From: Minwuia thermotolerans
GTDB lineage: Bacteria; Pseudomonadota; Alphaproteobacteria; Minwuiales; Minwuiaceae
Assembly (NCBI RefSeq): GCF_002924445.1
Contig: NZ_PIGG01000045.1
Coordinates: 62,001-126,000 of the forward strand
Direction of reading: 5' to 3'
Length of the DNA: 64,000 nt
Shown here in pieces: positions 1-64,000 of the stretch. Made by a program: the position numbers and the translations under genes. Numbering within the stretch: position 1 is the first letter of the stretch; the number at the start of each line of letters is the position of its first letter. The notes under the pieces are model-generated. The model worked only from the letters and a program-made list of their open reading frames with translations, searched no databases and was not told the DNA's origin.

Positions 1-138
1 GTGGGCTTCCTTCTCCAGCGCCTGCTGGCGCGCCTCAAGCAGGCCGGCGCGGTACTGGTCCAGGTAGAACCAGGCGCCGACCAGCACCAGAAAGGCCGGC
101 AGGTTGATGGTCAGGATACGGCGTGCAAGGGGCGACAT
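1..138 (-). CDS. chvG: ChvG-type sensor histidine kinase, N-terminal fragment
   Basis: Only the first 46 codons are inside the window; the gene continues beyond position 1. The ATG at 138 opens a protein starting MSPLARRILTINLPAFLVLV, a short basic N-tail followed by one hydrophobic membrane segment (about residues 8-26), then a charged helix rich in Glu, Gln and Arg. This is how ChvG/ExoS-type membrane kinases begin. It lies 11 bp downstream of chvI in the same direction, the usual regulator-kinase order. The kinase core is not visible, so the name rests on the partner gene and the membrane start. Confidence 0.75.
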   Translation of the reverse strand, partial: MSPLARRILTINLPAFLVLVGAWFYLDQYRAGLLEARQQALEKEAH

Positions 139-149
139 CGACGCCCGGT

Positions 150-845
150 TCAGTTTTCGCGGAACCGGTAGCCCACGCCATAGAGCGTATCGATCGCGGT
201 GAAGCCTTCGTCGACGGCCTTGAACTTCTTGCGCAGCCGCTTGATGTGGCTGTCGATGGTGCGGTCGTCGACATAGACGTTCTCCTCGTAGGCGGCGTCC
301 ATCAGTTGGTCGCGGGTCTTCACGTGGCCCGGCCGGATTGCGAGCGATTCGAGGATCAGGAACTCGGTCACCGTCAGCTTGATCTCGCGGCCGCGCCATT
401 CGCAGTGATGGCGGTTCGGATCCAGCATCAGATCGCCGCGGATGATGATCTTCCGCTCCCCCTCGCCGCCGGCGCCGGCCGCTTCGCGGCGGCGCAGCAC
501 TGCGCGGATGCGTTCCACCAGCAGGCGCATGGAGAACGGCTTGGTGATGTAGTCGTCGGCGCCCATCTTCAGGCCGAGCACCTCGTCGACCTCGTCGTCC
601 TTCGAGGTGAGGAAGATCACCGGCACGTCGGAATTTCGCCTCAGCTTGGTCAGCGCCTCCATGCCGTCCATGCGCGGCATCTTGATGTCGAGGACGACCA
701 GGTCCGCGGGCTGGGTCTGCAGTCCGCGCAGGGCCTCGATACCGTCGCCGAAGCTGCGTACGCGAAACCCTTCGCCCTCCAGGGCGATGGTTACCGATGT
801 CCTGATGTTCTGATCGTCATCGACCAGTGCAATTGTCTCGCTCAC
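150..845 (-). CDS. chvI: ChvI-type response regulator
   Basis: 231-residue OmpR/PhoB-class regulator. The receiver domain (about 1-120) has the acidic pair DDD at 9-11, the phospho-acceptor Asp in [12 protein letters not shown] and the conserved Lys in YITKPFS. A winged-helix DNA-binding domain follows (about 135-230), with [13 protein letters not shown] and [16 protein letters not shown]. These segments are close to ChvI of Rhizobiales, which controls envelope stress, acid response and surface polysaccharide in partnership with ChvG and periplasmic ExoR. The start is GTG ([11 protein letters not shown]). The kinase gene follows after 11 bp. Identity as the ChvI orthologue is an inference from motif similarity and synteny. 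Confidence 0.9.
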
Positions 846-980
846 CCCTCGTCACTCCCTGAACGGCGTGTTGTTCCTGCAGGTATCCAGACACCTGACT
901 GGAACACAAGCGGGCCCGTCATTTGTCCAAGATGAGGCCGAATTGGGGCGGTTACAACGTCCGGCGCGCCGCCGGGCGCT

Positions 981-2357
981 TCAGGCGCGGCGCAACGGGC
1001 GGTGAGACATGCGCCGGAAGCGCCAGCCATTGACCGCCGTCGCAGCGACCACGCCGATGTAGATTCCGCCCATCAGGCCGGCCGTCCCGAGCTCCAGATG
1101 GAAGGCCATGATCCAGGCTGCAGGGATCGCCAGCACCCAGAAGGACAGAATCTGCGCCATCATCGGGAACCAGACGTCGCCCAGGGCGCGCAGCGCATTG
1201 ATCAGCACCGCCTGGGAGCCGTCGAAGATCATCATGGTTCCCGCCACAGCCAGCGCCGGCAGGGCGAAGGCGACGACACCGGCGTCGGCGGTGTAGACCG
1301 CGACCAGCGTCTCGGGGATGGCGAGGAAGCTGCCGCCCAGCACGGTCATCGCGGCGACAACGAGCCCCAGTCCGGCCGCGAGAGCGCTGCGCACGCCCTG
1401 CGGGTCGGCGCGGCCCACGGCGTTGCCCACCCTGACTCCCGTCGCCGCGCCCAGCCCGATGGCCGACATGAACACCAGCGCTACCAGGTTATGGGCGATC
1501 TGGTAGCCGGCGATGCCATCGCCGCCGAGAAAGCCGGCAAGCTGGATCATCGTGGTGAAGGCCGCGACTTCCACGAACATCGCCAGCCCCATGGGATAGC
1601 CCAGTCGCCGCATCCGGCGGCCGACGCGCGCCTCCGGCAGGCTCGCGCGCCGGATGCCGAAGCGGTCGCGGTCCGGCAGCCACCAGATATAGGTCAGAAT
1701 GGCGAAGGCGGTGAGCCAGCGGGCGATCGTCGTGGCCAGGGCCGCGCCCTCGGCGCCCATGCCGGAGAAGCCCAGATTGCCGTAGATCATCACCCAGTTG
1801 AGGCCGAAATTGACCACGTTGGCCGCCATCATGATGACCATGCCGGGCAGCGGCCGGCTCAATCCCTCGAGAAAGAACGAGCTGGCGACGAAGACCATCA
1901 CCGCCGGCAGGCCGTAGCCCAGCATACGCATCACCTCGCCGCCGCCAGCGGCAAGCGCCGGGTCGTGACCCACGGCGCCGAGCAGGAATTCGCCGAACTG
2001 GCAGATCAGCAGGAACGCCAGGCCGAGAACCGCGGCGTGAACGAGACCCGTGCGCCAGATGCCGCCGGTCCGCCCGGACTCGCCGGCGCCGTCGGCCTGG
2101 GCGGTCAGGATCGAGACGCCGAGCAGGAAACCCAGGCCCAGCAGCGTCAGCGCGATGGTCGGCGAGAGACCCATGCCGAACCAGGCCAGCTCCTCGCCGC
2201 CGGCCCGGCCGGTCATCGCCGTATCGACAGCCATCATGATGAGCACACCCGAACGGGCGACGATAACCGGTCCCGCGAGCTTCAGCGTCTGGCCGACATG
2301 GCGTCCGAATCCGCCGCCGCCTGCCGGGACGGAGGCGGCCCCGGCGTCCGCGCTCAT
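981..2357 (-). CDS. MATE family multidrug/cation exporter
   Basis: 458-residue polytopic membrane protein with about 12 hydrophobic segments. It shows the repeated two-half layout of MATE (NorM/DinF) exporters: LAGPVIVARSGVLIMMAVDTAMTG near the N-terminus and a second half beginning near GYPMGLAMFVEVAAF. MATE proteins export cationic drugs or dyes in exchange for Na+ or H+. The start codon overlaps the stop of the upstream ABC ATPase by 4 bp (ATGA), so the two are probably translated from one mRNA. Substrate cannot be inferred. The 135 bp between its stop and chvI hold the chvI upstream region. Confidence 0.9.
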   Translation of the reverse strand: MSADAGAASVPAGGGGFGRHVGQTLKLAGPVIVARSGVLIMMAVDTAMTGRAGGEELAWFGMGLSPTIALTLLGLGFLLGVSILTAQADGAGESGRTGGIWRTGLVHAAVLGLAFLLICQFGEFLLGAVGHDPALAAGGGEVMRMLGYGLPAVMVFVASSFFLEGLSRPLPGMVIMMAANVVNFGLNWVMIYGNLGFSGMGAEGAALATTIARWLTAFAILTYIWWLPDRDRFGIRRASLPEARVGRRMRRLGYPMGLAMFVEVAAFTTMIQLAGFLGGDGIAGYQIAHNLVALVFMSAIGLGAATGVRVGNAVGRADPQGVRSALAAGLGLVVAAMTVLGGSFLAIPETLVAVYTADAGVVAFALPALAVAGTMMIFDGSQAVLINALRALGDVWFPMMAQILSFWVLAIPAAWIMAFHLELGTAGLMGGIYIGVVAATAVNGWRFRRMSHRPLRRA

Positions 2358-3307
2358 GCCGCTTCGTCGTTCTTGACCTGCCGCGTAATCGACAGAAAGA
2401 CATCCTCCAGATCGGCCTCGTGGGTGGTGACATCCACAATCTGATAGCCCGCCGCCTGTACCGCCGCGAGCATGGCGCCGATGGAGTCCTTCGATGGCCT
2501 GTAGCTCAGGGAGATGTAGCCCACGTCATCGACTTCAGCGCCCATGCGCCTGAGCTCGGCAGGCAGCTCGCCCACCTCCCCCTCGACCCGGACCGCGATG
2601 GTCTTTCGGTCCAGACGCCGGACGAGCCGTTCCTTGGGTTCGCTGACCACCACCTCGCCATTGTCGATGATGGCGATCGTGTCACAAAGCTCCTCGGCCT
2701 CCTCGAGGTAATGCGTCGTCAGCACGATCGTGGTGCCGTCCTGGTTGAGCCGGCGGATATAGCCCCAGAGCTGCTGGCGCAGTTCCACGTCGACCCCGGC
2801 GGTGGGCTCGTCCAGCACCAGCACCGGCGGACGGTGGATCATCGCCTTGGCCACAAGCAACCGCCGGCGCATGCCGCCCGAGAGCGTGCGCGAATAGACG
2901 TCGGCCTTGTCGGCCAGCCCCATGGCGTCGAGGACCTCCATGGTCTGGCGCTCCTTCTTCGGCACGCCGTAGAGCCCTGCCTGGAATTCCACCACCTCAC
3001 GCGGGGTGAAGAACGCGTCCAGATTGAGTTCCTGCGGCACGACGCCGATGGCCGAGCGCGCCTTCCGGGTCGCGCGGTCGATGTCGTGACCCCAGATCGA
3101 GGCGGCGCCGCCGGACTTGATGACCAGTCCGGCAAGGATGTTGATGAAGGTGGACTTCCCCGCGCCATTCGGTCCCAGCAGGGCGAAGAACGAACCGCGC
3201 GGCACGGAAAGATCGACGCCCTTGAGGGCTTCCTTGCCGGGTTCGCCCTTCGAGCCGCGATAGGTCTTGCGCAGGCCCTCGGCCAGGATGGCGTGATCGA
3301 TGCTCAT
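2354..3307 (-). CDS. ABC-2-type exporter ATPase
   Basis: 317-residue ABC ATPase of the drug/polysaccharide exporter type (YadG/NatA/CcmA-like). Walker A is GPNGAGKST, the signature is LSGGMRRRLLVAKA, Walker B is VLVLDEPTAGVD and the switch His lies in VLTTHYLEEAEEL. A C-terminal extension of about 90 residues is typical of ABC-2 ATPases. I chose the ATG at 3307 (MSIDHAIL) because the longer frame begins with an unlikely Arg-rich stretch. No ABC-2 permease lies next to it; the next gene, overlapping by 4 bp, is a MATE exporter. The permease may be elsewhere. Confidence 0.88.
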   Translation of the reverse strand: MSIDHAILAEGLRKTYRGSKGEPGKEALKGVDLSVPRGSFFALLGPNGAGKSTFINILAGLVIKSGGAASIWGHDIDRATRKARSAIGVVPQELNLDAFFTPREVVEFQAGLYGVPKKERQTMEVLDAMGLADKADVYSRTLSGGMRRRLLVAKAMIHRPPVLVLDEPTAGVDVELRQQLWGYIRRLNQDGTTIVLTTHYLEEAEELCDTIAIIDNGEVVVSEPKERLVRRLDRKTIAVRVEGEVGELPAELRRMGAEVDDVGYISLSYRPSKDSIGAMLAAVQAAGYQIVDVTTHEADLEDVFLSITRQVKNDEAA

Positions 3308-3498
3308 GGCGGTCAGGTCCGTTCGTTTCCCCAGGATTCCGCGGACGGTTCTGCGCCGTCGCGCGGTCGGCATGGTTGCATATATGCAGAAGTCGGGGCG
3401 CGGACCATGCCCGATTTCCCCCGCCGCGATCAATCTGTTGAACCGCGGGGACGAGGTTGTATCATCGCGCCGCCTTGGATGAGACAAGTGTTGGGGGG

Positions 3499-3684
3499 AT
3501 GACCGTGGCTACGGCGGAAACCGTGAAGATCGACAAGCGCCGGGTCGCCTGCGACGGCGGCGGCGGCGCCCTGGGCCATCCGACCGTCTATCTGGAAATG
3601 GGCCGCAACGACCGGATCGACTGCCCCTATTGCGGCCGGCATTTCGTCTATCAGGGCCCCGAGCGCAAGGAGCCCGGTTCCTGA
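3499..3684 (+). CDS. zf-CHCC (NDUFS6-like) zinc-finger protein
   Basis: Small protein of 61 residues with the pattern RVACDGGGG-LGHP-VYLEM then CPYCGRHF. The Cys, His, Cys, Cys set is the zinc site of the zf-CHCC family. That family includes the mitochondrial complex I subunit NDUFS6, and many alphaproteobacteria carry a stand-alone homologue. The ATG at 3499 gives the usual short length; a longer in-frame start at 3457 lacks support. It is divergent from the ABC ATPase and lies 89 bp upstream of polA. A role in complex I is inferred from the eukaryotic homologue, not shown here. Confidence 0.8.
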   Translation: MTVATAETVKIDKRRVACDGGGGALGHPTVYLEMGRNDRIDCPYCGRHFVYQGPERKEPGS

Positions 3685-3773
3685 GGGCCCGCCCGGGCCA
3701 GATCGACCCTGTCGCGTCCGCGCTCAACGGCTAGAATGCCGGCCCGAATGGATTCCCGAAGGACGGCGCGCTG

Positions 3774-6551
3774 ATGGCGGAGAACGGCAAGCATCTGGTC
3801 TATCTGATCGACGGCTCGGGCTACATCTTCCGCGCCTATCACGCCCTGCCGCCGCTGACCCGCCCCGACGGCACCAATGTCGGCGCGGTCTCGGGTTTCT
3901 GCAACATGCTCTACAAGCTGCTGGACGAGACGCTGCAGTCCGGCAAGGCGACCCACTTCGCCGTCATCTTCGACCATTCCTCCAAGAGTTTCCGCAACGA
4001 GATCTACAGCGACTACAAGGCCAACCGGCCGCCGCCGCCCGAGGACCTGGTGCCGCAATTTCCGCTGTTCCGCGACGCCGTGCGCGCCTTCGGCCTGCCC
4101 TGCATCGAGATGGAAGGCTACGAGGCCGACGACCTGATCGCGACCTACACCGAACAGGCGAAGGCCGACGGCCATGACGTCGTGATCGTCTCCTCCGACA
4201 AGGACCTGATGCAGCTCGTCGACGGCGGCGTCACCATGCTGGACCCGATGAAGAACCGCCCGATCGGCCGCGCCGAGGTGCGCGAGAAGTTCTTCGTGGA
4301 GCCCGAGCGGGTGGTCGACGTCCAGGCGCTGGCCGGGGATTCAACCGACAACGTGCCGGGCGTACCGGGAATCGGCATCAAGACCGCTGCGCAACTCATT
4401 GAGGAATATGGGGACCTCGAAAACCTTCTCGCTCATGCCGAAGAGATCAAGCAGCCCAAGCGCCGTCAGAATCTGATCGAGCATGCCGAGCTTGCGCGGA
4501 TCAGCCGGGACCTGGTCCGGCTGAAGCGCGACGTCGAGGTCGAACACGACATTGACGGCTTCATCATCGGGGCCCCCGATCCGGCGCCGCTGATCGGCTT
4601 CCTCGAGGCGCAGAGCTTCCGCACCCTGACCAGCCGGGTCCGCGCGCGCTTCGGCGGCGAGGAGGGTCAGGCCCTGAACGAAGTCGCCGAAACGCCGCCG
4701 CCGGAAGATGCCGAATACGAACTGATTCAGGATATGGCGGCGCTGGAGAAGTGGATCGCGGAGATCCGCAAATGCGGTTTCGTCGCGGTGGACACGGAAA
4801 CGAATTCCCTCGACGCGGTCGCGGCCGATCTCGTCGGCATCTCGCTTTCCACCGCGCCGGGCCACGCCTGCTACATCCCGCTGCGCCACCGCGGCGCGGC
4901 GCCGGACGGCGAACTCGATCTGGGCGGCGGGGCCGCGGATGCGCCGAAGCAGATTCCGCTCGCTGACGCCATCGCGGCGTTGCGGCCCGTGTTCGCCGAT
5001 CCGGGCATTCTCAAGATCGGGCAGAACATCAAGTACGACTGCACGGTGCTGCAGCGCGCCGGCGCGCCGATGCACCCGATCGACGACACAATGCTGCTCA
5101 GTTTCGTGCTGGACGCCGGCGCCCACGGCCACGGCATGGACGAGCTTTCGCGGCTGCATCTGGACTACACGCCGATCCCCTACAAGGAGGTCGCGGGCAC
5201 GGGCAAGGCGCAGATCACCTTCGACAGGGTGCCGCTGGACAAGGCGCTCGACTACGCCGCCGAGGACGCCGACATCACCTTCCGGCTCTGGCGGGTGTTG
5301 AAGCCGCGCCTGGCGCAGGAGCACATGGCGACCGTCTACGAGACCATCGAACGCCCGCTGGTGCCTGTGATCGCGGCGATGGAACAGGCCGGCATCAAGG
5401 TCGACGCGGAAATCCTGCGCGAGCTGTCCAACGACTTCGAACTGCGCGCCGCCGAAATCGAAAGCGATATCCACGCACTGGCCGGCGAAAGCTTCAACAT
5501 CGGCAGCCCCAAACAGCTCGGCGAGATCCTGTTCGACCGGATGAGCCTCGGCGGCGGCAGGAAGGGCAAGACCGGCGCCTACGCCACCGGCGCGGACATC
5601 CTGGAAGACCTGGCGGCCCAGGGCCATGAACTGCCGCGGCGGGTGCTCGACTGGCGCCAGCTCACCAAGCTGAAGTCGACCTATACCGACGCCCTGCAGA
5701 AGGAAATCAATCCGCTTACCGGCCGGGTTCACACCGCCTATCACATGGCCGGGGCGTCGACGGGCCGTCTCGCCTCGTCCGATCCGAACCTGCAGAACAT
5801 CCCGATCCGTACCGAGGAGGGCCGCAAGATCCGCCGTGCCTTCGTCGCCGAGAAGGGCTGCAAGCTGATCTCGGCTGACTACAGCCAGATCGAGCTGCGC
5901 ATCCTGGCCCATATCGCCGACATCGAGGCGCTGAAGGGCGCCTTCGCCGAGGGCGCGGACATTCACGCGCTCACCGCCTCGGAGGTCTTCGGCGTGCCCC
6001 TGGCCGAGATGGACGGCGCCACGCGGCGCAAGGCCAAGGCGATCAACTTCGGCATCATCTACGGCATCTCGCCCTTCGGACTTGCGCGGCAGCTGCAGAT
6101 CCCCCAGGGCGAGGCGAAGAGCTTCATCGACGCCTATTTCGAGCGCTATCCCGGCGTGAAGGACTACATGGACCAGGCGCGGGAACAGGCCAGGGAACAC
6201 GGCTTCGTGGAGACGCTCTACGGTCGCCGCATCCACCTCGCCACGATCCGCGACAAGAACCCGGCGCGGCGGAGCTTCGCGGAACGGGCAGCGATCAACG
6301 CGCCGATTCAGGGCTCGGCCGCCGATATCATCAAGCGCGCCATGATCCGCATTCCCGCCGCCCTCGACGACGCCGGGCTGGCGGCGAAGATGCTGCTGCA
6401 GGTCCACGACGAACTGATCTTCGAAGCGCCCGAGGATCAGGTCGACGCCACCATCAAGGCCGTGAAGACCACCATGGAGCGCGCGGCGCGCCTCTCCGTC
6501 CCGCTCACGGTGGAGGCGGGCGTCGGCGATTCATGGGCCGACGCGCACTGA
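3774..6551 (+). CDS. polA: DNA polymerase I
   Basis: 925 residues, the normal size for a three-domain Pol I, which fills gaps and removes RNA primers in replication and repair. The N-terminal 5'-3' exonuclease (about 1-290) starts LVYLIDGSGYIFRAYHALP and contains the SSDKDLMQLV and DSTDNVPGVPGIG blocks. The 3'-5' proofreading domain (about 320-520) keeps the DTE motif near residue 340 and YAAEDADITFRLW. The polymerase domain has motif A DYSQIELRILAH (about 702), motif B RRKAKAINFGIIYG (about 750) and motif C VHDE (about 877). All three activities look intact. Confidence 0.98.
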   Translation: MAENGKHLVYLIDGSGYIFRAYHALPPLTRPDGTNVGAVSGFCNMLYKLLDETLQSGKATHFAVIFDHSSKSFRNEIYSDYKANRPPPPEDLVPQFPLFRDAVRAFGLPCIEMEGYEADDLIATYTEQAKADGHDVVIVSSDKDLMQLVDGGVTMLDPMKNRPIGRAEVREKFFVEPERVVDVQALAGDSTDNVPGVPGIGIKTAAQLIEEYGDLENLLAHAEEIKQPKRRQNLIEHAELARISRDLVRLKRDVEVEHDIDGFIIGAPDPAPLIGFLEAQSFRTLTSRVRARFGGEEGQALNEVAETPPPEDAEYELIQDMAALEKWIAEIRKCGFVAVDTETNSLDAVAADLVGISLSTAPGHACYIPLRHRGAAPDGELDLGGGAADAPKQIPLADAIAALRPVFADPGILKIGQNIKYDCTVLQRAGAPMHPIDDTMLLSFVLDAGAHGHGMDELSRLHLDYTPIPYKEVAGTGKAQITFDRVPLDKALDYAAEDADITFRLWRVLKPRLAQEHMATVYETIERPLVPVIAAMEQAGIKVDAEILRELSNDFELRAAEIESDIHALAGESFNIGSPKQLGEILFDRMSLGGGRKGKTGAYATGADILEDLAAQGHELPRRVLDWRQLTKLKSTYTDALQKEINPLTGRVHTAYHMAGASTGRLASSDPNLQNIPIRTEEGRKIRRAFVAEKGCKLISADYSQIELRILAHIADIEALKGAFAEGADIHALTASEVFGVPLAEMDGATRRKAKAINFGIIYGISPFGLARQLQIPQGEAKSFIDAYFERYPGVKDYMDQAREQAREHGFVETLYGRRIHLATIRDKNPARRSFAERAAINAPIQGSAADIIKRAMIRIPAALDDAGLAAKMLLQVHDELIFEAPEDQVDATIKAVKTTMERAARLSVPLTVEAGVGDSWADAH

Positions 6552-6573
6552 GCGCATCGGCCCGTAGCGGATA

Positions 6574-7467
6574 TCAGGCGCCGGCGCGGGTGCGGATGAA
6601 CAGGCCCGCCCGATCGATGGCCTCCCGGCCTTCCGACAGCATCGGCGCGAACAGGTGCCAGACGTGGATCATGCCGCCGGCTTCCTCCAGCGAAGACTGC
6701 ACGCCGTCGGCCAGCGCCTTGCGGTGCAGCCGGCGCGCGTCATCGACCAGGGTTTCCCGGGTGCCGACCTGGATCAGCAGCGGCGGCAGGCCCGTGAGAT
6801 CCGCGTGGATCGGCGAGGCCAGCGGCTGACGCGCGTCGGCGCCATTCAGGTACATGCCGGCCATGCGGTCGAGGCCCGGTTTCTGCACCATCGGGTCGAT
6901 ATCGTGATTGGCGGCCATGCTCTCGCCGACGCCTTCCATGTCGACCCAGGGCGACATGGGCACGGCGCAGGCGGGCGGTTCCACGCCCGCGTCCCGCAGC
7001 GCCAGCAGCAAGGCCATGGTCAGGCCGCCACCCGCCGAGTCGCCTGCGACGGCGATATCTCCCGGCTTGAAGCCCTGGCCCAGAATCCATTTGTAGGCCG
7101 CCACGGCATCGTCGACCGCCGCCGGGAACGGGTTCTCCGGCGCCAGGCGGTAGTCGATCAGCAGGATCCGCGCGTCCGCCGCCTTCGACAGGTTGTACGC
7201 CAGCGTGCGGTGGGTGTTTATGGAGCCAATGACATAACCGCCGCCGTGCAGGAACAGCACGGCCCTGTCCTGATTGGCGCCCGGCGCGGAAACCCACTCG
7301 CCTGGCACGCCGCCGGCGTCGACGGCCTCGGTCCTGGCGTCGCCGGGCGTCGGCAGGAAGGTGGCGAGCTTCTCGAACCGCTCCCGCATCTCGGCCGGCG
7401 GCGGGTTCTCCGGCTGCGGGCGGCTGGTCAGCAGTTCGATGATGGAGTTCAGTTCCTGCACGGTCAT
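6574..7467 (-). CDS. HSL-family alpha/beta hydrolase (esterase)
   Basis: 297-residue carboxylesterase-like enzyme of the hormone-sensitive lipase (bacterial family IV) group. The oxyanion motif HGGGYVIG, the nucleophile motif GDSAGGG, the Asp region QVGTRETLVDDARRL and the His in MIHVWHLFAP form a full catalytic set. I chose the ATG at 7467 (MTVQELNS), which has GGAGG about 11 nt upstream; the longer frame starts in Arg-rich non-coding-like sequence. It is convergent with polA (22 bp between stops). Substrate unknown, probably short acyl esters. Confidence 0.9.
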   Translation of the reverse strand: MTVQELNSIIELLTSRPQPENPPPAEMRERFEKLATFLPTPGDARTEAVDAGGVPGEWVSAPGANQDRAVLFLHGGGYVIGSINTHRTLAYNLSKAADARILLIDYRLAPENPFPAAVDDAVAAYKWILGQGFKPGDIAVAGDSAGGGLTMALLLALRDAGVEPPACAVPMSPWVDMEGVGESMAANHDIDPMVQKPGLDRMAGMYLNGADARQPLASPIHADLTGLPPLLIQVGTRETLVDDARRLHRKALADGVQSSLEEAGGMIHVWHLFAPMLSEGREAIDRAGLFIRTRAGA

Positions 7468-7682
7468 TGGTCGAGTTCCTCCCCAGGTTCGGACCGCGCG
7501 ATCTTGACCCAGCCGCCGGCCGCGCTCAATCCCGCAGCGGCGCTCACCTGCCCCTCGCGCAGCGTTGATCCGGCCGCGGCGGGCGCGACATTGCCGGCGA
7601 CGGGGTTCCTCGCCATTGTGAAGGCCTTCCGAAGAACGGCGCAGCGCCGGCCCATTCCCCATCGCCGGAGCGACAGGACGTC

Positions 7683-8426
7683 ATGACCGACAGCCACAAT
7701 GGCGAGAGCGCGAAACGACCGGGAGTCCTGCGCCGCTTCGGGCCGCTGGCGCTGCTGATCCTCGCCATCGCGGCGTTCTTCGCCTTCGGCCTGGACGAAT
7801 GGCTCAGCTTCCGCGCCATCAGGGACAACCGCGACGCCCTGCAGGCCTTCGTCGCCGAGCGTCGGGTTCTCGCCGCGATCGCCTTCATCGCCGTCTATGC
7901 CACCGCAACGGCGCTGTCGGTGCCCGGCGCGACGGTGCTGACGGTCACCGGCGGATTCCTGTTCGGCAACATCTTCGGCACGGTCTGGGCCGTGATCGGC
8001 GCCACCATCGGCGCGACGCTGGTCTTTCTCGCCGCCCGCAGCGCCCTGGGCGACGCCCTGCGCCGCCGCGCCGGCGGCCGCGTGAAGCGGCTGGAGGAGG
8101 GCTTCCGCGAGAACGCCTTCAGTTACCTGCTGTTCCTGCGCCTGGTGCCGCTGTTCCCGTTCTTCGTCGTCAACCTGGCGCCGGCCTTCCTCGGCGTGCG
8201 TCTCAGGACCTATGTCGCGGCGACCTTCATCGGCATCATTCCCGGCGGCTTCGTCTACGCCCAGGTCGGCCACGGCCTGGACAGCATCTTCCGCGCCGGC
8301 GGCGAACCGGACCTCGGCGACATCTTCACCACCGACGTGATCCTGGCGTTTGTCGGTCTCGGCCTGCTGGCCCTGCTGCCCGTGGCGGTGCGGCGGTTTC
8401 GGGCCCGGCGTCGCGCGAAGCCCTGA
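7683..8426 (+). CDS. TVP38/TMEM64 (VTT/DedA-like) membrane protein
   Basis: 247 residues with an N-terminal membrane segment (LALLILAIAAFFAFGL), then a VTT domain: a hydrophobic block with VPGATVLTVTGGFLFG and the downstream FLRLVPLFPFFVVNLAPAF motif with its conserved Arg and Pro. A final membrane segment ends in a basic tail (RRFRARRRAKP). VTT/DedA proteins are linked to lipid scrambling and membrane homeostasis, but the exact role of this TVP38 branch is not known. Transcribed alone. Confidence 0.88.
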   Translation: MTDSHNGESAKRPGVLRRFGPLALLILAIAAFFAFGLDEWLSFRAIRDNRDALQAFVAERRVLAAIAFIAVYATATALSVPGATVLTVTGGFLFGNIFGTVWAVIGATIGATLVFLAARSALGDALRRRAGGRVKRLEEGFRENAFSYLLFLRLVPLFPFFVVNLAPAFLGVRLRTYVAATFIGIIPGGFVYAQVGHGLDSIFRAGGEPDLGDIFTTDVILAFVGLGLLALLPVAVRRFRARRRAKP

Positions 8427-8479
8427 CCGGATTCTATTTTACGAACATATAATGTGAAAATAGCAGAACAACACGCCGC

Positions 8480-8508
8480 TTGACAGCGCGGCGCGGTCTC
8501 CATAGCGT
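8480..8508 (+). promoter_or_regulatory. Sigma-70-type promoter for the riboswitch-metY transcript
   Basis: TTGACA (8480-8485) is followed after 16-17 bp by a weak -10 (ATAGCG/TAGCGT, 8502-8508). The predicted start near 8514 coincides with the 5' arm of the riboswitch, so the RNA would begin directly with the aptamer. Confidence 0.65.
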
Positions 8509-8513
8509 CCCCT

Positions 8514-8583
8514 TCGCGCCGATTTGAGCCAGCTTGCGGGCGCGGGAGCGGAAGCCCGCTTCGAAGAAATACTGCTAAAGAGG
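8514..8583 (+). promoter_or_regulatory. SAM-II-type riboswitch
   Basis: The stem P1 CGCGCC (8515-8520) pairs with GGCGCG, enclosing GATTTGAGCCAGCTTGC. The block GAAATACTGCTAAAGAGG (to 8583) follows. GATTT..CC..GCTTGC plus GCTAAA(G)AGG is the conserved SAM-II (metA) H-type pseudoknot core found upstream of methionine genes in alphaproteobacteria. The related SAM-V class shares this core. An extra hairpin, AGCGG-AAGC-CCGCT (8547-8560), sits in the loop between the core parts. It precedes a methionine-pathway gene, as expected for SAM feedback. Confidence 0.85.
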
Positions 8584-8603
8584 TGGTCTGCTCCGGACCG
8601 AGC

Positions 8604-8637
8604 GCCGCCCCGGGTTCAGCCGATCGGGCGGCTTTTT
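8604..8637 (+). terminator. Intrinsic terminator after the SAM-II riboswitch
   Basis: GCCGCCC (8604-8610) pairs with GGGCGGC (8626-8632) and is followed by TTTTT. Sitting 20 bp after the aptamer and 95 bp before the metY start, it suggests transcriptional attenuation, though no clear antiterminator pairing was worked out. Confidence 0.7.
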
Positions 8638-8731
8638 CGTCTCCACCGCCCGAACCGACACGAACCGGGACGCGCCGTCGCCGTAACGGCCCCTCGCTGG
8701 TCCCTTGTGCTCGTGGAAAGGAGCCCCAGAG

Positions 8732-10024
8732 ATGAGCCTCGATTCGAAGAACCCGGAAACCATCGTCCTGCATGCGGGACACCGCGCCGACCCGACGACC
8801 GGCGCGGTCGCCGTGCCGATCTACCAGACCACCTCGTACCAGTTCCAGCACACCGAGCATGCCGCGAACCTGTTCGCGCTGAAGGAGCTGGGCAACATCT
8901 ACAGCCGCATCATGAACCCGACCTGCGACGCGCTGGAACAGCGCGTGGCGGCGCTGGAAGGCGGCGCGGCGGCGCTGGCGCTGGCGTCGGGTCAGGCGGC
9001 GAGCGCCTTCGCGGTGCAGAACCTCGCCCGCGCCGGCGACAACATCGTCTCCTCGACCGACCTCTATGGCGGCACCTGGAACCTGTTCGCCAACACGCTG
9101 AAGGACCAGGGGATCGAAGTCCGCTTCGTCGACCCGGAAGATCCGCAGGCCTTCGCCAACGCGACCGACGACCGGACCCGCGCCTATTACGCGGAGACCC
9201 TGCCCAATCCGAAGCTGAAGGTGTTCCCCATTGCCGAGGTCGCCGAGATCGGCCGCGGCTTCGGCATCCCGCTGATCATGGACAACACCGCGGCGCCCAT
9301 CATCTGCAAGCCGTTCGAGCATGGCGCGGCGGTCATCGTCTATTCGGCCACCAAGTACATCGGCGGTCACGGCACCTCCATCGGCGGCCTGCTGGTCGAC
9401 GGCGGCAATTTCGACTGGGAAGCCCACAAGGAGCGTCAGCCGGCCCTGAACACGCCCGATCCGAGCTATCACGGCGCCGTCTGGGCGGAGGCCGTGAAGC
9501 CGCTCGGTCCCATCGCCTACATCCTGAAGGCGCGGGTGACCCTGCTGCGCGACCTGGGCGCGGCGATGAGCCCTTTCAACGCCTTCCAGTTCCTGCAGGG
9601 CCTCGAGACCCTGCCGCTGCGCATGCGCGCCCACAGCGAGAACGCGGCGAAGGTCGCGGACTATCTGAAGGGCCACGACAAGGTCGACAAGGTGATCTTC
9701 CCCGGCCTTCAGGACGGCGAAGCCAGACGCCGCGCCGACGCCCATCTCAAGGGCGGCTACAGCGGCCTGCTGGGCTTCGAGATCAAGGGCGACAAGGACG
9801 CCGGCGCGAAGTTCATCAATGCGCTCGAACTGTTCTATCACGTCGCCAATATCGGCGACGCGCGCAGCCTGGCCATCCACCCGGCGACCACGACCCACAG
9901 CCAGCTCACGCCCGAGGAGCAGACGGCCTCCGGCGTCTCCGATTCCTATGTCCGCCTGTCGATCGGCATCGAGCACATCGACGACATCCTGGCCGACCTG
10001 GAACAGGCGCTGGCCAAGGCCTGA
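8732..10024 (+). CDS. metY: O-acetylhomoserine sulfhydrylase (PLP enzyme)
   Basis: 430-residue Cys/Met-metabolism PLP enzyme. It makes homocysteine (or methionine, with methanethiol) from O-acetylhomoserine. The PLP lysine is K208 in VIVYSATKYIGGHG; PIYQTTSYQF, IYSRIMNPT and SSTDLYGGTWNLF are family blocks. The length and the EALFHVANIGDARSL-like C-terminal block (here YHVANIGDARSLAIHP) fit MetY rather than the shorter MetB/MetC. The ATG at 8732 has AAAGGAG 8 nt upstream. The upstream SAM-II riboswitch independently supports a methionine-pathway role. Confidence 0.93.
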   Translation: MSLDSKNPETIVLHAGHRADPTTGAVAVPIYQTTSYQFQHTEHAANLFALKELGNIYSRIMNPTCDALEQRVAALEGGAAALALASGQAASAFAVQNLARAGDNIVSSTDLYGGTWNLFANTLKDQGIEVRFVDPEDPQAFANATDDRTRAYYAETLPNPKLKVFPIAEVAEIGRGFGIPLIMDNTAAPIICKPFEHGAAVIVYSATKYIGGHGTSIGGLLVDGGNFDWEAHKERQPALNTPDPSYHGAVWAEAVKPLGPIAYILKARVTLLRDLGAAMSPFNAFQFLQGLETLPLRMRAHSENAAKVADYLKGHDKVDKVIFPGLQDGEARRRADAHLKGGYSGLLGFEIKGDKDAGAKFINALELFYHVANIGDARSLAIHPATTTHSQLTPEEQTASGVSDSYVRLSIGIEHIDDILADLEQALAKA

Positions 10025-10041
10025 GCGGGCCGCGAACGCGC

Positions 10042-10070
10042 TTGACAGTCCGCCGGGTCGCCCCCTATAG
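10042..10070 (+). promoter_or_regulatory. tRNA-Ala promoter
   Basis: TTGACA (10042-10047), a 17-bp spacer and CTATAG (10065-10070) lie 35 bp ahead of the tRNA 5' end. It is a near-consensus housekeeping promoter. Confidence 0.75.
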
Positions 10071-10104
10071 ACGGGCGGCCCGGCGGACGCCGTCCGGGCC
10101 GCGT

Positions 10105-10180
<76 letters not shown>

Positions 10181-10251
10181 ATTCCCTTCCCGCAATCCGA
10201 CGACGCCCGCGCCGGGCGAATCACCTGAGTGTCCGGCGACCTGCCGGCGTC

Positions 10252-10286
10252 CGCCGCCCATCGCCGCTGGCACGACATGGGCGGCG
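10252..10286 (-). terminator. Hairpin at the end of the dct operon
   Basis: CGCCGCCCAT (10252-10261) and ATGGGCGGCG (10277-10286) form a perfect 10-bp stem directly after the dctM stop. There is no U-tract, so it may be a 3'-end stabilising hairpin rather than a Rho-independent terminator. Confidence 0.45.
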
Positions 10287-11663
10287 TCAGTTCCCCGAGA
10301 ACAGCAGGTCCGGCAGCCACAGCGCGATGGCCGGAAACAGCACGATAAGGAACAGGCCGAACAGCTCAACCACCGTATAGGGCCCGACCGACCAGTAGAT
10401 GTCCTTCATGGTCAGGTGCCGCATGGACGGATCCGCTTGCGTCACCGATCTGAGATAGAACAGGTTGAAGCCGAATGGTGGCGTCATGTAGCTGATTTCC
10501 ATCATCACGACGAAGAGGATGCCGAACCACACCGGATCAAATCCGTGCGCGTTCACAAGCGGCAGGAAGACCGGCAGCGTGATCAGCATGATCCCCACCG
10601 GGTCCAGCACCATGCCGAGGAAGAACAGCACGACCATCATGAACAGCATGGCGCCCCAGCGGCCGCCCGGGATCTGCTCGGTCAGATGCGTGATGAAACT
10701 CTCCGCGCCCATCGCGGTATAGGCCGTGGAATAAGCATGCGCCGCGAAGACGATCCAGGTGATCAGCGTGGTGAGACGGAAGGTCCGGATGGCGGCTTCC
10801 TTCACCAGCCGCGTATTCAGCTTGCGGTTGACCGCGCTGGCGACCAGAGCGCCGAGCACGCCGACCGCCGCCGCCTCCGTGACGGTCGCAAGACCCGAAA
10901 AGATCGCCCCGAGCACCATCACGATGATCATGATGGGCAGCAGCACGGACCTGAGAGCGCGAAATTTCTCGGGCCAGGTCCCGCGGTCCTCGGCCGGCAG
11001 CGAAGGGCCCAGCCTTGGCTGGAACCAGCAGCGGATGCCGATATAGGCGGAGACGAGCGCGAACAGCAGCAACCCGGGACCGACGCCGGCCGCGAACAGC
11101 TTGCCGATCGAGACTTCCGTGATCAGCGCGTAGAGCACCATCAGGATCGACGGCGGAATCAGGATGCCCCAGCCGCCGCCCGCATTGATCGCGCCCAGCG
11201 CCAGCCGCGCGTCATAGCCACGCGACAGCATCTGCGGCAGGGCGATGGTCCCCATGGTCACCACGGCGGCGCCGGAGATCCCGGACATGGCCGCGAAGAT
11301 GGTGCAGATCAGCACCGTGCCGATGGCCAGACCGCCGCGCAGACCGCCCCACCAGAGATGCATCATCCGGTAGAGGTCGTGGGCGACACCCGATCGTTCC
11401 AGAACCATGGCCATGAAGACGTAGAGCGGTATCGCGATGAGCGATGATGTCTCCATCAGGTCCCATATTTTCGACGCCACCAGATAGAGGCCGTCGGAGG
11501 CCGGATTCGCCTGGAACTCGACAAAGATGAATATGACGCTGAGGCCGCCCAGCACGAAGGTCAGCGGCACGCCCAGCAGGATGAAGAGAAACAGAAGGCC
11601 GAAAAAAAGGAACGTCTTCCACTCGATGGCCATGGCCGCATAGGCCACAACGATTTCAGACAT
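10287..11663 (-). CDS. dctM: TRAP transporter large permease DctM
   Basis: 458-residue membrane protein with about 12 hydrophobic segments. It matches the large TRAP subunit: PLTFVLGGLSV, IPLYVFMAMVLERSGVAHDLY, GISGAAVVTMGTIALPQML and GWGILIPPSILMVLYALIT, and near the C-terminus MEISYMTPPFGFNLFYLRSV. It forms the Na+-coupled elevator core that takes substrate from the periplasmic DctP. I chose the ATG at 11663 (MSEIVVAYAA), which overlaps the dctQ stop by 8 bp. Confidence 0.95.
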   Translation of the reverse strand: MSEIVVAYAAMAIEWKTFLFFGLLFLFILLGVPLTFVLGGLSVIFIFVEFQANPASDGLYLVASKIWDLMETSSLIAIPLYVFMAMVLERSGVAHDLYRMMHLWWGGLRGGLAIGTVLICTIFAAMSGISGAAVVTMGTIALPQMLSRGYDARLALGAINAGGGWGILIPPSILMVLYALITEVSIGKLFAAGVGPGLLLFALVSAYIGIRCWFQPRLGPSLPAEDRGTWPEKFRALRSVLLPIMIIVMVLGAIFSGLATVTEAAAVGVLGALVASAVNRKLNTRLVKEAAIRTFRLTTLITWIVFAAHAYSTAYTAMGAESFITHLTEQIPGGRWGAMLFMMVVLFFLGMVLDPVGIMLITLPVFLPLVNAHGFDPVWFGILFVVMMEISYMTPPFGFNLFYLRSVTQADPSMRHLTMKDIYWSVGPYTVVELFGLFLIVLFPAIALWLPDLLFSGN

Positions 11664-12258
11664 CGACCTTGCCCTCCGCGCCATCGGCGATCGGGCCAAA
11701 GGCGGTCTCGTCCACGTCGATGCCCATCAGGATGAACACGTCAGCGGCGAATTTCACGATGCCCTGCAGCAACAGCAAAGTGGCGGCCACGACGATCATC
11801 CATTTCGATGGCCAGAGCGGCGCTTTCCAGATGGCGAGTTCATCCACCTCCGGTTTGCACCAGGGGGGAACGCCTTCGGTCATGCAGACGGACTGCGCCG
11901 CCATCTCGTAGGCGTTGGGCAGCAAGACGATCATGAAGGAGAAGAACAGGAACGAGGTCGCGATATCCACGGCCGCCTTCCGCTTCTTCGAAAAACTGCC
12001 GTAGAACAGGTCGACGTTGACGTGCTCGCGGCGGGCCAGCAGGTAGCCGCCCCCGATGATGGCATAGACGCCGAAAATCAGCCGCGAGGCCTGTTGCGAC
12101 CAGGAAATCGGCGCACCGACCACCTTGCGCATGATGACATCCGCCAGCAGCAGGACGAACAGGATCAGGACCGCCCAGTTGACCACCCTGGCAATCCAGA
12201 GATTGGTCGTCGTGATCATCCGGGCGATCGCCGTGATGGCGCCCATGTGACTATCCAC
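11656..12258 (-). CDS. dctQ: TRAP transporter small permease DctQ
   Basis: 200-residue membrane protein with four main hydrophobic segments and the small-subunit signature: W.NWAVLILFVLLLADVIMRKV, the SWSQQASRLIFGVYAIIGGGYLLARREHVNVDLFYG-type block (positions about 50-85). It is longer than many DctQ proteins, as in TakP-type systems for oxo-acids and related compounds. It lies between dctP and dctM and stabilises the permease. An alternative ATG at 12246 would shorten it by 4 residues. Confidence 0.92.
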   Translation of the reverse strand: MDSHMGAITAIARMITTTNLWIARVVNWAVLILFVLLLADVIMRKVVGAPISWSQQASRLIFGVYAIIGGGYLLARREHVNVDLFYGSFSKKRKAAVDIATSFLFFSFMIVLLPNAYEMAAQSVCMTEGVPPWCKPEVDELAIWKAPLWPSKWMIVVAATLLLLQGIVKFAADVFILMGIDVDETAFGPIADGAEGKVDV

Positions 12259-12335
12259 TCAATTCAGGATCCGAACTTCCGCACGACCGGTCGCCCGGAA
12301 TCGGTCCGGAGCTCCGACCGGCGAAGGACGCAGGC

Positions 12336-12375
12336 GCCGGGGCCGGGGTTCCCTGCCCCCGGCCCCGGCCCCGGC
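12336..12375. repeat. GC-rich stem-loop between dctP and dctQ
   Basis: GCCGGGGCCGGGG (12336-12348) is followed by a 7-8-nt loop and a perfect 13-base complement (12357-12369; the register 12363-12375 also pairs). It lies in the 128-bp gap between dctP and dctQ. It has no U-tract, so it more likely protects the dctP mRNA 3' end or attenuates downstream expression than ends the transcript. Confidence 0.7.
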
Positions 12376-12386
12376 AGATGTCGCGG

Positions 12387-13433
12387 TCAGGCGTAGCCCA
12401 GCACCTTGAGGAACTCGACCAGCATCTCGGTGCCCTTCGCGGCGTTGCCGCCCTTGGCCCGCTCCTCTTCCAGGATGGCGCGCGACGCTTCGGCGAACTT
12501 GTCCAGCACACCCTGGGGGAACTGCTTCACCTTGACGCCGTGGTCGGCGATGCCGGCCGCCAGCGCCGTCATCTCCTTGTACTGATACTCGGCGCAGCGC
12601 TTCCAGAAGCGGTTCTCCAGATGCATCATCAGCGTGAAACGCAGATCCTCGGGCAGCGCGTCGATCGCCGCCTTGTTCATGATCAGCGTATCCATGGCCA
12701 TGCCCATGGTCGGCTTCATGTGGAACTTGGCGACTTCCCACAACGACATGGACTGGGCGCCCTGCGCCGCGCCCCAGTGGGCGCCGTCGACGACGCCGGA
12801 AGCCAGCGACTGATAGAGCTCGGGTCCGGCGACGTACTGCGGTGCAGCGCCAGCGGCCTCCAGGTACTTCAGGTAGGAACCCGAGGAGCGCAGCTTCATG
12901 GCGGAGAAGTCGCTCGCATCGTTGATCTCCTTCGAGACCACCAGTTCGGTCGGATAGACCTTCTCCGCGCGGCTGACGACGCCGTGATAGGCCAGTTCCT
13001 CGTTGAACATGGCCTCTGCGCCCATGTTCTTCAGATAGTACTGGAACTCCCAGGGCTCGCGGAACGTGCCCGGCACGCCAAGGCAGAGACCGGCCATCGG
13101 CGCCTCGCCCAGGATGTAGCCCGGCGAGAGGGTGCCCATCTCGACCACGCCCTTCTTGACGATCTGGAAGATCTCGGCGCCCTTGGCGAATTCGCCCGCA
13201 CCGTGGAGTTCCAGGGTGAAGCGGCCGTTGGTGATCTCCGCCAGTTCGTCGGCGATGACCTGCAGGCTGTCGCCATAGGAAGCGGAGGCCTTCGGCCAGT
13301 GCGACTGCACCTTCCAGACGATCTTCTCCTGCGCGCGGGCCGAACCCGACCCGATGATGGCGGGCGCTGCGGCCAGCGCCGCGCCTCCCAGAAGCGCCTT
13401 GCGGCGGGACAGTCCGGTCTTCTTCTCGGTCAT
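12387..13433 (-). CDS. dctP: TRAP transporter substrate-binding protein DctP
   Basis: 348-residue periplasmic binding protein. It begins with a Tat-type signal (GLSRRKALLGGAALAAAPAI, cleavage near SARA-QE). The mature part starts IVWKVQSHWPKASASYGDSL and contains the DctP-family blocks ELYQSLASGVVDGAHW and AMKLRSSGSYLKYLEAAG. A Tat leader together with a large DctQ resembles the TakP branch (2-oxo acids and similar carboxylates); the actual ligand is not readable from sequence. First gene of the dctPQM operon; a bile-acid-type symporter is transcribed divergently. Confidence 0.93.
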   Translation of the reverse strand: MTEKKTGLSRRKALLGGAALAAAPAIIGSGSARAQEKIVWKVQSHWPKASASYGDSLQVIADELAEITNGRFTLELHGAGEFAKGAEIFQIVKKGVVEMGTLSPGYILGEAPMAGLCLGVPGTFREPWEFQYYLKNMGAEAMFNEELAYHGVVSRAEKVYPTELVVSKEINDASDFSAMKLRSSGSYLKYLEAAGAAPQYVAGPELYQSLASGVVDGAHWGAAQGAQSMSLWEVAKFHMKPTMGMAMDTLIMNKAAIDALPEDLRFTLMMHLENRFWKRCAEYQYKEMTALAAGIADHGVKVKQFPQGVLDKFAEASRAILEEERAKGGNAAKGTEMLVEFLKVLGYA

Positions 13434-13675
13434 GAGATACCTCCCTCGTCACGCGGAGACAGCCGGCCCGTCCGGCAGCCCCGATGCGCAATCATTTCTG
13501 ATTCTTCATTCTTCCCAACATGATGAACACGCCGGGCGGGCAGGGCAATCAGGAATACGCAGAAAGGCGAGTACCAATGGCGAGGCGGCGGGCGCTCGTG
13601 TACCGCGCACTTCCGGACTAGTCTTGACGCCACCGCGCGATTCATCGTCGTTTGCGGCCGGGACGGGGGATACAG

Positions 13676-14557
13676 GTGGACATCTTCATTCAGCTTCTGC
13701 CGCTGGCGCTGGCGATCATCATGCTCTCGCTGGGCCTCGGCCTCACGGTGGCCGACTTCGCCCGCGTGCTGACCGCGCCGCGCGCCTTCGTCATCGGCCT
13801 GATCTCCCAGGTCGTGGCCATCCCGCTTGTCGCCTGGGTGCTGGCGAGCTTCGCCGGCCTGCCGCCGGCGCTGGCCGTGGGCGTCATGATCCTGGCCCTC
13901 TGTCCGGGCGGCGTGACCTCGAACGTGCTGACCCGGTTCGCGCACGGCGACCTGGCGCTCTCGATCTCGCTGACCGGCCTGGTGAGCCTGCTTTCGGTGC
14001 TGACCGTGCCGGTTCTCGCGGCTTTCTTCGCCGACCATTTCATGGGCCTCGACGCGCCGGCGATCGACGTCACCGCGCTCGGCCTCGCCATGTTCGCGAT
14101 GACCGCGGTGCCGGTGGCGATCGGCATGACCGTGCGACGCTTCGCGCCCGGCTTCAGCGCCCGCGCCGAAGGCCCGCTCTCGGTGCTGGCGCTGGTGCTG
14201 TTCGTCCTCATTGTCATCGGCGCCATCGTGCTCAACTGGAGCCTGCTGGTGGAGAACCTGCCGCGTCTCGGCCCGTCGCTGGTGGCGCTCAACGTCGTCC
14301 TGCTGGCGATCGGCCTGGGGCTCGCGCGCCTTGCCGGCCTGTCGCAGCGCCAGGGCACCGCCATCGCTATCGAGACCGGAATCCAGAACTCCACGCTGGG
14401 CATCACCGTGGGTTCGCTGATCGTGGAGCAGGCCTCGGGCCTGCCGCCCTTCAGCCTGCCGTCCGGCGTCTACGGTCTGACCATGTACGCCGTGGCGCTG
14501 CCCTTCATCTTCTGGCGCCGCGCCGGTCAACGGAAAGCAGCGCCGCTCAGCCCCTGA
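13676..14557 (+). CDS. BASS-family Na+-dependent organic anion symporter
   Basis: 293-residue membrane protein of the bile acid:Na+ symporter family with about nine hydrophobic segments. Both crossover regions are present: LCPGGVTSNVLTRFAHGD and ETGIQNSTLGITVGSL. The latter carries the Glu and Gln that bind Na+ in ASBT homologues. I chose GTG at 13676, preceded by GGGGGA; a TTG at 13652 would add 8 residues. Bacterial members move bile acids, pantoate, pyruvate or other organic anions; the substrate is unknown. Its last 11 bp overlap the convergent racemase-like gene. Confidence 0.88.
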   Translation: MDIFIQLLPLALAIIMLSLGLGLTVADFARVLTAPRAFVIGLISQVVAIPLVAWVLASFAGLPPALAVGVMILALCPGGVTSNVLTRFAHGDLALSISLTGLVSLLSVLTVPVLAAFFADHFMGLDAPAIDVTALGLAMFAMTAVPVAIGMTVRRFAPGFSARAEGPLSVLALVLFVLIVIGAIVLNWSLLVENLPRLGPSLVALNVVLLAIGLGLARLAGLSQRQGTAIAIETGIQNSTLGITVGSLIVEQASGLPPFSLPSGVYGLTMYAVALPFIFWRRAGQRKAAPLSP

Positions 14558-15299
14558 GCCCCACCCCGGCGAGACAGCCGAGACTTTCCACCCGGTCCTC
14601 GACGCCGGCCAGCCGGAGCAGGTGCCAGGCCAGCACCTGATTGCTGGCCAGCGCCGGCTTGCCCAGCGCCGCTTCCGCCTCGGCCAGGATATCGACGGCG
14701 CGGAGATTGGTGCAGGAGGCGAAGACGGCCTCGACATCGGCGGCCGCGCCAATGGCGGTCATGGCTTCCACGATCGACGGCTTGGCGATGCGCGCGACCA
14801 GCCGTTCCTCCTTCTGGCCGAAGCTGCCGAAGGCCGCGACACCCACGCCATGACCCTCCAGCGCGGCGCGTAGCGAGTCCGAGACATCCTCGACATAGGG
14901 GCTGACCAGCCCGAGACGCCTGACGCCCAGCGCATCACAGGCGGCCTTCAGCGCCGTCAGCGGATTGGTGACCGGCGTGCCGGGATGCGAGGCGGCGATC
15001 ATGCGCGCGACCTCGGCCTCGCCCAGCACGGTCGCGCCGGAGGTGCAGCCATAGGCGATGGCGTCGAGCGCCGCCGCCTGCGGCAGCAGCGCCGCGGCGT
15101 CGGGGAGGGTCTCGCGCATGGTGCGGATGGTCTCGGCGGTCAGATCCGGCGAGCTCGGCACCCGGCTGTGGAACAGCGCCACATCGCCGGGCAGCAGGCG
15201 GCGGAAGTCGCGCTCGATGGTCTCGTCGATGGAGAGCAGGATCAGCCCCAGCGCGGCGCGGCGCGGCGGCGCGGCCTCGACATCATAGTCCAGCCGCAT
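14547..15299 (-). CDS. Asp/Glu racemase superfamily enzyme (maleate-isomerase-like)
   Basis: 250 residues with the two Cys sites of the superfamily: AIAYGCTSGATVLGE in the first half and AVFASCTNLRAVDIL in the second. Having both Cys favours a racemase or cis-trans isomerase (maleate isomerase type) over arylmalonate decarboxylase, which keeps one. Segments NPLTALKAACDALGVRRLGLVSPYV and the C-terminal SNQVLAWHLLRLAG are typical of this branch. Its ATG overlaps the stop of the M24 gene by one base (TGATG), so it is third in a tight catabolic operon. Substrate unknown. Confidence 0.82.
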   Translation of the reverse strand: MRLDYDVEAAPPRRAALGLILLSIDETIERDFRRLLPGDVALFHSRVPSSPDLTAETIRTMRETLPDAAALLPQAAALDAIAYGCTSGATVLGEAEVARMIAASHPGTPVTNPLTALKAACDALGVRRLGLVSPYVEDVSDSLRAALEGHGVGVAAFGSFGQKEERLVARIAKPSIVEAMTAIGAAADVEAVFASCTNLRAVDILAEAEAALGKPALASNQVLAWHLLRLAGVEDRVESLGCLAGVGLRG

Positions 15300-16486
15300 C
15301 AGCCGCCCTCCCCGATCACCGGCAGCTCCGTCGGCGCGGGCCGGGTCAGCCAGGCCGGTCCGTCCTCGCCGATGACGATGTTCTCCTCCAGCACCATCAC
15401 CCGGCCCGGCCGGAAGGTCATCCCCGGCTCCAGGGTCAGCACCATGCCCGGCCGGATCACGGTCTCGTCGCCCGGCCGGTGGGAAGGCCACTCGGTGAGC
15501 TGCATGCCGAGCCCGTGGCCGAGGCGCCCGACATCATTGCCGAGCGCCCCGCCCCGCTCCAGCACCGCCTGCATGGCGCGGAAAAGTTCAGCGCAGGTGA
15601 CCCCCGGCCGCGCCGCCTCGAACCCCGCGTCGACGGCGGCCCGGACGGTGGCGTAGGCGCGGCGCGCATCGTCGTCGGCCCGCTCGAAGGCGTAGTTGCG
15701 GTCGAAATCGCAGTAATAGCCATCGAAGGTCGCGCCAGTGTCCAGCATCAGCACATCGCCCGGCTCCGTTCGCCGCTCGCTCGGCGGAGAGATGATGTCG
15801 CCGATCCCGCCCGGGGCCGCGCCGCCGACCAGATAGGGCACGTCATCGGCGCCGCGCTGCAGGCATTCGATGCGGAAGGCGCGGAAGATCTCCGCCTCGC
15901 TCATGCCCGTGCTCACGAAACCGGGCAGCGCCTCGAAGACGCCGGAGACGAGGGCGCAGATATGGGCGATCTTCCCGATCTCGGCCGGCGACTTGGTCAT
16001 GCGCAGCTCCCGTACGATCGCCCCGGCGTCCACGAAGGCGCAGTCCTCCAGCCCAGCCACGAGGCGGGCGTGATCGGCGAGCGGCATGCGCAGATGCGTT
16101 TCCGGCCCCATGGGCAGGCCGATCCGCGCCCTCGGCCCCGCCAGTTCCAGCACCGCGTCGGCCAGCAGGGTCACGCCCTCGTCCTCGGGGCGGGGCGAGG
16201 GCCAGCTGCGGACGTCGTCCAGCCATGTGCGGGCCAGACACTCCGCGCCGATCGAGGGGACCACTGCGACGGGCTTGCCCTCGGCAGGAACCAGCAGGAA
16301 CCAGGGCCGCGTCGGGCTCTGCCAGAACTGGGTGAGAAAGCCGGAGTAATAGCGGAACTCGGGCTCGGTCGTGAGCAGCAGGATGTCGATGCCGGCTTCC
16401 GTCATCAGCGCCTGGGCGCGGGCGGTCCGCGCCGCCAGTTCGTCGGGCGTAAAGCCGCGCGCCGGCTCCGCCCCCGGCTCAGCCAT
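15299..16486 (-). CDS. M24 family metallo-hydrolase (Xaa-Pro peptidase/creatinase fold)
   Basis: 395 residues: an N-terminal creatinase-type domain (about 1-160) and a pita-bread catalytic domain. All five metal ligands are visible: Asp in MLDTGATFDG, Asp in YYCDFDRNY, His in GHGLGMQL, Glu in LTLEPGM and Glu in LEENIVIG. The family includes Xaa-Pro peptidases, creatinase, the ectoine hydrolase DoeA and the DMSP lyase DddP. Because it sits between a diaminopropionate lyase and a racemase-like enzyme, a small amide or N-substituted amino acid is a more likely substrate than a peptide. That is inference. Confidence 0.85.
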   Translation of the reverse strand: MAEPGAEPARGFTPDELAARTARAQALMTEAGIDILLLTTEPEFRYYSGFLTQFWQSPTRPWFLLVPAEGKPVAVVPSIGAECLARTWLDDVRSWPSPRPEDEGVTLLADAVLELAGPRARIGLPMGPETHLRMPLADHARLVAGLEDCAFVDAGAIVRELRMTKSPAEIGKIAHICALVSGVFEALPGFVSTGMSEAEIFRAFRIECLQRGADDVPYLVGGAAPGGIGDIISPPSERRTEPGDVLMLDTGATFDGYYCDFDRNYAFERADDDARRAYATVRAAVDAGFEAARPGVTCAELFRAMQAVLERGGALGNDVGRLGHGLGMQLTEWPSHRPGDETVIRPGMVLTLEPGMTFRPGRVMVLEENIVIGEDGPAWLTRPAPTELPVIGEGG

Positions 16487-17702
16487 CGATCAGGTCTTCC
16501 AGGCGCGCGCCGGGACCATTGCCATCGACGATCTCCCGGTAGATCGCCGGATCGGTCGCGCCTTCGCAGCCGAACAGCAGCACGCGGGAATCGGCGTCCA
16601 GTCCGATTGCCGCCCGCAGGTCCGGGTCCGCTGCCGCGCCGATCAGTCCGATCAGGCCGGGCACAGCCGACTCGCCGGCCGTGATCGGCCCGCCGCCCGC
16701 CGCGCCGGCGGCCAGCAACCGCATGGCGGGAGCGACCTTCTCCTCGCCGATGGTCAGATAGTCGGCGGCGCTGCGCGAGAGCACCTCCCAGGCCAGCAGG
16801 GAAACCTCGCCGCAGGAGAGACCGGCCATCACCGTTTCCTCCTCCAGCGTTACGGACGTCGGCCTGCCTGCCCGGGCCGTCGCCATGAGGCAGGCCGCCC
16901 GGGTCGGCTCCACGATGACGAAGCGCGGCCGCGCGGGACCGAGACGCTGCCACATGGCCGCACAGACCGCCGCCGCCAGTCCGCCAACCCCGGCCTGCAC
17001 GAAGACATGGGTCGGCGGCTGCGGCAGCTGCGCCATTGTCTCCCCCGCCATCACGCCATAGCCGGCCATCACCAGCCGCGGCACCTCCATGTAGCCCTCC
17101 CAGGAGGTGTCGGAGACCACCTGCCAGCCATTGGCCTCGGCCTCCCCGGCGCAGAGGCGCACGGACTCGTCATAGTCGCCCTCGATGCGGACGACCTCCG
17201 CGCCGAAGGCTTCCATGGCCTGCTGGCGGCCCTTGCTGACACCGGCATGGATGTAGATGCGGCAGCGGCAGCCGGCCATTTCGGCGCCCCAGGCGACCGA
17301 GCGGCCGTGATTGCCGTCGGTCGCCGTGACCACGGTCAGGCCCTGCAGATCATCGCGATGCCCGCCGTTCCTGATCGCGGCCGGATCCGGCCGCCACCCG
17401 GTCTGAGCTTCGACATGATCGGCGGCCAGTCGAAGGACGGCATAGGCCCCGCCCAGCGCCTTGAAGCTGCCGAGCCCCAGCCGTTCGCCCTCGTCCTTGT
17501 AGTGAACCGCGGCGAGGCCAAGCCGGTCGGCAAGGCGGTTGAGCTCGGCCAGCGGCGTCGGCCGGTACCCGGGCCAGGCCGCGATCTCTTTTGCCGCTTC
17601 ATCGAACATCGCCGGCGAGACCACGCGGTCGAGTTCCCCCGGCCACGGGCCGCGTTCGGCCTGTCTCTTCACGTGATCGGCGACGATTGCCTTCCCGGCC
17701 AT
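16479..17702 (-). CDS. Diaminopropionate ammonia-lyase-like PLP enzyme
   Basis: 407-residue fold-type II PLP enzyme. PLP Lys is K81 in GLGSFKALGGAYAV; TATDGNHGRSVAWGA is the phosphate/substrate loop and VQAGVGGLAAAVCA the glycine-rich PLP-phosphate site. Length and the RPTPLAEL start match YgeX/DpaL, which turns 2,3-diaminopropionate into pyruvate and two ammonia. Related threonine-dehydratase-like members act on other beta-substituted amino acids. It is the first gene of a three-gene operon, with 8-bp and 1-bp overlaps to the next two genes. Confidence 0.85.
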   Translation of the reverse strand: MAGKAIVADHVKRQAERGPWPGELDRVVSPAMFDEAAKEIAAWPGYRPTPLAELNRLADRLGLAAVHYKDEGERLGLGSFKALGGAYAVLRLAADHVEAQTGWRPDPAAIRNGGHRDDLQGLTVVTATDGNHGRSVAWGAEMAGCRCRIYIHAGVSKGRQQAMEAFGAEVVRIEGDYDESVRLCAGEAEANGWQVVSDTSWEGYMEVPRLVMAGYGVMAGETMAQLPQPPTHVFVQAGVGGLAAAVCAAMWQRLGPARPRFVIVEPTRAACLMATARAGRPTSVTLEEETVMAGLSCGEVSLLAWEVLSRSAADYLTIGEEKVAPAMRLLAAGAAGGGPITAGESAVPGLIGLIGAAADPDLRAAIGLDADSRVLLFGCEGATDPAIYREIVDGNGPGARLEDLIDG

Positions 17703-17790
17703 GCTTTCCCCTCTCCGCCTGCGGAAGGGACGAGCATGACCGTCGGGCCCGGCCGGCGCAACCGGACCCGGGTAGCCGCCTGCTACCGGA

Positions 17791-18252
17791 TCAGGCCTTG
17801 CCCGCGCGAATCTCCGCGGCGCGGTGAATGCCGCGGCGGATGCGGGCGTAGGTGCCGCAACGGCAGATGTTGGTCATTGCCGCATCGATCTCGGCATCAC
17901 TCGGCGCCGGGTTCTCCGCCAAAAGCGCGGCGGCGGCCATGATCTGCCCGGACTGGCAGTAGCCGCACTGGGGCACGTCGATCTCCGCCCAGGCCTGCTG
18001 CACCGGATGGGCGTTGTCCGGCGACAGCCCCTCGATCGTGGTGATCCTTGCCTCACCCACCGCCTCGACCGGCAACACGCATGTCCGGGTGGCGACGCCA
18101 TCCAGATGCACGGTGCAGGCGCCGCAGAGCCCGGCCCCGCAGCCGAAACGGGTGCCGACCAGACCCACGGTGTCGCGCAGCACCCAGAGCAGCGGCGTGT
18201 CGGGTTCGACATCGACCTGGAGCCTGCGGCCATTGACGTTGAGCGTGAACAT
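17791..18252 (-). CDS. iorA: 2Fe-2S subunit of IorAB-type molybdenum hydroxylase
   Basis: 153 residues with two [2Fe-2S] sites of the xanthine oxidase family. The plant-type ferredoxin domain has [15 protein letters not shown] plus a downstream Cys in TRTCVLP. The all-alpha domain has [10 protein letters not shown] and CRCGTY. It passes electrons from the molybdenum subunit encoded just upstream (26-bp gap). No FAD subunit is present, as in isoquinoline 1-oxidoreductase and related aldehyde dehydrogenases, which pass electrons to cytochromes. No cytochrome c gene is adjacent here. Confidence 0.92.
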
Positions 18253-18278
18253 GGCGGCGTCTCTCCGTTGCAGGCGTC

Positions 18279-20444
18279 TCAGACGCTGAAGCCGTGGCGG
18301 GTCAGCGGAAGCTCCCGGATGCGCCGCCCGGTCGCGGCGAAGATCGCGTTGACCAGCGCGCCGGCGGCGGGCGGCGTGCCCGGCTCGCCCAGGCCGGTCG
18401 GATGGGCGTCGCTGTCGATGAAATGGACCTCGACGGGCGGCGCCTCGTTCAGATGCATGACGCGGTAGTCGTGGAAATTGCTCTGTTCGACGCGCCCGCC
18501 CTCGACGGTGATCTCGCTGAACAGCGCCCCTTCCAGACCCCAGAGCACGGCGCCGTGGACCTGCGATTCGGCGATGGCCGGGTTGATCACGCGGCCGCAG
18601 TCGACCGCGCAGACGATACGGTGGATCGTCAGGTCACCCTTCCCCCCGACCGAAATCTCGGCGACCTCCGCAACCCAGGTGCCGAAGGAGCGGTGCACGG
18701 CAATACCCTGGAAACGGCCCTTCGGCGCCTCGCCCCAACCCGCCTTTTCCGCCGCCAGCTCCAGCACGCCGAGATAGCGCGGCTCTCCCGCCAGCAATCG
18801 GCGGCGGTATTCGACCGGATCGATCCCGGCCGCGTGGGCGCACTCATCGACCACCGCCTCCTTGCAGAAGCCCGAGAGCGAATGCTGTACCGAGCGGTGT
18901 GAGCCCGTCGGCAGCGCGAAATCCATGATCTCCGTATCGACGTCGAGATCGTCGACCGCGTAGGGAAACGGATTGGTTTCGACGAAGGAGCGGCTGAGTC
19001 CCGCACCCATGTTGACGTCGCCGATGATCGATTCCACCGGTATCCAGGCGAGATGCGGGAGATTGTCGTCCAGGGCGCGTTCGAAATGCGAAGGCTCTGC
19101 GACCTTGACGCGCCAGTTCGTCGGCATGCCGTCCTGGCCGAGCGCAATCTGGAAGCGGACGCGCGACATCGGGCGGTAGAAATCGTGGCGCATGTCTTCC
19201 TCGCGCGTCCAGAGCAGCTTCACGGGCTTGCCGATGGCCCTGGCAACGGTCACCGCCTGGCGGACGAAATCGCTCTCGAGACGCCGCCCGAAGCCGCCGC
19301 CCAGATGCGTGGTGTTGATCTCGATCCGGTCCTTCGGCAGTCCCGTGACCTCCCGGATCGCGGCCGAGGCCGATTGCTGGTTCTGGGTCGGCGCCCAGAC
19401 CCGGCAGAAGTCCGCCGTCACGTGGGCGGTGCAGTTCATCGGCTCCAGCGGCTGATGCGCCAGCAGCGGCGTCTGGTATTCAACATCCAGGTGATGGGCG
19501 GCACCCTCGAAATCCCGCGTGGCCATTTTGGCGAGCGACGCCTTCATCGCCCCGGTGAAGCGCGCGCTGCTCTCGTCCGCATTGGGCCCGTCGTCCCAGG
19601 CGACCGAGAGCGCCTCGAGTCCCTTCTTCGCGCGCCAGAAACTGTCGGCAACGACGGCGACGCCGTTGTGGATCGGCACCACGGCCCGCACCCCGGGCGA
19701 GGCCAGGGCGGCGGCTTCGTCCATTCCCGCGATGGTTCCGCCGACGACTGGCGACTGGGCCACGGTCGCGTAGAGCATGTCCGGCAGCCGGACATCGATG
19801 CCATAGATCGGCGCGCCGCTGATCTTGCCCGGCGTGTCGAGCCGCCGGACCGGCTGACCCACCAGCCGGAAGGAGGCGGCGTCCTTGAGCGGCGGATCCG
19901 AAGGCGGCGAGAGCCCGGCCGCCGCGGCGGCGAGCTCGCCATAGCCTGCCGACCGGCCGTCCGGATGACGGACCGTCGACACGTCAGTGGTGCAGTCCGT
20001 GGCCGCCACGTCCCAGCTCTCCGCGGCGGCCTCCACCAGCATCATGCGCGCGGCCGCGCCCAGCTTCCTGAGCTTCTCCCAATGGCTGGTCACCGAATTG
20101 CTGCCGCCGGTCACCTGGACCATGTAGTCCGGATTGTCGAAGGCGGCGTGATAGGGCGCGAACACCTTGCGGATGACGGTCCAGTCGGCGTCCATTTCCT
20201 CGGCGACGATCATGGTGAGCGCGGTCTGCACACCCTGGCCCATCTCCGAGGCCGGCACGAAAAATGTGATCGCGCCGTCGCCGTCAATGTGGAGCCAGGC
20301 GTTGCGGAAGGCTTCCTTCCCGTCGGTCTCCGAGAAGGCGTCGATGGTATCGAGTTCCGGACTGCAGCCGATCAGCAGCCCGGCCGCCGACAACGCGCCC
20401 AGGCTCAGAAACTGCCGTCTGTCGAGGCTCTGAGACCTTGCCAT
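18279..20444 (-). CDS. iorB: Molybdopterin subunit of IorAB-type hydroxylase
   Basis: 721 residues. The N-terminus has a twin-arginine leader ([19 protein letters not shown]) ending in IGCSPE, which could also act as a lipobox. The protein is therefore predicted to act in the periplasm or at its membrane face. Family blocks include [29 protein letters not shown] and, at the C-terminus, [14 protein letters not shown] with the catalytic Glu. It hydroxylates an N-heterocycle or oxidises an aldehyde using water; substrate unknown. Transcribed first, then iorA. Confidence 0.92.
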
Positions 20445-20545
20445 GGCGCGCCGCCGCTGTTGTGACCCGCTCGACTATGGCCCCCTGGCCCGCACGTGGC
20501 CAAGACCCGGCGTGTAAACTTTCGTAACGGCCGGAGAACGACCGC

Positions 20546-21316
20546 TCAGCCCTTCAGCCGCGCCAGGATCGCGCCCATGCGCTCGCCGACGTCGGCGATC
20601 TCGTACGCCGCTTCGGCCTCATATCGGAGGCCCTCGTCGAGACCCGCATTCTCGGACTTCCGGTAGAGATCCTTGTAGGCCGCGATGGAGCCGGCGCTGT
20701 TCTCGGCGATCGCGGCGGCCAGCTTCGCCACATGGGTGTCGAGCTCCGCCAATGGCACCGCCTCCATGATTAGGCCGTATTGTGCCGCCTCGACGCCGGT
20801 GATCGTGCGTGCAGTGAAGGAGAGCTCTTTGGCGCGCTGCATGCCGACACGTCGCGCCAGCCGCTGGGTCATGCCCCAGGTTGGACGCAGGCCGATCTTC
20901 GCATGCGTGTCGCCGAACTTCGCCTCTTCGGCGGCGATCGCGATGTCGGCGGCGAGCATCAATTCAACGCCGCCGGTGAAGCAGAAACCGTTGACCTTGG
21001 CGATCACCGCCTGGGGCATGTGTTCCATCAGGCGCTGCACGCGGCGCGCCGCCGCATTCAGTTCCTCGCCCACGTCGCCGGCGGTCAGGTCGCGGCCGGT
21101 CGCCTGCAGCGCCTTGAGATCGACGCCGGCGGTGAAGGCGCGGCCCGCGCCGGTGAGAACCACCACACCGATATCGTCCGAGCGCGCAAACCCTTCCAGC
21201 GCGTTGCCCGTCTGGCGCAGCATCTCGGCAGTCAGGGCGTTGAGCGCGTCCGGCCGGTCGAAGGTGACGGTGGCGACCCTGCCGACGGTCTCCACGGTGA
21301 TGAATTCGCTGGTCAT
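20546..21316 (-). CDS. Enoyl-CoA hydratase/isomerase family protein (crotonase)
   Basis: 256-residue crotonase-fold enzyme acting on acyl-CoA. The oxyanion-hole segments are GAGRAFTAGVDLKAL and NGFCFTGGVELMLAADIA. Of the two hydratase glutamates, the one in the PEI-type position is replaced (FGDTHAKIGLRP), while the second seems kept (RAKELSFTAR). It is therefore less likely to be a standard 2-enoyl-CoA hydratase and may be an isomerase, hydrolase or other crotonase. No other beta-oxidation gene lies next to it. Confidence 0.85.
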   Translation of the reverse strand: MTSEFITVETVGRVATVTFDRPDALNALTAEMLRQTGNALEGFARSDDIGVVVLTGAGRAFTAGVDLKALQATGRDLTAGDVGEELNAAARRVQRLMEHMPQAVIAKVNGFCFTGGVELMLAADIAIAAEEAKFGDTHAKIGLRPTWGMTQRLARRVGMQRAKELSFTARTITGVEAAQYGLIMEAVPLAELDTHVAKLAAAIAENSAGSIAAYKDLYRKSENAGLDEGLRYEAEAAYEIADVGERMGAILARLKG

Positions 21317-21372
21317 GACGCCCTCCCCCTCCGGTTTGCCGCGCGATCCTAGTGCGGGCGGCGACAGCCCGT

Positions 21373-21867
21373 CTAGGACAGGAAATCGACGGCGAGGACG
21401 AGGCGGTCGACCTCGTCGGTCTGCTCCGCAAGCGGCAGCACGAGAGCCAGGAACGCCACCGCCGTTCCGCCCACCACGCGCAGTTCGCCGCGGAACCCCG
21501 CGGGCTCGCGATGCTCGGCGGCCGCGCGGCAGATCCGCTCGAAGCCCTTCAGGACCTGGCCGTCATAGACTTCCCGGAACCAGCGCCCGTCGTCGTCGCG
21601 CCCGGTGACCTCGGCAAAGCGCGAGCCCTGCAGACGCCAGCGGAACGCGCGGCCCCCCTCGCCCACGTCGATCAGGCTGGCATGGCCGACCCAGGGCAGC
21701 AGCTTCTCCGGGGAAAAGTCGCCGTGATCCGGCAACCGGCCGCCGTCCCGGCGGTCGCGCCAGTAGTCCTCGATCGATTCGAGCAGGTGGGAACGCGACG
21801 CCGCGGCGGGCGTTTCCGTCAGTTCCAGACTTTCATACGCGGTCTGGTCTTCTCTGTTCCGGGCCAT
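21373..21867 (-). CDS. PAS_5-type domain protein
   Basis: 164 residues from the ATG at 21867 (MARNREDQTAY); an upstream in-frame start at 21897 is possible. The pattern YWRDRRDGGRLPDHGDFSPEKLLPWVGHASLIDV followed by FRWRLQGSRFAEVTGRD (about residues 35-95) is the PAS_5 family, common in alphaproteobacteria and usually a stand-alone sensor-like domain of unknown ligand. No output domain or membrane segment is visible. The gap of 84 bp to the next upstream gene shows nothing notable. Confidence 0.75.
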   Translation of the reverse strand: MARNREDQTAYESLELTETPAAASRSHLLESIEDYWRDRRDGGRLPDHGDFSPEKLLPWVGHASLIDVGEGGRAFRWRLQGSRFAEVTGRDDDGRWFREVYDGQVLKGFERICRAAAEHREPAGFRGELRVVGGTAVAFLALVLPLAEQTDEVDRLVLAVDFLS

Positions 21868-21951
21868 GCTGCCGCTCCGATACGCGAACGGGGTCACCGG
21901 GAGATGGGTTTCGGCCGCCGGCGCTTCAACGCGCCGACCCGACTCTCGGCC

Positions 21952-22185
21952 TCAGCGGTGGCGGTTGCGCACCCGCACGCGCTCGCGCCAATGGAGCGCA
22001 ACAGCGAGGACGGCGCCCAGTCCCGCGGCGGCGAGCACGATGGCCAGATGGGTCCGGTCGGAGACCCAGTGCGCGACCAGTCCGACGATGCCGGTGACCG
22101 GCTCGCCATGGCCCGGATGGGCCGAAGCGCCCGTGGCGGCAAGGGTGGACAGGACAGCGGCGGAAAGGACGGACAGGTGGCGCAC
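21952..22185 (-). CDS. Small HPGH membrane protein of the cyd operon, function unknown
   Basis: 77 residues from a GTG at 22185, chosen because GAGGAG lies 6 nt upstream. The N-terminal signal-like segment (HLSVLSAAVLSTLAATGASA) is followed by HPGHGEPVTG, one hydrophobic segment (THLAIVLAAAGLGAVLAVAL) and a very basic tail (HWRERVRVRNRHR). The two His could bind metal or haem. It is the last gene of the cydAB-DUF2474 run, 45 bp after the tiny subunit. A role in bd oxidase assembly would be a guess. Confidence 0.6.
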   Translation of the reverse strand: MRHLSVLSAAVLSTLAATGASAHPGHGEPVTGIVGLVAHWVSDRTHLAIVLAAAGLGAVLAVALHWRERVRVRNRHR

Positions 22186-22230
22186 GGCGTTCTCCTCGAA
22201 AGTGCTCAGTCGACAGGCAGCGGTCACGAT

Positions 22231-22344
22231 CTAGGCAAGAATCAGCTTCAGGAGCAAGCTCGCAAGCCCCAGTGCGGCAACGCCGCACGCCCAGATCGCC
22301 ACGAACCAAAGGATCCGGCGGACTCTTTCAGGAATCGCCGGCAC
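22231..22344 (-). CDS. DUF2474/CydX-like single-span subunit of cytochrome bd
   Basis: A 37-residue protein starting at GTG 22344, three bases after the cydB stop; a TTG overlapping the cydB stop (22350) is an alternative. The sequence ERVRRILWFVAIWACGVAAL continues to LGLASLLLKLILA: one transmembrane helix after a short basic N-terminus, ending with the gene. Position and pattern match DUF2474 proteins, which accompany cyanide-insensitive-type bd oxidases in place of CydX and stabilise the haem centres. Easily missed because of its size and non-ATG start. Confidence 0.8.
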   Translation of the reverse strand: MPAIPERVRRILWFVAIWACGVAALGLASLLLKLILA

Positions 22345-22346
22345 GC

Positions 22347-23348
22347 TCAATGGTAACCCTCTCCCTCCCGCACCTTGCCGCGGAACACCCAATAGGCGTG
22401 CACGGTGTAGGCCAGAATGATGGGCAACAGGATACCGGCGCCGACCAGCATGAAGATCAGGGTGCTCCGCGGCGCCGCCGCCTCCACGATGGTGATCTCC
22501 GGCGGGATCATCATCGGCCAGAAGCTGATGCCGAGGCCGACGAAGCAGAGCGCGAACAGACCCTGGGCGGCGAGGAACGGCGCCCGGTCGCCGCCGCGCA
22601 ACAGGCCACGCACCATGATCGCGGCCGTCGCCGCGACCAGCAGCGGCACCGGCCAGGCGAACCAGATCACGGGCGTGCTGAACCAGCGCTGGAAATAGAG
22701 CGGATCGAGGAACGGCGTCCAGAGGCTGACCGCGCCGACCAGGACATAGGTGGTCACGCCGGCGGCCCAAGCGAAATCCGTCGCCTGGCGGCGCAGCCCG
22801 CCCTCGGTCTTCATGATCAGCCAGGTGGCGCCGAGCAGGGCATATCCGGCGATCAGCGCCGCGCCGGTAAACAGGCTGAAGGGCGTCAGCCAGTCGAAGG
22901 GCCCGCCGGCATAGGCCCGGTTCTCCACCGCGATCCCCTGCACCAGCGCCCCCAGGGTCACACCCTGCGCCAGCGCCGCGACGAGCGAACCGCCGAAGAA
23001 GGAGGCGTCCCAGAGCCAGCGGCGGCGTTCGCTCTTCCAGCGGAACTCGAACGCGACCCCGCGGAAGATCAGCGCCACCAGCATCACGATGACGGGGATG
23101 TAGAGCGCCGGCATGATCACGGCGTAGGCCAGCGGGAAGACCGCGAACAGCCCGCCCCCGCCGAGGACCAGCCAGGTTTCGTTACCGTCCCAGACCGGCG
23201 CGACGGAGTTCATCGCGACGTCCCGGCGTGCGTCGTCCTTCAGCATCGGGAACAGGATGCCGATGCCCAGGTCGAAACCGTCCAGGGCGACATAGAGCAG
23301 GACGGACAGGGCGATCAGACATGCCCATACATAGGCGAGTTCAGGCAT
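22347..23348 (-). CDS. cydB: Cytochrome bd-type quinol oxidase subunit II
   Basis: 333-residue membrane protein with about nine hydrophobic segments. It begins AYVWACLIALSVLLYVALDGFDLG and has the conserved NSVAPVWDGNETWLVLGGGG, LIFRGVAFEFRW and MIPPEITIVEAAAP blocks of CydB/CioB. It pairs with subunit I to reduce O2 with electrons from quinol and builds charge across the membrane without proton pumping. The start overlaps the cydA stop by 8 bp. Confidence 0.97.
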   Translation of the reverse strand: MPELAYVWACLIALSVLLYVALDGFDLGIGILFPMLKDDARRDVAMNSVAPVWDGNETWLVLGGGGLFAVFPLAYAVIMPALYIPVIVMLVALIFRGVAFEFRWKSERRRWLWDASFFGGSLVAALAQGVTLGALVQGIAVENRAYAGGPFDWLTPFSLFTGAALIAGYALLGATWLIMKTEGGLRRQATDFAWAAGVTTYVLVGAVSLWTPFLDPLYFQRWFSTPVIWFAWPVPLLVAATAAIMVRGLLRGGDRAPFLAAQGLFALCFVGLGISFWPMMIPPEITIVEAAAPRSTLIFMLVGAGILLPIILAYTVHAYWVFRGKVREGEGYH

Positions 23349-24735
23349 GGCGGCCCTCCTTCATCGCGCTTTCGCTGGGCGCCGCACGGGTGGGACCGGG
23401 TTCGGCCTCCTCCGCCTCCGGCGTGCCCGGCGTCGCCGCCATCAGCCGCAGGATGTAGACCGCGCCCGCGCCGAAGACGGCGAAATAGGTGACGACGAAG
23501 ACCGCCAGCGAGGTCCCCACCGTCCCGGCGTCGATCTCCGAGGCCGACTGGGAGGTCCGCAGCAGGCCGTAGACCGTCCAGGGCTGACGCCCGACCTCGG
23601 TCGTCACCCAGCCGGCCAGCACCGCGACGATGCCCGACGGGCCCATGACGACGCCGGCACGGAGCAGCCAGCCGCTGTCGAACAGTCTTCGGCGCCAGCG
23701 CAGCCAGAGGCTCCAGAACCCGAGCAGCGCCATGGCCGCGCCCAGCGCCACCATGATCCGGAAACTCCAGAACACGATCGTCGCATTCGGCCGGTCCCCG
23801 GGCGGGAAGGCCTTCAGCCCCTGAACCTCGCCTTCCCATTCATGGGTCAGGATCAGACTGCCAAGCTTCGGTATCTCGATCGCGTAGCGTGTTTCCTCCG
23901 CCGCCATGTCGGGCCAGCCGAACAGGATCAGCGGCGCGCCGCGCTGCGTCTCGAAATGCCCTTCCATTGCCGCGACCTTGGCCGGCTGGTGCTCCAGCGT
24001 GTTCAGGCCGTGCAGATCGCCGGCGAGGATCTGCGCCGGCGCCACCAGGGCCGCCATCCACATGGCCATGGAGAACATGACCCGCGCCGCCTCGTTCGCC
24101 CGGTCGCGCAACAGGTGGAAGGCGCCGACCGCGCCGACGATGAAGGCGGTGGTGAGGTAGGCCGCCAGCACCATGTGCACGAGGCGGTAGGGAAAGGACG
24201 GGTTGAAGACGATGTCCCACCAGTCGTCGGGTACGAACTGGCCCGCAGCATTGATGGCGTAGCCGGCGGGCGTCTGCATCCAGCTGTTCACCGACAGGAT
24301 CCAGAATGCCGAGAAGAAGGTGCCGAAGGCGACCATCAGCGTGGCCGTGAAGTGCAGGCGCTTCCCCACCCGCTTCATGCCGAACAGCATGATGCCGAGG
24401 AAGCCGGCCTCGAGGAAGAACGCCGACAGCACCTCGTAGCCCATCAGCGGGCCGAGGATCGGTCCCGTCCGGTCGGAGAAGACGCTCCAGTTGGTGCCGA
24501 ACTGGTAAGACATGACGATGCCGGAGACGACGCCCATGCCGAAGCTGAGGGCGAAGATCTTCAGCCAGAAACGGAATACCCGGAGGTAGATATCCCGGCC
24601 CGTCCACAGCCAGAGCGCCTCGAGTACCGCAAGATAGGAGGCCAGGCCGATGGTGATTGCCGGGAAGACGATGTGGAACGCGACCGTGAAGGCGAACTGC
24701 GCCCGGGCGAGGTCGACGGCGAGGGACTGGTCCAT
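23341..24735 (-). CDS. cydA: Cytochrome bd-type quinol oxidase subunit I (CIO type)
   Basis: 464-residue subunit carrying the three haems. Haem ligand His19 is in TVAFHIVFPAITIG; GYEVLSAFFLEAGFLGIMLFG carries conserved Glu residues and GRQPWTVYGLLRTSQS is the family block near the C-terminus. It is shorter than E. coli CydA and lacks the Q-loop insertion, which places it with the cyanide-insensitive (CioA) subgroup. DUF2474 next to it agrees. First gene of a four-gene run. The 159-bp divergent upstream region shows no clear FNR-type box. Confidence 0.96.
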   Translation of the reverse strand: MDQSLAVDLARAQFAFTVAFHIVFPAITIGLASYLAVLEALWLWTGRDIYLRVFRFWLKIFALSFGMGVVSGIVMSYQFGTNWSVFSDRTGPILGPLMGYEVLSAFFLEAGFLGIMLFGMKRVGKRLHFTATLMVAFGTFFSAFWILSVNSWMQTPAGYAINAAGQFVPDDWWDIVFNPSFPYRLVHMVLAAYLTTAFIVGAVGAFHLLRDRANEAARVMFSMAMWMAALVAPAQILAGDLHGLNTLEHQPAKVAAMEGHFETQRGAPLILFGWPDMAAEETRYAIEIPKLGSLILTHEWEGEVQGLKAFPPGDRPNATIVFWSFRIMVALGAAMALLGFWSLWLRWRRRLFDSGWLLRAGVVMGPSGIVAVLAGWVTTEVGRQPWTVYGLLRTSQSASEIDAGTVGTSLAVFVVTYFAVFGAGAVYILRLMAATPGTPEAEEAEPGPTRAAPSESAMKEGRHA

Positions 24736-24894
24736 GGGGCGTTCCGTTCCTGCCTGAGAGGCTGTCTTCTATTTCACACCCGAAGCGCGGAGTTCACAGG
24801 CGCCCTGCTGTCGCAGGCCACATGTTGCCCTCCCGTTCTCGCTCTCATAGGATGTGTTTCATGAGATCATGCAATCGACATGAGGGAAAGTCGC

Positions 24895-25755
24895 ATGGGG
24901 CACGCACTGGTCTACGTCCTGTTGCCGGAGGATCCGGGAGCAACCGGAAAGCATCCCGATTCAGTCGTCATCGACCGCCTGATGCCTTACGCGGACATGG
25001 GCATGAGCGACGATACGGAGGCCTATCGGCTGTCCGAACCCGCGCCGCCGGATGATGATGGCTACATGTCGGCGAACTGGCGCATGACGCCGCGCCAATG
25101 CCGCCTCGAACTGGACGCCCGCCTGCAGGAAGCCGGTATCCCGAATGACATGACCGCAGAGACGCCGCTCGAGCGGCTTGCCGAGCTCGCCAACCGGACC
25201 CGGGAGTATCACGGCGAGAGCTATCGGGTGGAGAACGGCATGATCGTCGCTGTCTCGACCGTCCAGCCATTCCCGAAATACGACTGGTACGAAATTGGCG
25301 GGCGCTGGTCGTCCGAGTTTGCACCCCCTGAGGTCGTGAAACGCACGGAGCGCGAGGTCACCTGCAGCCTGTGCGAAGGCAGCGGCCGGCTGGTCGAGAA
25401 GACGGGCTTCCTCTCGAGCCTGTTCGGAAGGAAGCCCGACCCGTCGGACGGCGCCCCCTGTCCGCGCTGCAAGGCCACCGGCACCGTCACCGAAGTGACG
25501 GAGAGCGGCGAGGCCCGGGACGAGGACCTGATCCTGTCGCCGAAAGACGCGATACGGATCATGGACGCCGAGGACATCGGCGGCCCCTGGGCGATCGTTG
25601 ACCTCGACGGCGTCTGGCACGGCGGTGAAGGCGGCATGCTCTGGGGCCTCCCCGAAGAGGATGACGCCGAAGCCGCCATCAAGGACATTGCACGCGACAT
25701 CCTGCGCAGGGCGCCGGTGGGGACCGTCGTCGTGCCTGTCGACATCCACATGTAG
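24895..25755 (+). CDS. Protein of unknown function with paired CxxC zinc-knuckle motifs
   Basis: 286 residues from the ATG at 24895 (MGHALVYVLLPEDPG), with GAGGGA about 8 nt upstream. No signal peptide or membrane span. The middle part has KYDWYEIGGRWSSEF, then CSLCEGSGRLVEK and, about 35 residues on, CPRCKATGTVTE. These paired CxxCxxxG knuckles resemble a halved DnaJ zinc domain. The C-terminal part (GPWAIVDLDGVWHGGEGGMLWG) is acidic. The WY.IGGRW core looks like one found in some phage and actinobacterial proteins of unknown role, but I cannot name a family. Monocistronic, between cydA and an HD-GYP gene. Confidence 0.75.
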   Translation: MGHALVYVLLPEDPGATGKHPDSVVIDRLMPYADMGMSDDTEAYRLSEPAPPDDDGYMSANWRMTPRQCRLELDARLQEAGIPNDMTAETPLERLAELANRTREYHGESYRVENGMIVAVSTVQPFPKYDWYEIGGRWSSEFAPPEVVKRTEREVTCSLCEGSGRLVEKTGFLSSLFGRKPDPSDGAPCPRCKATGTVTEVTESGEARDEDLILSPKDAIRIMDAEDIGGPWAIVDLDGVWHGGEGGMLWGLPEEDDAEAAIKDIARDILRRAPVGTVVVPVDIHM

Positions 25756-25796
25756 CCAAGGTCACTGCGCGTAGCCCCCCGCACACTTCGTGTCAT

Positions 25797-25821
25797 CATT
25801 CCTGGGGACATGCCAGGAATG
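25797..25821. repeat. Inverted repeat upstream of the HD-GYP gene
   Basis: CATTCCTGG (25797-25805) and CCAGGAATG (25813-25821) form a perfect 9-bp inverted repeat with a 7-nt centre, 95 bp ahead of the HD-GYP start. It could be an operator or the 3' hairpin of the preceding gene; no U-tract follows. Confidence 0.5.
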
Positions 25822-25916
25822 CACCACACAACAATTCCTGTTGCGCGCCATCTTTTTATAGAAGAACATCCAGTTCAACAAACCTGTTCGCGCTCCGGAC
25901 GCTTTTCGTGTGAGGT

Positions 25917-27602
25917 GTGCAAATACTTTTCCTCGATCTTGCCCAGAATGCCAGTCTTCTATTGGCGCTTTGTTTCCTGCAGCGATTCATCGTCGAAAAG
26001 GAAAAGAGTCACAAGCGCCGGCGGAGCGTCTATTCGGGATTTCTTTTCGGAATCGCCGCGATCTCAGCCATGCTCATGGCCACCGAGACGGCGCCGGGCG
26101 TGATTTTCGATGGGCGGACCGTGGTTCTTTCCATGGGCGCGCTTTTCGGCGGTCCCCTGGTGGCGGTTCTCTCCGCGGCCATGGCCGCAGCATTCCGTCT
26201 CTGGCTCGGCGGCGGCGGAGCCCTTGTCGGCGTTTGCGTTATCGCGACAGCCACAGGCATCGGCCTTCTTGCCCGGAAAGCCGTCGGGGGCCACGAGACC
26301 GACGTCAAGTTCTGGCGGCTGGTGGCAATCGGCCTGCTGGTCCACCTGGGCGCCGCCGCATGGTTCCTCGCCCTGCCTTTCGACTTTGGCGCCACCGGCT
26401 ATGTCGACGTCGTCTGGCCCTATGTGGCGATCCTGACTCCCGCCACGGTCATAACAGGCCTTCTGCTGCGTGAAATCGAGAAGATGCGCCAGGTCGACCG
26501 GATCGTGCGCGAAAGCCGGGACCGCTTCACGGAGCTGTTCGAGTCCAGCACCGTTGCGCTGTTCGAGGAGGACGTCTCCGCCACACTGCGGCAGCTCGGG
26601 AAGCTGAGGGCCGAGGGCGTTGAGAACCTGCGCCAGCGTCTTGTGGACGAACCCGCTCTGATCGCGCGCCTCGCCCGCACCATTCGGGTCGTTGACGTCA
26701 ATCCGGCAGCCGTCCGCATGTTCGGCGCAGGCTCGCCGGCCGACCTCCGGGGCGACATCTCGACCCTGTTCGGCGACGGCGCAGACCGGACCTTCGCCAA
26801 TCTGCTCTGCGCGATCTGGAACGGCGAGCCCGAATTCCTGGAACAGACGACGTTCCGCACCCTGGATGGCGAGGAGAAAGCCGGCCTGATCTCCGTCCCC
26901 TTGCCGGCAAGTCCGGAAGCCGCGCGTCACGTTCCCGTCAGTATCGTCGATATCAGCGACCAGATCGCCGCGGAGGAACAGTCCCGCAAGCTCGGCAAGC
27001 AACTGGAGAACGCCGCGCTGGGCGCGGTGACTGCGGTCGCCGCAACCGTCGAGAAGCGCGACCCCTATACCAGCGGCCACCAGGCCAATGTCGCCGCCCT
27101 GTCGGTGGAGATCGCGCGCAAGCTCAGCTGGGACGAGTTCCGGATCGAGGGGCTTCGTCTCGGCGCCCTGATCCACGATATCGGCAAGATTTCGGTCCCT
27201 GCCGAGATCCTGAACCGCCCCGGCAAGCTCACCGACAGCGAGTTCACGATCATCAAGGCGCACCCCCTGAACGGCTACGACATTCTTGCGTCAACCGAGT
27301 TCCCCTGGCCCATTCATGCGATGATCCTGCAGCATCACGAACGCCTCGATGGCAGCGGCTATCCCAACGGCCTGACGGCGGACGCCATCCTGGAGGAATC
27401 GCGTGTGCTCTCGGTGGCCGACGTGCTGGACGCCATCACCTCCCATCGCCCCTACCGGCCGGGTCTCGGGATCGAAGTCGCCCTGAAGGAGATCGAGGAC
27501 GGCCGCGGCGCGCGTTACGATCCGGCGGTCGTCGACGCCGCCCTGGCCCTGGTGCGCGACGATGGCTATCGCTGGCAGAAGGACTTGAAGGAGACCAGCT
27601 GA
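25917..27602 (+). CDS. Membrane 5TM-PAS-HD-GYP cyclic-di-GMP phosphodiesterase
   Basis: 561 residues. The N-terminal 5TMR-LYT-like sensor (about 1-185) starts LFLDLAQNASLLLALCFLQRF and has GRTVVLSMGALFGGPLVA. A PAS-like region follows (about 200-350, IRVVDVNPAAVRMFG), then an HD-GYP domain (about 365-555) with VEKRDPYTSGHQ, HDIGKI near residue 420 and HHERLDGSGYPNG near 472. All metal and GYP residues are intact, so c-di-GMP hydrolysis is likely. The GTG at 25917 is the only useful start because an in-frame TGA lies at 25911; GAGG sits very close to it. Confidence 0.9.
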   Translation: MQILFLDLAQNASLLLALCFLQRFIVEKEKSHKRRRSVYSGFLFGIAAISAMLMATETAPGVIFDGRTVVLSMGALFGGPLVAVLSAAMAAAFRLWLGGGGALVGVCVIATATGIGLLARKAVGGHETDVKFWRLVAIGLLVHLGAAAWFLALPFDFGATGYVDVVWPYVAILTPATVITGLLLREIEKMRQVDRIVRESRDRFTELFESSTVALFEEDVSATLRQLGKLRAEGVENLRQRLVDEPALIARLARTIRVVDVNPAAVRMFGAGSPADLRGDISTLFGDGADRTFANLLCAIWNGEPEFLEQTTFRTLDGEEKAGLISVPLPASPEAARHVPVSIVDISDQIAAEEQSRKLGKQLENAALGAVTAVAATVEKRDPYTSGHQANVAALSVEIARKLSWDEFRIEGLRLGALIHDIGKISVPAEILNRPGKLTDSEFTIIKAHPLNGYDILASTEFPWPIHAMILQHHERLDGSGYPNGLTADAILEESRVLSVADVLDAITSHRPYRPGLGIEVALKEIEDGRGARYDPAVVDAALALVRDDGYRWQKDLKETS

Positions 27603-27671
27603 GGTCTGCGCCGCCGACATTGCGCACCCGGCCGGCTGCCGGCATGGTCCGCATCCGGGGAGGTATCGCGC

Positions 27672-28601
27672 ATGAAGATATGCGTCATGGGCGCCGGCGG
27701 GCTGGGCGGCTTCTTCGGGGGCTGGCTCGCCGCCGCCGGCGAGGAGGTCAGCTTCGTCGCCCGCGGCGACCATCTGCGCGCCATGCAGGCGAACGGCCTT
27801 ACTGTGCGGAGCGCACTGGGCGACCGCGCTGTCAGTCCCGTCCGCGCCACCGACGATCCGGGCGTCATCGGACCGGTCGACGTGGTGCTGTTCTGCGTCA
27901 AGACCTACCATCTGGAAGAAGCCGCGCCGCGCTGCCGGCCCCTGCTCGGCCCGGAGACGGCCGTGATCTCCGTGCTCAACGGCGTCGAGGCGCCCGAACG
28001 GCTGGGCGCGATCCTCGGTCCCGCTCATGTGGTCCCCGGCCTCACCTACGTGCCCGCGGCCATCGCCGCGCCTGGCGTCATCGAGCACAAGGGCGACGCG
28101 GCGGGGCTGGTGTTCGGCGAAGCGGACGGCCGCGAGAACCCGCGCCTCCTCGCCTTCCGCGATGCCTGCCGCGGCGCCGGGATCGATGCCCGGATCGAGA
28201 AGGACATCATGGCGGCGCTCTGGACCAAGCTTGTGCTCTGGTGCGGCACCAGCGGCGTGACCAGCTTCGCCCGCTCCCCCTTCGGCGCCGTGCGTTCCTC
28301 GGCCGAAATGCGGGAAATGTACGCGGCCCTTGTCGCCGAGGCTGCCGCGGTGGCCCGGGCCCGCGGCATCGCCCTGCCCCGGTCGGTCGAGGCCGACCTG
28401 TTGGCGCGGCTCGACGCCATGCCCGCGGAAGCCACCTCCTCGACCCACCGCGACCTGGAGAACGGCCGCCCGCTGGAGCTCGACGCCGGGCTCGGCGCCA
28501 TTGTCCGGCTCGGCAGGGAAGCAGGCGTCGCCACGCCGATGAGCGCCCGCGTGCTGGCCGCGCTCGTCCCCTTCGCCGCCGGGGACTCATCGCGGGCGTG
28601 A
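27672..28601 (+). CDS. panE: 2-dehydropantoate 2-reductase (ketopantoate reductase family)
   Basis: 309 residues. The Rossmann motif is MKICVMGAGGLGGFFGGWLA, with RG after the second strand (VARGDHL) fitting NADPH. The catalytic Lys lies in ALWTKLVLWCGTSGVTS and the Glu in THRDLENGRPLELD. It reduces 2-dehydropantoate to pantoate for CoA synthesis, although many paralogues in catabolic neighbourhoods act on other 2-oxo acids. The neighbours are a Rieske oxygenase and an acyl-CoA synthetase, so a biosynthetic role is not certain. Confidence 0.85.
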   Translation: MKICVMGAGGLGGFFGGWLAAAGEEVSFVARGDHLRAMQANGLTVRSALGDRAVSPVRATDDPGVIGPVDVVLFCVKTYHLEEAAPRCRPLLGPETAVISVLNGVEAPERLGAILGPAHVVPGLTYVPAAIAAPGVIEHKGDAAGLVFGEADGRENPRLLAFRDACRGAGIDARIEKDIMAALWTKLVLWCGTSGVTSFARSPFGAVRSSAEMREMYAALVAEAAAVARARGIALPRSVEADLLARLDAMPAEATSSTHRDLENGRPLELDAGLGAIVRLGREAGVATPMSARVLAALVPFAAGDSSRA

Positions 28602-28635
28602 TTTCTGCTACCATTGACCGGGGAGGATGACCGCC

Positions 28636-29955
28636 ATGCTGACACCCGAAGAGAACGAGCTGCTGACCCGGACCGGACCCGGCACCCCAATGGGCGAGTT
28701 GTTCCGCCGCTTCTGGCAGCCCGTCGCCCTGGCCGAGGAAGTCGCGGCGCCGGACCAGCCGCCCAAGCGCATGAAGCTGATGGGCGAGGACCTGCTGCTG
28801 TTCCGCCAGAGCGACGGCCGCGTGGGACTGGTCGAACCGCGCTGCGCCCACCGCGGCGCCGACCTCTATTTCGGCCGCAACGAGGAATGCGGCCTTCGCT
28901 GCGTCTATCACGGCTGGAAGTTCGACGCCGACGGCCGCTGCGTCGATGTCCCCAACATGCAGCCGGGCCGCGCCCGCGACAACATCATGAAGACCGCCCG
29001 CATCCGGTCCTACCCGGTGCGCGAATGGGGCGGCCAGATCTGGGCCTGGTTCGGCCCGGAGGGCATGGAACCGGAACTGCCCATGGTCGAATGGGCGCTG
29101 GTGCCGCCCGAGAACCGCTATATCTCCAAGAAGCTGCAGGAGTGCAACTGGGCGCAATCGCTGGAAGGCGCGATCGACACCGCGCATTTCAGCTACGTCC
29201 ACCGCGTCCTGTCGGAGGAAGGCACGGGCAAGCCGGTCTATCTCGACAAGCGCCAGCAGTGGATACACGAGGACGGCGCCCCAACCTTCGAGGTGATCGG
29301 CCATGACGGCGGCCTGGTCATGGGCGGCGCCCGCCGCGCCGATCCGGGCGAGCTCTACTGGCGGATCAGCCAGTACCTGGTCCCCAACCATTCGCTGGCC
29401 CCGGGCACCTTCCCCGGCGAGCCCTACGCGGCGCAGAGCTGGATGCCGGTCGATGACGAGAACTGCTGGATCTTCACCGTCACCTGGTGCCCGGACCGCC
29501 CGATCAGCGACGAGGAGCTGGAACGCTACGACAGCGGGCGCAGCGTCCATGCCATGGTCGACGAAAACTACGTGCCTCACCGCAACCGCGCCAACGAGTA
29601 CATGCTCGACCGAGAACTGCAGCGAACCAGGCTGTTCATGGGCATCACGGGCCTGTCGGAGCAGGACGCGGCGATCCAGGATAGCCAGGGCCGCATCGCC
29701 GACCGCGCGCGGGAGACCCTGACGCCGTCGGACGCCGGTATCGTGCAGTTCCGAAAGCTGGTGCTGGGCCTCGCCCGGGATCTGCAGCAGGGCATTGAGC
29801 CGCCCCAGGCGCAAAGGCCCGAGGTCTATGCCTGCCATTCCGGCGGCGCGGTCGAGCCAGAGGATGTGTCCTTCGGGGAGGTGCTGGAGCGGCGTTTCGG
29901 CCATCCGACCGCCCATGCCACGGACCTGCTGCCCGGGCGCCAGGCGGCGGAGTAG
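28636..29955 (+). CDS. Rieske non-haem iron oxygenase, phthalate-dioxygenase-like
   Basis: 439 residues. The Rieske [2Fe-2S] ligands are CAHRGADL and CGLRCVYHGWKFD; the mononuclear iron site is in EGAIDTAHFSYVHR (Asp, His, His). The layout matches the alpha subunit of phthalate 4,5-dioxygenase-type enzymes, which hydroxylate or demethylate aromatic acids and draw electrons from a separate reductase not found here. GGGGAGG at 28620-28626 touches a first ATG at 28627, so the second ATG (28636), 9 nt further, is the better start. Confidence 0.9.
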   Translation: MLTPEENELLTRTGPGTPMGELFRRFWQPVALAEEVAAPDQPPKRMKLMGEDLLLFRQSDGRVGLVEPRCAHRGADLYFGRNEECGLRCVYHGWKFDADGRCVDVPNMQPGRARDNIMKTARIRSYPVREWGGQIWAWFGPEGMEPELPMVEWALVPPENRYISKKLQECNWAQSLEGAIDTAHFSYVHRVLSEEGTGKPVYLDKRQQWIHEDGAPTFEVIGHDGGLVMGGARRADPGELYWRISQYLVPNHSLAPGTFPGEPYAAQSWMPVDDENCWIFTVTWCPDRPISDEELERYDSGRSVHAMVDENYVPHRNRANEYMLDRELQRTRLFMGITGLSEQDAAIQDSQGRIADRARETLTPSDAGIVQFRKLVLGLARDLQQGIEPPQAQRPEVYACHSGGAVEPEDVSFGEVLERRFGHPTAHATDLLPGRQAAE

Positions 29956-30027
29956 CGGCCGCGCTTGACCCCCGCCCCGCCCTGTAGGAGACAGCGGGAT
30001 ACGGTTCGACACGGGGAGCGGAGCGCC

Positions 30028-31545
30028 TTGACCAATCATCTCTACGATCATCTGCTGGGCGTCCGCGCCGGGGAGGCCAGGACCTTCATCGACGTACCCG
30101 GGGCCGGGTCCATCGGGTTCGACGGCCTGCATCGGCTCGCCGGCCAGGTGGCCGGTGCGCTGGTCGGTATGGGCGTCCAGCCCGGCGACCGGGTGGCGTT
30201 GCAGGCGGAGAAGTCGCCGCAGGCGGTCGCGCTCTATCTCGGCGCCGTCCGCGCCGGCGCGATCTTCCTGCCGCTGAACACCGGCTACACCCCCTCCGAG
30301 ATCGACTATTTCATCGGCAATGCGGAGCCGAAAGTCTTCGTCTGCGATCCGGCGAAGCGCGATGCGCTGGCGGTATCCGCCGCCGCGCACGGCGCACGGC
30401 TGGAAACGCTTGGCGCGGATGGCCGGGGCAGCCTGTGGGAGACGGTGGAAGCCTCGGCGCCGGACTTCGCGACCGTCGAACGGGGCGCCGACGATCTGGC
30501 GGCGATCCTCTATACCTCCGGCACCACCGGGCGCTCCAAGGGCGCGATGCTGAGCCACGGGAACCTGCTGTCGAACGCGCAGGTGCTGAAGGACTACTGG
30601 CGATTCACGGACGCCGACGTGCTGCTCCACGCCCTGCCCATCTACCACTCCCACGGCCTGTTCGTGGCCATCAACACCTGCCTGCTGGCCGGCGCGACGA
30701 TGATCTTCTTCCCGAAGTTCGACGCCGAGACGGTGCTGCGCGAGATGCCCCGCGCGACGGCCATGATGGGCGTGCCGACCTTCTACACCCGCCTGCTCGC
30801 CGCCGAAGCCTTCACGAAGGATCTCGCCGGCCACATGCGGCTGTTCATCTCCGGCTCCGCCCCGCTGCTGGCCGAAACCCATGACCGCTTCCGCGAGCGC
30901 ACCGGCCACGCCATCCTGGAACGCTACGGCATGACCGAAACCAACATGAACACCTCCAACCCCTATGACGGCGAGCGGCGCGCCGGCACTGTGGGCTTTC
31001 CCCTGCCGGGCGTGGAGCTGCGCGTCGCCGACCCGGAGAGCGGCAGGATCCTGGGCGCCGGCGAGATCGGCGTCATCGAGGTGAAGGGTCCCAACGTCTT
31101 CTCCGGCTACTGGCGCATGCCCGAGAAGACCGCTGAGGAATTCCGCGAGGACGGCTTCTTCATCACCGGCGACCTGGGCAAGGTGGACGCCGACGGCTAT
31201 GTCACCATCGTCGGGCGCGGCAAGGATCTGGTGATCTCCGGCGGCTTCAACGTCTATCCGAAGGAAATCGAGGAGAAGATCGACGATCTGGAGGGCGTGG
31301 CGGAATCGGCCGTGATCGGCGTGCCCCATCCCGATTTCGGCGAGGGCGTCACCGCGGTGGTCGTGAAGGATGGTTCGAAGGATATCTCGGAGGACGATAT
31401 CGCCGCAGCGATCCGCGAGGACCTCGCCGCCTTCAAACAGCCGAAGCGCATCTTCTTCGTCGACGAACTGCCCCGCAACACCATGGGCAAGGCGCAGAAG
31501 AACGTCCTGCGGGACCGCTACAAGGACATTTACGAAAAGCAGTAG
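30028..31545 (+). CDS. matB: Malonyl-CoA synthase-like acyl-CoA ligase
   Basis: 505-residue ANL-family ligase that forms malonyl-CoA (often methylmalonyl-CoA too) from the free diacid, ATP and CoA. Blocks: ILYTSGTTGRSKGAMLSH (P-loop), LPIYHSHGLFVAINTCLL, ERYGMTETNMNTSNPYDGER with the Arg run that in MatB holds the second carboxylate, and SGGFNVYPKEIE. The only plausible start is TTG at 30028 with GGGGAGCGGAG upstream, giving the normal MatB length. Convergent with methylmalonyl-CoA mutase, which fits shared methylmalonyl-CoA metabolism. Confidence 0.88.
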   Translation: MTNHLYDHLLGVRAGEARTFIDVPGAGSIGFDGLHRLAGQVAGALVGMGVQPGDRVALQAEKSPQAVALYLGAVRAGAIFLPLNTGYTPSEIDYFIGNAEPKVFVCDPAKRDALAVSAAAHGARLETLGADGRGSLWETVEASAPDFATVERGADDLAAILYTSGTTGRSKGAMLSHGNLLSNAQVLKDYWRFTDADVLLHALPIYHSHGLFVAINTCLLAGATMIFFPKFDAETVLREMPRATAMMGVPTFYTRLLAAEAFTKDLAGHMRLFISGSAPLLAETHDRFRERTGHAILERYGMTETNMNTSNPYDGERRAGTVGFPLPGVELRVADPESGRILGAGEIGVIEVKGPNVFSGYWRMPEKTAEEFREDGFFITGDLGKVDADGYVTIVGRGKDLVISGGFNVYPKEIEEKIDDLEGVAESAVIGVPHPDFGEGVTAVVVKDGSKDISEDDIAAAIREDLAAFKQPKRIFFVDELPRNTMGKAQKNVLRDRYKDIYEKQ

Positions 31546-31582
31546 GAAGCCAGGGCGTCCGGCCCCCACGGACCGGTCCTGG

Positions 31583-31605
31583 GCCCTTGGGTCAAGCCCA
31601 AGGGC
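31583..31605. terminator. Intergenic hairpin 1 between matB and scpA
   Basis: GCCCTTGGG (31583-31591), loop TCAAG, CCCAAGGGC (31597-31605): a perfect 9-bp stem 38 bp after the matB stop, without a U-tract. Its form (GGGTCAAGCCC core) resembles dispersed palindromes of alphaproteobacterial intergenic regions and may end transcription from either side. Confidence 0.55.
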
Positions 31606-31673
31606 GCCAATCATGGGACCACAAAGCTGGCGATGTACCGGAAGGCTCCGCAAGCGCCGCAAACACCGTGGCG

Positions 31674-31694
31674 TCCTGGGGCTCGACCCCAGGA
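31674..31694. repeat. Intergenic hairpin 2 between matB and scpA
   Basis: TCCTGGGG (31674-31681), loop CTCGA, CCCCAGGA (31687-31694). This second perfect palindrome lies 51 bp before the scpA stop. With hairpin 1 it fills the 199-bp convergent gap, the usual place for bidirectional terminators or repeated palindromes. Confidence 0.55.
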
Positions 31695-31744
31695 CCCAGA
31701 TCAATCGCGGTCAGGCCGGAGACGCAATCCCGGGGATACAGCTC

Positions 31745-33910
31745 CTACTCCGCTGCCGCGGGCCGGCGCGCCTTGGCGATCATCTCGAGAATCTCGGCCG
31801 CGGCAGCCGGGATGTGCGTCCCGGGACCGTAGATGCCGGCGACGCCTTCCTTGCGCAGCATCTCGTAGTCGCCCGAAGGGATGACGCCGCCGCAGATCAC
31901 CAGGATGTCTTCGGCGTCCTGATCCTTCAGCGCCTGCATCAGGGCCGGCACCAGCGCCTTGTGCCCGGCCGCCAGCGAGGAGACGCCGATCACGTGGACG
32001 TCGTTCTCCACGGCGTCGCGGGCGACCTCCTCGGGCGTCTGGAACAGCGGCCCCACGTCGACATCGAAGCCGATATCGGCAAAGGCTGTGGCGATGACCT
32101 TGGCGCCGCGGTCGTGGCCGTCCTGGCCCATCTTGACCACCAGCATGCGCGGACGGCGCCCTTCCGCCTCGGCGAAGGCCTCGATGTCCTTGCCGATTTT
32201 CGCAAAGCCCTCGTCGCCCTCGTAGGCCGCGGCGTAGACGCCGGAGACGGAGCGGATCTGGGCGCGGTGACGACCGAAGACCTCTTCCATGGCGTCGGAC
32301 ATCTCGCCGACGGTGGCGCGGGCGCGGGCCGCGTCGACGCAGAGCGCCAGCAGGTTGCCGTCGCCCCTCGCGCCCTCCGTCAGCGCCGCCAGCGCCTTGC
32401 GGCAGGCCGCCTCGTCGCGGCTCTCGCGGATCCGCTTCAGCCCGGCGATCTGTGACTCGCGCACCTTCGTGGTGTCGATGTCGAGCACGTCCGGCGAGTT
32501 GTCCTGCGTCGGCTTGTACTTGTTGACGCCGACAATGACCTCCTCGCCGCGGTCGATCCGCGCCTGGCGGCGGGTCGCCGATTCCTCGATGCGCAGCTTG
32601 GGCATGCCCTCCTCGACGGCCTTGGTCATGCCGCCCAGTTCCTCGACCTCCTGGATCAACGCCCAGGCGTCCTCGGCCAGCTTCGCCGTCAGCGCCTCGA
32701 CGTAATAGGAGCCGCCCAGCGGGTCGACGACCTGCGGAATGCCTGTCTCCTCCTGCAGGATCAGCTGGGTATTGCGCGCGATGCGGGCCGAGAAGTCCGT
32801 CGGCAGGGCGATGGCCTCGTCCAGGGCGTTGGTATGCAGGCTCTGCGTACCGCCGAGTACCGCCGCCATGGCCTCGATCGTGGTGCGCATGACGTTGTTG
32901 TAGGGATCCTGCTCGGTCAGGCTGACGCCCGACGTCTGGCAATGGGTCCGCAGCATGGTCGAGCGCGGATCCTTGGGATCGAACTGGCTGACGATGCGGT
33001 GCCAGAGCAGGCGCGCGGCGCGCAGCTTGGCCACTTCCATGAAGAAGTTCATGCCGATGCAGAAGAAGAAGCTCAGCCGCGGCGCGAAGCGGTCGATGTC
33101 CAGGCCGCGGTTGACCGCGGTGCGGACATATTCCAGGCCGTCGGCCAGGGTGAAGGCCAGCTCCTGCACCTGCGTCGCGCCCGCTTCCTGCATGTGGTAG
33201 CCGGAGATCGAGATCGAGTTGAACCGCGGCATGTGGTTCGCGGTGTAGTCGATGATGTCGGCAACGATCCGCATCGAGGGTTCGGGCGGATAGATATAGG
33301 TGTTGCGGACCATGAACTCCTTCAGGATGTCGTTCTGGATGGTCCCGGAGAGCTTGTCGGGCGTGACGCCCTGCTCTTCCGCCGCCACGATGTAGCCGGC
33401 CATGGTCGGCAGCACGGCGCCGTTCATGGTCATCGACACCGACACCTGATCCAGCGGGATCTGGTCGAAGAGAACCTTCATGTCCTCGACGGAATCGATG
33501 GCAACGCCCGCCTTGCCGACGTCCCCCATCACCCGCGGATGGTCGCTGTCATAGCCGCGGTGGGTGGCGAGGTCGAAGGCGACGGAAAGGCCCTGCTGCC
33601 CGCCGGCCAGGTTGCGGCGGTAGAAGGCGTTGGATTCCTCGGCGGTGGAATAGCCGGCGTACTGGCGGATGGTCCAGGGGCGGTTGGCGTACATGGTCGC
33701 GCGGACGCCGCGGACATAGGGCGCGAAGCCGGGCAGGCTGCCGAGATGCTCCAGACCGTCGACATCCTCCTCCGTATAGAGCGGCTTGACGTCGATGCCC
33801 TCGGGCGTGCGCCAGACCAGATCGTCCAGCGTCTTGCCCTTCAGCTCCTTTTCGGCCGCTGCCTTCCAGTCCTCGACCGTCCGCTTCTTCGAACCGCTCA
33901 CGACTTCCAT
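31745..33910 (-). CDS. scpA: Methylmalonyl-CoA mutase (single-chain large subunit)
   Basis: 721 residues from the ATG at 33910 ([10 protein letters not shown]); upstream in-frame sequence is not protein-like. The N-terminal TIM-barrel has [18 protein letters not shown] and [20 protein letters not shown]. The C-terminal cobalamin-binding domain (about the last 135 residues) has the base-off motif DGHDRGAKV, then [13 protein letters not shown] and [11 protein letters not shown]. It interconverts (R)-methylmalonyl-CoA and succinyl-CoA in propionate metabolism. No small subunit or MeaB chaperone is adjacent. Faces matB across a gap with two palindromes. Confidence 0.97.
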
Positions 33911-34134
33911 CCCCAAACAGAATTGACGTGCGCCGTGTATAACGCCGCGCGCGGCGCGACGCAAAGCGATGGGCGCATGTCGGCCCGGGATGGCCGGCAA
34001 ATACTGCCACGTCCGGCGTGGGCCCTGCGGCCCGGTTCACGATTTCGAACCCGATTTATTCGGCCTTTTCGCAGAATGAGTCGGGATTCCAGCCAGATAG
34101 CGTGGCGGTCGTCACAATCCGGCATCCGGCAAAC

Positions 34135-34150
34135 TGGCACGGCCATTGCT
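34135..34150 (+). promoter_or_regulatory. Sigma-54 (-24/-12) promoter
   Basis: TGGCACG-GCCA-TTGC-T (34135-34150) matches the sigma-54 consensus TGGCACG-N4-TTGCW at every defined base, with correct GG-to-GC spacing and correct orientation for the gene at 34218. The predicted start near 34161 leaves a leader of about 57 nt. The rest of the 307-bp gap (33911-34217) is AT-richer than the genes around it and holds no open frame I trust. Confidence 0.85.
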
Positions 34151-34217
34151 TTTTTCCTCGTGAGACTGCGGTGGGCCGACCGGAAAGACGCGGCCTTCAA
34201 ACAGAGGAGACCCGACC

Positions 34218-34532
34218 ATGTACTATCTGCTGATTGCCGCTGCGATGGGTGTGGGCGTTCCGGCCGAGGAATCCGCGCTGATCCAGGTGACCGAGATCGT
34301 CGTGCCCAACGAGGCGCTGACCGCCTACGACCAGCAGCGCATCAACTACAATGTCCGCAACTGGGAAGCCGAGCTGGGTGGCCAGGCCATTGTGCACTTC
34401 GGCACCTATGACGACCTCGAGGCCTGCAAGGCCGCCCGTGCCGAAATCCGGCTGGCGCTGCGCGACGCCGACAAGGCCGACGCGATCCGCTCCAACTGCT
34501 TCGAGAGCCGTGAGCAGGTCGCGAGCAACTGA
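34218..34532 (+). CDS. Small protein of unknown function under sigma-54 control
   Basis: 104 residues, MYYLLIAAAMGVGV at the start (a short hydrophobic run that might be a weak signal or just an N-terminal strand), then a charged body with VHFGTYDDLEACKAARAEIR and a second Cys in RSNCFESRE near the C-terminus. The two Cys could form a disulfide if exported. GAGGAG lies about 11 nt upstream of the ATG. It has its own sigma-54 promoter and its own terminator, so it is a single-gene unit. I do not recognise a family. Confidence 0.8.
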   Translation: MYYLLIAAAMGVGVPAEESALIQVTEIVVPNEALTAYDQQRINYNVRNWEAELGGQAIVHFGTYDDLEACKAARAEIRLALRDADKADAIRSNCFESREQVASN

Positions 34533-34557
34533 CCCCATTCAAGGCCCGGCGAAGAAG

Positions 34558-34593
34558 GGGGCTGCGCCCGAAGGCGCGGCCCCTTTTGCTTTT
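34558..34593 (+). terminator. Rho-independent terminator of the sigma-54 unit
   Basis: GGGGCTGCGCC (34558-34568), loop CGAA, GGCGCGGCCCC (34573-34583), one G-U pair in an 11-bp stem, followed by TTTTGCTTTT. It lies 25 bp after the stop at 34532 and just before the convergent TPR gene. Confidence 0.88.
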
Positions 34594-34604
34594 CCGCAGG
34601 AAGC

Positions 34605-37571
34605 CTAGTTGATGGCGCTGAGCGGCGTGTCCCGCAGCTTCTCGCGGTAGGCGGTCATGAACTGCTCGAAGCGGCCGACCTGGGCGATCTCGGCGGCGAG
34701 ATTGCGGAATTCGGCAGTCTCGCGCTGATCCACCGAGGTCACCACTTGGAAGGCCGGCCATTCCGGCTTGTCCTGCATGCGGATGGTGAAGTCGTCCCTG
34801 ATCCGCTCCAGCGCCGGACGGTCGCCGGCCAGCGAGCTGGCGATGGCGAAACGCAGGATGTCCTGACGCGCTTCGGTGTCCAGTTCCTTGTTGGTGGTGC
34901 GCAGCTCCACCAAACGGGTGCTGAGCGAGACTGCCGCGCGTTGCCATTTCCGGGCGCGCCACAGTATCTCGGTCCGGACGTCGTTGACGTCCTCGCCTTC
35001 CAGGCCGTTGAGCAGCGCGAGGGCGCGCTCGTAGTGGCCGAGATCGGTCAGGCCACGGGCTTCCAGCATGCGGCGCTCCTTCACCTGATCGTCGGTCAGC
35101 GAGAGGTTGCGCGAAGCGCGCAGTGCGGAGATCGCCTCGTTCGGCTTCCGGTCCAGCAGATAGAGAACCGCCAGGCGCGTGGCGACCCGGGATTTCTCGA
35201 CCCCGGTCAAACGGTGGCGTACCTGGTGCTCCAGCAGCTTTGCGGCTTCGTCCAGCAGTTCCACCGCGGCCAGCCGGTCGGCCAGACGGCGGATCATCCG
35301 GTCGCCCCGGTCGCCCTCGGGGGTCAGCTCGCGGAAATCGTAATAGAGTCCCATGGCTGTCACCGGGGACATGGATTCGGCGTGCACACCCTCGAACAGG
35401 CTGGCGAAGACCTCGTTCATGCCGCCGGCCAGTTTCTGCGCCTCGGGCAGGTCCGGGAACTGCTCCACCGTCCGGCGCATGGTGACCATGCCCAGGCGGT
35501 AGTCGCCCACGTCGATGTAGAGCTCACCCAGACGCCGCATCAGATCGAATTCGAAGACGTCGCCGCGCCAGGCGAAGCGGAGCCGCTCCAGCCGCTCGAT
35601 GGCGTCTTTCCTGGTGATCCGCTCGTCGTCCAGCAGCAGGTCGGTCTCGGCGAAGCGCGCCCGCGCACGGACGGAGCGCTGCACGCTCTCCGAAAGTTCC
35701 GCGAACAGATCGGCGGCATCCTCGGTCTCGCCGGTCAGCGCCTTGATGCGCGCCGCCAGCAGGCGCGCCTCCTCGCGGCGCGCCTCCGTGCCGGCCTGCT
35801 TCAGCAGCTTGGCGACCTGTTCCTCGGCCAGCGCCGGATCATGCAGGTGCAGCGCCGTTTCGGCCAGGGCGATGCGGAACATCGGCTGCATGTCGGCCGG
35901 AAGTTCGTCCAGCGCCGTCAGACCGTAGCGGAACTCGCGCCGCGCCTCCTGGAATTCCCGGCGCTTGGCGGCAAGCAGCCCGCGGAACAGGGCCACGTCG
36001 CCAGCGTCCTTGAGCTGCGGATGACGCAGGTCCGCCGCCGCCTCCGCATACTGCCCGGCCAGCAGGCGCGCAACGCCACGCAGCGCCCGGTAGCCGGGAT
36101 CGATGTCGGCGCGCTTGTCGTCGTCCTCGATACGGGCCATCACGCCCAGCGCCTCGCTGGCCAGACCGTTGGCGACCATGAAGCGGGCGAGAATGCGCCG
36201 TTCGCCATTGCGGGCCAGCGGCTGGGCGACCGAGATGCGCTGCAGCAGGTCCTGGCGGATGGCCACGGGGTCTTCCTCGCCCTTCCACGTCGTCAGGTCG
36301 AGCACGCGCCGAGAGGGCGTCGGCGCACCGTCACCATTGAGCTTCGGCGGTCCTTCCGTCAGATGCGCGGCGGTCGTTGCCTCAGCGGCCAGATGCAGCG
36401 TCCGGGGTCCCGCGATCGAAAGGCCGGACTCGTCCACGGCCACGTCGAGGTCCAGTGACTTGAAGCGCACGGCGACGCCCTGCGGCGTCTCCGGCAGGTC
36501 GAACTTGACCAGCCGCCGCTCCGGCCTGACGCCAAGCGCCGCTTCCCGGAGCGGAATCAGGGCGATGCGGTCGCCGACCAGCGGGTCGTCGACGATCACC
36601 GGCCTGGCCGCGTCGGCCACGGCGGCGAACATCCTGGGACCGCGGGCGCTCTCGGCCTGGGCGTCGAAGATGACGGCGCTCTCCGCCCGTCCGCGGCCGC
36701 CGCCGATGTCCACCACCCAGTCGTTGCCATCGACCGTGATGTCCAGTGGCGAACCCGCCGCCACGTCGATGCGGAACAGGGTGCCGTCGCTGGAATGTTC
36801 GGGCTCGATGCGGTCGACCGGCCCCAGACCCGTGGTGGGCTGACCGCCGAAATCGGGCGTCATGTCGTCCCCGAACACCAGCCAGACATGCTCACCCCTG
36901 TGCAGGGCCGCAGCGCTGGTCCGGACCGGCCAGCGGAAACGGAAGATCGTGCGGCCGGGACGCAACTCGTGCTCGACCCGGACGGTCTGCGACGGGTCGG
37001 AGACGGGCCGGGGCGCCGGCTCGGCGGCGGCCTTCGCAGGTGCCGGCGCCTCGGCGCGGGCGGCCGGTTTCTTCGGTTCGGGCGCCGAAGCGGGTGCGGG
37101 CTTCGGTGATGGCGTGCGCATTTCCGCGGCCTCGCGGGCGCGGCCGAGTGCGTCGGCCAGCGGCTGCGTGGCATAGTCGGTCTTGCGCGCGGGTCGTGCG
37201 GGCCTGGCTGTCGCTGCGCCCAGGGCCACGTCGACAACGACCTTGGGACCGATCCGGAATGCCTTGAGGATGTCGCCCGACGGCGCCTCGAACCGCACGG
37301 TCCGGCCGTCGGCCGAGACCTTCACCGCACCGATCGCACGCGGCGCCCGGGCGCGGAACTGCGAGATGTCGAAGTCCGCCGCCCGCTCGAAGCGGACGCT
37401 GACCTCGCCCTGCGCCTCGCTGACCGTGTACTCCACGGGGGAGGTCCAGTCGAAGACCGCGCGGCTGTAGCCCGCATGGTCGCCAAAGCGGATGTTGACG
37501 CTCTCGCGCGCCGCAGCCGGGCCGGCGGCCAGCACCACGAGAACCGAGATCGACAGCAGCAGATGTTTCAT
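34605..37571 (-). CDS. Large exported TPR protein of the flagellar motor operon
   Basis: 988 residues with a Sec signal peptide (KHLLLSISVLVVLAAGPAAARE). The first 110 residues (VNIRFGDHAGYSRAVFDW and following) look like a beta-rich AMIN-like domain. A Pro/Ala/Lys-rich linker (about 125-195) follows, then a second beta region. From about residue 440 to the end it is helical, with TPR-like repeats (AEAAADLRHPQLKDAG, LDELPADMQPMFRIALAETA, GHYERALALLNGLEG). It is the last gene of the fliL-fliM operon and overlaps a MotB-like gene by 4 bp. Presumably periplasmic; a structural motor role is inferred from context only. Confidence 0.8.
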   Translation of the reverse strand: MKHLLLSISVLVVLAAGPAAARESVNIRFGDHAGYSRAVFDWTSPVEYTVSEAQGEVSVRFERAADFDISQFRARAPRAIGAVKVSADGRTVRFEAPSGDILKAFRIGPKVVVDVALGAATARPARPARKTDYATQPLADALGRAREAAEMRTPSPKPAPASAPEPKKPAARAEAPAPAKAAAEPAPRPVSDPSQTVRVEHELRPGRTIFRFRWPVRTSAAALHRGEHVWLVFGDDMTPDFGGQPTTGLGPVDRIEPEHSSDGTLFRIDVAAGSPLDITVDGNDWVVDIGGGRGRAESAVIFDAQAESARGPRMFAAVADAARPVIVDDPLVGDRIALIPLREAALGVRPERRLVKFDLPETPQGVAVRFKSLDLDVAVDESGLSIAGPRTLHLAAEATTAAHLTEGPPKLNGDGAPTPSRRVLDLTTWKGEEDPVAIRQDLLQRISVAQPLARNGERRILARFMVANGLASEALGVMARIEDDDKRADIDPGYRALRGVARLLAGQYAEAAADLRHPQLKDAGDVALFRGLLAAKRREFQEARREFRYGLTALDELPADMQPMFRIALAETALHLHDPALAEEQVAKLLKQAGTEARREEARLLAARIKALTGETEDAADLFAELSESVQRSVRARARFAETDLLLDDERITRKDAIERLERLRFAWRGDVFEFDLMRRLGELYIDVGDYRLGMVTMRRTVEQFPDLPEAQKLAGGMNEVFASLFEGVHAESMSPVTAMGLYYDFRELTPEGDRGDRMIRRLADRLAAVELLDEAAKLLEHQVRHRLTGVEKSRVATRLAVLYLLDRKPNEAISALRASRNLSLTDDQVKERRMLEARGLTDLGHYERALALLNGLEGEDVNDVRTEILWRARKWQRAAVSLSTRLVELRTTNKELDTEARQDILRFAIASSLAGDRPALERIRDDFTIRMQDKPEWPAFQVVTSVDQRETAEFRNLAAEIAQVGRFEQFMTAYREKLRDTPLSAIN

Positions 37572-38176
37572 CCGCGATTCTCCGAAGCGACATCGAGAAT
37601 GATCTGCAGCGCTGCCGGAGTCTCGCCGGGGCTGAAGCGGGTCTCGACGGGAATGGCGGTGTCGACGCCGCCGCGTTGGAGCAGCGCCGCCAGACTGCCG
37701 GCCTGTCTGAGGCCGTCATCGAAAACGCCGAGAACGCCGGCGCGGCGGCCCTGTGAAGCTGGAAGAATTACCGCCACGCGAAGGGGATATCCGGCAGATC
37801 TGAGATACTGGATCATGTCGGCGGGCGCCGCGGGCGCGACGCCGCCGATCGGCTGCTGCAGGGCCACGCCCGAGGCCAGCCGCACGACCGTCCAGGGCCA
37901 GCCGGCGCGCGCCAGACGCTCCGCCAGTACAGTCGCCAGGTAATCGCTTTCGGCGTCGGCCACCACCGGGGCGCGGCGCATGGCCAGCGCCGCCGGCCCC
38001 GGATCCGGCGCCACGGTCTGCCACTGGCCGTCATTGCTGCCGAGTACCAGCGCCAGGCGGTCAAGCTTCGGCGCGTCGTACTCCGAAATCGCCAGCAGCA
38101 TGACGAAGAAGGCGCCCAGCACCGCGGCGAGGTCGGAGAATGCGATCAGCCAGGAGGTTCTGGGCATGCCTGTCAC
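37568..38176 (-). CDS. MotB-like membrane protein with the stator Asp
   Basis: 202 residues. After eight residues comes WLIAFSDLAAVLGAFFVMLL, which lines up with the MotB helix, including the proton-carrying Asp (D15) and the AFF motif. The periplasmic part of about 165 residues is shorter than in MotB and lacks the clear GHTD/RA peptidoglycan-binding signature of OmpA domains; only a weak resemblance remains (VAVILPASQGRRAGV onward). Its start overlaps the other MotB-like gene by 4 bp (ATGA) and its stop overlaps the TPR gene by 4 bp. It is not a standard MotB, and no MotA is next to it. Confidence 0.7.
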   Translation of the reverse strand: MTGMPRTSWLIAFSDLAAVLGAFFVMLLAISEYDAPKLDRLALVLGSNDGQWQTVAPDPGPAALAMRRAPVVADAESDYLATVLAERLARAGWPWTVVRLASGVALQQPIGGVAPAAPADMIQYLRSAGYPLRVAVILPASQGRRAGVLGVFDDGLRQAGSLAALLQRGGVDTAIPVETRFSPGETPAALQIILDVASENRG

Positions 38177-38799
38177 GCCTCCGGCGCCGGCTGCAGCAGG
38201 AACTCGATCGAGGCGGACGGATCGCGTTGGACGCGCAAGGCGAAACGTGCGGGATCGACGCCGTTGCGGATCAGATCGCCGCCCAGCGCCGCCGCTCGGC
38301 GGCGGGCCAGCGACGTGTCGCCCGCGTCGCCCATCACCAGGACGAGATCCAACCTTTCATTCGCGCCAGTTTCACCCAGCAGCGCGGCGAGCCGGTTCAC
38401 CATGGCGATCCGGGTCGGCCTGAGTATGCTGCTGTCCGCGCCGAAGGCCTTGCGCTGCGGCATGCTGACGGCGATGAGACCCTCGGATGCCTGCAACCGC
38501 CATTCACCGCGATCCATGTGCCCGTCGAACAGTTCCACCAGCTGCGCCTCCAACGCGTCGGCCACCAGCGTCAGCGGCCCATCGGGCCGGGGCGCCAGCT
38601 CGACCGGCGCGATGGTGATGCCGGCAAGCACGGCACGGGCGCGGGCCTCGGAAATCTCGGCGTTCGAGTTCAACATGATGAAGAAGGCCAGAAGGATCAG
38701 GTAAAGCGCCAGGAACAGCACCACATTGGCCTGGTCCGGTCCCGCCGGCGCATCGGCCTCGGGCGTCGTCGGCTCTGTTTCGGTGGTGCTGGTGTACAT
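38173..38799 (-). CDS. MotB-like membrane protein lacking the stator Asp
   Basis: 208 residues: a Thr/Pro/Glu-rich cytoplasmic tail (1-24), one membrane helix VVLFLALYLILLAFFIMLNS (about 26-45) and a periplasmic region ending in an OmpA-like fold (FGADSSILRPTRIAMVNRLAALL, then LVLVMGDAGDTSLARRRAAAL and LIRNGVDPARF). The helix keeps the AFF of MotB, but the Asp position is non-polar, so it should not carry protons itself. It lies 51 bp after motE and overlaps the second MotB-like gene by 4 bp. The two look like diverged paralogues. Confidence 0.7.
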   Translation of the reverse strand: MYTSTTETEPTTPEADAPAGPDQANVVLFLALYLILLAFFIMLNSNAEISEARARAVLAGITIAPVELAPRPDGPLTLVADALEAQLVELFDGHMDRGEWRLQASEGLIAVSMPQRKAFGADSSILRPTRIAMVNRLAALLGETGANERLDLVLVMGDAGDTSLARRRAAALGGDLIRNGVDPARFALRVQRDPSASIEFLLQPAPEA

Positions 38800-38850
38800 G
38801 CCGCAAGCCTAGCGCCGCCATGGTTAAGGCCGCGTAAAGCGAAGACCGCC

Positions 38851-39546
38851 TCAGCGCTTGAGGCGCTCTTCCAGATCCTCGCGTGTCGCCAGCTCGATCG
38901 TCAGCTCCTGCGCCCGTTCGGGGGTCATCTCGGCCATGATGCCGGCGATGCTGGTTTCCTTCATGCGGGCGCTGACCTCGATCAGCACGTCCATCTCGAT
39001 CTGCTCGAAGATGCGGGCCGCGTCCTTGGCCTTCATCTTCTCGTAGACCTTGACCAGCCGCGCGAAGCGATACTCCTCGGCCTCGTCGTGCTTCTTCACC
39101 AGACCCTGGATGCGCTTCTCGAGCTGCTGCAGGGTGGCGATCTTCTCGTCGATGCGCTGTTCCGTGGCCGCCAGCAGGTTTTCGCGGACGTCCAGATCGG
39201 CCGCGCGCCCCTCGATCTGGTCGCGGCGGCGGGCGAGGTTTTCCAGCAGCGCGATCTCGGAGGGCGAGAACGTGGTCGGATCCCTTTCCGCCAGGCTGCC
39301 GGACAGCGCCGTGGCGGGTTCGGCCTCCGCTGTCTTCTCGGCGGCTTCGGGGTCGACCGGCTCCTTGGCGGCAGCGGTCTCGTCCTCGGCGGCAGTTTCG
39401 TTTCCGGCGTCGGCCTGGGCCTGAGCCTGGGCGAGAGTGACAAGGGCGCCCTCGCCTTCCTGGAAGATGTCGGTAATGCGGACGCCGAGCACCATGGTGG
39501 CGGCGATGACGGTAACGGGCAGCAGCCTGATGCGGAGTGCTTTCAC
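38851..39546 (-). CDS. motE: MotE-like flagellar protein
   Basis: 231 residues. An N-terminal membrane or signal segment (LRIRLLPVTVIAATMVLGV) precedes an Ala/Glu-rich linker (about 40-90), a coiled coil (ALLENLARRRDQIEGRAADL to EKRIQGLVKKHDEAEE) and a C-terminal MgtE-N-like domain (VYEKMKAKDAARIFEQIEMDV). This is the MotE layout; in Sinorhizobium MotE is a periplasmic chaperone for MotC. One base separates it from the DUF6468 gene. Its client here might be the large TPR protein, which is speculation. Confidence 0.82.
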   Translation of the reverse strand: MKALRIRLLPVTVIAATMVLGVRITDIFQEGEGALVTLAQAQAQADAGNETAAEDETAAAKEPVDPEAAEKTAEAEPATALSGSLAERDPTTFSPSEIALLENLARRRDQIEGRAADLDVRENLLAATEQRIDEKIATLQQLEKRIQGLVKKHDEAEEYRFARLVKVYEKMKAKDAARIFEQIEMDVLIEVSARMKETSIAGIMAEMTPERAQELTIELATREDLEERLKR

Positions 39547-39547
39547 G

Positions 39548-39958
39548 TCAGCGGACCTTTCTCAGTGCCTGCAGCAGATCGTGCTCGGCAGGGCTGCGCT
39601 CCTGGCGCTGCGTCTCGGCGGGTGCGGCGGCCTTGCTCCGGTCGACGCCCTGTTCGATGCGCTCGGCCACCTTGCCGCCGCTGTGGACCACGACTTCCAG
39701 CTCGTCGAGCATGCTGCGCCCAGCATCGATCCGCTTCTGCAGATCGGCGCCGACCGCATTGGCCGCGACCTTGAGTTCGCCGACGCTGGCGCGGGCATTC
39801 TCGGTCGCCTGGTGGAAGGAGCGGACCAGCTCCGCCATTTCCCCCTGAGCGTTGCGCAGACGCGACAGACGCCGGTTCAGGACGAAGCAGTAGATGACCG
39901 TTGCCGCCAGCAGCACCGCCAGCAGCCCGTCAAGGATCACGTCGACGCCAAGGTCCAT
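39548..39958 (-). CDS. DUF6468-type flagellar operon protein
   Basis: 136 residues starting MDLGVDVILDGLLAVLLAAT with a single N-terminal membrane helix, then NRRLSRLRNAQGEMAELVRSF and a coiled-coil region (about 45-110) ending in a charged tail. Small proteins of this pattern follow fliM in several Rhodospirillales-like flagellar operons; their role is unknown. The ATG overlaps the fliM stop by one base (TGATG) and the stop lies one base from motE, so translation is probably coupled. Confidence 0.7.
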   Translation of the reverse strand: MDLGVDVILDGLLAVLLAATVIYCFVLNRRLSRLRNAQGEMAELVRSFHQATENARASVGELKVAANAVGADLQKRIDAGRSMLDELEVVVHSGGKVAERIEQGVDRSKAAAPAETQRQERSPAEHDLLQALRKVR

Positions 39959-41064
39959 CAGTTCCCCCGGAACTTGCGGTGGCTGCGGTCGATCTTGACC
40001 GCGATGTTCTGGCCGCGCCGGCCCATGCGGCCCACGCCCATGGGAATGCCGCCGCAATGGAGCTGGATCGCGCTTTCCGGCGAAGCGTTGAGCAGCAGGG
40101 TGTCCCCCTTCCGCATCGCCATGAACTTGCTCAGCGGCATCGTCTGTTCGTCCAGCACGGCGACGAGGTCGACGTCGGTCTGCCAGAGCTCGGTCGCCAG
40201 ATGGTTCTCCCAGATACTGTCACGGCCGAACTTCTCGCCCATGAACATCTGAAGCAGCAGTTCGCGGATCGGCTCCAGCGTGGCGTAGGGCAGCAGCACG
40301 TCCAGCCGGCCGCCACGGTCTTCCATGTCGATGCGCAGCTTGATGACGATGGCCGCGTTGGCGGGCCGGGCGATGGTCGCGAAGCGCGGATTGGTCTCGA
40401 CGCGGTCGAAGTTGAAGGAAACCGGTGACAGCGGCTCGAAAGCGGCGGCCATGTCGGCCAGGACCACGGCGACCATGCGCTCGACCAGATTGCGCTCGAT
40501 GGTGGTGTAGGGCCGGCCCTCGATGCGCATCGCCGCGGTGCCGCGGCGCCCGCCCAGCAACACGTCGACGATCGAGTAGATCAGCGAGGAATCGACGGTG
40601 ATCAGACCGTAGTTGTCCCACTCGACGGCGCGGAAGACGGAGAGGATCGCCGGCAGTGGAATGGAGTTCAGATAGTCGCCGAAGCGGATCGAGGTGATGT
40701 TGTCCAGCGTCACCTCGACATTGTCCGAGGTGAAATTGCGCAGGCTCGTCGTCATCATCCGGACCAGCCGGTCGAAGACGACCTCCAGCATCGGCAGCCG
40801 CTCGTAGTTGACCAGCGCCGAGTTGATGATCGCCTTGATACCGGACTTGTCTGTGTCGTCCTCGTCGCCCGCGTCGAAGCCGAGCAGGCTGTCGATCTCG
40901 TCCTGGTTCAGGATGCGGTTGGTGGCGCCGCCGCTCTCGCCGTCGCCGGTAAGCTTGTCCCAGGCGGCGGCCATATCATCTTCGTTGTCCTTGGCCGCGG
41001 CTTCCGCCGCATTGGCCTCGGACCACTGTTCAGCCAGCTTGTCCTGGTCGACGGTGTCACTCAT
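39958..41064 (-). CDS. fliM: Flagellar motor switch protein FliM
   Basis: 368 residues. The N-terminal ILNQDEIDSLLGF motif (about 50-63) is the CheY-P binding site, but it lies unusually far from the N-terminus behind an acidic, Ala-rich leader. The middle CheC-like domain has the GG motif in DVLLGGRRGTAAM, and the C-terminal SpoA part ends in GIPMGVGRMGRRGQNIAVKI. It forms the C-ring that sets rotation direction. I chose the ATG at 41064 with GGGAG 9 nt upstream; a TTG at 41073 would add three residues. Confidence 0.96.
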   Translation of the reverse strand: MSDTVDQDKLAEQWSEANAAEAAAKDNEDDMAAAWDKLTGDGESGGATNRILNQDEIDSLLGFDAGDEDDTDKSGIKAIINSALVNYERLPMLEVVFDRLVRMMTTSLRNFTSDNVEVTLDNITSIRFGDYLNSIPLPAILSVFRAVEWDNYGLITVDSSLIYSIVDVLLGGRRGTAAMRIEGRPYTTIERNLVERMVAVVLADMAAAFEPLSPVSFNFDRVETNPRFATIARPANAAIVIKLRIDMEDRGGRLDVLLPYATLEPIRELLLQMFMGEKFGRDSIWENHLATELWQTDVDLVAVLDEQTMPLSKFMAMRKGDTLLLNASPESAIQLHCGGIPMGVGRMGRRGQNIAVKIDRSHRKFRGN

Positions 41065-41095
41065 TCGACGCAACTCCCGATGACGGTGGAACGCA

Positions 41096-41716
41096 TTACT
41101 GAACCAGCATTTCCTTGAACAGTACGTCGCGGATACGGGCCGGACGTACGGACTGGTTCACGCGGATCATCAGCTCCTCCTTCAGCCGGTACATGCCGGC
41201 GGAGCCTCTGAGATCCTCGCGGCGCAGCTCTCTCAGATAGACCTGAAAATGATCGACGATCCGCGGCATGACGCGGTCGATCCGCTTGACGATGCTGCCG
41301 TCGCCGAACTCCAGCGCGACCTTGATCTTCAGATAGCGGGGCTGGCTGCCCGAGGTGTTGAGGTTCACCAGCATGTCCGGCAGTTCATAGAAGATCAGAT
41401 CGGAACCGGCGTAGGTCACGCGGCCGCCGCTGGGCACGCCGCCGCCATGGCCGTCGGCCCCGCCATGGCCATCGCTCTCGCCGCCGCCGTGATCGGACCC
41501 GCTCTCTTCCTTGCCATGCCCGTCTTCGACTGGCGCGTGGGATTCCGCGGCCGCCTCGGCAGGACTGTCGCCGCCCGAGAGCATCATGAAGGCCGCGCTG
41601 CCGCCGACAAGCAGCAGGACCGGCAGCGCGATGAAGAGCACCAGCACCTTGCCGCTGAGCTTCCTCTTGCGCGGCGCGTCACCGTCTTCCGGGACCTCGC
41701 CTTCCTCGTCCGCCAT
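41096..41716 (-). CDS. fliL: Flagellar basal-body protein FliL
   Basis: 206 residues from the ATG at 41716 (MADEEGEVPEDG). Layout: acidic/basic cytoplasmic tail, one membrane helix (VLVLFIALPVLLLVGGSAAF), a periplasmic His/Gly/Asp-rich linker of about 45 residues with several HGG and DGHG units, then the FliL domain with FYELPDMLVNLNTSGSQPRYLKIKV-type sequence and RIRDVLFKEMLVQ at the end. FliL rings surround the stator units. The His-rich linker might bind metal. First gene of the long minus-strand motor operon. Confidence 0.93.
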   Translation of the reverse strand: MADEEGEVPEDGDAPRKRKLSGKVLVLFIALPVLLLVGGSAAFMMLSGGDSPAEAAAESHAPVEDGHGKEESGSDHGGGESDGHGGADGHGGGVPSGGRVTYAGSDLIFYELPDMLVNLNTSGSQPRYLKIKVALEFGDGSIVKRIDRVMPRIVDHFQVYLRELRREDLRGSAGMYRLKEELMIRVNQSVRPARIRDVLFKEMLVQ

Positions 41717-41820
41717 GTTCACCGTTTCCCTGAATGGGTAATGCCTTGATGTCGTGAAGCGGAGCATCGGCGTTTTCGGTTAACAAAGCGTTGGAACCGG
41801 GGCAGCGGACGGGCAAAAAA

Positions 41821-41835
41821 TGCCGCCCCGCGGCA
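41821..41835. promoter_or_regulatory. Inverted repeat upstream of flgF, candidate FlbD site
   Basis: TGCCGC-CCC-GCGGCA (41821-41835) is a perfect palindrome 64 bp upstream of the flgF -24 element, with a further CGGCAA at 41846-41851. Its CGGCA core resembles the FlbD (ftr) sites of Caulobacter class III flagellar promoters; assignment is inference. Confidence 0.5.
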
Positions 41836-41898
41836 AGCCCTGACCGGCAATCCCCCACCAGCCAAATTGAAAATCACTCTATTTCAATAACTTGGCTC

Positions 41899-41914
41899 TG
41901 GCACGGCGCGTGCT
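41899..41914 (+). promoter_or_regulatory. Sigma-54 promoter of the flgFGAH operon
   Basis: TGGCACG-GCGC-GTGC-T (41899-41914) differs from the sigma-54 consensus TGGCACG-N4-TTGC by a single base and has the right GG-GC spacing. The predicted start near 41925 is about 33 nt ahead of the flgF ATG. In Caulobacter the homologous flgF operon also uses sigma-54. Confidence 0.8.
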
Positions 41915-41957
41915 CTCTGTTCGACCGGCATCAACGCTCGACGAATTCGAGGACATC

Positions 41958-42683
41958 ATGGGAATCGAGAACGCGATCCTGATCGGCCTGTCCCGCCAGA
42001 TGGCGCTTCGCCATCAGATGGACATGGTCGCCAACAACATCGCCAACATGAACACCACCGCCTACAAGTCGGAGGAACTGCTGTTCCGCGAGTACCTGGT
42101 GACGTCCGAACAGGGCGACCAGATGTCCTACGTCGAGAGCTACGGCACGCTCCGCAACACCACCGAAGGCGCAATGCGCCCCACCGAGAACCCGCTGGAT
42201 CTGGCGATCTCGGGCGTCGGCTACTTCGTGGTGGAGACCGAGGACGGTCCCAAATACACCCGCAACGGCCATTTCCGCCTCAACGAGGAAGGCCAGCTCA
42301 CGACCATGGAAGGCGATCCGGTTCTCGACGTCGACGACCGCATCATCGAGTTCGCCGATCCCTCTACCGAAATCTCCGTCTCCAAGGACGGCTCCATCAC
42401 CGGCGTCGACGGCCAGGACTTCCGCATCGCCGTGGTGAGCTTCGAGAACGACCAGGCGCTGAAGAAGGATCAGAACGGCCTCTACAAGACCGATCAGGAT
42501 CCCGTGCCCGTCGAAACCCCCGGCGTCCTGCAGGGCATGCTGGAGGGGTCCAACGTCCAGCCCATTATCCAGATGACCAACATGATCGAGGTCCAGCGCG
42601 CCTACGAGCAGATGCAGAAGGCCATGAACACCGAACACGACCTGCAGCGCGACGCCATCGGGCGTCTGGGCGCGGTCGCCTGA
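41958..42683 (+). CDS. flgF: Flagellar basal-body rod protein FlgF
   Basis: 241 residues from the ATG at 41958 (MGIENAILIGLSRQ). The N-terminal rod motif is QMDMVANNIANMNTTAYKSEE, and the C-terminal rod motif is GMLEGSNVQPIIQMTNMIEVQRAYEQMQK. It forms the proximal rod. The middle part (NPLDLAISGVGYFVVETEDG) is the shared FlgE/F/G fold. GAGGA lies just upstream. First gene of flgFGAH, driven by the sigma-54 promoter at 41899. Confidence 0.96.
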   Translation: MGIENAILIGLSRQMALRHQMDMVANNIANMNTTAYKSEELLFREYLVTSEQGDQMSYVESYGTLRNTTEGAMRPTENPLDLAISGVGYFVVETEDGPKYTRNGHFRLNEEGQLTTMEGDPVLDVDDRIIEFADPSTEISVSKDGSITGVDGQDFRIAVVSFENDQALKKDQNGLYKTDQDPVPVETPGVLQGMLEGSNVQPIIQMTNMIEVQRAYEQMQKAMNTEHDLQRDAIGRLGAVA

Positions 42684-42710
42684 ACGCCGGAACCCGAGGA
42701 GTAAGCCGAA

Positions 42711-43496
42711 ATGCGCAGCCTTTCCATCGCCGCCACGGGCATGCTGGCCCAGCAGCTCAACGTCGAGGTCATCTCGAACAACATCGCCAACCTGAACACC
42801 ACCGGCTTCAAGCGTCAGCGCGCCGCGTTCCAGGATCTGCTCTACCAGAACGTCCGCCGCGTCGGCTCCAACTCCTCCGACGCCGGCACCATCGTGCCCT
42901 CGGGCGTGCAGATCGGCGTCGGCGTGAAGGCCGGATCGGTCTACCGCATCTCCGAACAGGGCGATCTGGCGATCACGGACAACCCGCTGGACATGGCCAT
43001 CAACGGACGCGGCTTCTTTCGTGTGACCCTGCCCACCGGCGAGGACGCCTTCACCCGGGCCGGCACCTTCTCGGTGTCGCCGGACGGCCAGATCGTCACC
43101 CAGGAGGGATTCGTTGTCGCTCCGGGCATTGTCGTGCCCAACAACGTTCAGGACCTCTCGATCAACGCCAATGGCGAGGTTCTGGCCAAGATCGCCGGCC
43201 AGACCGACTTCCAGAACCTGGGTCAGTTCGAACTGGCCAACTTCTTCAACGACGCGGGCCTGGAAGCCATCGGCGACAATCTGTTCCTGGAAACCCCGGC
43301 CTCCGGCGCGGCCACGATCGGCATTCCCGGCCAGGCCGGCTTCGGCGTGATCCAGCAGGGCTTCCTGGAAACCTCCAACGTGAACCCGGTGCAGGAGATC
43401 ACACACCTGATCACCGCCCAGCGCGCCTACGAGATGAATTCCAAGGTCATCACCGCATCCGACGAGATGATGTCCGCCATCAACACCCTGAGGTGA
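42711..43496 (+). CDS. flgG: Flagellar basal-body rod protein FlgG (distal rod)
   Basis: 261 residues. It opens RSLSIAATGMLAQQLNVEVI and ISNNIANLNTTGFKRQRAAF, with the middle LDMAINGRGFFRVTLPTGE and the C-terminal GFLETSNVNPVQEITHLI. All are standard FlgG blocks, and the length matches the usual 260-262. It builds the distal rod that passes through the P and L rings. Preceded by GAGGAG about 9 nt before the ATG. flgA follows, its start 8 bp from the flgG stop. Confidence 0.98.
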   Translation: MRSLSIAATGMLAQQLNVEVISNNIANLNTTGFKRQRAAFQDLLYQNVRRVGSNSSDAGTIVPSGVQIGVGVKAGSVYRISEQGDLAITDNPLDMAINGRGFFRVTLPTGEDAFTRAGTFSVSPDGQIVTQEGFVVAPGIVVPNNVQDLSINANGEVLAKIAGQTDFQNLGQFELANFFNDAGLEAIGDNLFLETPASGAATIGIPGQAGFGVIQQGFLETSNVNPVQEITHLITAQRAYEMNSKVITASDEMMSAINTLR

Positions 43497-43501
43497 TCGC
43501 C

Positions 43502-44473
43502 ATGAGCCGCACCATCGCCGCCCTGATCGCCGCCGTCCTGATGACCGTCGCCGCCGCGGCCGCCGCCGCGACCGACATCATCGACGCGACCATGAAACAC
43601 GGCATCGTCGTCGATCGGCCCACCATCCTGCTTTCCGATGTGCTGGAAGGCGCCGACGCCCGCGAGGACGTCGTCATCGCCCGCGCGCCGATGCCCGGCG
43701 ACAAGGTGGCGCTCAACCCGCTCGCCGTCGCCCGCATCGCCGGCCGCCATCGCATCCGCTGGATGCCGCCGGCGAACCTGCACCGCATCATGGTCCGCCG
43801 GGCCAGCCAGATCGTCGACGCCGGCCAGGTGCTGACAGAAATCGAGCTGGCGCTGATGGACGCCGCGCCCCAGGCCGATCTCGAGATCGAACTGGCCGGC
43901 CGCCGCCCCACTCTGCACGTCGCCACCGACGCCGACCCCAGCGTTCAGGTGGAAAGCATGGACTATGACCGCCGCACGGGCCGCTTCACCGCCATCGTCG
44001 CCGCCCCGGCCGACGACCCGTCCGCCCAGCGCCACAAGATCCACGGCCGCGCCTGGCCGATGACGGAGGTGCCGGTCCTGTCCCGCGCGATCCGGCCGGG
44101 CGACGAGATCATGCCCCAGGACGTCGGCTGGCAGCGGGTCCGCGAGGACCGCGTGCGCCGCCAGAACGTGGTCGACATCGCCGAGCTCGTCGGCATGAGC
44201 CCGAAGCGTTCGATCCCTGCGAACCGCATGGTCCGCGTCAGCGACCTGCGCCGCCCGGTGATGGTCGCCAAGGGCGATATCGTCACCATGGTCTTCCTGA
44301 CCAACGGTCTGACGCTGACCGCCTCGGGCCGCGCCATCGAGGATGGCGGCCGCAATGCGGTGGTCCGTGTGATGAACGAACGCAGCCGCATGATCGTCGA
44401 AGGCCGCGTCACGGCGCCCGGAAGGGTGTCCGTCGGCGAGGCCGCCCACCGCCTGTCGCAGTTGCAGGACTGA
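43502..44473 (+). CDS. flgA: P-ring assembly chaperone FlgA
   Basis: 323 residues with an Ala-rich Sec signal (RTIAALIAAVLMTVAAAAAA). The C-terminal SAF domain (about 185-315) has VPVLSRAIRPGDEIMPQDVG and NGLTLTASGRAIEDG. FlgA is the periplasmic chaperone that helps FlgI form the P ring. The ATG at 43502 is favoured because AGGTG (overlapping the flgG stop) lies at the right distance; a GTG at 43493 would add three residues. Confidence 0.93.
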   Translation: MSRTIAALIAAVLMTVAAAAAAATDIIDATMKHGIVVDRPTILLSDVLEGADAREDVVIARAPMPGDKVALNPLAVARIAGRHRIRWMPPANLHRIMVRRASQIVDAGQVLTEIELALMDAAPQADLEIELAGRRPTLHVATDADPSVQVESMDYDRRTGRFTAIVAAPADDPSAQRHKIHGRAWPMTEVPVLSRAIRPGDEIMPQDVGWQRVREDRVRRQNVVDIAELVGMSPKRSIPANRMVRVSDLRRPVMVAKGDIVTMVFLTNGLTLTASGRAIEDGGRNAVVRVMNERSRMIVEGRVTAPGRVSVGEAAHRLSQLQD

Positions 44474-44517
44474 CCATGTCCGCGCCCCACAGCCATCCCC
44501 AGCAAGGTAGCACGCAG

Positions 44518-45267
44518 ATGACCCGAATGATCACCCGCCTCGGCGTTCTCGCCATCGCCGCCGCCGCCCTCGCCGCCTGCGGCACCGTCGACCGCGTCGC
44601 CAATATCGGCAAGGCGCCGGACCTGGCCGCGATCGAGGATCCGCGGAAGGACGAAAACTATCGTCAGGTCAGCCTGCCGATGCCGCGGCCGGAACCCGTC
44701 ATCCACCAGGCCAACTCGCTCTGGCGTCCCGGCGCGCGCGCCTTCTTCAAGGACCAGCGGGCCGCCCAGATCGGCGACATCCTGACCATCGTCGTCGCGA
44801 TCCAGGACGAGGCCCAGCTCAACAACTCGACCACGCGCAACCGCACCGCCTCCGAGGACGCGGACCTGACACAGTTCTTCGGCCTGCAGGGGAACCTGCC
44901 CAACTTCCTGCCCGACGCCGTCGACCCGACCAGCCTTGTCAGCCTGGGCAACACCAGCGCCCACAACGGCACCGGCACGGTGGACCGCGAGGAGACGATC
45001 AACCTGCAGGTCGCAGCCCTGGTGGTCGATGTCCTGCCGAACGGCAATCTGGTCATCGCCGGCCGCCAGGAGGTGCGGGTCAACTACGAGGTCCGCGACC
45101 TGCGCGTCTCCGGCGTGGTCCGCCCGCAGGACATCACCGCCACGAACACCATCCAGCACAGCCAGATCGCCGAGGCGCGCATTTCCTACGGCGGCCGCGG
45201 CCAGCTCACCGACGTGCAGCAGCCGCGCTACGGCCAGCAGCTCTTCGACGTGCTGATGCCGTTCTGA
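44518..45267 (+). CDS. flgH: Flagellar L-ring lipoprotein FlgH
   Basis: 249 residues from the ATG at 44518, which places a proper lipoprotein signal (MITRLGVLAIAAAALAAC) at the N-terminus; an ATG at 44476 would add 14 unlikely residues. Blocks: SLWRPGARAFFKDQRAAQIG, DILTIVVAI and LVIAGRQEVRVNYEVRDLRV, with SQIAEARISYGGRGQLTDVQQPR at the end, all typical of FlgH. It forms the outer-membrane L ring. Last gene of flgFGAH, followed by a strong terminator. Confidence 0.96.
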   Translation: MTRMITRLGVLAIAAAALAACGTVDRVANIGKAPDLAAIEDPRKDENYRQVSLPMPRPEPVIHQANSLWRPGARAFFKDQRAAQIGDILTIVVAIQDEAQLNNSTTRNRTASEDADLTQFFGLQGNLPNFLPDAVDPTSLVSLGNTSAHNGTGTVDREETINLQVAALVVDVLPNGNLVIAGRQEVRVNYEVRDLRVSGVVRPQDITATNTIQHSQIAEARISYGGRGQLTDVQQPRYGQQLFDVLMPF

Positions 45268-45324
45268 GCCAACAGTCTTCCCTCGTCCGAAAGACCATCC
45301 CCCAATAGTCTTGACAGGGAATTG

Positions 45325-45359
45325 GGCCGGCGCCCCGAAAGGCGCCGGCCTCTTTTTTG
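45325..45359 (+). terminator. Rho-independent terminator of flgFGAH
   Basis: GGCCGGCGCC (45325-45334), loop CCGAAA, GGCGCCGGCC (45341-45350), followed by TCTTTTTTG. A 10-bp GC stem plus U-tract, 57 bp after flgH and oriented for the plus strand. Confidence 0.93.
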
Positions 45360-45381
45360 TCTCGATGTCCGGGGCGCGGCG

Positions 45382-45798
45382 TCAGTCGTCGCGGTACGAC
45401 TTCTCCCGCCGCTCATGGCGCTCCTGCGCTTCCACGGAAAGGGTCGCGATCGGACGGGCTTCCAGCCGGTTCAGGCTGATCGGGTCGCCGGTGTCCTCGC
45501 AATAGCCGTAGGTGTCGTCTTCGATGCGCTGCAGCGCGGCGTCGATCTTCGCGATCAGCTTGCGCTGCCGGTCACGGGTCCGCAGTTCCAGTGCGCGGTC
45601 GGTTTCGGTCGATGCGCGGTCGGCGAGGTCTGCGAGACGCTCGGTCTCCGACTGCATGGTCTTGATGGTTTCCTGAGAGTCCCGAAGGATGTCGTCCCGC
45701 CAGCGCAGAAGCTTCTTGCGGAAGTATTCCTTCTGGACGGGGTTCATGAACGGCTCGTCATCGCTGGGCCGATACCCGTCACTCGATTGGATCCCCAT
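45382..45798 (-). CDS. dksA: DksA-family transcription factor, single-Cys type
   Basis: 138 residues. An N-terminal coiled coil (about 25-95) carries the LADLADRASTETDRALELRTRDRQRKL-type region with the acidic tip, followed by DDTYGYCEDTGDPISLNRLEARP and VEAQERHERREK. Of the four zinc-finger Cys in E. coli DksA, only C100 remains, as in other alphaproteobacterial DksA proteins. It binds the RNA polymerase secondary channel and works with ppGpp. GAGGGAGG precedes the ATG. Its location beside flgH and fliX is as in Caulobacter. Confidence 0.92.
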   Translation of the reverse strand: MGIQSSDGYRPSDDEPFMNPVQKEYFRKKLLRWRDDILRDSQETIKTMQSETERLADLADRASTETDRALELRTRDRQRKLIAKIDAALQRIEDDTYGYCEDTGDPISLNRLEARPIATLSVEAQERHERREKSYRDD

Positions 45799-45916
45799 TG
45801 GCCTCCCTCGTCGACTGATGGGATGAAACGGCGCGGAATATATGGGGCGCGGCAGAACGCCACAAGCCTTTTCGATGAAAAAGGGCGATTGCGAACTATC
45901 GGGTTAACAGCCTGAC

Positions 45917-46333
45917 CTAATTGTGATATTTGGCCAGTTCGACCGCGACGCGAAGATCGATCGCGTCAAGGGTTTCCTTGAGTCCCGGATCGTCGCTGTC
46001 GCTCCTGCGGGCCGACAACGCGCTCGCGAGGTTCTCCAGCGTCCGACGCGTCAGGCTTCCCGAGAGCAGGGAGATGCGAATTTCGTCCAGCCGGTCGAGG
46101 AGGTCGTCTGCGCGGCGAATTTCCTGGCGGCGGCGACGCTCTGGCGTATCGTCCTCCTGCGCCAGCAGCACCGCGCCAAGCGCCGACGGGCCGCCCAGTC
46201 CGGTCAACATCGCCGGCGCGCTGGCCTGGGGAGATTCGCCGACCGCGAAGGTCCCGCCGTCGGCCCGCTGTTCGCGCCGCCGGGTCCGGTTCGCCGGCTG
46301 GGCGCTCTTCAGGCTCTGGGTATCGATCTTCAT
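45917..46333 (-). CDS. fliX: Flagellar assembly regulator FliX
   Basis: 138 residues. The C-terminal two-thirds, TPERRRRQEIRRADDLLDRLDEIRISLLSGSL then DPGLKETLDAIDLRVAVELAKY, match Caulobacter FliX closely in pattern. FliX senses early basal-body assembly and controls the sigma-54 activator FlbD. As in Caulobacter, it is divergent from flgI. Its presence explains the sigma-54 promoters upstream of flgF and flgI. FlbD itself is not in the window. Confidence 0.9.
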   Translation of the reverse strand: MKIDTQSLKSAQPANRTRRREQRADGGTFAVGESPQASAPAMLTGLGGPSALGAVLLAQEDDTPERRRRQEIRRADDLLDRLDEIRISLLSGSLTRRTLENLASALSARRSDSDDPGLKETLDAIDLRVAVELAKYHN

Positions 46334-46400
46334 GTGCGTTCGAATCCTGTCCTCATGACAAGCGACTGTCCCCCAACGGCGTAAAGAATTCCTTTAGAAC

Positions 46401-46415
46401 CGGCAGATCTTGCCG
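46401..46415. promoter_or_regulatory. Inverted repeat upstream of flgI, candidate FlbD site
   Basis: CGGCA-GATCT-TGCCG (46401-46415), with another GCGGCAGA at 46421, lies 75 bp upstream of the flgI -24 element. The same CGGCA/TGCCG core occurs at a similar distance in front of flgF, as expected for a shared enhancer-binding protein. Confidence 0.5.
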
Positions 46416-46489
46416 CCCTGGCGGCAGAAACGTCCCGCCCCGAGGTCCGGCCATGGGCGGTATCCCCCGGAAAAGCCGGAACTTTTTCA

Positions 46490-46505
46490 TGGCACGACTT
46501 TCGCT
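46490..46505 (+). promoter_or_regulatory. Sigma-54 promoter of the flgI operon
   Basis: TGGCACG-ACTT-TCGC-T (46490-46505): one mismatch to TGGCACG-N4-TTGC with correct spacing. The predicted start near 46516 is 30 nt before the ATG at 46546, which argues against any earlier start codon. Confidence 0.75.
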
Positions 46506-46545
46506 TGGAGGACGCCGCCAGAACAGCATCTCACAGGGCAGAACC

Positions 46546-47661
46546 ATGTTTCGCACCGTACTCGCCGCGTTCATCGGAACACTCGCCGTCCTCGCGGCCA
46601 CGCCTTCGGAGGCGTCCTCGGTCCGGCTGAAGGACATCGTCGAGTTCGAAGGCATCCGCGACAATCCGCTGGTGGGCTACGGCCTGGTCGTCGGCCTGCA
46701 GGGCACGGGCGACACCCTGAACAACTCCCCCTTCACCCAGCAGAGCCTGGAGGCGATGCTGGAGCGGCTGGGCGTCAATACCCGCGACCAGAACATCAAC
46801 ACCGAGAACGTCGCCGCGGTGATGGTCACTGCCGACCTGCCGGCCTTCGGGCGGCAGGGCTCCCGCATCGACGTGGTGGTCAACTCCATGGGCGACGCCG
46901 AAAGCCTGCTTGGCGGCACGCTGCTGGTCACCCCGCTGATCGGCGCTGACGGCGAGGTCTATGCCGTGGCCCAGGGTCCGATCATCGTCGGCGGCTTCAG
47001 CGCCACCGGCAACGCCCAGACCGTGACCAAGAACATTCCCACCGTCGGGCGCATCTCCAATGGCGGCATCGTCGAGCGCGAGACCGGCTTCGAGCTGGTG
47101 CACATGAATCAGATGCGGCTCAGCCTGCGCAACCCGGACCTGACAACGGCCATGCGGGTCGAGGAGGCGATCAACGGCCAGTTGGGCAAGCGCATCTCCA
47201 AGGCCGTCGACCCGACCACCGTCGTGCTGGCGATTCCGGAGGACCGCCGCCTCGACATGGTCGGCCTGCTGGCCGAGATCGAACAGGTGCGCGTCGAAAC
47301 CGACCAGATCGCCCGCATCGTCATCGACGAAAAGGCCGGCGTCATCGTCATGGGCCGCGACGTGCGGGTGGACGAGATCGCCATCGCCCAGGGCAATCTG
47401 ACGGTCACCGTGACCGAGACGCCGCAGGTCAGCCAGCCCAACGCCTTCGCCGCGCAGGGCAACACGGAGACCGTGGACCGCACAGCCATCCAGATCGACG
47501 AGGGCGAGGACCGCAAGCTGACGGTGCTCGAGCAGGGCGTCAGCCTGCAGCAGCTCGTCGATGGTCTGAACGCCCTCGGCGTCGGACCGCGCGACATGAT
47601 CTCCATCCTTCAGACCATCAAGGCCGCCGGCGCCCTGCAGGCGGAAATCGAGGTGATGTGA
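46546..47661 (+). CDS. flgI: Flagellar P-ring protein FlgI
   Basis: 371 residues from the ATG at 46546; the sigma-54 promoter lies between this and an earlier in-frame ATG at 46453. A Sec signal (FRTVLAAFIGTLAVLAATPS) is followed by VRLKDIVEFEGIRDNPLVGYGLVVGLQGTGD-type sequence (about 27-58), QSLEAMLERLGVN and, near the end, LNALGVGPRDMISILQTIKAAGALQAE. All are conserved FlgI blocks. It forms the periplasmic P ring around the rod. First of a three-gene operon. Confidence 0.97.
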   Translation: MFRTVLAAFIGTLAVLAATPSEASSVRLKDIVEFEGIRDNPLVGYGLVVGLQGTGDTLNNSPFTQQSLEAMLERLGVNTRDQNINTENVAAVMVTADLPAFGRQGSRIDVVVNSMGDAESLLGGTLLVTPLIGADGEVYAVAQGPIIVGGFSATGNAQTVTKNIPTVGRISNGGIVERETGFELVHMNQMRLSLRNPDLTTAMRVEEAINGQLGKRISKAVDPTTVVLAIPEDRRLDMVGLLAEIEQVRVETDQIARIVIDEKAGVIVMGRDVRVDEIAIAQGNLTVTVTETPQVSQPNAFAAQGNTETVDRTAIQIDEGEDRKLTVLEQGVSLQQLVDGLNALGVGPRDMISILQTIKAAGALQAEIEVM

Positions 47662-47972
47662 TGGCCGGTTTCGAACAGCTCAACGCCGCCCGCAACATCG
47701 TCCCGGCCGCACCCGAGGCGCCGCAGAGCGCGGCGCAGAGAAAAGCCAGGGAAACCGCCGAGGACTTCGAGGCGGTGTTCATCTCCCAGATGCTGGCGCA
47801 CATGAAGATGGGCGTCGATCCCGACGGCGCCTTCGCGGGCGGCAAGGGCGAGGAAGCCTTCCAGTCTGTGATGAACGAGAAATATGGCGAGGCCGTCGCC
47901 GAGATGGGCGGAATCGGCATCGCCGACGCCATCTACCGCGAGATCCTGAAACTGCAGGAGAGCACGGAATGA
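47661..47972 (+). CDS. flgJ: Rod-binding protein FlgJ (N-terminal domain only)
   Basis: 103 residues. The core KARETAEDFEAVFISQMLAHM, then KGEEAFQSVMNEKYGEAVAEMGGIGIADAI, is the rod-binding/capping domain of FlgJ. The muramidase half found in enteric FlgJ is absent, as is usual in alphaproteobacteria, where a separate enzyme opens the peptidoglycan. Its ATG overlaps the flgI stop by one base (TGATG) and its stop overlaps the next gene by 4 bp. Confidence 0.9.
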   Translation: MAGFEQLNAARNIVPAAPEAPQSAAQRKARETAEDFEAVFISQMLAHMKMGVDPDGAFAGGKGEEAFQSVMNEKYGEAVAEMGGIGIADAIYREILKLQESTE

Positions 47973-48409
47973 GCACCGAAAGTGGCCCCGCCGCCGTGAC
48001 CGAGAGCGCCCGCCGCCTGATCGAGCTGATCGAAACCGAGAACGCCTGCCTGGAAGCCCGGCAGCCACAGAAGCTCGCCGACACCGAGGCCCGGAAGCGC
48101 GACCTGATCGAACGCTACCGCGCCGAAGTCGACATGATCCGTTCGGGGCGCGTCCGCATCCGTCCCGAAGAACGCCAGATCCTGATCGACACCGGCCGCG
48201 CGCTGGAGACCGCCATGGCGCGGCACGCCCGCATGGTCGTGCGCATGAAGTCGGTCACCGAGGGGCTGGTCCACGCCGTGGCCGAGCGAGCCGCCCGCAA
48301 CAAGGCGCCGGCGGACGGCTACGGCGCCAATGGGCGCGTCCAGGCCGCGACCCTCGCCCGCAACGCCTATCGCGCCCCGACGGCGCTTTCCGTCAACCGG
48401 ATGGTCTGA
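47969..48409 (+). CDS. FlgN-like flagellar protein
   Basis: 146 residues, almost all helical: ARRLIELIETENACLEARQP, DLIERYRAEVDMIRSG and ILIDTGRALETAMARHARMVV, ending in AYRAPTALSVNRMV. The helix pattern and C-terminal Asn-rich end resemble FlgN/FlbY-type proteins that follow flgJ in alphaproteobacteria (export chaperones for hook-associated proteins). The naming is tentative because sequence conservation in this group is low. Overlaps flgJ by 4 bp; last gene of the flgI operon. Confidence 0.65.
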   Translation: MSTESGPAAVTESARRLIELIETENACLEARQPQKLADTEARKRDLIERYRAEVDMIRSGRVRIRPEERQILIDTGRALETAMARHARMVVRMKSVTEGLVHAVAERAARNKAPADGYGANGRVQAATLARNAYRAPTALSVNRMV

Positions 48410-48464
48410 TCGCGCCAACCTCCGCAGGGTCCGCATCCCTCTTCGTTCAAGGCCATGCAAACGC

Positions 48465-48492
48465 TTGATCGCGTGCTCGACCGAGCTAGAAT
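48465..48492 (+). promoter_or_regulatory. Sigma-70 promoter of the crotonase-tetR operon
   Basis: TTGATC (48465-48470), a 16-bp spacer and TAGAAT (48487-48492). The -10 element lies within the left arm of the palindromic operator, so a bound repressor would block polymerase. Confidence 0.7.
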
Positions 48493-48509
48493 GAACATTG
48501 TTCATTCTA
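48487..48509. promoter_or_regulatory. TetR-type operator
   Basis: TAGAATGAAC (48487-48496), centre ATT, GTTCATTCTA (48500-48509): a perfect 10-bp inverted repeat covering the -10 and start region. The GAATGAAC/GTTCATTC core is typical of TetR-family operators for fatty-acid and solvent-type repressors. A further half site, TTCATTC, occurs at 48520. The likely ligand is the TetR encoded second in the same operon. Confidence 0.85.
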
Positions 48510-48529
48510 CTGATCGGAGTTCATTCACA

Positions 48530-49399
48530 ATGGCTGAAGACACTTTCGAGACGGTCCGCTACGACAGGGAAGGCCGCATCGCGCGGATCACGCTCGACCG
48601 GCCGGACCGGCTGAACGCCATCGGCAGCGGCATGCCGGGCGAGATCGCCGCCGCGGTGGCGCGCGCGAATGCCGACGACGAGATCCACGCGATTGTCGTT
48701 CAGGGCGCCGGCCGGGCCTTCTGCGCGGGCTACGACCTCAAGGAATACGCAGAAGCCGAGGGCGAGAACCCCGGCGTCCAGTCCATGCCGTGGGATCCGA
48801 TGATCGACTACAAGTGGATGCGGGATTGCACGGAGAAGTTCATGACGCTCTGGCGCAGCGACAAGCCGACCATCGCCAAGGTGCACGGCTACGCCGTCGC
48901 CGGCGGCAGCGACATCGCTCTCTCCTGCGATTTCGTCGTCATGGCCGAGAATGCGCAGATCGGCTATCCGCCCGCCCGGGTCTGGGGCTGCCCCACGACG
49001 GCGATGTGGGTCTACCGCCTCGGCCCGGAGATGGCGAAGCGCATGCTGCTCACCGGCGACCTGATCGACGGCGCCGAGGCGAAACGGATCGGCCTGGTGC
49101 TCGACGCCGTGCCGGAAGCGGGGCTGGAGGACCGGGTCCAGACGCTGGCGCAACGCATGGCCGGCGTGCCGAAGAACCAGCTCATGATGCAGAAGATGAT
49201 GATCAACCAGGCCATCGACATCATGGGCCTGCGCCATACCCAGATGTTCGCCACGCTGTTCGACGGCATCACACGCCATTCGCCCGAGGGCATGTGGTTC
49301 AAGGACCTCGCCGAGCGCGAGGGTTTCCACACCGCGGTCGCCCATCGTGACAGCGGTCAGGCCATTCCGGAAGGCCGCGAACTGAAAGCCGGACGATGA
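48530..49399 (+). CDS. Crotonase-family protein under TetR control
   Basis: 289 residues from the ATG at 48530 (MAEDTFETVRYD), with CGGAG upstream. The oxyanion-hole segments are GAGRAFCAGYDLKEYAE and HGYAVAGGSDIALSCDFV. The two hydratase glutamates are not kept: the PEI-type region reads IGYPPARVWG and the helix reads MAKRMLLTGD. It is thus unlikely to be a classical enoyl-CoA hydratase; other crotonases (isomerase, hydrolase, lyase) remain possible. It overlaps tetR by 4 bp (ATGA), so repressor and enzyme share one transcript and one operator. Confidence 0.87.
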   Translation: MAEDTFETVRYDREGRIARITLDRPDRLNAIGSGMPGEIAAAVARANADDEIHAIVVQGAGRAFCAGYDLKEYAEAEGENPGVQSMPWDPMIDYKWMRDCTEKFMTLWRSDKPTIAKVHGYAVAGGSDIALSCDFVVMAENAQIGYPPARVWGCPTTAMWVYRLGPEMAKRMLLTGDLIDGAEAKRIGLVLDAVPEAGLEDRVQTLAQRMAGVPKNQLMMQKMMINQAIDIMGLRHTQMFATLFDGITRHSPEGMWFKDLAEREGFHTAVAHRDSGQAIPEGRELKAGR

Positions 49400-50022
49400 G
49401 CGCGATGCGCCGGGCCGAACGGCGCGCCGCCATCCGCGGCTTCCGGCGCGCGCAGCTTCTCGAAGCGGCGCAAGGCGTCTTCATGGAACGCGGTCTCGAT
49501 GGCGCGACCATGCGGGCCATCGCCGAGACAGCGGGTTGCGCCGTCGGCACACTCTATCTGCACTTCGCCGACAAGGAGGCCATGTACGCCGCCCTGCTGG
49601 AGGACAGCCTGGACGAGCTCGCCGCGCATGTGCGGGCGGCCGGCGAAACCGCCACGGATCCGGAACAGCGGGCCCGGACGGTGCTGGGCGGCATGTACAG
49701 TTACTACGCGGCGCGGCCGGACGAACTGGAACTCGGGCTCTACCTGTTCGGCGGCGCCCGGCGGCGCGGTCTCGGGCCGGAAGCCGACCGGCGGCTCAAC
49801 GCCGGACTGGGAAAGACCATCGACCTGAAAATCGGCGCGCTGCGCGCCATCGCGCCCGGACTCGACGACGGTCACGTGCGCGCGATCGTCGCGGGCTTGC
49901 TCTCGGAAACAGTCGGCGCGCTGATCCTGCAGGCCACGGGCCGTCTCCGGCTGCTCGGAGCCGATGCCGGGACCATCGTCGCCCGAAGTGTCGATCAGGC
50001 CATCGCCGAAACCGGGGCCTGA
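49396..50022 (+). CDS. TetR-family transcriptional repressor
   Basis: 208 residues. The N-terminal helix-turn-helix is RRAQLLEAAQGVFMERG, DGATMRAIAETAG and CAVGTLYLHFADKEAMYAALL (about 17-65), a textbook TetR DNA-binding domain. The C-terminal ligand-binding part has no recognisable specificity. By position it should repress its own operon at the 23-bp palindrome 48487-48509, probably released by an acyl-CoA or related effector. Its 3' end overlaps the convergent hydrolase gene by 28 bp. Confidence 0.92.
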   Translation: MSAMRRAERRAAIRGFRRAQLLEAAQGVFMERGLDGATMRAIAETAGCAVGTLYLHFADKEAMYAALLEDSLDELAAHVRAAGETATDPEQRARTVLGGMYSYYAARPDELELGLYLFGGARRRGLGPEADRRLNAGLGKTIDLKIGALRAIAPGLDDGHVRAIVAGLLSETVGALILQATGRLRLLGADAGTIVARSVDQAIAETGA

Positions 50023-50843
50023 CCCGACGCTCTGGCGATCAGGTCGGCCACCTCGACGGGATGGCTGTCCAACATGGCGTGGGTCGCACCTGCGATCGTT
50101 TCCCGGCATGCATCGGGCAGCAATTGCTCGAGCGCATCCAGAATTCGGCCTGCGACCGGCGGGCTGGCGGCACCCGCCACCAACCGGACGGGACAGGCGA
50201 TGCGCCGCAAGGCCTCGGCTTCGATGCGGTCGGCAAAACTGGCGGCGACGTCGCGCGCATTGGCCGCCGCCGCTCTATTGAGATGCTGACGCGCTGGCGG
50301 TGGCATGGCGTCGAAGACACCTTTTCCGAACCAGTAGTCCACCATGGCGGCGATTGCGTCTGGCGCGCCGGACTCCACGACGGAGACATAGGCTGCGAAG
50401 AACCGCTCAGCCGCCTGGAATTCCGCGCTGGCGCCGGCCAGCGTGAGCGCCCTGAAACACACCGGTTCCAGCAGCACAAGCCCCGCCAGACGTTCCGGCG
50501 CCAGCGCGGCAAGATGCAGCGCGACATTGCCGCCATAGGAATGGCCAACGAGGGTGAGCGGCGGAGTCATGGCCTCCAGGTGTGAGAGCATCGCGACGGC
50601 TGCCACGCGTGTGCGTTCGGACGCCGGTGCCTCCAGCGGAATGCTGCTGCCGTGGCCGGGCAGGTCCGGCGCCGCGACCGGCGCCACCCCTTCCAGGCGT
50701 TCAACAACCCGCTTCCAGGAACGGCCGGCGCCCGACGAGCCGTGAAGTAGCAGCACTGGTGTCCGCTGTGTCGTCCTCATTGTCCAATGCCTTTCGATCT
50801 CACCGAGATCCATCTCCACCATCTGGCGGAACGGATTATCCAT
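49995..50843 (-). CDS. Alpha/beta hydrolase
   Basis: 282 residues from the ATG at 50843 (MDNPFRQMVEMDLG). The fold begins VLLLHGSSGAGRSWKRVVERL; the nucleophile motif is VGHSYGGN and the His lies in GATHAMLDSHP. The acid is probably in the LVAGAASPPVAG region, although no clear Asp is seen there. Substrate unknown. The start is only 28 bp from that of the divergent MarR gene, so MarR most likely controls it. Confidence 0.87.
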   Translation of the reverse strand: MDNPFRQMVEMDLGEIERHWTMRTTQRTPVLLLHGSSGAGRSWKRVVERLEGVAPVAAPDLPGHGSSIPLEAPASERTRVAAVAMLSHLEAMTPPLTLVGHSYGGNVALHLAALAPERLAGLVLLEPVCFRALTLAGASAEFQAAERFFAAYVSVVESGAPDAIAAMVDYWFGKGVFDAMPPPARQHLNRAAAANARDVAASFADRIEAEALRRIACPVRLVAGAASPPVAGRILDALEQLLPDACRETIAGATHAMLDSHPVEVADLIARASGQAPVSAMA

Positions 50844-50867
50844 GTATACACATTTGTTGTATATACA
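50843..50867. promoter_or_regulatory. Candidate MarR operator between divergent genes
   Basis: Two self-complementary AT-rich blocks, TGTATACA (50843-50850) and TGTATATACA (50858-50867), lie in the 28-bp space between the hydrolase and marR starts (the first touches the hydrolase ATG). Such paired palindromes suit a dimeric MarR repressor controlling both directions. Confidence 0.6.
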
Positions 50868-50871
50868 TGAA

Positions 50872-51393
50872 ATGAACAGCGCGAATCGCCCGAATGCCCG
50901 GATCCGCCGCGAGCTGATTGCCGCCGCCCGCAGCACCGTCGCCACCGATCTCGGCTGGCAGAGCCGGCAATTCACGCGCCGTATCGCCGCGCGCCTCGAC
51001 GAGGCGCTCGCGCCAACCGGCGTCAATTCCGTACAATTCAGCCTGATGTGCCTGGTGGCGTCGTCCCCTGACGACACCATCGCCGGGCTGGCGAGGGCTG
51101 CCGACCTCGACGCCTCGACCCTGTCGCGCAATCTTGCGCATCTTCAGCGCGCCGAACTGGTGGAAATCGTGATGGTGGAAAAGGACCGTCGCCGGCGGTC
51201 GGTCTGGCTGAGCGAAACCGGTCTACGAGTGCTGGAACGGGGCATGCCTGTCTGGCGCGAGGTCCATGAATGGCTGCTCGCGAAACTGGACCGCGATCTG
51301 CCCGAAGCCATCGCGTCGGCACTCGGCTCGCTGCCGCCGGTACGCGCCGAAACGGAAAGCGTCCTCCGCCCGGGCCGGGAGAAGGACGCCTGA
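50872..51393 (+). CDS. MarR-family transcriptional regulator
   Basis: 173 residues from the ATG at 50872 (MNSANRPNARI). A winged helix occupies the middle: VNSVQFSLMCLVASSP, TIAGLARAADLDASTLSRNLAHLQRAELVEIV and the wing DRRRRSVWLSETGLRVLE. Such MarR proteins sense small phenolic or lipophilic ligands. A start at 50842 would make it overlap the divergent hydrolase start and would begin in operator sequence, so I reject it. It is convergent with rplS, 25 bp apart. Confidence 0.9.
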   Translation: MNSANRPNARIRRELIAAARSTVATDLGWQSRQFTRRIAARLDEALAPTGVNSVQFSLMCLVASSPDDTIAGLARAADLDASTLSRNLAHLQRAELVEIVMVEKDRRRRSVWLSETGLRVLERGMPVWREVHEWLLAKLDRDLPEAIASALGSLPPVRAETESVLRPGREKDA

Positions 51394-51418
51394 TCGCTGC
51401 TTGCCGGAAAGCCCGGCC

Positions 51419-51796
51419 CTACTTCTTCGCGGCGCGTTCCACGCGGCGCTCGGCGATGCGGGCCGACTTGCCACGGCGGCCACGCAGGTAATAGAGCTTC
51501 GCGCGGCGGACCTTGCCGCGGCGCACGACGTCGATGCTGTCGATCGACGGCGAATAGAGCGGGAAGATGCGCTCCACGCCCTCTCCGTAGGAAATCTTGC
51601 GGACCGTGAAGGAAGAATTCAGACCCCGGTTGCGCCGGGCGATGCAGACGCCTTCGAAGGCCTGGACGCGCTCGCGGTTGCCTTCGGTCACGCGCACGTT
51701 CACGCGCACGGTGTCACCGGGCTGGAACACCGGGATCGTCTTGCCTTCGGTAACGCGCGCGATCTCCGCGGCGTTGATCTCGTCGATGAGGTTCAT
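51419..51796 (-). CDS. rplS: 50S ribosomal protein L19
   Basis: 125 residues from the ATG at 51796 ([15 protein letters not shown]). L19 blocks: [37 protein letters not shown] (about 22-58), [22 protein letters not shown] and [22 protein letters not shown]. It sits at the 30S-50S interface. Last gene of ffh-rpsP-rimM-trmD-rplS, 5 bp after trmD. No clear U-tract terminator follows. Confidence 0.98.
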
Positions 51797-51801
51797 CTCT
51801 C

Positions 51802-52506
51802 TCAACCTTCTTCGTTCGTGTAACGTCGCCAGAGGTCCGGTCTCCGTTCCCGGGTCAGCCGTTCCGATTCGGCTTTCCGCCAGGCGCGGATGCGGGCGTG
51901 GTCGCCGCTCAACAATATCCCGGGAGGGGTCATTCCCTCCCAATTCCGCGGACGGGTGTAGTGCGGATATTCGAGAAGCCCGTCCGCGAAGCTCTCTTCC
52001 GCAAGGCTGTCGGCATTGCCCGCCACACCGGGCAACAGCCGCACCACCGCATCCATCAGCGCCAGCGCCGCATACTCGCCGCCCGACAACACGAAGTCGC
52101 CGAGGCTGACTTCCATCACGCCGCGGGCGTCCAGCACGCGCTGATCGACGCCCTCGAACCGGCCGCAGATCAGCGTTGCCGACCCGGCGTCCCTGACCGT
52201 CCCGACCAGGTCCTGATCCAGCCTCCGCCCGCGCGGGCTGAAGTAGATCAGCGGACCGCCGGCCGCGTGGCTGGCGTCGATCGCGGCCGCCAGCACATCG
52301 GGGCGCATGACCATACCGGCGCCGCCCCCGAACGGCGCGTCGTCGACGGAGCGGTGTTTATCATGAGCGAAGCCCCGGATGTCCACTGTTTTCAGCGTCC
52401 AGATCCCCGCTTCCAGCGCTTTTCCGGCCAGTGCGACGCCCAGTGGCCCGGGAAAGACTTCCGGATAGAGCGTCAGCACCGTCGCGCCGAAAGCGGGCCC
52501 GCTCAT
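51802..52506 (-). CDS. trmD: tRNA (guanine37-N1)-methyltransferase TrmD
   Basis: 234 residues. It makes m1G37 in tRNAs reading CNN and some other codons, which prevents +1 frameshifts. SPOUT knot blocks: [51 protein letters not shown] and [20 protein letters not shown] with LEYPHYTRP after it. The start overlaps the rimM stop by 4 bp. Confidence 0.98.
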
Positions 52507-53063
52507 CCCGCGTCCCCGGCCTCGCCTTCCGGCTCCTCCGGTTCGCCTGTGTCGATCACCTCGATCTCGTCGGGCAGGACGACGACAATCCGGCCGCCGG
52601 CGACATCCACCTCGGGCGCCGTCTCGCGGGTGAAAGGCAGCATCAACGCGCTGCCCCTGGCCGGCTTGATGTCGAGCACGTCTCCGGCGCCGAAATCGTG
52701 GATTGCCCGCACCCGGCCGACCCTCTGGCCTTCCGCCGTCTCCGCGACAAGGCCGATCAGGTCGGCGTGGTAGAAGTCCTCCGCGTCGTCCAGGTCCGGC
52801 AACGCGGCGCGGTCGGCGTGCAGCACCAGACCTTTCAGCGCCAGCGCCGCGTCCCGATCGCCGACGCCCGAAAGTCCCGCGACGACGCCTTCCTTCGCGG
52901 TCCCCGTCACGGTCACCCGGAAGGCACGTTCGCCGTTCTCGTCAGTCAGCAGCCCATAGGCGGCGACGTCTTCCGGCGTTTCGGTGAAGGTCTTCAGGCG
53001 CACCCGCCCCTTCACGCCATGGGCGCCCGTGACAACGGCAACGGCGACTTTACCTGCGGGCAT
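52503..53063 (-). CDS. rimM: 16S rRNA processing protein RimM
   Basis: 186 residues. The N-terminal RimM domain begins [21 protein letters not shown], and the C-terminal PRC-barrel part has [18 protein letters not shown] and [19 protein letters not shown]. It helps mature the 30S head and binds S19. The acidic C-terminal tail ([13 protein letters not shown]) is an extension. Lies between rpsP and trmD. Confidence 0.96.
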
Positions 53064-53090
53064 GGCGGCACCGGCGGCATCGGAACCCGG

Positions 53091-53555
53091 TCAGGATTCG
53101 GCCGCTTTCTCCTCCGCCGGAGTCTCGTCGGCCGGAGCTTCCTCGACCGGAGCTTCCTCGACCGGGGCTTCCGCTTCGGCGGGCGCCGCCTCGGCGTCGG
53201 CCTTGGCCTGGGCCGCTTCCTCCGCCTTCAGCCGCGCGGCGTCGATGCGCTCCTGCGCCTTGGTGCCGGGCTTGGCCTTCTGGGGGTTGTTGCGGGTCTT
53301 GGGCTCCAGCACACCTTCCTTCTCCAGGAACTTGGAGATGCGGTCGGTCGGCTGGGCGCCGACGGACAGCCAGTGCTTCGCGCGCTCCAGGTCGATGACG
53401 ACGCGGTCTTCGCGGTCCTTGGGCAGCATCGGGTCGTAATGGCCGATGCGCTCGATGAAGCCGCCGTCGCGCATGGCGCGGGCGTCGGCGACGACGATAC
53501 GGTAGAAGGGGCGCTTCTTGGCGCCGCCACGGGACAGCCTGATCTTCACGGCCAT
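53091..53555 (-). CDS. rpsP: 30S ribosomal protein S16 with long acidic tail
   Basis: 154 residues. The S16 core (1-85) has [20 protein letters not shown] and [18 protein letters not shown]. After it comes an Ala/Lys-rich helix and, from about residue 120, a low-complexity Glu/Pro/Ala tail with near repeats of APVEE and APADE. Bacterial S16 is usually 80-100 residues; alphaproteobacterial S16 often carries such tails. The tail is probably disordered. Second gene of the ffh operon. Confidence 0.96.
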
Positions 53556-53597
53556 GTTGATCTTTTCTCCTTGCTTCGGGTTCGTCTCGCGCCCCGC

Positions 53598-54950
53598 CTA
53601 CATGCGGGGCAGGATGCCTTGAAGCCCGGCCCGCATCATGCCGGATTTGCCGAGCTTCCTGACCTTCTTCATCATCACCGACATCTGCTTCCACTGCTTC
53701 AGCACGCGGTTGACGTCGGGCACCGTGGTGCCCGAACCGGCGGCGATGCGCTTCTTGCGCGAGGCGTTGATGAGCTTGGGATTGCGCCGCTCCTTCGGCG
53801 TCATGGAGCCGATGATCGCCTCCTGACGCCGGAGCATCTTCGGATCGATATTGGCGTCGGCGAGCTGCTGCTTGACCTGCCTGGCGCCGGGCAGCATGCC
53901 CGCCAGCCCTTCCAGCCCGCCCATCTTCTGCATCTGCTGAAGCTGGCCGCGCAGATCCTCCAGGTCGAACTCGCCCTTCTTCATCCGGGCGGCGAGCTTC
54001 TTCGCGTCCTCTTCCTGGATCGATTCCTGGGCCTTCTCGACCAGGCCCACGACGTCGCCCATGCCGAGGATGCGGTTGGCGATGCGGTCGGGGTGGAAGG
54101 TCTCCAGCGCGTCCATCTTCTCACCGACGCCGATCAGCTTGATCGGCCGGCCGGTGACCGCGCGCATCGACAGCGCCGCGCCGCCGCGGCCATCGCCGTC
54201 GACGCGGGTGAGCATGATGCCGGTCACGCCGACGCGCTCGTCGAACTGCTTCGCCACGTTCACGGCGTCCTGGCCCGTCAGTGCATCCGCGACCAGCAAG
54301 GTCTCGTGCGGGTTCACCGCGTCGCGGACGGCGGCGACCTCCTGCATCAACTGCTCGTCGACATGCAGCCGGCCGGCAGTGTCGAGAAGGACGACGTCAT
54401 AGCCCTGCAGCCTGGCCGACTGCAGGGCGCGCTTCGCGATGTCGACCGGCATCTGCCCCGGCACGACGGGCAGGGTCGGAACCTCGGCCTGCTCGCCCAG
54501 CACCCTGAGCTGCTCCTGGGCCGCCGGACGGCGGACGTCCAGCGAGGCCATCAGGACCTTCTTCTTTTCCCGGTTCTTCAGCCTGTAGGCAATCTTGGCC
54601 GTCGAGGTGGTCTTGCCCGAACCCTGCAGTCCGACGATCAGGATCGGCACCGGCGGCGCGGCATTGAGGGAGAGTTCCTCGGTCTCCCTGCCCAGAACCT
54701 CGATCAGGTGGTCGTTGACGATCTTGACGACCATCTGCGCCGGCGAGACGGAGCGGACGACCTCCTGGCCGACCGCCTGCTTCTTCACCTCGGCGACGAA
54801 ATCCTTCACCACCGACAGGGCGACATCGGCTTCCAGCAGCGCGATCCGGACCTCGCGCAGGGCCTCGTCGACATCCTTCTCCGACAGGGCGCCGCGCTTG
54901 CGCAGCCGCCCGAAGACGTCGCCCAGTCTGTCGCTCAAGCTATCGAACAT
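53598..54950 (-). CDS. ffh: Signal recognition particle protein Ffh
   Basis: 450 residues. NG GTPase domain (about 1-295) with VGLQGSGKTTSTAKIA (about 106-121), DVRRPAAQEQLRVLGEQ, DTAGRLHVDEQLMQE and TRVDGDGRGGAALS; the Met-rich M domain (about 325-450) has LQQMQKMGGLEGLAGMLPG and SGTTVPDVNRVLKQWKQM, which bind signal sequences and 4.5S RNA. It brings nascent membrane proteins to FtsY. First gene of the translation operon. Confidence 0.98.
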   Translation of the reverse strand: MFDSLSDRLGDVFGRLRKRGALSEKDVDEALREVRIALLEADVALSVVKDFVAEVKKQAVGQEVVRSVSPAQMVVKIVNDHLIEVLGRETEELSLNAAPPVPILIVGLQGSGKTTSTAKIAYRLKNREKKKVLMASLDVRRPAAQEQLRVLGEQAEVPTLPVVPGQMPVDIAKRALQSARLQGYDVVLLDTAGRLHVDEQLMQEVAAVRDAVNPHETLLVADALTGQDAVNVAKQFDERVGVTGIMLTRVDGDGRGGAALSMRAVTGRPIKLIGVGEKMDALETFHPDRIANRILGMGDVVGLVEKAQESIQEEDAKKLAARMKKGEFDLEDLRGQLQQMQKMGGLEGLAGMLPGARQVKQQLADANIDPKMLRRQEAIIGSMTPKERRNPKLINASRKKRIAAGSGTTVPDVNRVLKQWKQMSVMMKKVRKLGKSGMMRAGLQGILPRM

Positions 54951-55130
54951 CGGTCCCGGCCCTTCGGTTTCGCTTCATCCGGTCGGCGCAACGCAAAATG
55001 CACCGGCGGACGAAACTCGTCGGCCGGTGTGTACTTCCCCGTCCCGGGGCCGCACGAAAGGTCGAGCCTTTCCGGTTGAAGCCGGGTTCTTACGCGCGCC
55101 TCCGCGTCAAGTCAACCGAGGCGGTGGCGC

Positions 55131-55931
55131 TCAGTCGCAGTCGGGCTTGTCGTAGATCTCCACCTCGGTCAGGCGCGCCTGCACCGCGAGATCGGTCGTC
55201 TCCATCGTGAAGTCGCCCGACAACCCGTTCTCCCAGAACCGCATCTGGGTTTCGTAATAGGGCGCGGCTTCCGCCTGGTCCGGCTTGTAGAAGGACACCC
55301 GGGTCGTCCAGACTTTCTGGCCATCCATGGAATCGGGCACCGCCTTCTCCCATTCGCCCTGATAGGGGCGGATGAAACTGTCCACCAGAGAGAGTTCGTC
55401 GCCATCGAAGGTGCGCGCGTTGTGCGTGACGGCCCCGTCCACCGCCGCCTGGATCAGGTCGCGCGTGTGCTGCAGCGGAAAAAGGACCCCCGGCGGCAGC
55501 GTCTCGGGCGCGTCGCCTTCGACGCCTTCGCGCCGGCTGTAGGTGATGCGGCCCGGAGAATCGACGTCGCTGCGCGTGACCTTGCCCTCCAGCGCCGTCG
55601 CCTCGACACCGTCGAATATCTCCCGCACCTGGAAGCGGAGATTCAGTCCATCCACGGTCTCGAAGAAGCTCAGCACGGTCTCGGTCTGCAGTTCCGAGCC
55701 CTGGGCGGTGACCAGATCCAGCAGCATGCGGTGATTGTAGGTCACCCCGTCGCAGGTCCGGTCGTAGTGATAGACCATCCGGCCGCTGACCTGCGCGAAG
55801 GCCGACCCGCTCGCGCGCTGCAGCCGTTCCATGTCGTAGACCGCACGGTGCGGCGTCAGGCCCGAGGCGGCCAGGGCGGGGCCGGCGAAAAGCAACGTCG
55901 CCAGCAATATGGTCAGTCGTTTCATCATCAT
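55131..55931 (-). CDS. EipB-family (DUF1849) cell envelope protein
   Basis: 266 residues from the first of three consecutive ATG codons at 55931. A Sec signal (KRLTILLATLLFAGPALAAS) is followed by LTPHRAVYDMERLQRASGSA and VSGRMVYHYDRTCDGVTYNHRM. The Cys at about residue 60 and the one in the C-terminal KPDCD match the conserved disulfide of EipB, a periplasmic beta-spiral protein needed for envelope integrity in Brucella. A cell-envelope role is inferred from that family. No operon partner; the divergent dehydrogenase starts 70 bp away. Confidence 0.85.
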   Translation of the reverse strand: MMMKRLTILLATLLFAGPALAASGLTPHRAVYDMERLQRASGSAFAQVSGRMVYHYDRTCDGVTYNHRMLLDLVTAQGSELQTETVLSFFETVDGLNLRFQVREIFDGVEATALEGKVTRSDVDSPGRITYSRREGVEGDAPETLPPGVLFPLQHTRDLIQAAVDGAVTHNARTFDGDELSLVDSFIRPYQGEWEKAVPDSMDGQKVWTTRVSFYKPDQAEAAPYYETQMRFWENGLSGDFTMETTDLAVQARLTEVEIYDKPDCD

Positions 55932-56001
55932 CTCGCGCTGCGGAAAGATTGCGCTTAACCTGATCTTTCGACCGAGCAAATACAAGCATTGGGGCAAAAG
56001 G

Positions 56002-56964
56002 ATGTCCGACCGGCCGCGCCTGCTCGTCACCCGCCGGATGCCCGACGCCGTGACGGCGCGCGCCGCGCGCGACTACGACGCCGTCCTCAACCCCGAGGAC
56101 GTGATCATGCCTCCCGAAACGCTGCTCCGCGCGGCCGAGGGCAAGGACGCGATGCTGATCTGCAGTTCCGAGAAGATCACCGCCGAACTCGTCGCCGCGC
56201 TGCCCGATAGCGTCCGGATCATCTCGACCTTCTCCGTCGGGCATGAGCACATCGACGTCGAAGCCGTGAAAGCCAGCGGCCGGGCCGTGACCAACACGCC
56301 GGAGGTACTGAACGAGGCCGTCGCCGACCTGGCGATCCTGCTGCTGCTCGGTGCCGCGCGGCGCGGACACGAGGGCCAGAGCCTGGTGCGCGATGGCCGC
56401 TGGAACCGCTGGCACACCACCATGCTGCTCGGCAAGGATCTGGGCGGCGCACGCCTCGGCATTCTCGGCATGGGCGGGATCGGCCGCGCCATCGCCCGCC
56501 GCGCACGCGGCTTCGGACTGGAGATCCACTATCACAACCGCCGGCCGCTGCCCGCGGAGCTGGAAGAGGGCGCGGTCTATCACGACAGTCCCGAAGCGCT
56601 CGCGGCGGTTTCCGACTTCCTGTCGGTCAACTGCCCTTCCACGGCCGAGACGCGCGGCCTCGTCGATGCCGCCTTCATCGACGCGATGCCGAAGGACGCC
56701 GTTCTGGTGAATACCGCCCGCGGCGACATCGTCGACGACGACGCCGTGATCGCGGCATTGACCAGCGGCCGGCTCTTCGCCGCCGGCCTGGACGTCTTCG
56801 CCGGCGAGCCGGACCTCGATCCGCGCTATCGCGGCCTGGCCAACGCGTTCCTGCTGCCGCATCTGGGCAGCGCCACCTTCGGCACGCGGGACGCCATGGG
56901 CTTCTGCTGCCTCGACAATCTCGACGCCTTCTTTGCCGGCAAGCCTTGCCCCACGGCCCTGTGA
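56002..56964 (+). CDS. D-isomer 2-hydroxyacid dehydrogenase (glyoxylate-reductase-like)
   Basis: 320 residues from the ATG at 56002 with AAAAGG upstream. The NAD(P) site is LGILGMGGIGRAIARRA followed by HYHNRR, whose Arg pair suggests NADPH. The catalytic residues are the Arg in VNTARGDIVDD, the Glu in FAGEPDLDPR and the His in LLPHLGSATFG. These features point to glyoxylate/hydroxypyruvate reductase activity, but the family is broad. Divergent from eipB. Confidence 0.9.
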   Translation: MSDRPRLLVTRRMPDAVTARAARDYDAVLNPEDVIMPPETLLRAAEGKDAMLICSSEKITAELVAALPDSVRIISTFSVGHEHIDVEAVKASGRAVTNTPEVLNEAVADLAILLLLGAARRGHEGQSLVRDGRWNRWHTTMLLGKDLGGARLGILGMGGIGRAIARRARGFGLEIHYHNRRPLPAELEEGAVYHDSPEALAAVSDFLSVNCPSTAETRGLVDAAFIDAMPKDAVLVNTARGDIVDDDAVIAALTSGRLFAAGLDVFAGEPDLDPRYRGLANAFLLPHLGSATFGTRDAMGFCCLDNLDAFFAGKPCPTAL

Positions 56965-57107
56965 AGGGCGGCAGAAATTTCCGGCGGCATTCCGATGCCG
57001 CTTCCTTCGATCACCTAAGCCATTGAAAACGCGTCATGGAAAGCGCGGCACGGCGCTTGCTCAATGAACCGCGCGAAGAGTTGCAGAAGAACCTCGGAGC
57101 GGAACCG

Positions 57108-57806
57108 ATGAGCCTAGCCGTAATCCCCGAAGCCCTGAGCGACGCCCCCATGGTCGGCCGACTGGCCACAGAGATCGTGCGGCGGTTCTCGTTCCCCGAC
57201 GCCAATTATGACGGCGAACGACTGATCCTGCTGGAGCGCATCATCGATTTCGCGGCCAATGCGGAACGCGAAATCCAGGAGCAGCGCGAGAAGATCGCCG
57301 AACTGGAGGCGCTGGCCCGCACCGACGAGCTTACCGGCCTGATCAACCGCCGCGGCCTGGAGGCCGCCCTGGAGCAGTTGCTTTCCGCCGCGAACCGTCA
57401 CGACGAGGAAGGCGTCATCTGCTACATTGACGTCGACGACTTCAAGGGCATCAACGACAAGCACGGCCACGCCCGCGGCGACAAGGTGCTGCAGAAGGTG
57501 GCCGAGATCATTTCCGACCATGTGCGCCTGGACGACATCGTCGCCCGCGTCGGCGGCGACGAGTTCGTGGTCGTGCTGACCCGGACATCGCTGCGCAATG
57601 GTCTGCGCAAGGCCAAGGAACTGCAGCACACGCTGGATGCGACAGTGATCGGCAAGGGCTGCAACACCATCCGCATCAACGTCTCCCTGGGTATCCAGGG
57701 CTATGACGGCCGGACCTGCCTGGCGGACGTCATGGCCATGGCCGACCATGCCATGTACGCCGACAAGCGCGCCCGCAAGCTTTCCCTGGTGCCGATCGGT
57801 CTCTGA
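57108..57806 (+). CDS. GGDEF diguanylate cyclase with product-inhibition site
   Basis: 232 residues from the ATG at 57108 (MSLAVIPEALSD), which has CGGAG 8 nt upstream; an ATG at 57036 would add 24 residues. The N-terminal part (about 1-60) has no known domain, then a coiled coil (AANAEREIQEQREKIAELEAL) leads to the GGDEF domain: DELTGLINRRGLEAAL, IDVDDFKGINDKHGH and ARVGGDEFVVVL. RLDD five residues before GGDEF fits the RxxD inhibitory site. It should make c-di-GMP. No membrane segment, so probably cytosolic. Confidence 0.9.
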   Translation: MSLAVIPEALSDAPMVGRLATEIVRRFSFPDANYDGERLILLERIIDFAANAEREIQEQREKIAELEALARTDELTGLINRRGLEAALEQLLSAANRHDEEGVICYIDVDDFKGINDKHGHARGDKVLQKVAEIISDHVRLDDIVARVGGDEFVVVLTRTSLRNGLRKAKELQHTLDATVIGKGCNTIRINVSLGIQGYDGRTCLADVMAMADHAMYADKRARKLSLVPIGL

Positions 57807-57821
57807 GCGCGCCGCGCCGGC

Positions 57822-58832
57822 TCAGAACGGCGCGGGTTCCGGCTCTCCGAGCACCAGATGGTGGAGTGCGCCGCCCACAGCCGCACTTTCCACCGCAGCT
57901 GCTTCCCTATCCGGAAACAGCGCCGTGATCAGGCCGAACGCCTCCTCGTCGCGCGGGTCGTCCAGCGACGGCACCACCACGGCGCCATTGGCCAGATAGA
58001 ATCCGAGATAACTCGCCGAGGCCGGGGAGATGCGTTCGGGTGCGGGGATTTCGTGCACCTCAAGTTCCTGACCGAAGGGCCCGCGCGCGCGGGCGAGGCG
58101 ATGCAGGTTGTCCTGCATGGCGCGGAAGTCGGGATGCTCCGGATCCTCGGGCGAGTGGATGGCGATCACCCCCGGCCGGACGAAGCGGCAGAATCGGCCG
58201 ACATGACCGCCGCCGCCGGTGAGGCCGCTTATCCCCTCCCCCAGCCAGACGGTGTGCACCACACCGAAGAAATTCATCAGGATCTCCTCGACGTCACGGC
58301 GCCCCATCAGCGGATTGCGGTTGGGACTGAGCAGGGTCTGTTCGGTCACCAGCGCCGTGCCCATGCCGTCGGTCTGCACCGCCCCGCCCTCCAGCACGAT
58401 CGGACCGCGGTAATGGGGCAGGTTCATCAGCCGGATCAGTTCCTCGGCAAAGCCGTGATCCTCCTCGTGAACGATGTGACGCCCGCCCCAGCCGTTGAAC
58501 TTCCAGCCCACGGTCTTGACCCGCCCGTCCCGGGTGCTGAGGAAGGTCGGGCCCAGATCGCGGATCCAGCCATGGGCCGAGGGCCGCTCCAGGATCTCGA
58601 CCCTGGGGCCGAGAGTCAGGGACGCCTCCTTGGCGACGTCGGACGGAACGATCACGCGTACCGGCTCGAAGCGCGCCACGGTCCGCGCCACGTGGGCGAA
58701 GGTCACCCGCGATTCCAGCAGGCCGCCCGGCATTTCCGTCGGGTCGGTGGGCCAGGACAGCCAGGCCCGGCTGTGCGGCGCCCAGTCGGGGACAGGATAG
58801 TAGCCATCGAAGGACGGGTTGGGTTCAGCCAT
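57822..58832 (-). CDS. Agmatine-deiminase-family protein lacking catalytic residues
   Basis: 336 residues with the whole-length pattern of agmatine deiminase (PAD_porph family): FDGYYPVPDWAPHSRAWLSWP, HGWIRDLGPTF, VLEGGAVQTDG and TEQTLLSPNRNP. Two key positions differ. In the GHVD motif the Asp is Gly (H210-V-G212), and the catalytic Cys of the terminal GG.HC motif is His (GGALHH, H324-H325). Without the nucleophilic Cys it should not hydrolyse agmatine by the known mechanism. It overlaps the upstream nucleotidyl cyclase gene by 8 bp, so the two are probably co-expressed. Confidence 0.85.
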   Translation of the reverse strand: MAEPNPSFDGYYPVPDWAPHSRAWLSWPTDPTEMPGGLLESRVTFAHVARTVARFEPVRVIVPSDVAKEASLTLGPRVEILERPSAHGWIRDLGPTFLSTRDGRVKTVGWKFNGWGGRHIVHEEDHGFAEELIRLMNLPHYRGPIVLEGGAVQTDGMGTALVTEQTLLSPNRNPLMGRRDVEEILMNFFGVVHTVWLGEGISGLTGGGGHVGRFCRFVRPGVIAIHSPEDPEHPDFRAMQDNLHRLARARGPFGQELEVHEIPAPERISPASASYLGFYLANGAVVVPSLDDPRDEEAFGLITALFPDREAAAVESAAVGGALHHLVLGEPEPAPF

Positions 58833-60048
58833 CGGCGCGCGCTCCGAACAGTTGCCGCGGGCGCTCCAGTCCCCTGAGGCGATGCTCCCCCAGGTCGTCC
58901 AGCCCGCTGCGGTCGGACAATTCTTCGGCCAGCGCCGCGGAGACCAGCAGCGCCCGGTCCAGGTCGCCGCAGATCGCCTCCATGCGCGCCGCCTCGTTCA
59001 CCGCCGGCCCGATCACCGTGAAGTCCAGCCGGTCGGGCCCGCCGACATTGCCATAGGCCACCTCGCCGGCATGCAGCGCGACGTCCAGAATCATGTAGTC
59101 CTCCCCTGCCGCCGCGCGTCGGCGGTTGATTTCCGCCACCCGCGAAAGCGATTCCCGCGCGGCCTGCAGCGCCGCGTCGGCGCGGTTGCCGTGGCTGTCG
59201 TCGAACACCGCCAGCAAGCCGTCGCCCAGGAACTTCAGCACCTGGCCGCCGAGCCGCTGTACCGGCTCACAGATCGCGGCCAGATAGGCATCCAGCATGG
59301 CCACGATCGTTTCGGAACTCAGCCTGTCCGTCAGCGCGGTGAAGCCGCGCAGGTCGGCCAGCAGGATCGCAGCCCGCAGCACCCGTGTATCGCCCCGATG
59401 AATATCACCGTGCAGCACCCGCCGGCCCGCATCCTGACCCAGATAGGTCGTCATCAGCGTCTCCGCCATGGCGGCCAGCACGCCGCCCTTCAGGGCCAAT
59501 GCAAAGAGGGGCAGCAACGCTCTGAGACGCGCCAGCTCGTCGCCGAAGCCGCCCGGCCGGTCGGTGCTCCATGAGGTGATGACGCCAAGTTCGGGTATCT
59601 GCGTCTCCCGGTCCGCACTGGACGACCAGCCGAAGGGGAAGAGCTCCGTGTGGTAGCCCGTGAGACCCGCGGCGCTCAGTTCGTCGTAGAGATCGAACCA
59701 GGGCCCGGCACGATCGCCGCCGTCGAGCCGAGCCGTGATCGCGTTGATTCCGTTGGCGAACATGTAGGCGCCCGGACTCCGATGCCATTCGGGCGGCGCC
59801 TGTTGGTCGTGGCCGAAGGTCTGGCTGTCAGCCACGCCCCGGCCGGCCCACCAGGTCAGGCTGAAACCGCGCATGCCCGGATGAACCACGGCGGTCGCGA
59901 TCTGCACCCGGGCGAGCGGAATCCCGCCGTCCTGCAGCCGCTCGCAGAACGCCGCCAGCAGCGCCTCCGGCGCCATGCCCTCGAGCCCCGCCCGGCTCAG
60001 CCAGGCGAGCGTCTCCACATCGTCGCTTGTCAGTGGCCCCTCCGCCAT
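58825..60048 (-). CDS. Class III adenylate/guanylate cyclase
   Basis: 407 residues. The N-terminal 190 residues (VQIATAVVHPGMRGFSLTWW, YHTELFPFGWSSSAD) form an uncharacterised sensor-like region seen in rhizobial-type cyclases. The catalytic domain (about 225-385) has ILLADLRGFTALTDRL with the first metal Asp, GGQVLKFLGDGLLAVF with the second Asp and a purine-selecting Lys, and FTVIGPAVNEAARME with the transition-state Asn and Arg. All catalytic residues look present, so it should make cAMP. No membrane segment. Followed by the deiminase-like gene. Confidence 0.88.
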   Translation of the reverse strand: MAEGPLTSDDVETLAWLSRAGLEGMAPEALLAAFCERLQDGGIPLARVQIATAVVHPGMRGFSLTWWAGRGVADSQTFGHDQQAPPEWHRSPGAYMFANGINAITARLDGGDRAGPWFDLYDELSAAGLTGYHTELFPFGWSSSADRETQIPELGVITSWSTDRPGGFGDELARLRALLPLFALALKGGVLAAMAETLMTTYLGQDAGRRVLHGDIHRGDTRVLRAAILLADLRGFTALTDRLSSETIVAMLDAYLAAICEPVQRLGGQVLKFLGDGLLAVFDDSHGNRADAALQAARESLSRVAEINRRRAAAGEDYMILDVALHAGEVAYGNVGGPDRLDFTVIGPAVNEAARMEAICGDLDRALLVSAALAEELSDRSGLDDLGEHRLRGLERPRQLFGARADG

Positions 60049-60134
60049 GGCCGCACTATGCGACGAACTCCGATTGCCGCCAACCGCGCGATCGGCGATA
60101 ACGGGCCGCGCCCATCAAGCCCGGGAGGAACACC

Positions 60135-60602
60135 ATGGCCGGACGCATCGACGCAAGACTTCAGGAACTCGGAATCGAACTGCCGAAGGCGGCAAGTCCC
60201 GCCGCCAACTACGTGCCCTATGTCATCTCCGGCGACCTCGTGTTCGTCGCCGGCCAGGTGCCGTTCTGGAATGGCGAGCTGACGTCCATCGGCCGTCTCG
60301 GCGACGGCTTCGAGGTCGAGGATGGCCGGAAGGCGGCCCGGACCTGCGCGCTCAACATCATCGCCCAGGTGAAGGCGGCCTGCGGTGGCGACCTCGACCG
60401 GGTGAAGCGGATCGTCAAGCTGGGCTGCTTCGTCAACGCCACGCCCGACTTCAACAAGCATCCGGTTGTGGCCAACGGCGCCTCCGACCTGATGGTCGAG
60501 ATATTCGGCGACGCCGGCAAGCACGCCCGCTTCGCCGTCGGCTCCAACACCCTGCCCCTCGGCGTGGCGGTCGAGATCGACGCGGTCGTGGAGATCGAAT
60601 GA
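60135..60602 (+). CDS. RidA-family (YjgF/YER057c) protein
   Basis: 155 residues. Blocks: YVPYVISGDLVFVAGQVPFW, RTCALNIIAQVKAACGGDLDRVKRIVKLGCFV and KHARFAVGSNTLPLGVAVEIDAVVEI. The Arg in HARFAVG corresponds to the substrate-binding Arg of RidA, which hydrolyses reactive imines from PLP enzymes. This longer form belongs to one of the RidA sub-groups whose function is unsettled. GGGAGG precedes the ATG. Its stop overlaps the GDPD start by 4 bp. Confidence 0.9.
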   Translation: MAGRIDARLQELGIELPKAASPAANYVPYVISGDLVFVAGQVPFWNGELTSIGRLGDGFEVEDGRKAARTCALNIIAQVKAACGGDLDRVKRIVKLGCFVNATPDFNKHPVVANGASDLMVEIFGDAGKHARFAVGSNTLPLGVAVEIDAVVEIE

Positions 60603-61303
60603 ACGCGCCCGGCTGGCTAACTGACCGGCCGATCGCGCATCGCGGGCTGCACGCCCCCGGACCGGACCGACCCGAGAATTCCGTCGCCGCCCTGGCGGCG
60701 GCCGAGGCTCATGGCTATGCCGCCGAAATCGACGTGCAGCGGACGGCGGACGGGGAAGTCGTGGTCTTCCACGACCGTGAACTGAGGCGCCTCTGCGGCG
60801 TCGACGGACCGGTTTCGGGGCGGCGCCTGCAGGACCTGCAGCGCCTGCGTCTGCTGGGCGGACCGGAGACGATTCCGTCGCTGTTCGAGGCGCTCGATCT
60901 GTTTCCCGACCTGCCGCTGCTGATCGAGCTGAAGATGGGCGACGCCGGACTGGCGCCCGCGGTTGCGGCATTGCTCGACGGGCGCGATGGCCCGTTCGCA
61001 GTACAGAGCTTCGATCCGGCCATCGTGGCATGGTTCGCGGAGAATCGCCCGGACTGGCCGCGCGGGCTGATCGCCTATCGCAGTCTGCGTTTCAGCATGC
61101 GCGCGAAAGAACCTCGCTACCAGCCTGAATTCATTGAAATCGCCCGCCCCGATTTCGTTGCCTGGAACGTCAAGGACCTGCCGGCGGATCCCACGGTGCC
61201 GGAGCATCTGCCCGTGATTACCTGGACGGTGCGGACGCCATCCGACCTACGGCGCGCCCGCGCGCATGCAGCCAACGTCATCTTCGAGGGTTTCCTGGCC
61301 TGA
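60599..61303 (+). CDS. Glycerophosphodiester phosphodiesterase family protein
   Basis: 234 residues from the ATG at 60599, overlapping the ridA stop (ATGA). The motifs IAHRGLHAPGPDRPENS, AAEIDVQRTADGEVVVFHD and LIELKM carry the His, Glu, Asp and second His of the GDPD metal site; the last strands end in VITWTVRTPSDLRRA and NVIFEGF. No signal peptide, so a cytosolic UgpQ-like enzyme that frees glycerol-3-phosphate from lipid-derived diesters is likely. Confidence 0.9.
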   Translation: MNAPGWLTDRPIAHRGLHAPGPDRPENSVAALAAAEAHGYAAEIDVQRTADGEVVVFHDRELRRLCGVDGPVSGRRLQDLQRLRLLGGPETIPSLFEALDLFPDLPLLIELKMGDAGLAPAVAALLDGRDGPFAVQSFDPAIVAWFAENRPDWPRGLIAYRSLRFSMRAKEPRYQPEFIEIARPDFVAWNVKDLPADPTVPEHLPVITWTVRTPSDLRRARAHAANVIFEGFLA

Positions 61304-61309
61304 ACGCGC

Positions 61310-63769
61310 TCAGTCGCGGCCGAACCTGAGCCGTCCCCCCGCCAGCAGTGTCCGCGGCGGCACCGCGCAGTTCGCCGCTGCGAGCGGCGCCCCATCGACC
61401 AGCAGATGGGTGCGTCCGCCGGCGAAGCTGCCCGAATAACGCCCGGCCTCGAAGCGGATGCCACCGCCTTCGCCTTCGCGCGCCGTGACCGGCTGCCCGC
61501 CGCCGCCGCCGATGCGGATGAGCGCCAGCGTCTCGAATACGGCGCTGGCGGATTCGGTAACGAAGACGCCGTGATACTGCTGGGCCGCCGGACCCATGAG
61601 CCGCTCGTTCGGCGGTTCGGGAAAGCCCTCGGCGAGTTCCAGCCGAACCGGCGGGCCGACGAGCAGTTCGACGCTGGCCTCCGCCGGCCCGTTCCGGATG
61701 CGCGCCGTGCGGTCGCCGACGGCAAGGATGGGCGCGGCGGCGTGGAAATTCCATTCCCACCGCTTCGGTGTCCCGGCGGCCATGCGGTCATGCACCAGCA
61801 GCAGGCCGCCCGGCAGATGCAGCAGTGTGCGGTCGGCCTCCACAATGTCGCCGCCATAGGCCCTGGCCGCCCTGCCTGTCAGTTTCACGGCCCCGCCGCA
61901 GCGCCAGTAGTCGGTAAGCCGTCCCTTGGCGGTCGGGTCGTCGATCGGCTGGCCCTTGCCGCCGTCATAGGTGATGGCGTTGTGGGCGACCGTGCGCCGG
62001 GTCCAGCCGTCATGATGAGCCGAGCGGTAGCCGTCATAATAGCCGCTGTCGATCAGCAGGGGCCGGCCATGGCCCATGACCATGAACGAGTTCTGGTCGG
62101 CATGGCTGTGGCTGAAGGAACCGAACTGGCTCGACTTGAACAGGATCGAGTAGCGCTCCGGGTCGGGCAGATCGCTGTGCACGGCGGCCCAGCCGATATC
62201 GGGGAAGATCGCAGCGTCGGGAATCTCCCCGAGAGCGCGCGGCGCCCCCGATCGCGCGGCCTGAACCCCGAACAGCCGGGGCCACAGAAGGGCGTTGGAC
62301 AGTTCATCGGCCTCCGCGCCGGCAATGTCGAGATGCGCGCGCCAGGCGGCAAGCAGGGCTGTGGCGTACTCGCCGCGGCCGCGCTCCACGTAGAGGCGGC
62401 TGATCTCCGCCCAGAGTTCGGGACGCAGCTTTTCCGCGCCGTCGCCGAAGCCCGCCTGGGAGACGCCGGGCGGCGCGAAGTAGGTCAGGAACTCCGCGAA
62501 GTTCCGCACCCAGGCCGTCTCGAAATAGGGGAAGCCGACCACATTGTGGATGACGTCCCAGCTGTCGACGTGATTGACGAACTCCCAGACGCCGTAATTG
62601 ACGCCGTTGGAATAGCCGCCGTCGTCGCCGCCCCAGGGCGTCACGATCGTGGAGACCAGCGGATAGGTATCGCGGAACCAGAGCGTCGCGCGGTCGGAGT
62701 CCCCGGCCATCAGCGCAGCGATCGCCAGCACGTGCGTGGCGATCTGGAAACCGTGGGAGCTGAGCGTGAACTGGCCCAGATTGCCCCGATCGTTGAGCAG
62801 GAAGAAGTCGAAGGCGGCCTGGGTGCGAAACTCCACATGGCGTTGCACTTCCCCCCGCCGTTCCGGATCCATCCGGCGGTAGAGGATGTCGTAGGCCCGC
62901 GCCACCGCCTTGGCGATGCGGATGTTCAGCAGGTCGTCGCCGGCGTGGCCGGTGCGCCCGAAGGCGTCGAAGCCGACGATGCCGTCCAGGTAGACCCCGG
63001 CGGTTCCGGCGGCGCGGTCGCGCACGGCCTCGTCCGGGTGCAGGACCGAGACCGCGAGAGCATCGTTCATGCGGCGGATCATCTGGCGCAGTCGGGCGCG
63101 AACCTCGCGGCTGCGGGCGATCCCCTCCCCTGCGCCGGCGACGCTGCCGCGCAGACCGGCGAATGCAGGCGCGGACCCGGCCTCCTTCAGGTAGCGCGCC
63201 AGCACCACGTCGAAGACCGCCTGCTTCGCCTCGTCCAGCCGGGCTGGCCGGGGCGGCAGCGCACGCGGGCGCCGGGCGGTCTCGGCCTTCCCGAAGGCAG
63301 TCCAGATGTCAGGCACCTGCAGGGTGATGCTGTCCTCGCGCAGGTTGAAGGTGCGCGGGACCGACCAGCCGCCATTGTCGCCGGCGCGGCGCGGCCGGCC
63401 GATCTGATCGAGTTGCCTGACCCGCCAGTTGAAGGCGCCCGGCGGCAGCGGGCTGTCGGGGCGGAAGATGTTGGAGGTGGTGACGAAGGTCAGATAGGGC
63501 TCGCCATCGCGCTCGATCGCCACCTCGAAGGAGTACATATCGCGTCCGGACTTCCAGCCGAAGACGGGCGGGTTCTCCAGCTGCACGGAGCTGTCCTCGG
63601 GCCGTTCCCTGAGTTCCTTGCGGTCCTCCGGCGTCAGCCAGTCCTGGACATTGCGCGGCACGTTGGGCGGGCTCTGGTGCGGGTCGAAGCGTTCCGCCGT
63701 CCCCGGCGTGGCCAGAACCACGATGCCGGCCGCGGCCAGCATCACAGCCCCCATGCGCCGACCCGGCAT
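61310..63769 (-). CDS. Heparinase II/III-like polysaccharide-lyase-family protein
   Basis: 819 residues from the ATG at 63769, overlapping the upstream stop (TGATG). Signal peptide: RRMGAVMLAAAGIVVLATPG. An N-terminal DUF4962-like region (about 60-180: PPVFGWKSGRDMYSFEVAI, TFVTTSNIFRPDSPLPPG) precedes an alpha-toroid part (ANAY-like helices, NRGNLGQFTLSSHGFQIA, TPWGGDDGGYSNGVNYGVWE) and a C-terminal heparinase II/III beta domain (SHSHADQNSFMVMGHGRPLL with the conserved His residues). It probably cleaves an acidic polysaccharide in the periplasm; substrate unknown. Confidence 0.85.
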   Translation of the reverse strand: MPGRRMGAVMLAAAGIVVLATPGTAERFDPHQSPPNVPRNVQDWLTPEDRKELRERPEDSSVQLENPPVFGWKSGRDMYSFEVAIERDGEPYLTFVTTSNIFRPDSPLPPGAFNWRVRQLDQIGRPRRAGDNGGWSVPRTFNLREDSITLQVPDIWTAFGKAETARRPRALPPRPARLDEAKQAVFDVVLARYLKEAGSAPAFAGLRGSVAGAGEGIARSREVRARLRQMIRRMNDALAVSVLHPDEAVRDRAAGTAGVYLDGIVGFDAFGRTGHAGDDLLNIRIAKAVARAYDILYRRMDPERRGEVQRHVEFRTQAAFDFFLLNDRGNLGQFTLSSHGFQIATHVLAIAALMAGDSDRATLWFRDTYPLVSTIVTPWGGDDGGYSNGVNYGVWEFVNHVDSWDVIHNVVGFPYFETAWVRNFAEFLTYFAPPGVSQAGFGDGAEKLRPELWAEISRLYVERGRGEYATALLAAWRAHLDIAGAEADELSNALLWPRLFGVQAARSGAPRALGEIPDAAIFPDIGWAAVHSDLPDPERYSILFKSSQFGSFSHSHADQNSFMVMGHGRPLLIDSGYYDGYRSAHHDGWTRRTVAHNAITYDGGKGQPIDDPTAKGRLTDYWRCGGAVKLTGRAARAYGGDIVEADRTLLHLPGGLLLVHDRMAAGTPKRWEWNFHAAAPILAVGDRTARIRNGPAEASVELLVGPPVRLELAEGFPEPPNERLMGPAAQQYHGVFVTESASAVFETLALIRIGGGGGQPVTAREGEGGGIRFEAGRYSGSFAGGRTHLLVDGAPLAAANCAVPPRTLLAGGRLRFGRD

Positions 63770-64000
63770 CAGTCGCCGCCGCGCTCGACAGCCTGGACCA
63801 GCGCAGCCACCACCTGCCGGTCCCAGACCTTGCCGGCCTGTGGCCATAGCTGGTCCAGCGCCTGGGAAGTGGTGCGCGCGGCGCGATGCGCGCGTTCGCT
63901 GATAAGGGCCACATAGGCGTTGGCCAGAGAGACGATCTGCGCCGGCTGAAGGAAATCCGGCCCCGAGATCCCGGCCGGCCGGCCGGAGCCGTCGAGCCGC
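63769..64000 (-). CDS. HD-GYP-like domain protein, C-terminal fragment
   Basis: The last 76 complete codons of a gene that runs past position 64000. The visible protein starts RLDGSGRPAGISGPDFLQPA, continues QIVSLANAYVALISERAHRA and ends in LVQAVERGGD. This is the C-terminal part of an HD-GYP domain: RLDGSGxP with the following (V/A)-ANAY-ALISER helix. The Tyr of GYP is Arg here. The upstream HD residues lie outside the window. Its stop overlaps the heparinase-like start by one base, so the two are co-transcribed. Confidence 0.75.
   Translation of the reverse strand, partial: RLDGSGRPAGISGPDFLQPAQIVSLANAYVALISERAHRAARTTSQALDQLWPQAGKVWDRQVVAALVQAVERGGD

Follow-up and report, generated by a model that had tools for sequence, protein, structure and literature searches.

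Two diverged MotB-like proteins encoded side by side in a flagellar operon of Minwuia thermotolerans, here called B1 and B2, probably belong to a second flagellar stator, in which the A subunit MotA2 would surround a B1-B2 heterodimer that has a single ion-binding Asp and the unit would dock on a MotE-MotK scaffold. In related bacteria the B pair is mostly gained and lost together with a separate additional MotA gene, a pattern that points to a possible second motor unit of two unlike halves. The window analysed was 64,000 nt of contig NZ_PIGG01000045.1, and gene coordinates are given as window positions. The genes of interest all lie on the minus strand, in the order fliL-fliM-DUF6468-motE, followed by B1, B2 and the gene for a TPR protein (Table 1).

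Table 1. Features of the motor gene cluster in the window.
Feature	Position	Strand	Length	Basis
FliL	41096..41767	(-)		PF03748 1.8e-20
FliM, C-ring switch protein	39958..41073	(-)		TIGR01397 2.4e-95
DUF6468 membrane protein	39548..39958	(-)		PF20072 1.8e-18
MotE (E-ring type, FlbB/FlgY relative)	38851..39546	(-)		MgtE_N 1.5e-4, NCBIfam collar_FlbB 4.1e-6; both below curated cut-offs
B1, MotB-like, single membrane helix without Asp (Ala31 there), OmpA-like periplasmic domain (predicted)	38173..38799	(-)	208 aa	ORF, Pfam, alignments, structure model, profile
B2, MotB-like, Asp15 in helix; OmpA-like domain (predicted) without the usual peptidoglycan-binding Asp and Arg	37568..38176	(-)	202 aa	ORF, MotB_plug 2.5e-8, alignments, model, profile
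MotK-like TPR solenoid protein with a signal-type start (as read by eye) and a weak AMIN-like region	34605..37571	(-)	988 aa	ORF; domains weak alone, AMIN-like and TPR_19 matches in relatives at E≤0.1

The first-pass annotation had described two diverged MotB-like genes and a 988-residue TPR gene beside motor genes, and all of these ORFs were found as it stated. It had also given 4-bp overlaps for each of the three genes; these were read in the sequence for B1/B2 and B2/TPR, whereas motE and B1 are separated by a 51-bp gap. For DUF6468 the listed ORF starts at 40057, and a Met near 39958 is the likely start; by position alone, the protein is possibly PflI. The B1-B2-TPR order also occurs in other families of the class, which we counted as more than chance, and the trio, whose conservation beside fliM had been proposed as a check, was found in many related flagellated genomes. 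Thalassospira, Magnetovibrio and Kiloniella are among the free-living alphaproteobacteria that have B1 and B2. The gap between B1 and B2 was -4 to +24 bp in 33 of 38 loci, and among the loci read either gene occurred alone only at contig ends and in one genome, G140 (L234). Some other families have further genes after motE and before B1 whose size resembles that of motA; inspection by eye identified their products as a CheY-type receiver and a CheZ-like protein.

In Pfam searches B2 matched MotB_plug above the cut-off and carries D15 in its helix, while B1 matched MotB_plug (E = 0.0094) and OmpA (E = 0.0017), both below cut-off, with a helix that lacks the Asp. The initial description of two MotB-type helices, the first without Asp and the second with it, thus stands. 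Across distinct sequences the Asp position of B1 was occupied by Ser, Gly or Ala in 103/105 and by Asp in 2/105 (G048 and G129, which count against the heterodimer reading), and the B2 helix carried Asp in 104/104; before counting, proteins shorter than 160 aa were removed, as were sequences that matched exactly over their final 150 residues. One locus set consisted of the best 80 of at least 534 loci, chosen through the TPR protein and including four duplicates of earlier loci, and the B1 sequence was read directly in a subset of 72 strong-B1 genomes. B1 is, as judged from its sequence, MotB-derived, yet it is not a MotB by the criterion of the conserved Asp.

The invariant Asp in the B2 membrane helix (104/104) speaks for a channel. 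It argues against B1 and B2 forming a structural, non-conducting ring, with OmpA-like spacers anchored in the membrane to fasten MotK to membrane and cell wall like the scaffolds of other complex motors, as their shared operon with motE and motK, their OmpA-like domains and the Asp-less B1 might suggest. The distribution of the pair also follows that of MotA2 (both in 70 of the 79 genomes that have at least one) more closely than that of MotK, the TPR protein being present in 153/289 class genomes and B1 in 75/289, and we regard such a ring as improbable.

Conservation within the two proteins was counted in favour of a heterodimer. The B1 helix had a mean pairwise identity of 0.57, against 0.23 for the remainder of the protein, which places it at the 98th percentile of windows (47 loci); conservation this strong is as for a helix packed against protein. 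The ratio of helix to remaining identity was 2.46 for B1 and 2.01 for B2, with control helices at 1.00 (MotE), 0.89 (FliL) and 1.53 (DUF6468), again over 47 loci. Distances among B1 sequences were best correlated with those among B2 sequences out of 10 pairs compared (46 loci), with a partial correlation of 0.57 and the next pair at 0.42. On whether the two Asp-bearing B1 are basal, a 138-row tree had a branch, supported at 94% (not starred), that set off the Asp-less rows; the other tree, built on a 60-row subset, did not resolve their position.

The tight coupling of the B1 and B2 genes, their matched distances and the near-absence of lone copies in the loci read fit a 1:1 partnership better than two types of homodimer sharing MotA2, in which (B2)2 would be the working stator and (B1)2 a non-conducting form that occupies sites, serves as a reserve or regulates stator number or torque. 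We consider such homodimers unlikely, while recognising that in Aquifex either MotB works weakly with the sole MotA after a periplasmic swap (PMC4525482), each chimera giving slight motility in E. coli (PMC4525482, PMC4987623).

The periplasmic folds predicted for B1 and B2 are both MotB/PomB-like. A B1 profile matched PomB (2e-10) and MotB (6e-8) among PDB sequences, and the predicted B1 model aligned with PomB (Z 15.3, rmsd 2.0, 124 residues aligned) and Salmonella MotB (Z 14.3, rmsd 2.8, 133 aligned). The B2 model aligned with MotS (Z 13.0, rmsd 3.4, 126 aligned), PomB (Z 10.7, rmsd 3.5, 120 aligned) and Salmonella MotB (Z 10.2, rmsd 5.8, 133 aligned), and gave only 7 Foldseek matches at E≤0.001. 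The structural comparison proposed earlier therefore came out in favour of MotB/OmpA for both proteins, strongly for B1 and more weakly for B2. Pfam found OmpA in 10/19 B2 relatives at E≤0.1 and none in the B2 of the window, where Pro and Gln replace the peptidoglycan-binding Asp and Arg; the first-pass annotation had noted almost no peptidoglycan-binding signature there. Both residues are kept in 64/104 distinct B2, and the OmpA Asp is absent in 40/104, including the genus Minwuia, which we counted against the heterodimer reading.

The candidate A subunit lies outside the window, as an orphan PomA-type motA2 at G000:C69:25331-26113, about 1.4 kb upstream of flhA. An orphan motA2 was present in 12/12 pair-bearing genomes read, with flhA 1.4–1.7 kb downstream. 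No MotB-like gene was found beside motA2 in 12 genomes, using a search that does find motB beside canonical motA, nor in 20/20 further stretches. MotA2 belongs to the MotA_ExbB family (PF01618), and its profile matched PomA (8bri) at E=8e-73 over positions 3-252 of 257. A B pair lacking any A subunit had been considered and was dropped once the neighbours of PF01618 matches revealed MotA2; PF20560 (MotA_N) was likewise abandoned as a marker of every flagellar MotA, as it misses MotA2. In MotA/PomA, charged residues (Arg and Glu) contact FliG (PMC4525482). The Arg was present in 11/11 MotA2, and the Glu matching PomA E96 (equivalent to the FliG-contacting MotA E98), read by eye, was kept in 2/11, which counts against our reading. 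The separate operons of motA2 and the B pair in the class were also counted against our reading.

Among 289 class genomes, 70 had both B1 and MotA2, 5 had B1 only, 4 had MotA2 only and 210 had neither, so that MotA2 occurred in 70/75 genomes with B1 and 4/214 without it. Restricting the table to the 160 class genomes with FliM gave 70, 4, 3 and 83, respectively. The nine discordant genomes of the full set, which count against our reading, are all drafts of 80–410 contigs. For MotA2 we used a threshold of E≤1e-75, set after seeing the gap between 1.2e-76 and 3.0e-72; it separates within the class only, because outside it plain MotA proteins of PomA type, paired with a MotB of their own, score up to 1.3e-78. 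The B1 threshold of E≤1e-16 also applies to the class only, MotB-like proteins outside it reaching 1.7e-19. One genome (G085, 2.9e-17) was scored as having B1 by score alone, its match not being beside the TPR gene, and weak B1 matches in three others (G094, G113, G204) were included because they adjoin the TPR gene; without these three the table reads 67/5/7/210. Fisher values on the table ignore kinship. In a FliM tree of genomes picked as both-or-neither, the joint state changed 13 times on the best tree and only 2 changes were forced by well-supported branches, so that support was too weak for the tree to serve as proof of independent co-losses.

The earlier question of whether a canonical motAB also exists was answered in the affirmative, an E. 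coli-type MotA (PF20560) being present in 12/12 pair-bearing genomes examined, and a single FliM was found in 10 of the 12, the 10 covered. These two observations would suit a B pair that works with canonical MotA and exchanges with canonical MotB in one stator pool. We think this very improbable, slightly more so than a structural ring, as canonical MotA also occurs in genomes without the pair and it is MotA2 that follows the pair.

Outside the class, a related arrangement was seen in another class of the phylum (families f167 and f186), where motA, an Asp-less B (with Glu or Gln) and an Asp-bearing B were adjacent in that order in 10/20 chosen loci; these loci were hand-picked from profile matches, so 10/20 is not a frequency, and the Glu/Gln position was assigned by eye from its distance to the FF pair. 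No clear MotK was found in these 20 genomes, four of which gave weak matches to its N-terminal part, and this we counted against our reading. As to one origin or two, the 138-row tree set the Asp-less B of the two classes apart, and when 60 rows without long branches were selected for an AU test, a single clade of Asp-less B was not rejected (p 0.60).

The TPR protein is predicted to be exported, from its start as read by eye. Its AMIN-like region scored E=0.02 in the window, below cut-off; at E≤0.1, AMIN-like matches were found in 10/15 relatives (best 9e-7) and TPR_19 in 11/15. A large TPR protein encoded downstream of motE, with TPR in relatives, agrees with MotK. Its PDB sequence matches were TPR proteins, mostly designed, and no flagellar protein. 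In Cereibacter sphaeroides Fla2 (MotE-MotK) and Caulobacter (CC_2059-CC_2058), the fliL operon similarly contains motE and the gene of a large periplasmic protein with AMIN and TPR domains; a role in recruiting or activating stators has been suggested, and an E-ring with spokes proposed (PMC10954123, PMC13023049). Rotation in Cereibacter requires MotK and MotE, both of which bind MotB2, and MotK binds MotE and MotB; in contrast to the locus studied here, with its two MotB-like genes of which one is Asp-less, motA lies between motE and motK there, and MotK has 652 aa rather than 988 (PMC10954123). The TPR protein and MotE, which the first-pass annotation had read as a scaffold and a possible chaperone, have precedents, and the current proposal for MotE is a structural role in the E-ring, with a chaperone role left possible (PMC10954123, PMC13023049).

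Other systems share part of the make-up. Aquifex aeolicus motA-motB1-motB2 also has one MotA and two MotB genes with strongly different periplasmic parts, but motA lies in the motB operon there and apart from the B pair here (PMC4525482, PMC4987623); its MotB N-terminal/helix parts are 97% identical, (PMC4525482), whereas here the B1 helix differs and in almost every lineage no longer has the Asp. The Myxococcus AglR-AglQ-AglS motor likewise combines one A-type and two B-type proteins, its B dimer make-up being given as unknown, but it serves gliding rather than flagella, and AglQ and AglS are both described with the conserved Asp (PMC9389320). Our MotA2 resembles PomAB/MotPS second stators, being PomA-like over nearly its full length and occurring beside canonical MotAB. 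Known second stators of that type carry, next to the A gene, a single B gene whose product has both the Asp and a motif for binding peptidoglycan. The literature searched, which includes only a minority of subscription papers, gave no account of a conserved Asp-minus MotB partner or of an Asp-plus/Asp-minus MotB pair. Within that literature, the claim that no such system had been described holds for this pair and not for MotE/MotK or for a single motA accompanied by two motB. What is new is the B pair; relatives of MotE and of the MotK-like TPR protein are already on record.

Taken with the Asp states, helix conservation, distances and co-occurrence, the asymmetric stator-like unit first suggested from one Asp-plus and one Asp-minus B gains indirect support, with the correction that its operon lacks an A subunit and MotA2 is encoded elsewhere. 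From these data we infer a physical heterodimer, its partnership with MotA2, ion conduction and docking on MotE-MotK. B1 and B2 would pair as a heterodimeric B subunit in a second stator, each contributing one half, with five copies of the orphan PomA-type MotA2 turning around a single helix from each. As the ion-binding Asp is present in B2 alone, there would be a single ion site per unit, not two. The two OmpA-like domains may divide the work, with B2 binding peptidoglycan in lineages that keep the motif, and the periplasmic domain of B1 and/or B2 may contact the MotE-MotK scaffold from the same operon, placing the unit at the motor. A canonical motAB stator is present alongside. We put the chance that this is a natural single-site 5:2 rotary motor, a MotA2 pentamer around B1-B2 with one ion-binding carboxylate, a little below even.

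Models of 5:2 motors have the two MotB chains alternate, each using the Asp it carries, and assign the symmetric motor two ions and a pair of 36-degree strokes. A single-site motor, if true, predicts one ion and one 72-degree step, and would have persisted as a second stator in many Alphaproteobacteria, and in another class with Glu/Gln for Asp; the symmetric two-site MotAB design would then not be obligatory. A lineage with Asp-plus and Asp-minus chains would offer a natural test of the need for both sites, of step size, ion cost and torque. Our findings also suggest that a stator can be split over two flagellar operons, and hence be overlooked in annotation, and may link the MotE-MotK scaffold to one specific second stator.

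Sequence reading placed two MotB-like proteins, B1 and B2, and a 988-residue MotK-like protein (TPR) downstream of motE, with 4-bp overlaps at B1/B2 and B2/TPR; the B2 start codon is a GTG within the B1 stop, and an ATG lies three codons further on. The first-pass annotation had claimed a MotB-type helix with its Asp in B2 and without it in B1, and Pfam search and alignment confirmed both, with D15 present in B2 and Ala at the Asp position in B1. B1 and B2 are both MotB relatives. At E ≤ 0.1, Pfam search found MotB_plug in 13/18 B1 and 19/19 B2, and OmpA in 4/18 and 10/19, respectively. Against solved structures, the B2 profile matched MotB 6ysf (9e-34) and the B1 profile PomB 8zyz (2e-10). 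Single-chain predicted models (mean pLDDT 76.4 for B1, 75.5 for B2) superposed B1 on PomB (Z 15.3, rmsd 2.0, 124 aligned) and Salmonella MotB (Z 14.3, rmsd 2.8, 133 aligned), and B2 on MotS (Z 13.0, rmsd 3.4, 126 aligned) and PomB (Z 10.7, rmsd 3.5, 120 aligned). Foldseek returned 74 matches at E ≤ 0.001 for B1 and just 7 for B2.

Positions of the compared genes (G, genome; C, contig; L, locus; G000, genome of the window)
Feature	Location	Strand	Remark
fliL-fliM-DUF6468-motE-B1-B2-TPR	window	minus	ORF reading
MotA2 of the window's genome	G000:C69:25331-26113		outside window
CheY and CheZ-like between motE and B1	L041-L044, L049		by eye
CheZ-like only between motE and B1	L046, L059		by eye
Three-helix membrane protein, weak MotA/ExbB match	G000:C53 (L163:54-2542)		outside window
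ExbB-type, two ExbD-like and TonB-like genes	G000:C64 (L161:1923-4687)		outside window; by eye
ExbB-type, two ExbD-like and TonB-like genes	G003 (L155:799-3314)		outside window; by eye

Alignment of the families showed Ser (66), Gly (21), Ala (16) or Asp (2) in the Asp column of 105 distinct B1, and Asp in 104/104 distinct B2. The two Asp-bearing B1 come from G048 (L047) and G129 (L221); one tree places them near the base of the B1 clade, the other does not resolve their branching, and they may represent the state before Asp loss. In G129, B1 and the TPR gene are on separate contigs, a second FliM is present and MotA2 (see below) was not found by profile search at E ≤ 1e-75. The OmpA Arg is retained in 93/105 B1 and 94/104 B2, and the OmpA Asp in 64/104 B2. 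All six B2 of the genus Minwuia lack this Asp and 2/6, including that of the window, also lack the Arg. The near absence of a peptidoglycan-binding signature, first described for B2, therefore holds for the window and not for most of the family.

Across 47 loci holding all five compared proteins, mean pairwise identity was 0.57 in the B1 helix vs 0.23 elsewhere in the protein (ratio 2.46, 98th percentile of windows). The B2 ratio was 2.01, and control helices gave 1.00 (MotE), 0.89 (FliL) and 1.53 (DUF6468). Such conservation is more than a plain lipid anchor would require of the B1 helix. With FliM and FliL signal removed (46 loci), B1-B2 had the highest distance correlation of ten pairs (0.57), followed by B2-MotE (0.42).

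Gene-order comparison showed motE followed by the B1-B2-TPR trio in relatives. By eye, 7/12 related loci have a CheZ-like gene between motE and B1, 5 of them also a CheY-type single receiver; neither was seen there in the window. The TPR gene lies ≤4 kb downstream of B1, on the same strand, in 64/72 genomes with a strong B1 match. Within the best 80 of at least 534 loci, motE and the TPR gene were both visible in 59, with B1 and B2 in 49 and neither in 10, so MotK needs no B1-B2 pair. Cereibacter is reported to have the order fliL-pflI-motE-motA-motK (PMC10954123). The pair can also leave the motor operon yet remain together, being distant from the TPR gene in L050 (genome G045) and G269; a recR-like gene adjoins it in L050.

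MotA/ExbB-type genes were catalogued in 12 pair-bearing genomes. Each has a canonical MotA and one PomA-type MotA without an adjoining motB, here MotA2. flhA lies 1.4–1.7 kb downstream of MotA2 in 12/12, and no MotB-like gene was found near MotA2 in the stretches of these 12 genomes by a search that did recover motB beside three canonical motA. In 20 further genomes flhA was downstream of MotA2 in 17, upstream in 1 and absent from the stretch in 2, and 20/20 stretches held no MotB-like gene near MotA2. The MotA2 profile matched PomA 8bri over nearly the full length (8e-73), and the FliG-contact glutamate is retained in 2/11 aligned MotA2. The remaining matches inspected in G000, G003 and G048 were ExbB-type with ExbD adjoining, except for the weak G000 match L163, whose position is not flagellar and which adjoins a 451-aa protein starting with a MotB-like, Asp-bearing helix. 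Three matches on G000 contigs C4, C15 and C37 have identical scores, two at identical contig coordinates, and are perhaps duplicated contigs in the assembly.

Profile searches of 289 genomes of the class (Alphaproteobacteria) found FliM in 160, the TPR protein in 153, B1 in 75 (72 at E ≤ 1e-16 and three weaker matches adjoining the TPR gene) and MotA2 in 74 (E ≤ 1e-75). B1 and MotA2 were both present in 70 and both absent from 210; five had B1 only (G040, G067, G077, G129, G131) and four MotA2 only (G039, G052, G275, G287). Among the 160 FliM-bearing genomes the counts were 70 both, 4 B1 only, 3 MotA2 only and 83 neither. Probability values computed for these tables take no account of kinship and carry no weight here. 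A FliM tree was also built from 41 rows picked for having B1 and MotA2 either both present or both absent; its best version shows 13 changes of the joint state, 2 of these forced by well-supported branches.

In 150 genomes across the phylum, the B1 profile had no match outside the class above plain-MotB level (best 1.7e-19). The closest outside relatives of MotA2 (up to 1.3e-78) adjoin MotB-like genes, and we hand-picked 20 such loci. Ten encode MotA, an Asp-less B (Glu in 9, Gln in 1) and an Asp-bearing B side by side, in that order; 8/20 have one MotB-like gene and 2/20, L178 (G302) and L179 (G311), have motA followed by two Asp-bearing MotB genes, an Aquifex-like arrangement. Shared origin of the two Asp-less groups gave an AU p of 0.60 for one clade, and the groups stood apart in another tree. 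MotK had no clear match in these 20 genomes (weak matches in 4/20), so Asp-less/Asp-bearing pairs are independent of MotK. By eye, L161 and L155 each have an ExbB-type gene, then two ExbD-like genes and then a TonB-like gene. One ExbD-like gene keeps the usual Asp (LTPLIDVVF) and the other has Asn in its place (LPLINVVF), so that they look like a second Asp-plus/Asp-minus B pair, of a 5:2-type energiser, in the same genome as B1-B2.

Our literature searches turned up no description of a conserved MotB partner that lacks the Asp. The helix regions of Aquifex motA-motB1-motB2 are described as 97% identical, each MotB being slightly functional as a chimera (PMC4525482), and AglQ and AglS reportedly both keep the Asp, their dimer make-up being unknown (PMC9389320), whereas B1 mostly lacks it. 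We propose that MotA2 pentamers probably surround a B1-B2 heterodimer, with the sole ion site of the unit on B2; B1 and B2 may instead form homodimers. Retention of the FliG-contact glutamate in only 2/11 MotA2 speaks against the proposal. From the single site of the heterodimer we infer that one ion would pass per 72 degrees in a lopsided cycle; in published models the two MotB chains take turns through 36-degree strokes, and each chain has a proton step to itself (PMC9175137, PMC9389320). As the periplasmic halves of B1 and B2 differ, one could grip the cell wall, leaving the other to contact the MotE-MotK scaffold. In Cereibacter, MotB2 is reported to be bound by MotE and MotK, both required for rotation (PMC10954123). 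MotE is placed in the E-ring group alongside FlbB and FlgY, the grouping of alphaproteobacterial MotE awaiting imaging, and MotK, MotC and CC_2058 are reportedly PflA-like (PMC13023049). Canonical MotAB would stay as the other stator. The B1-B2 heterodimer is the point left for proof; the observation made in the first-pass annotation is real and extends beyond its original claim, to a conserved, split gene set for a probable second stator, one of whose two B genes has the Asp while the other lacks it.
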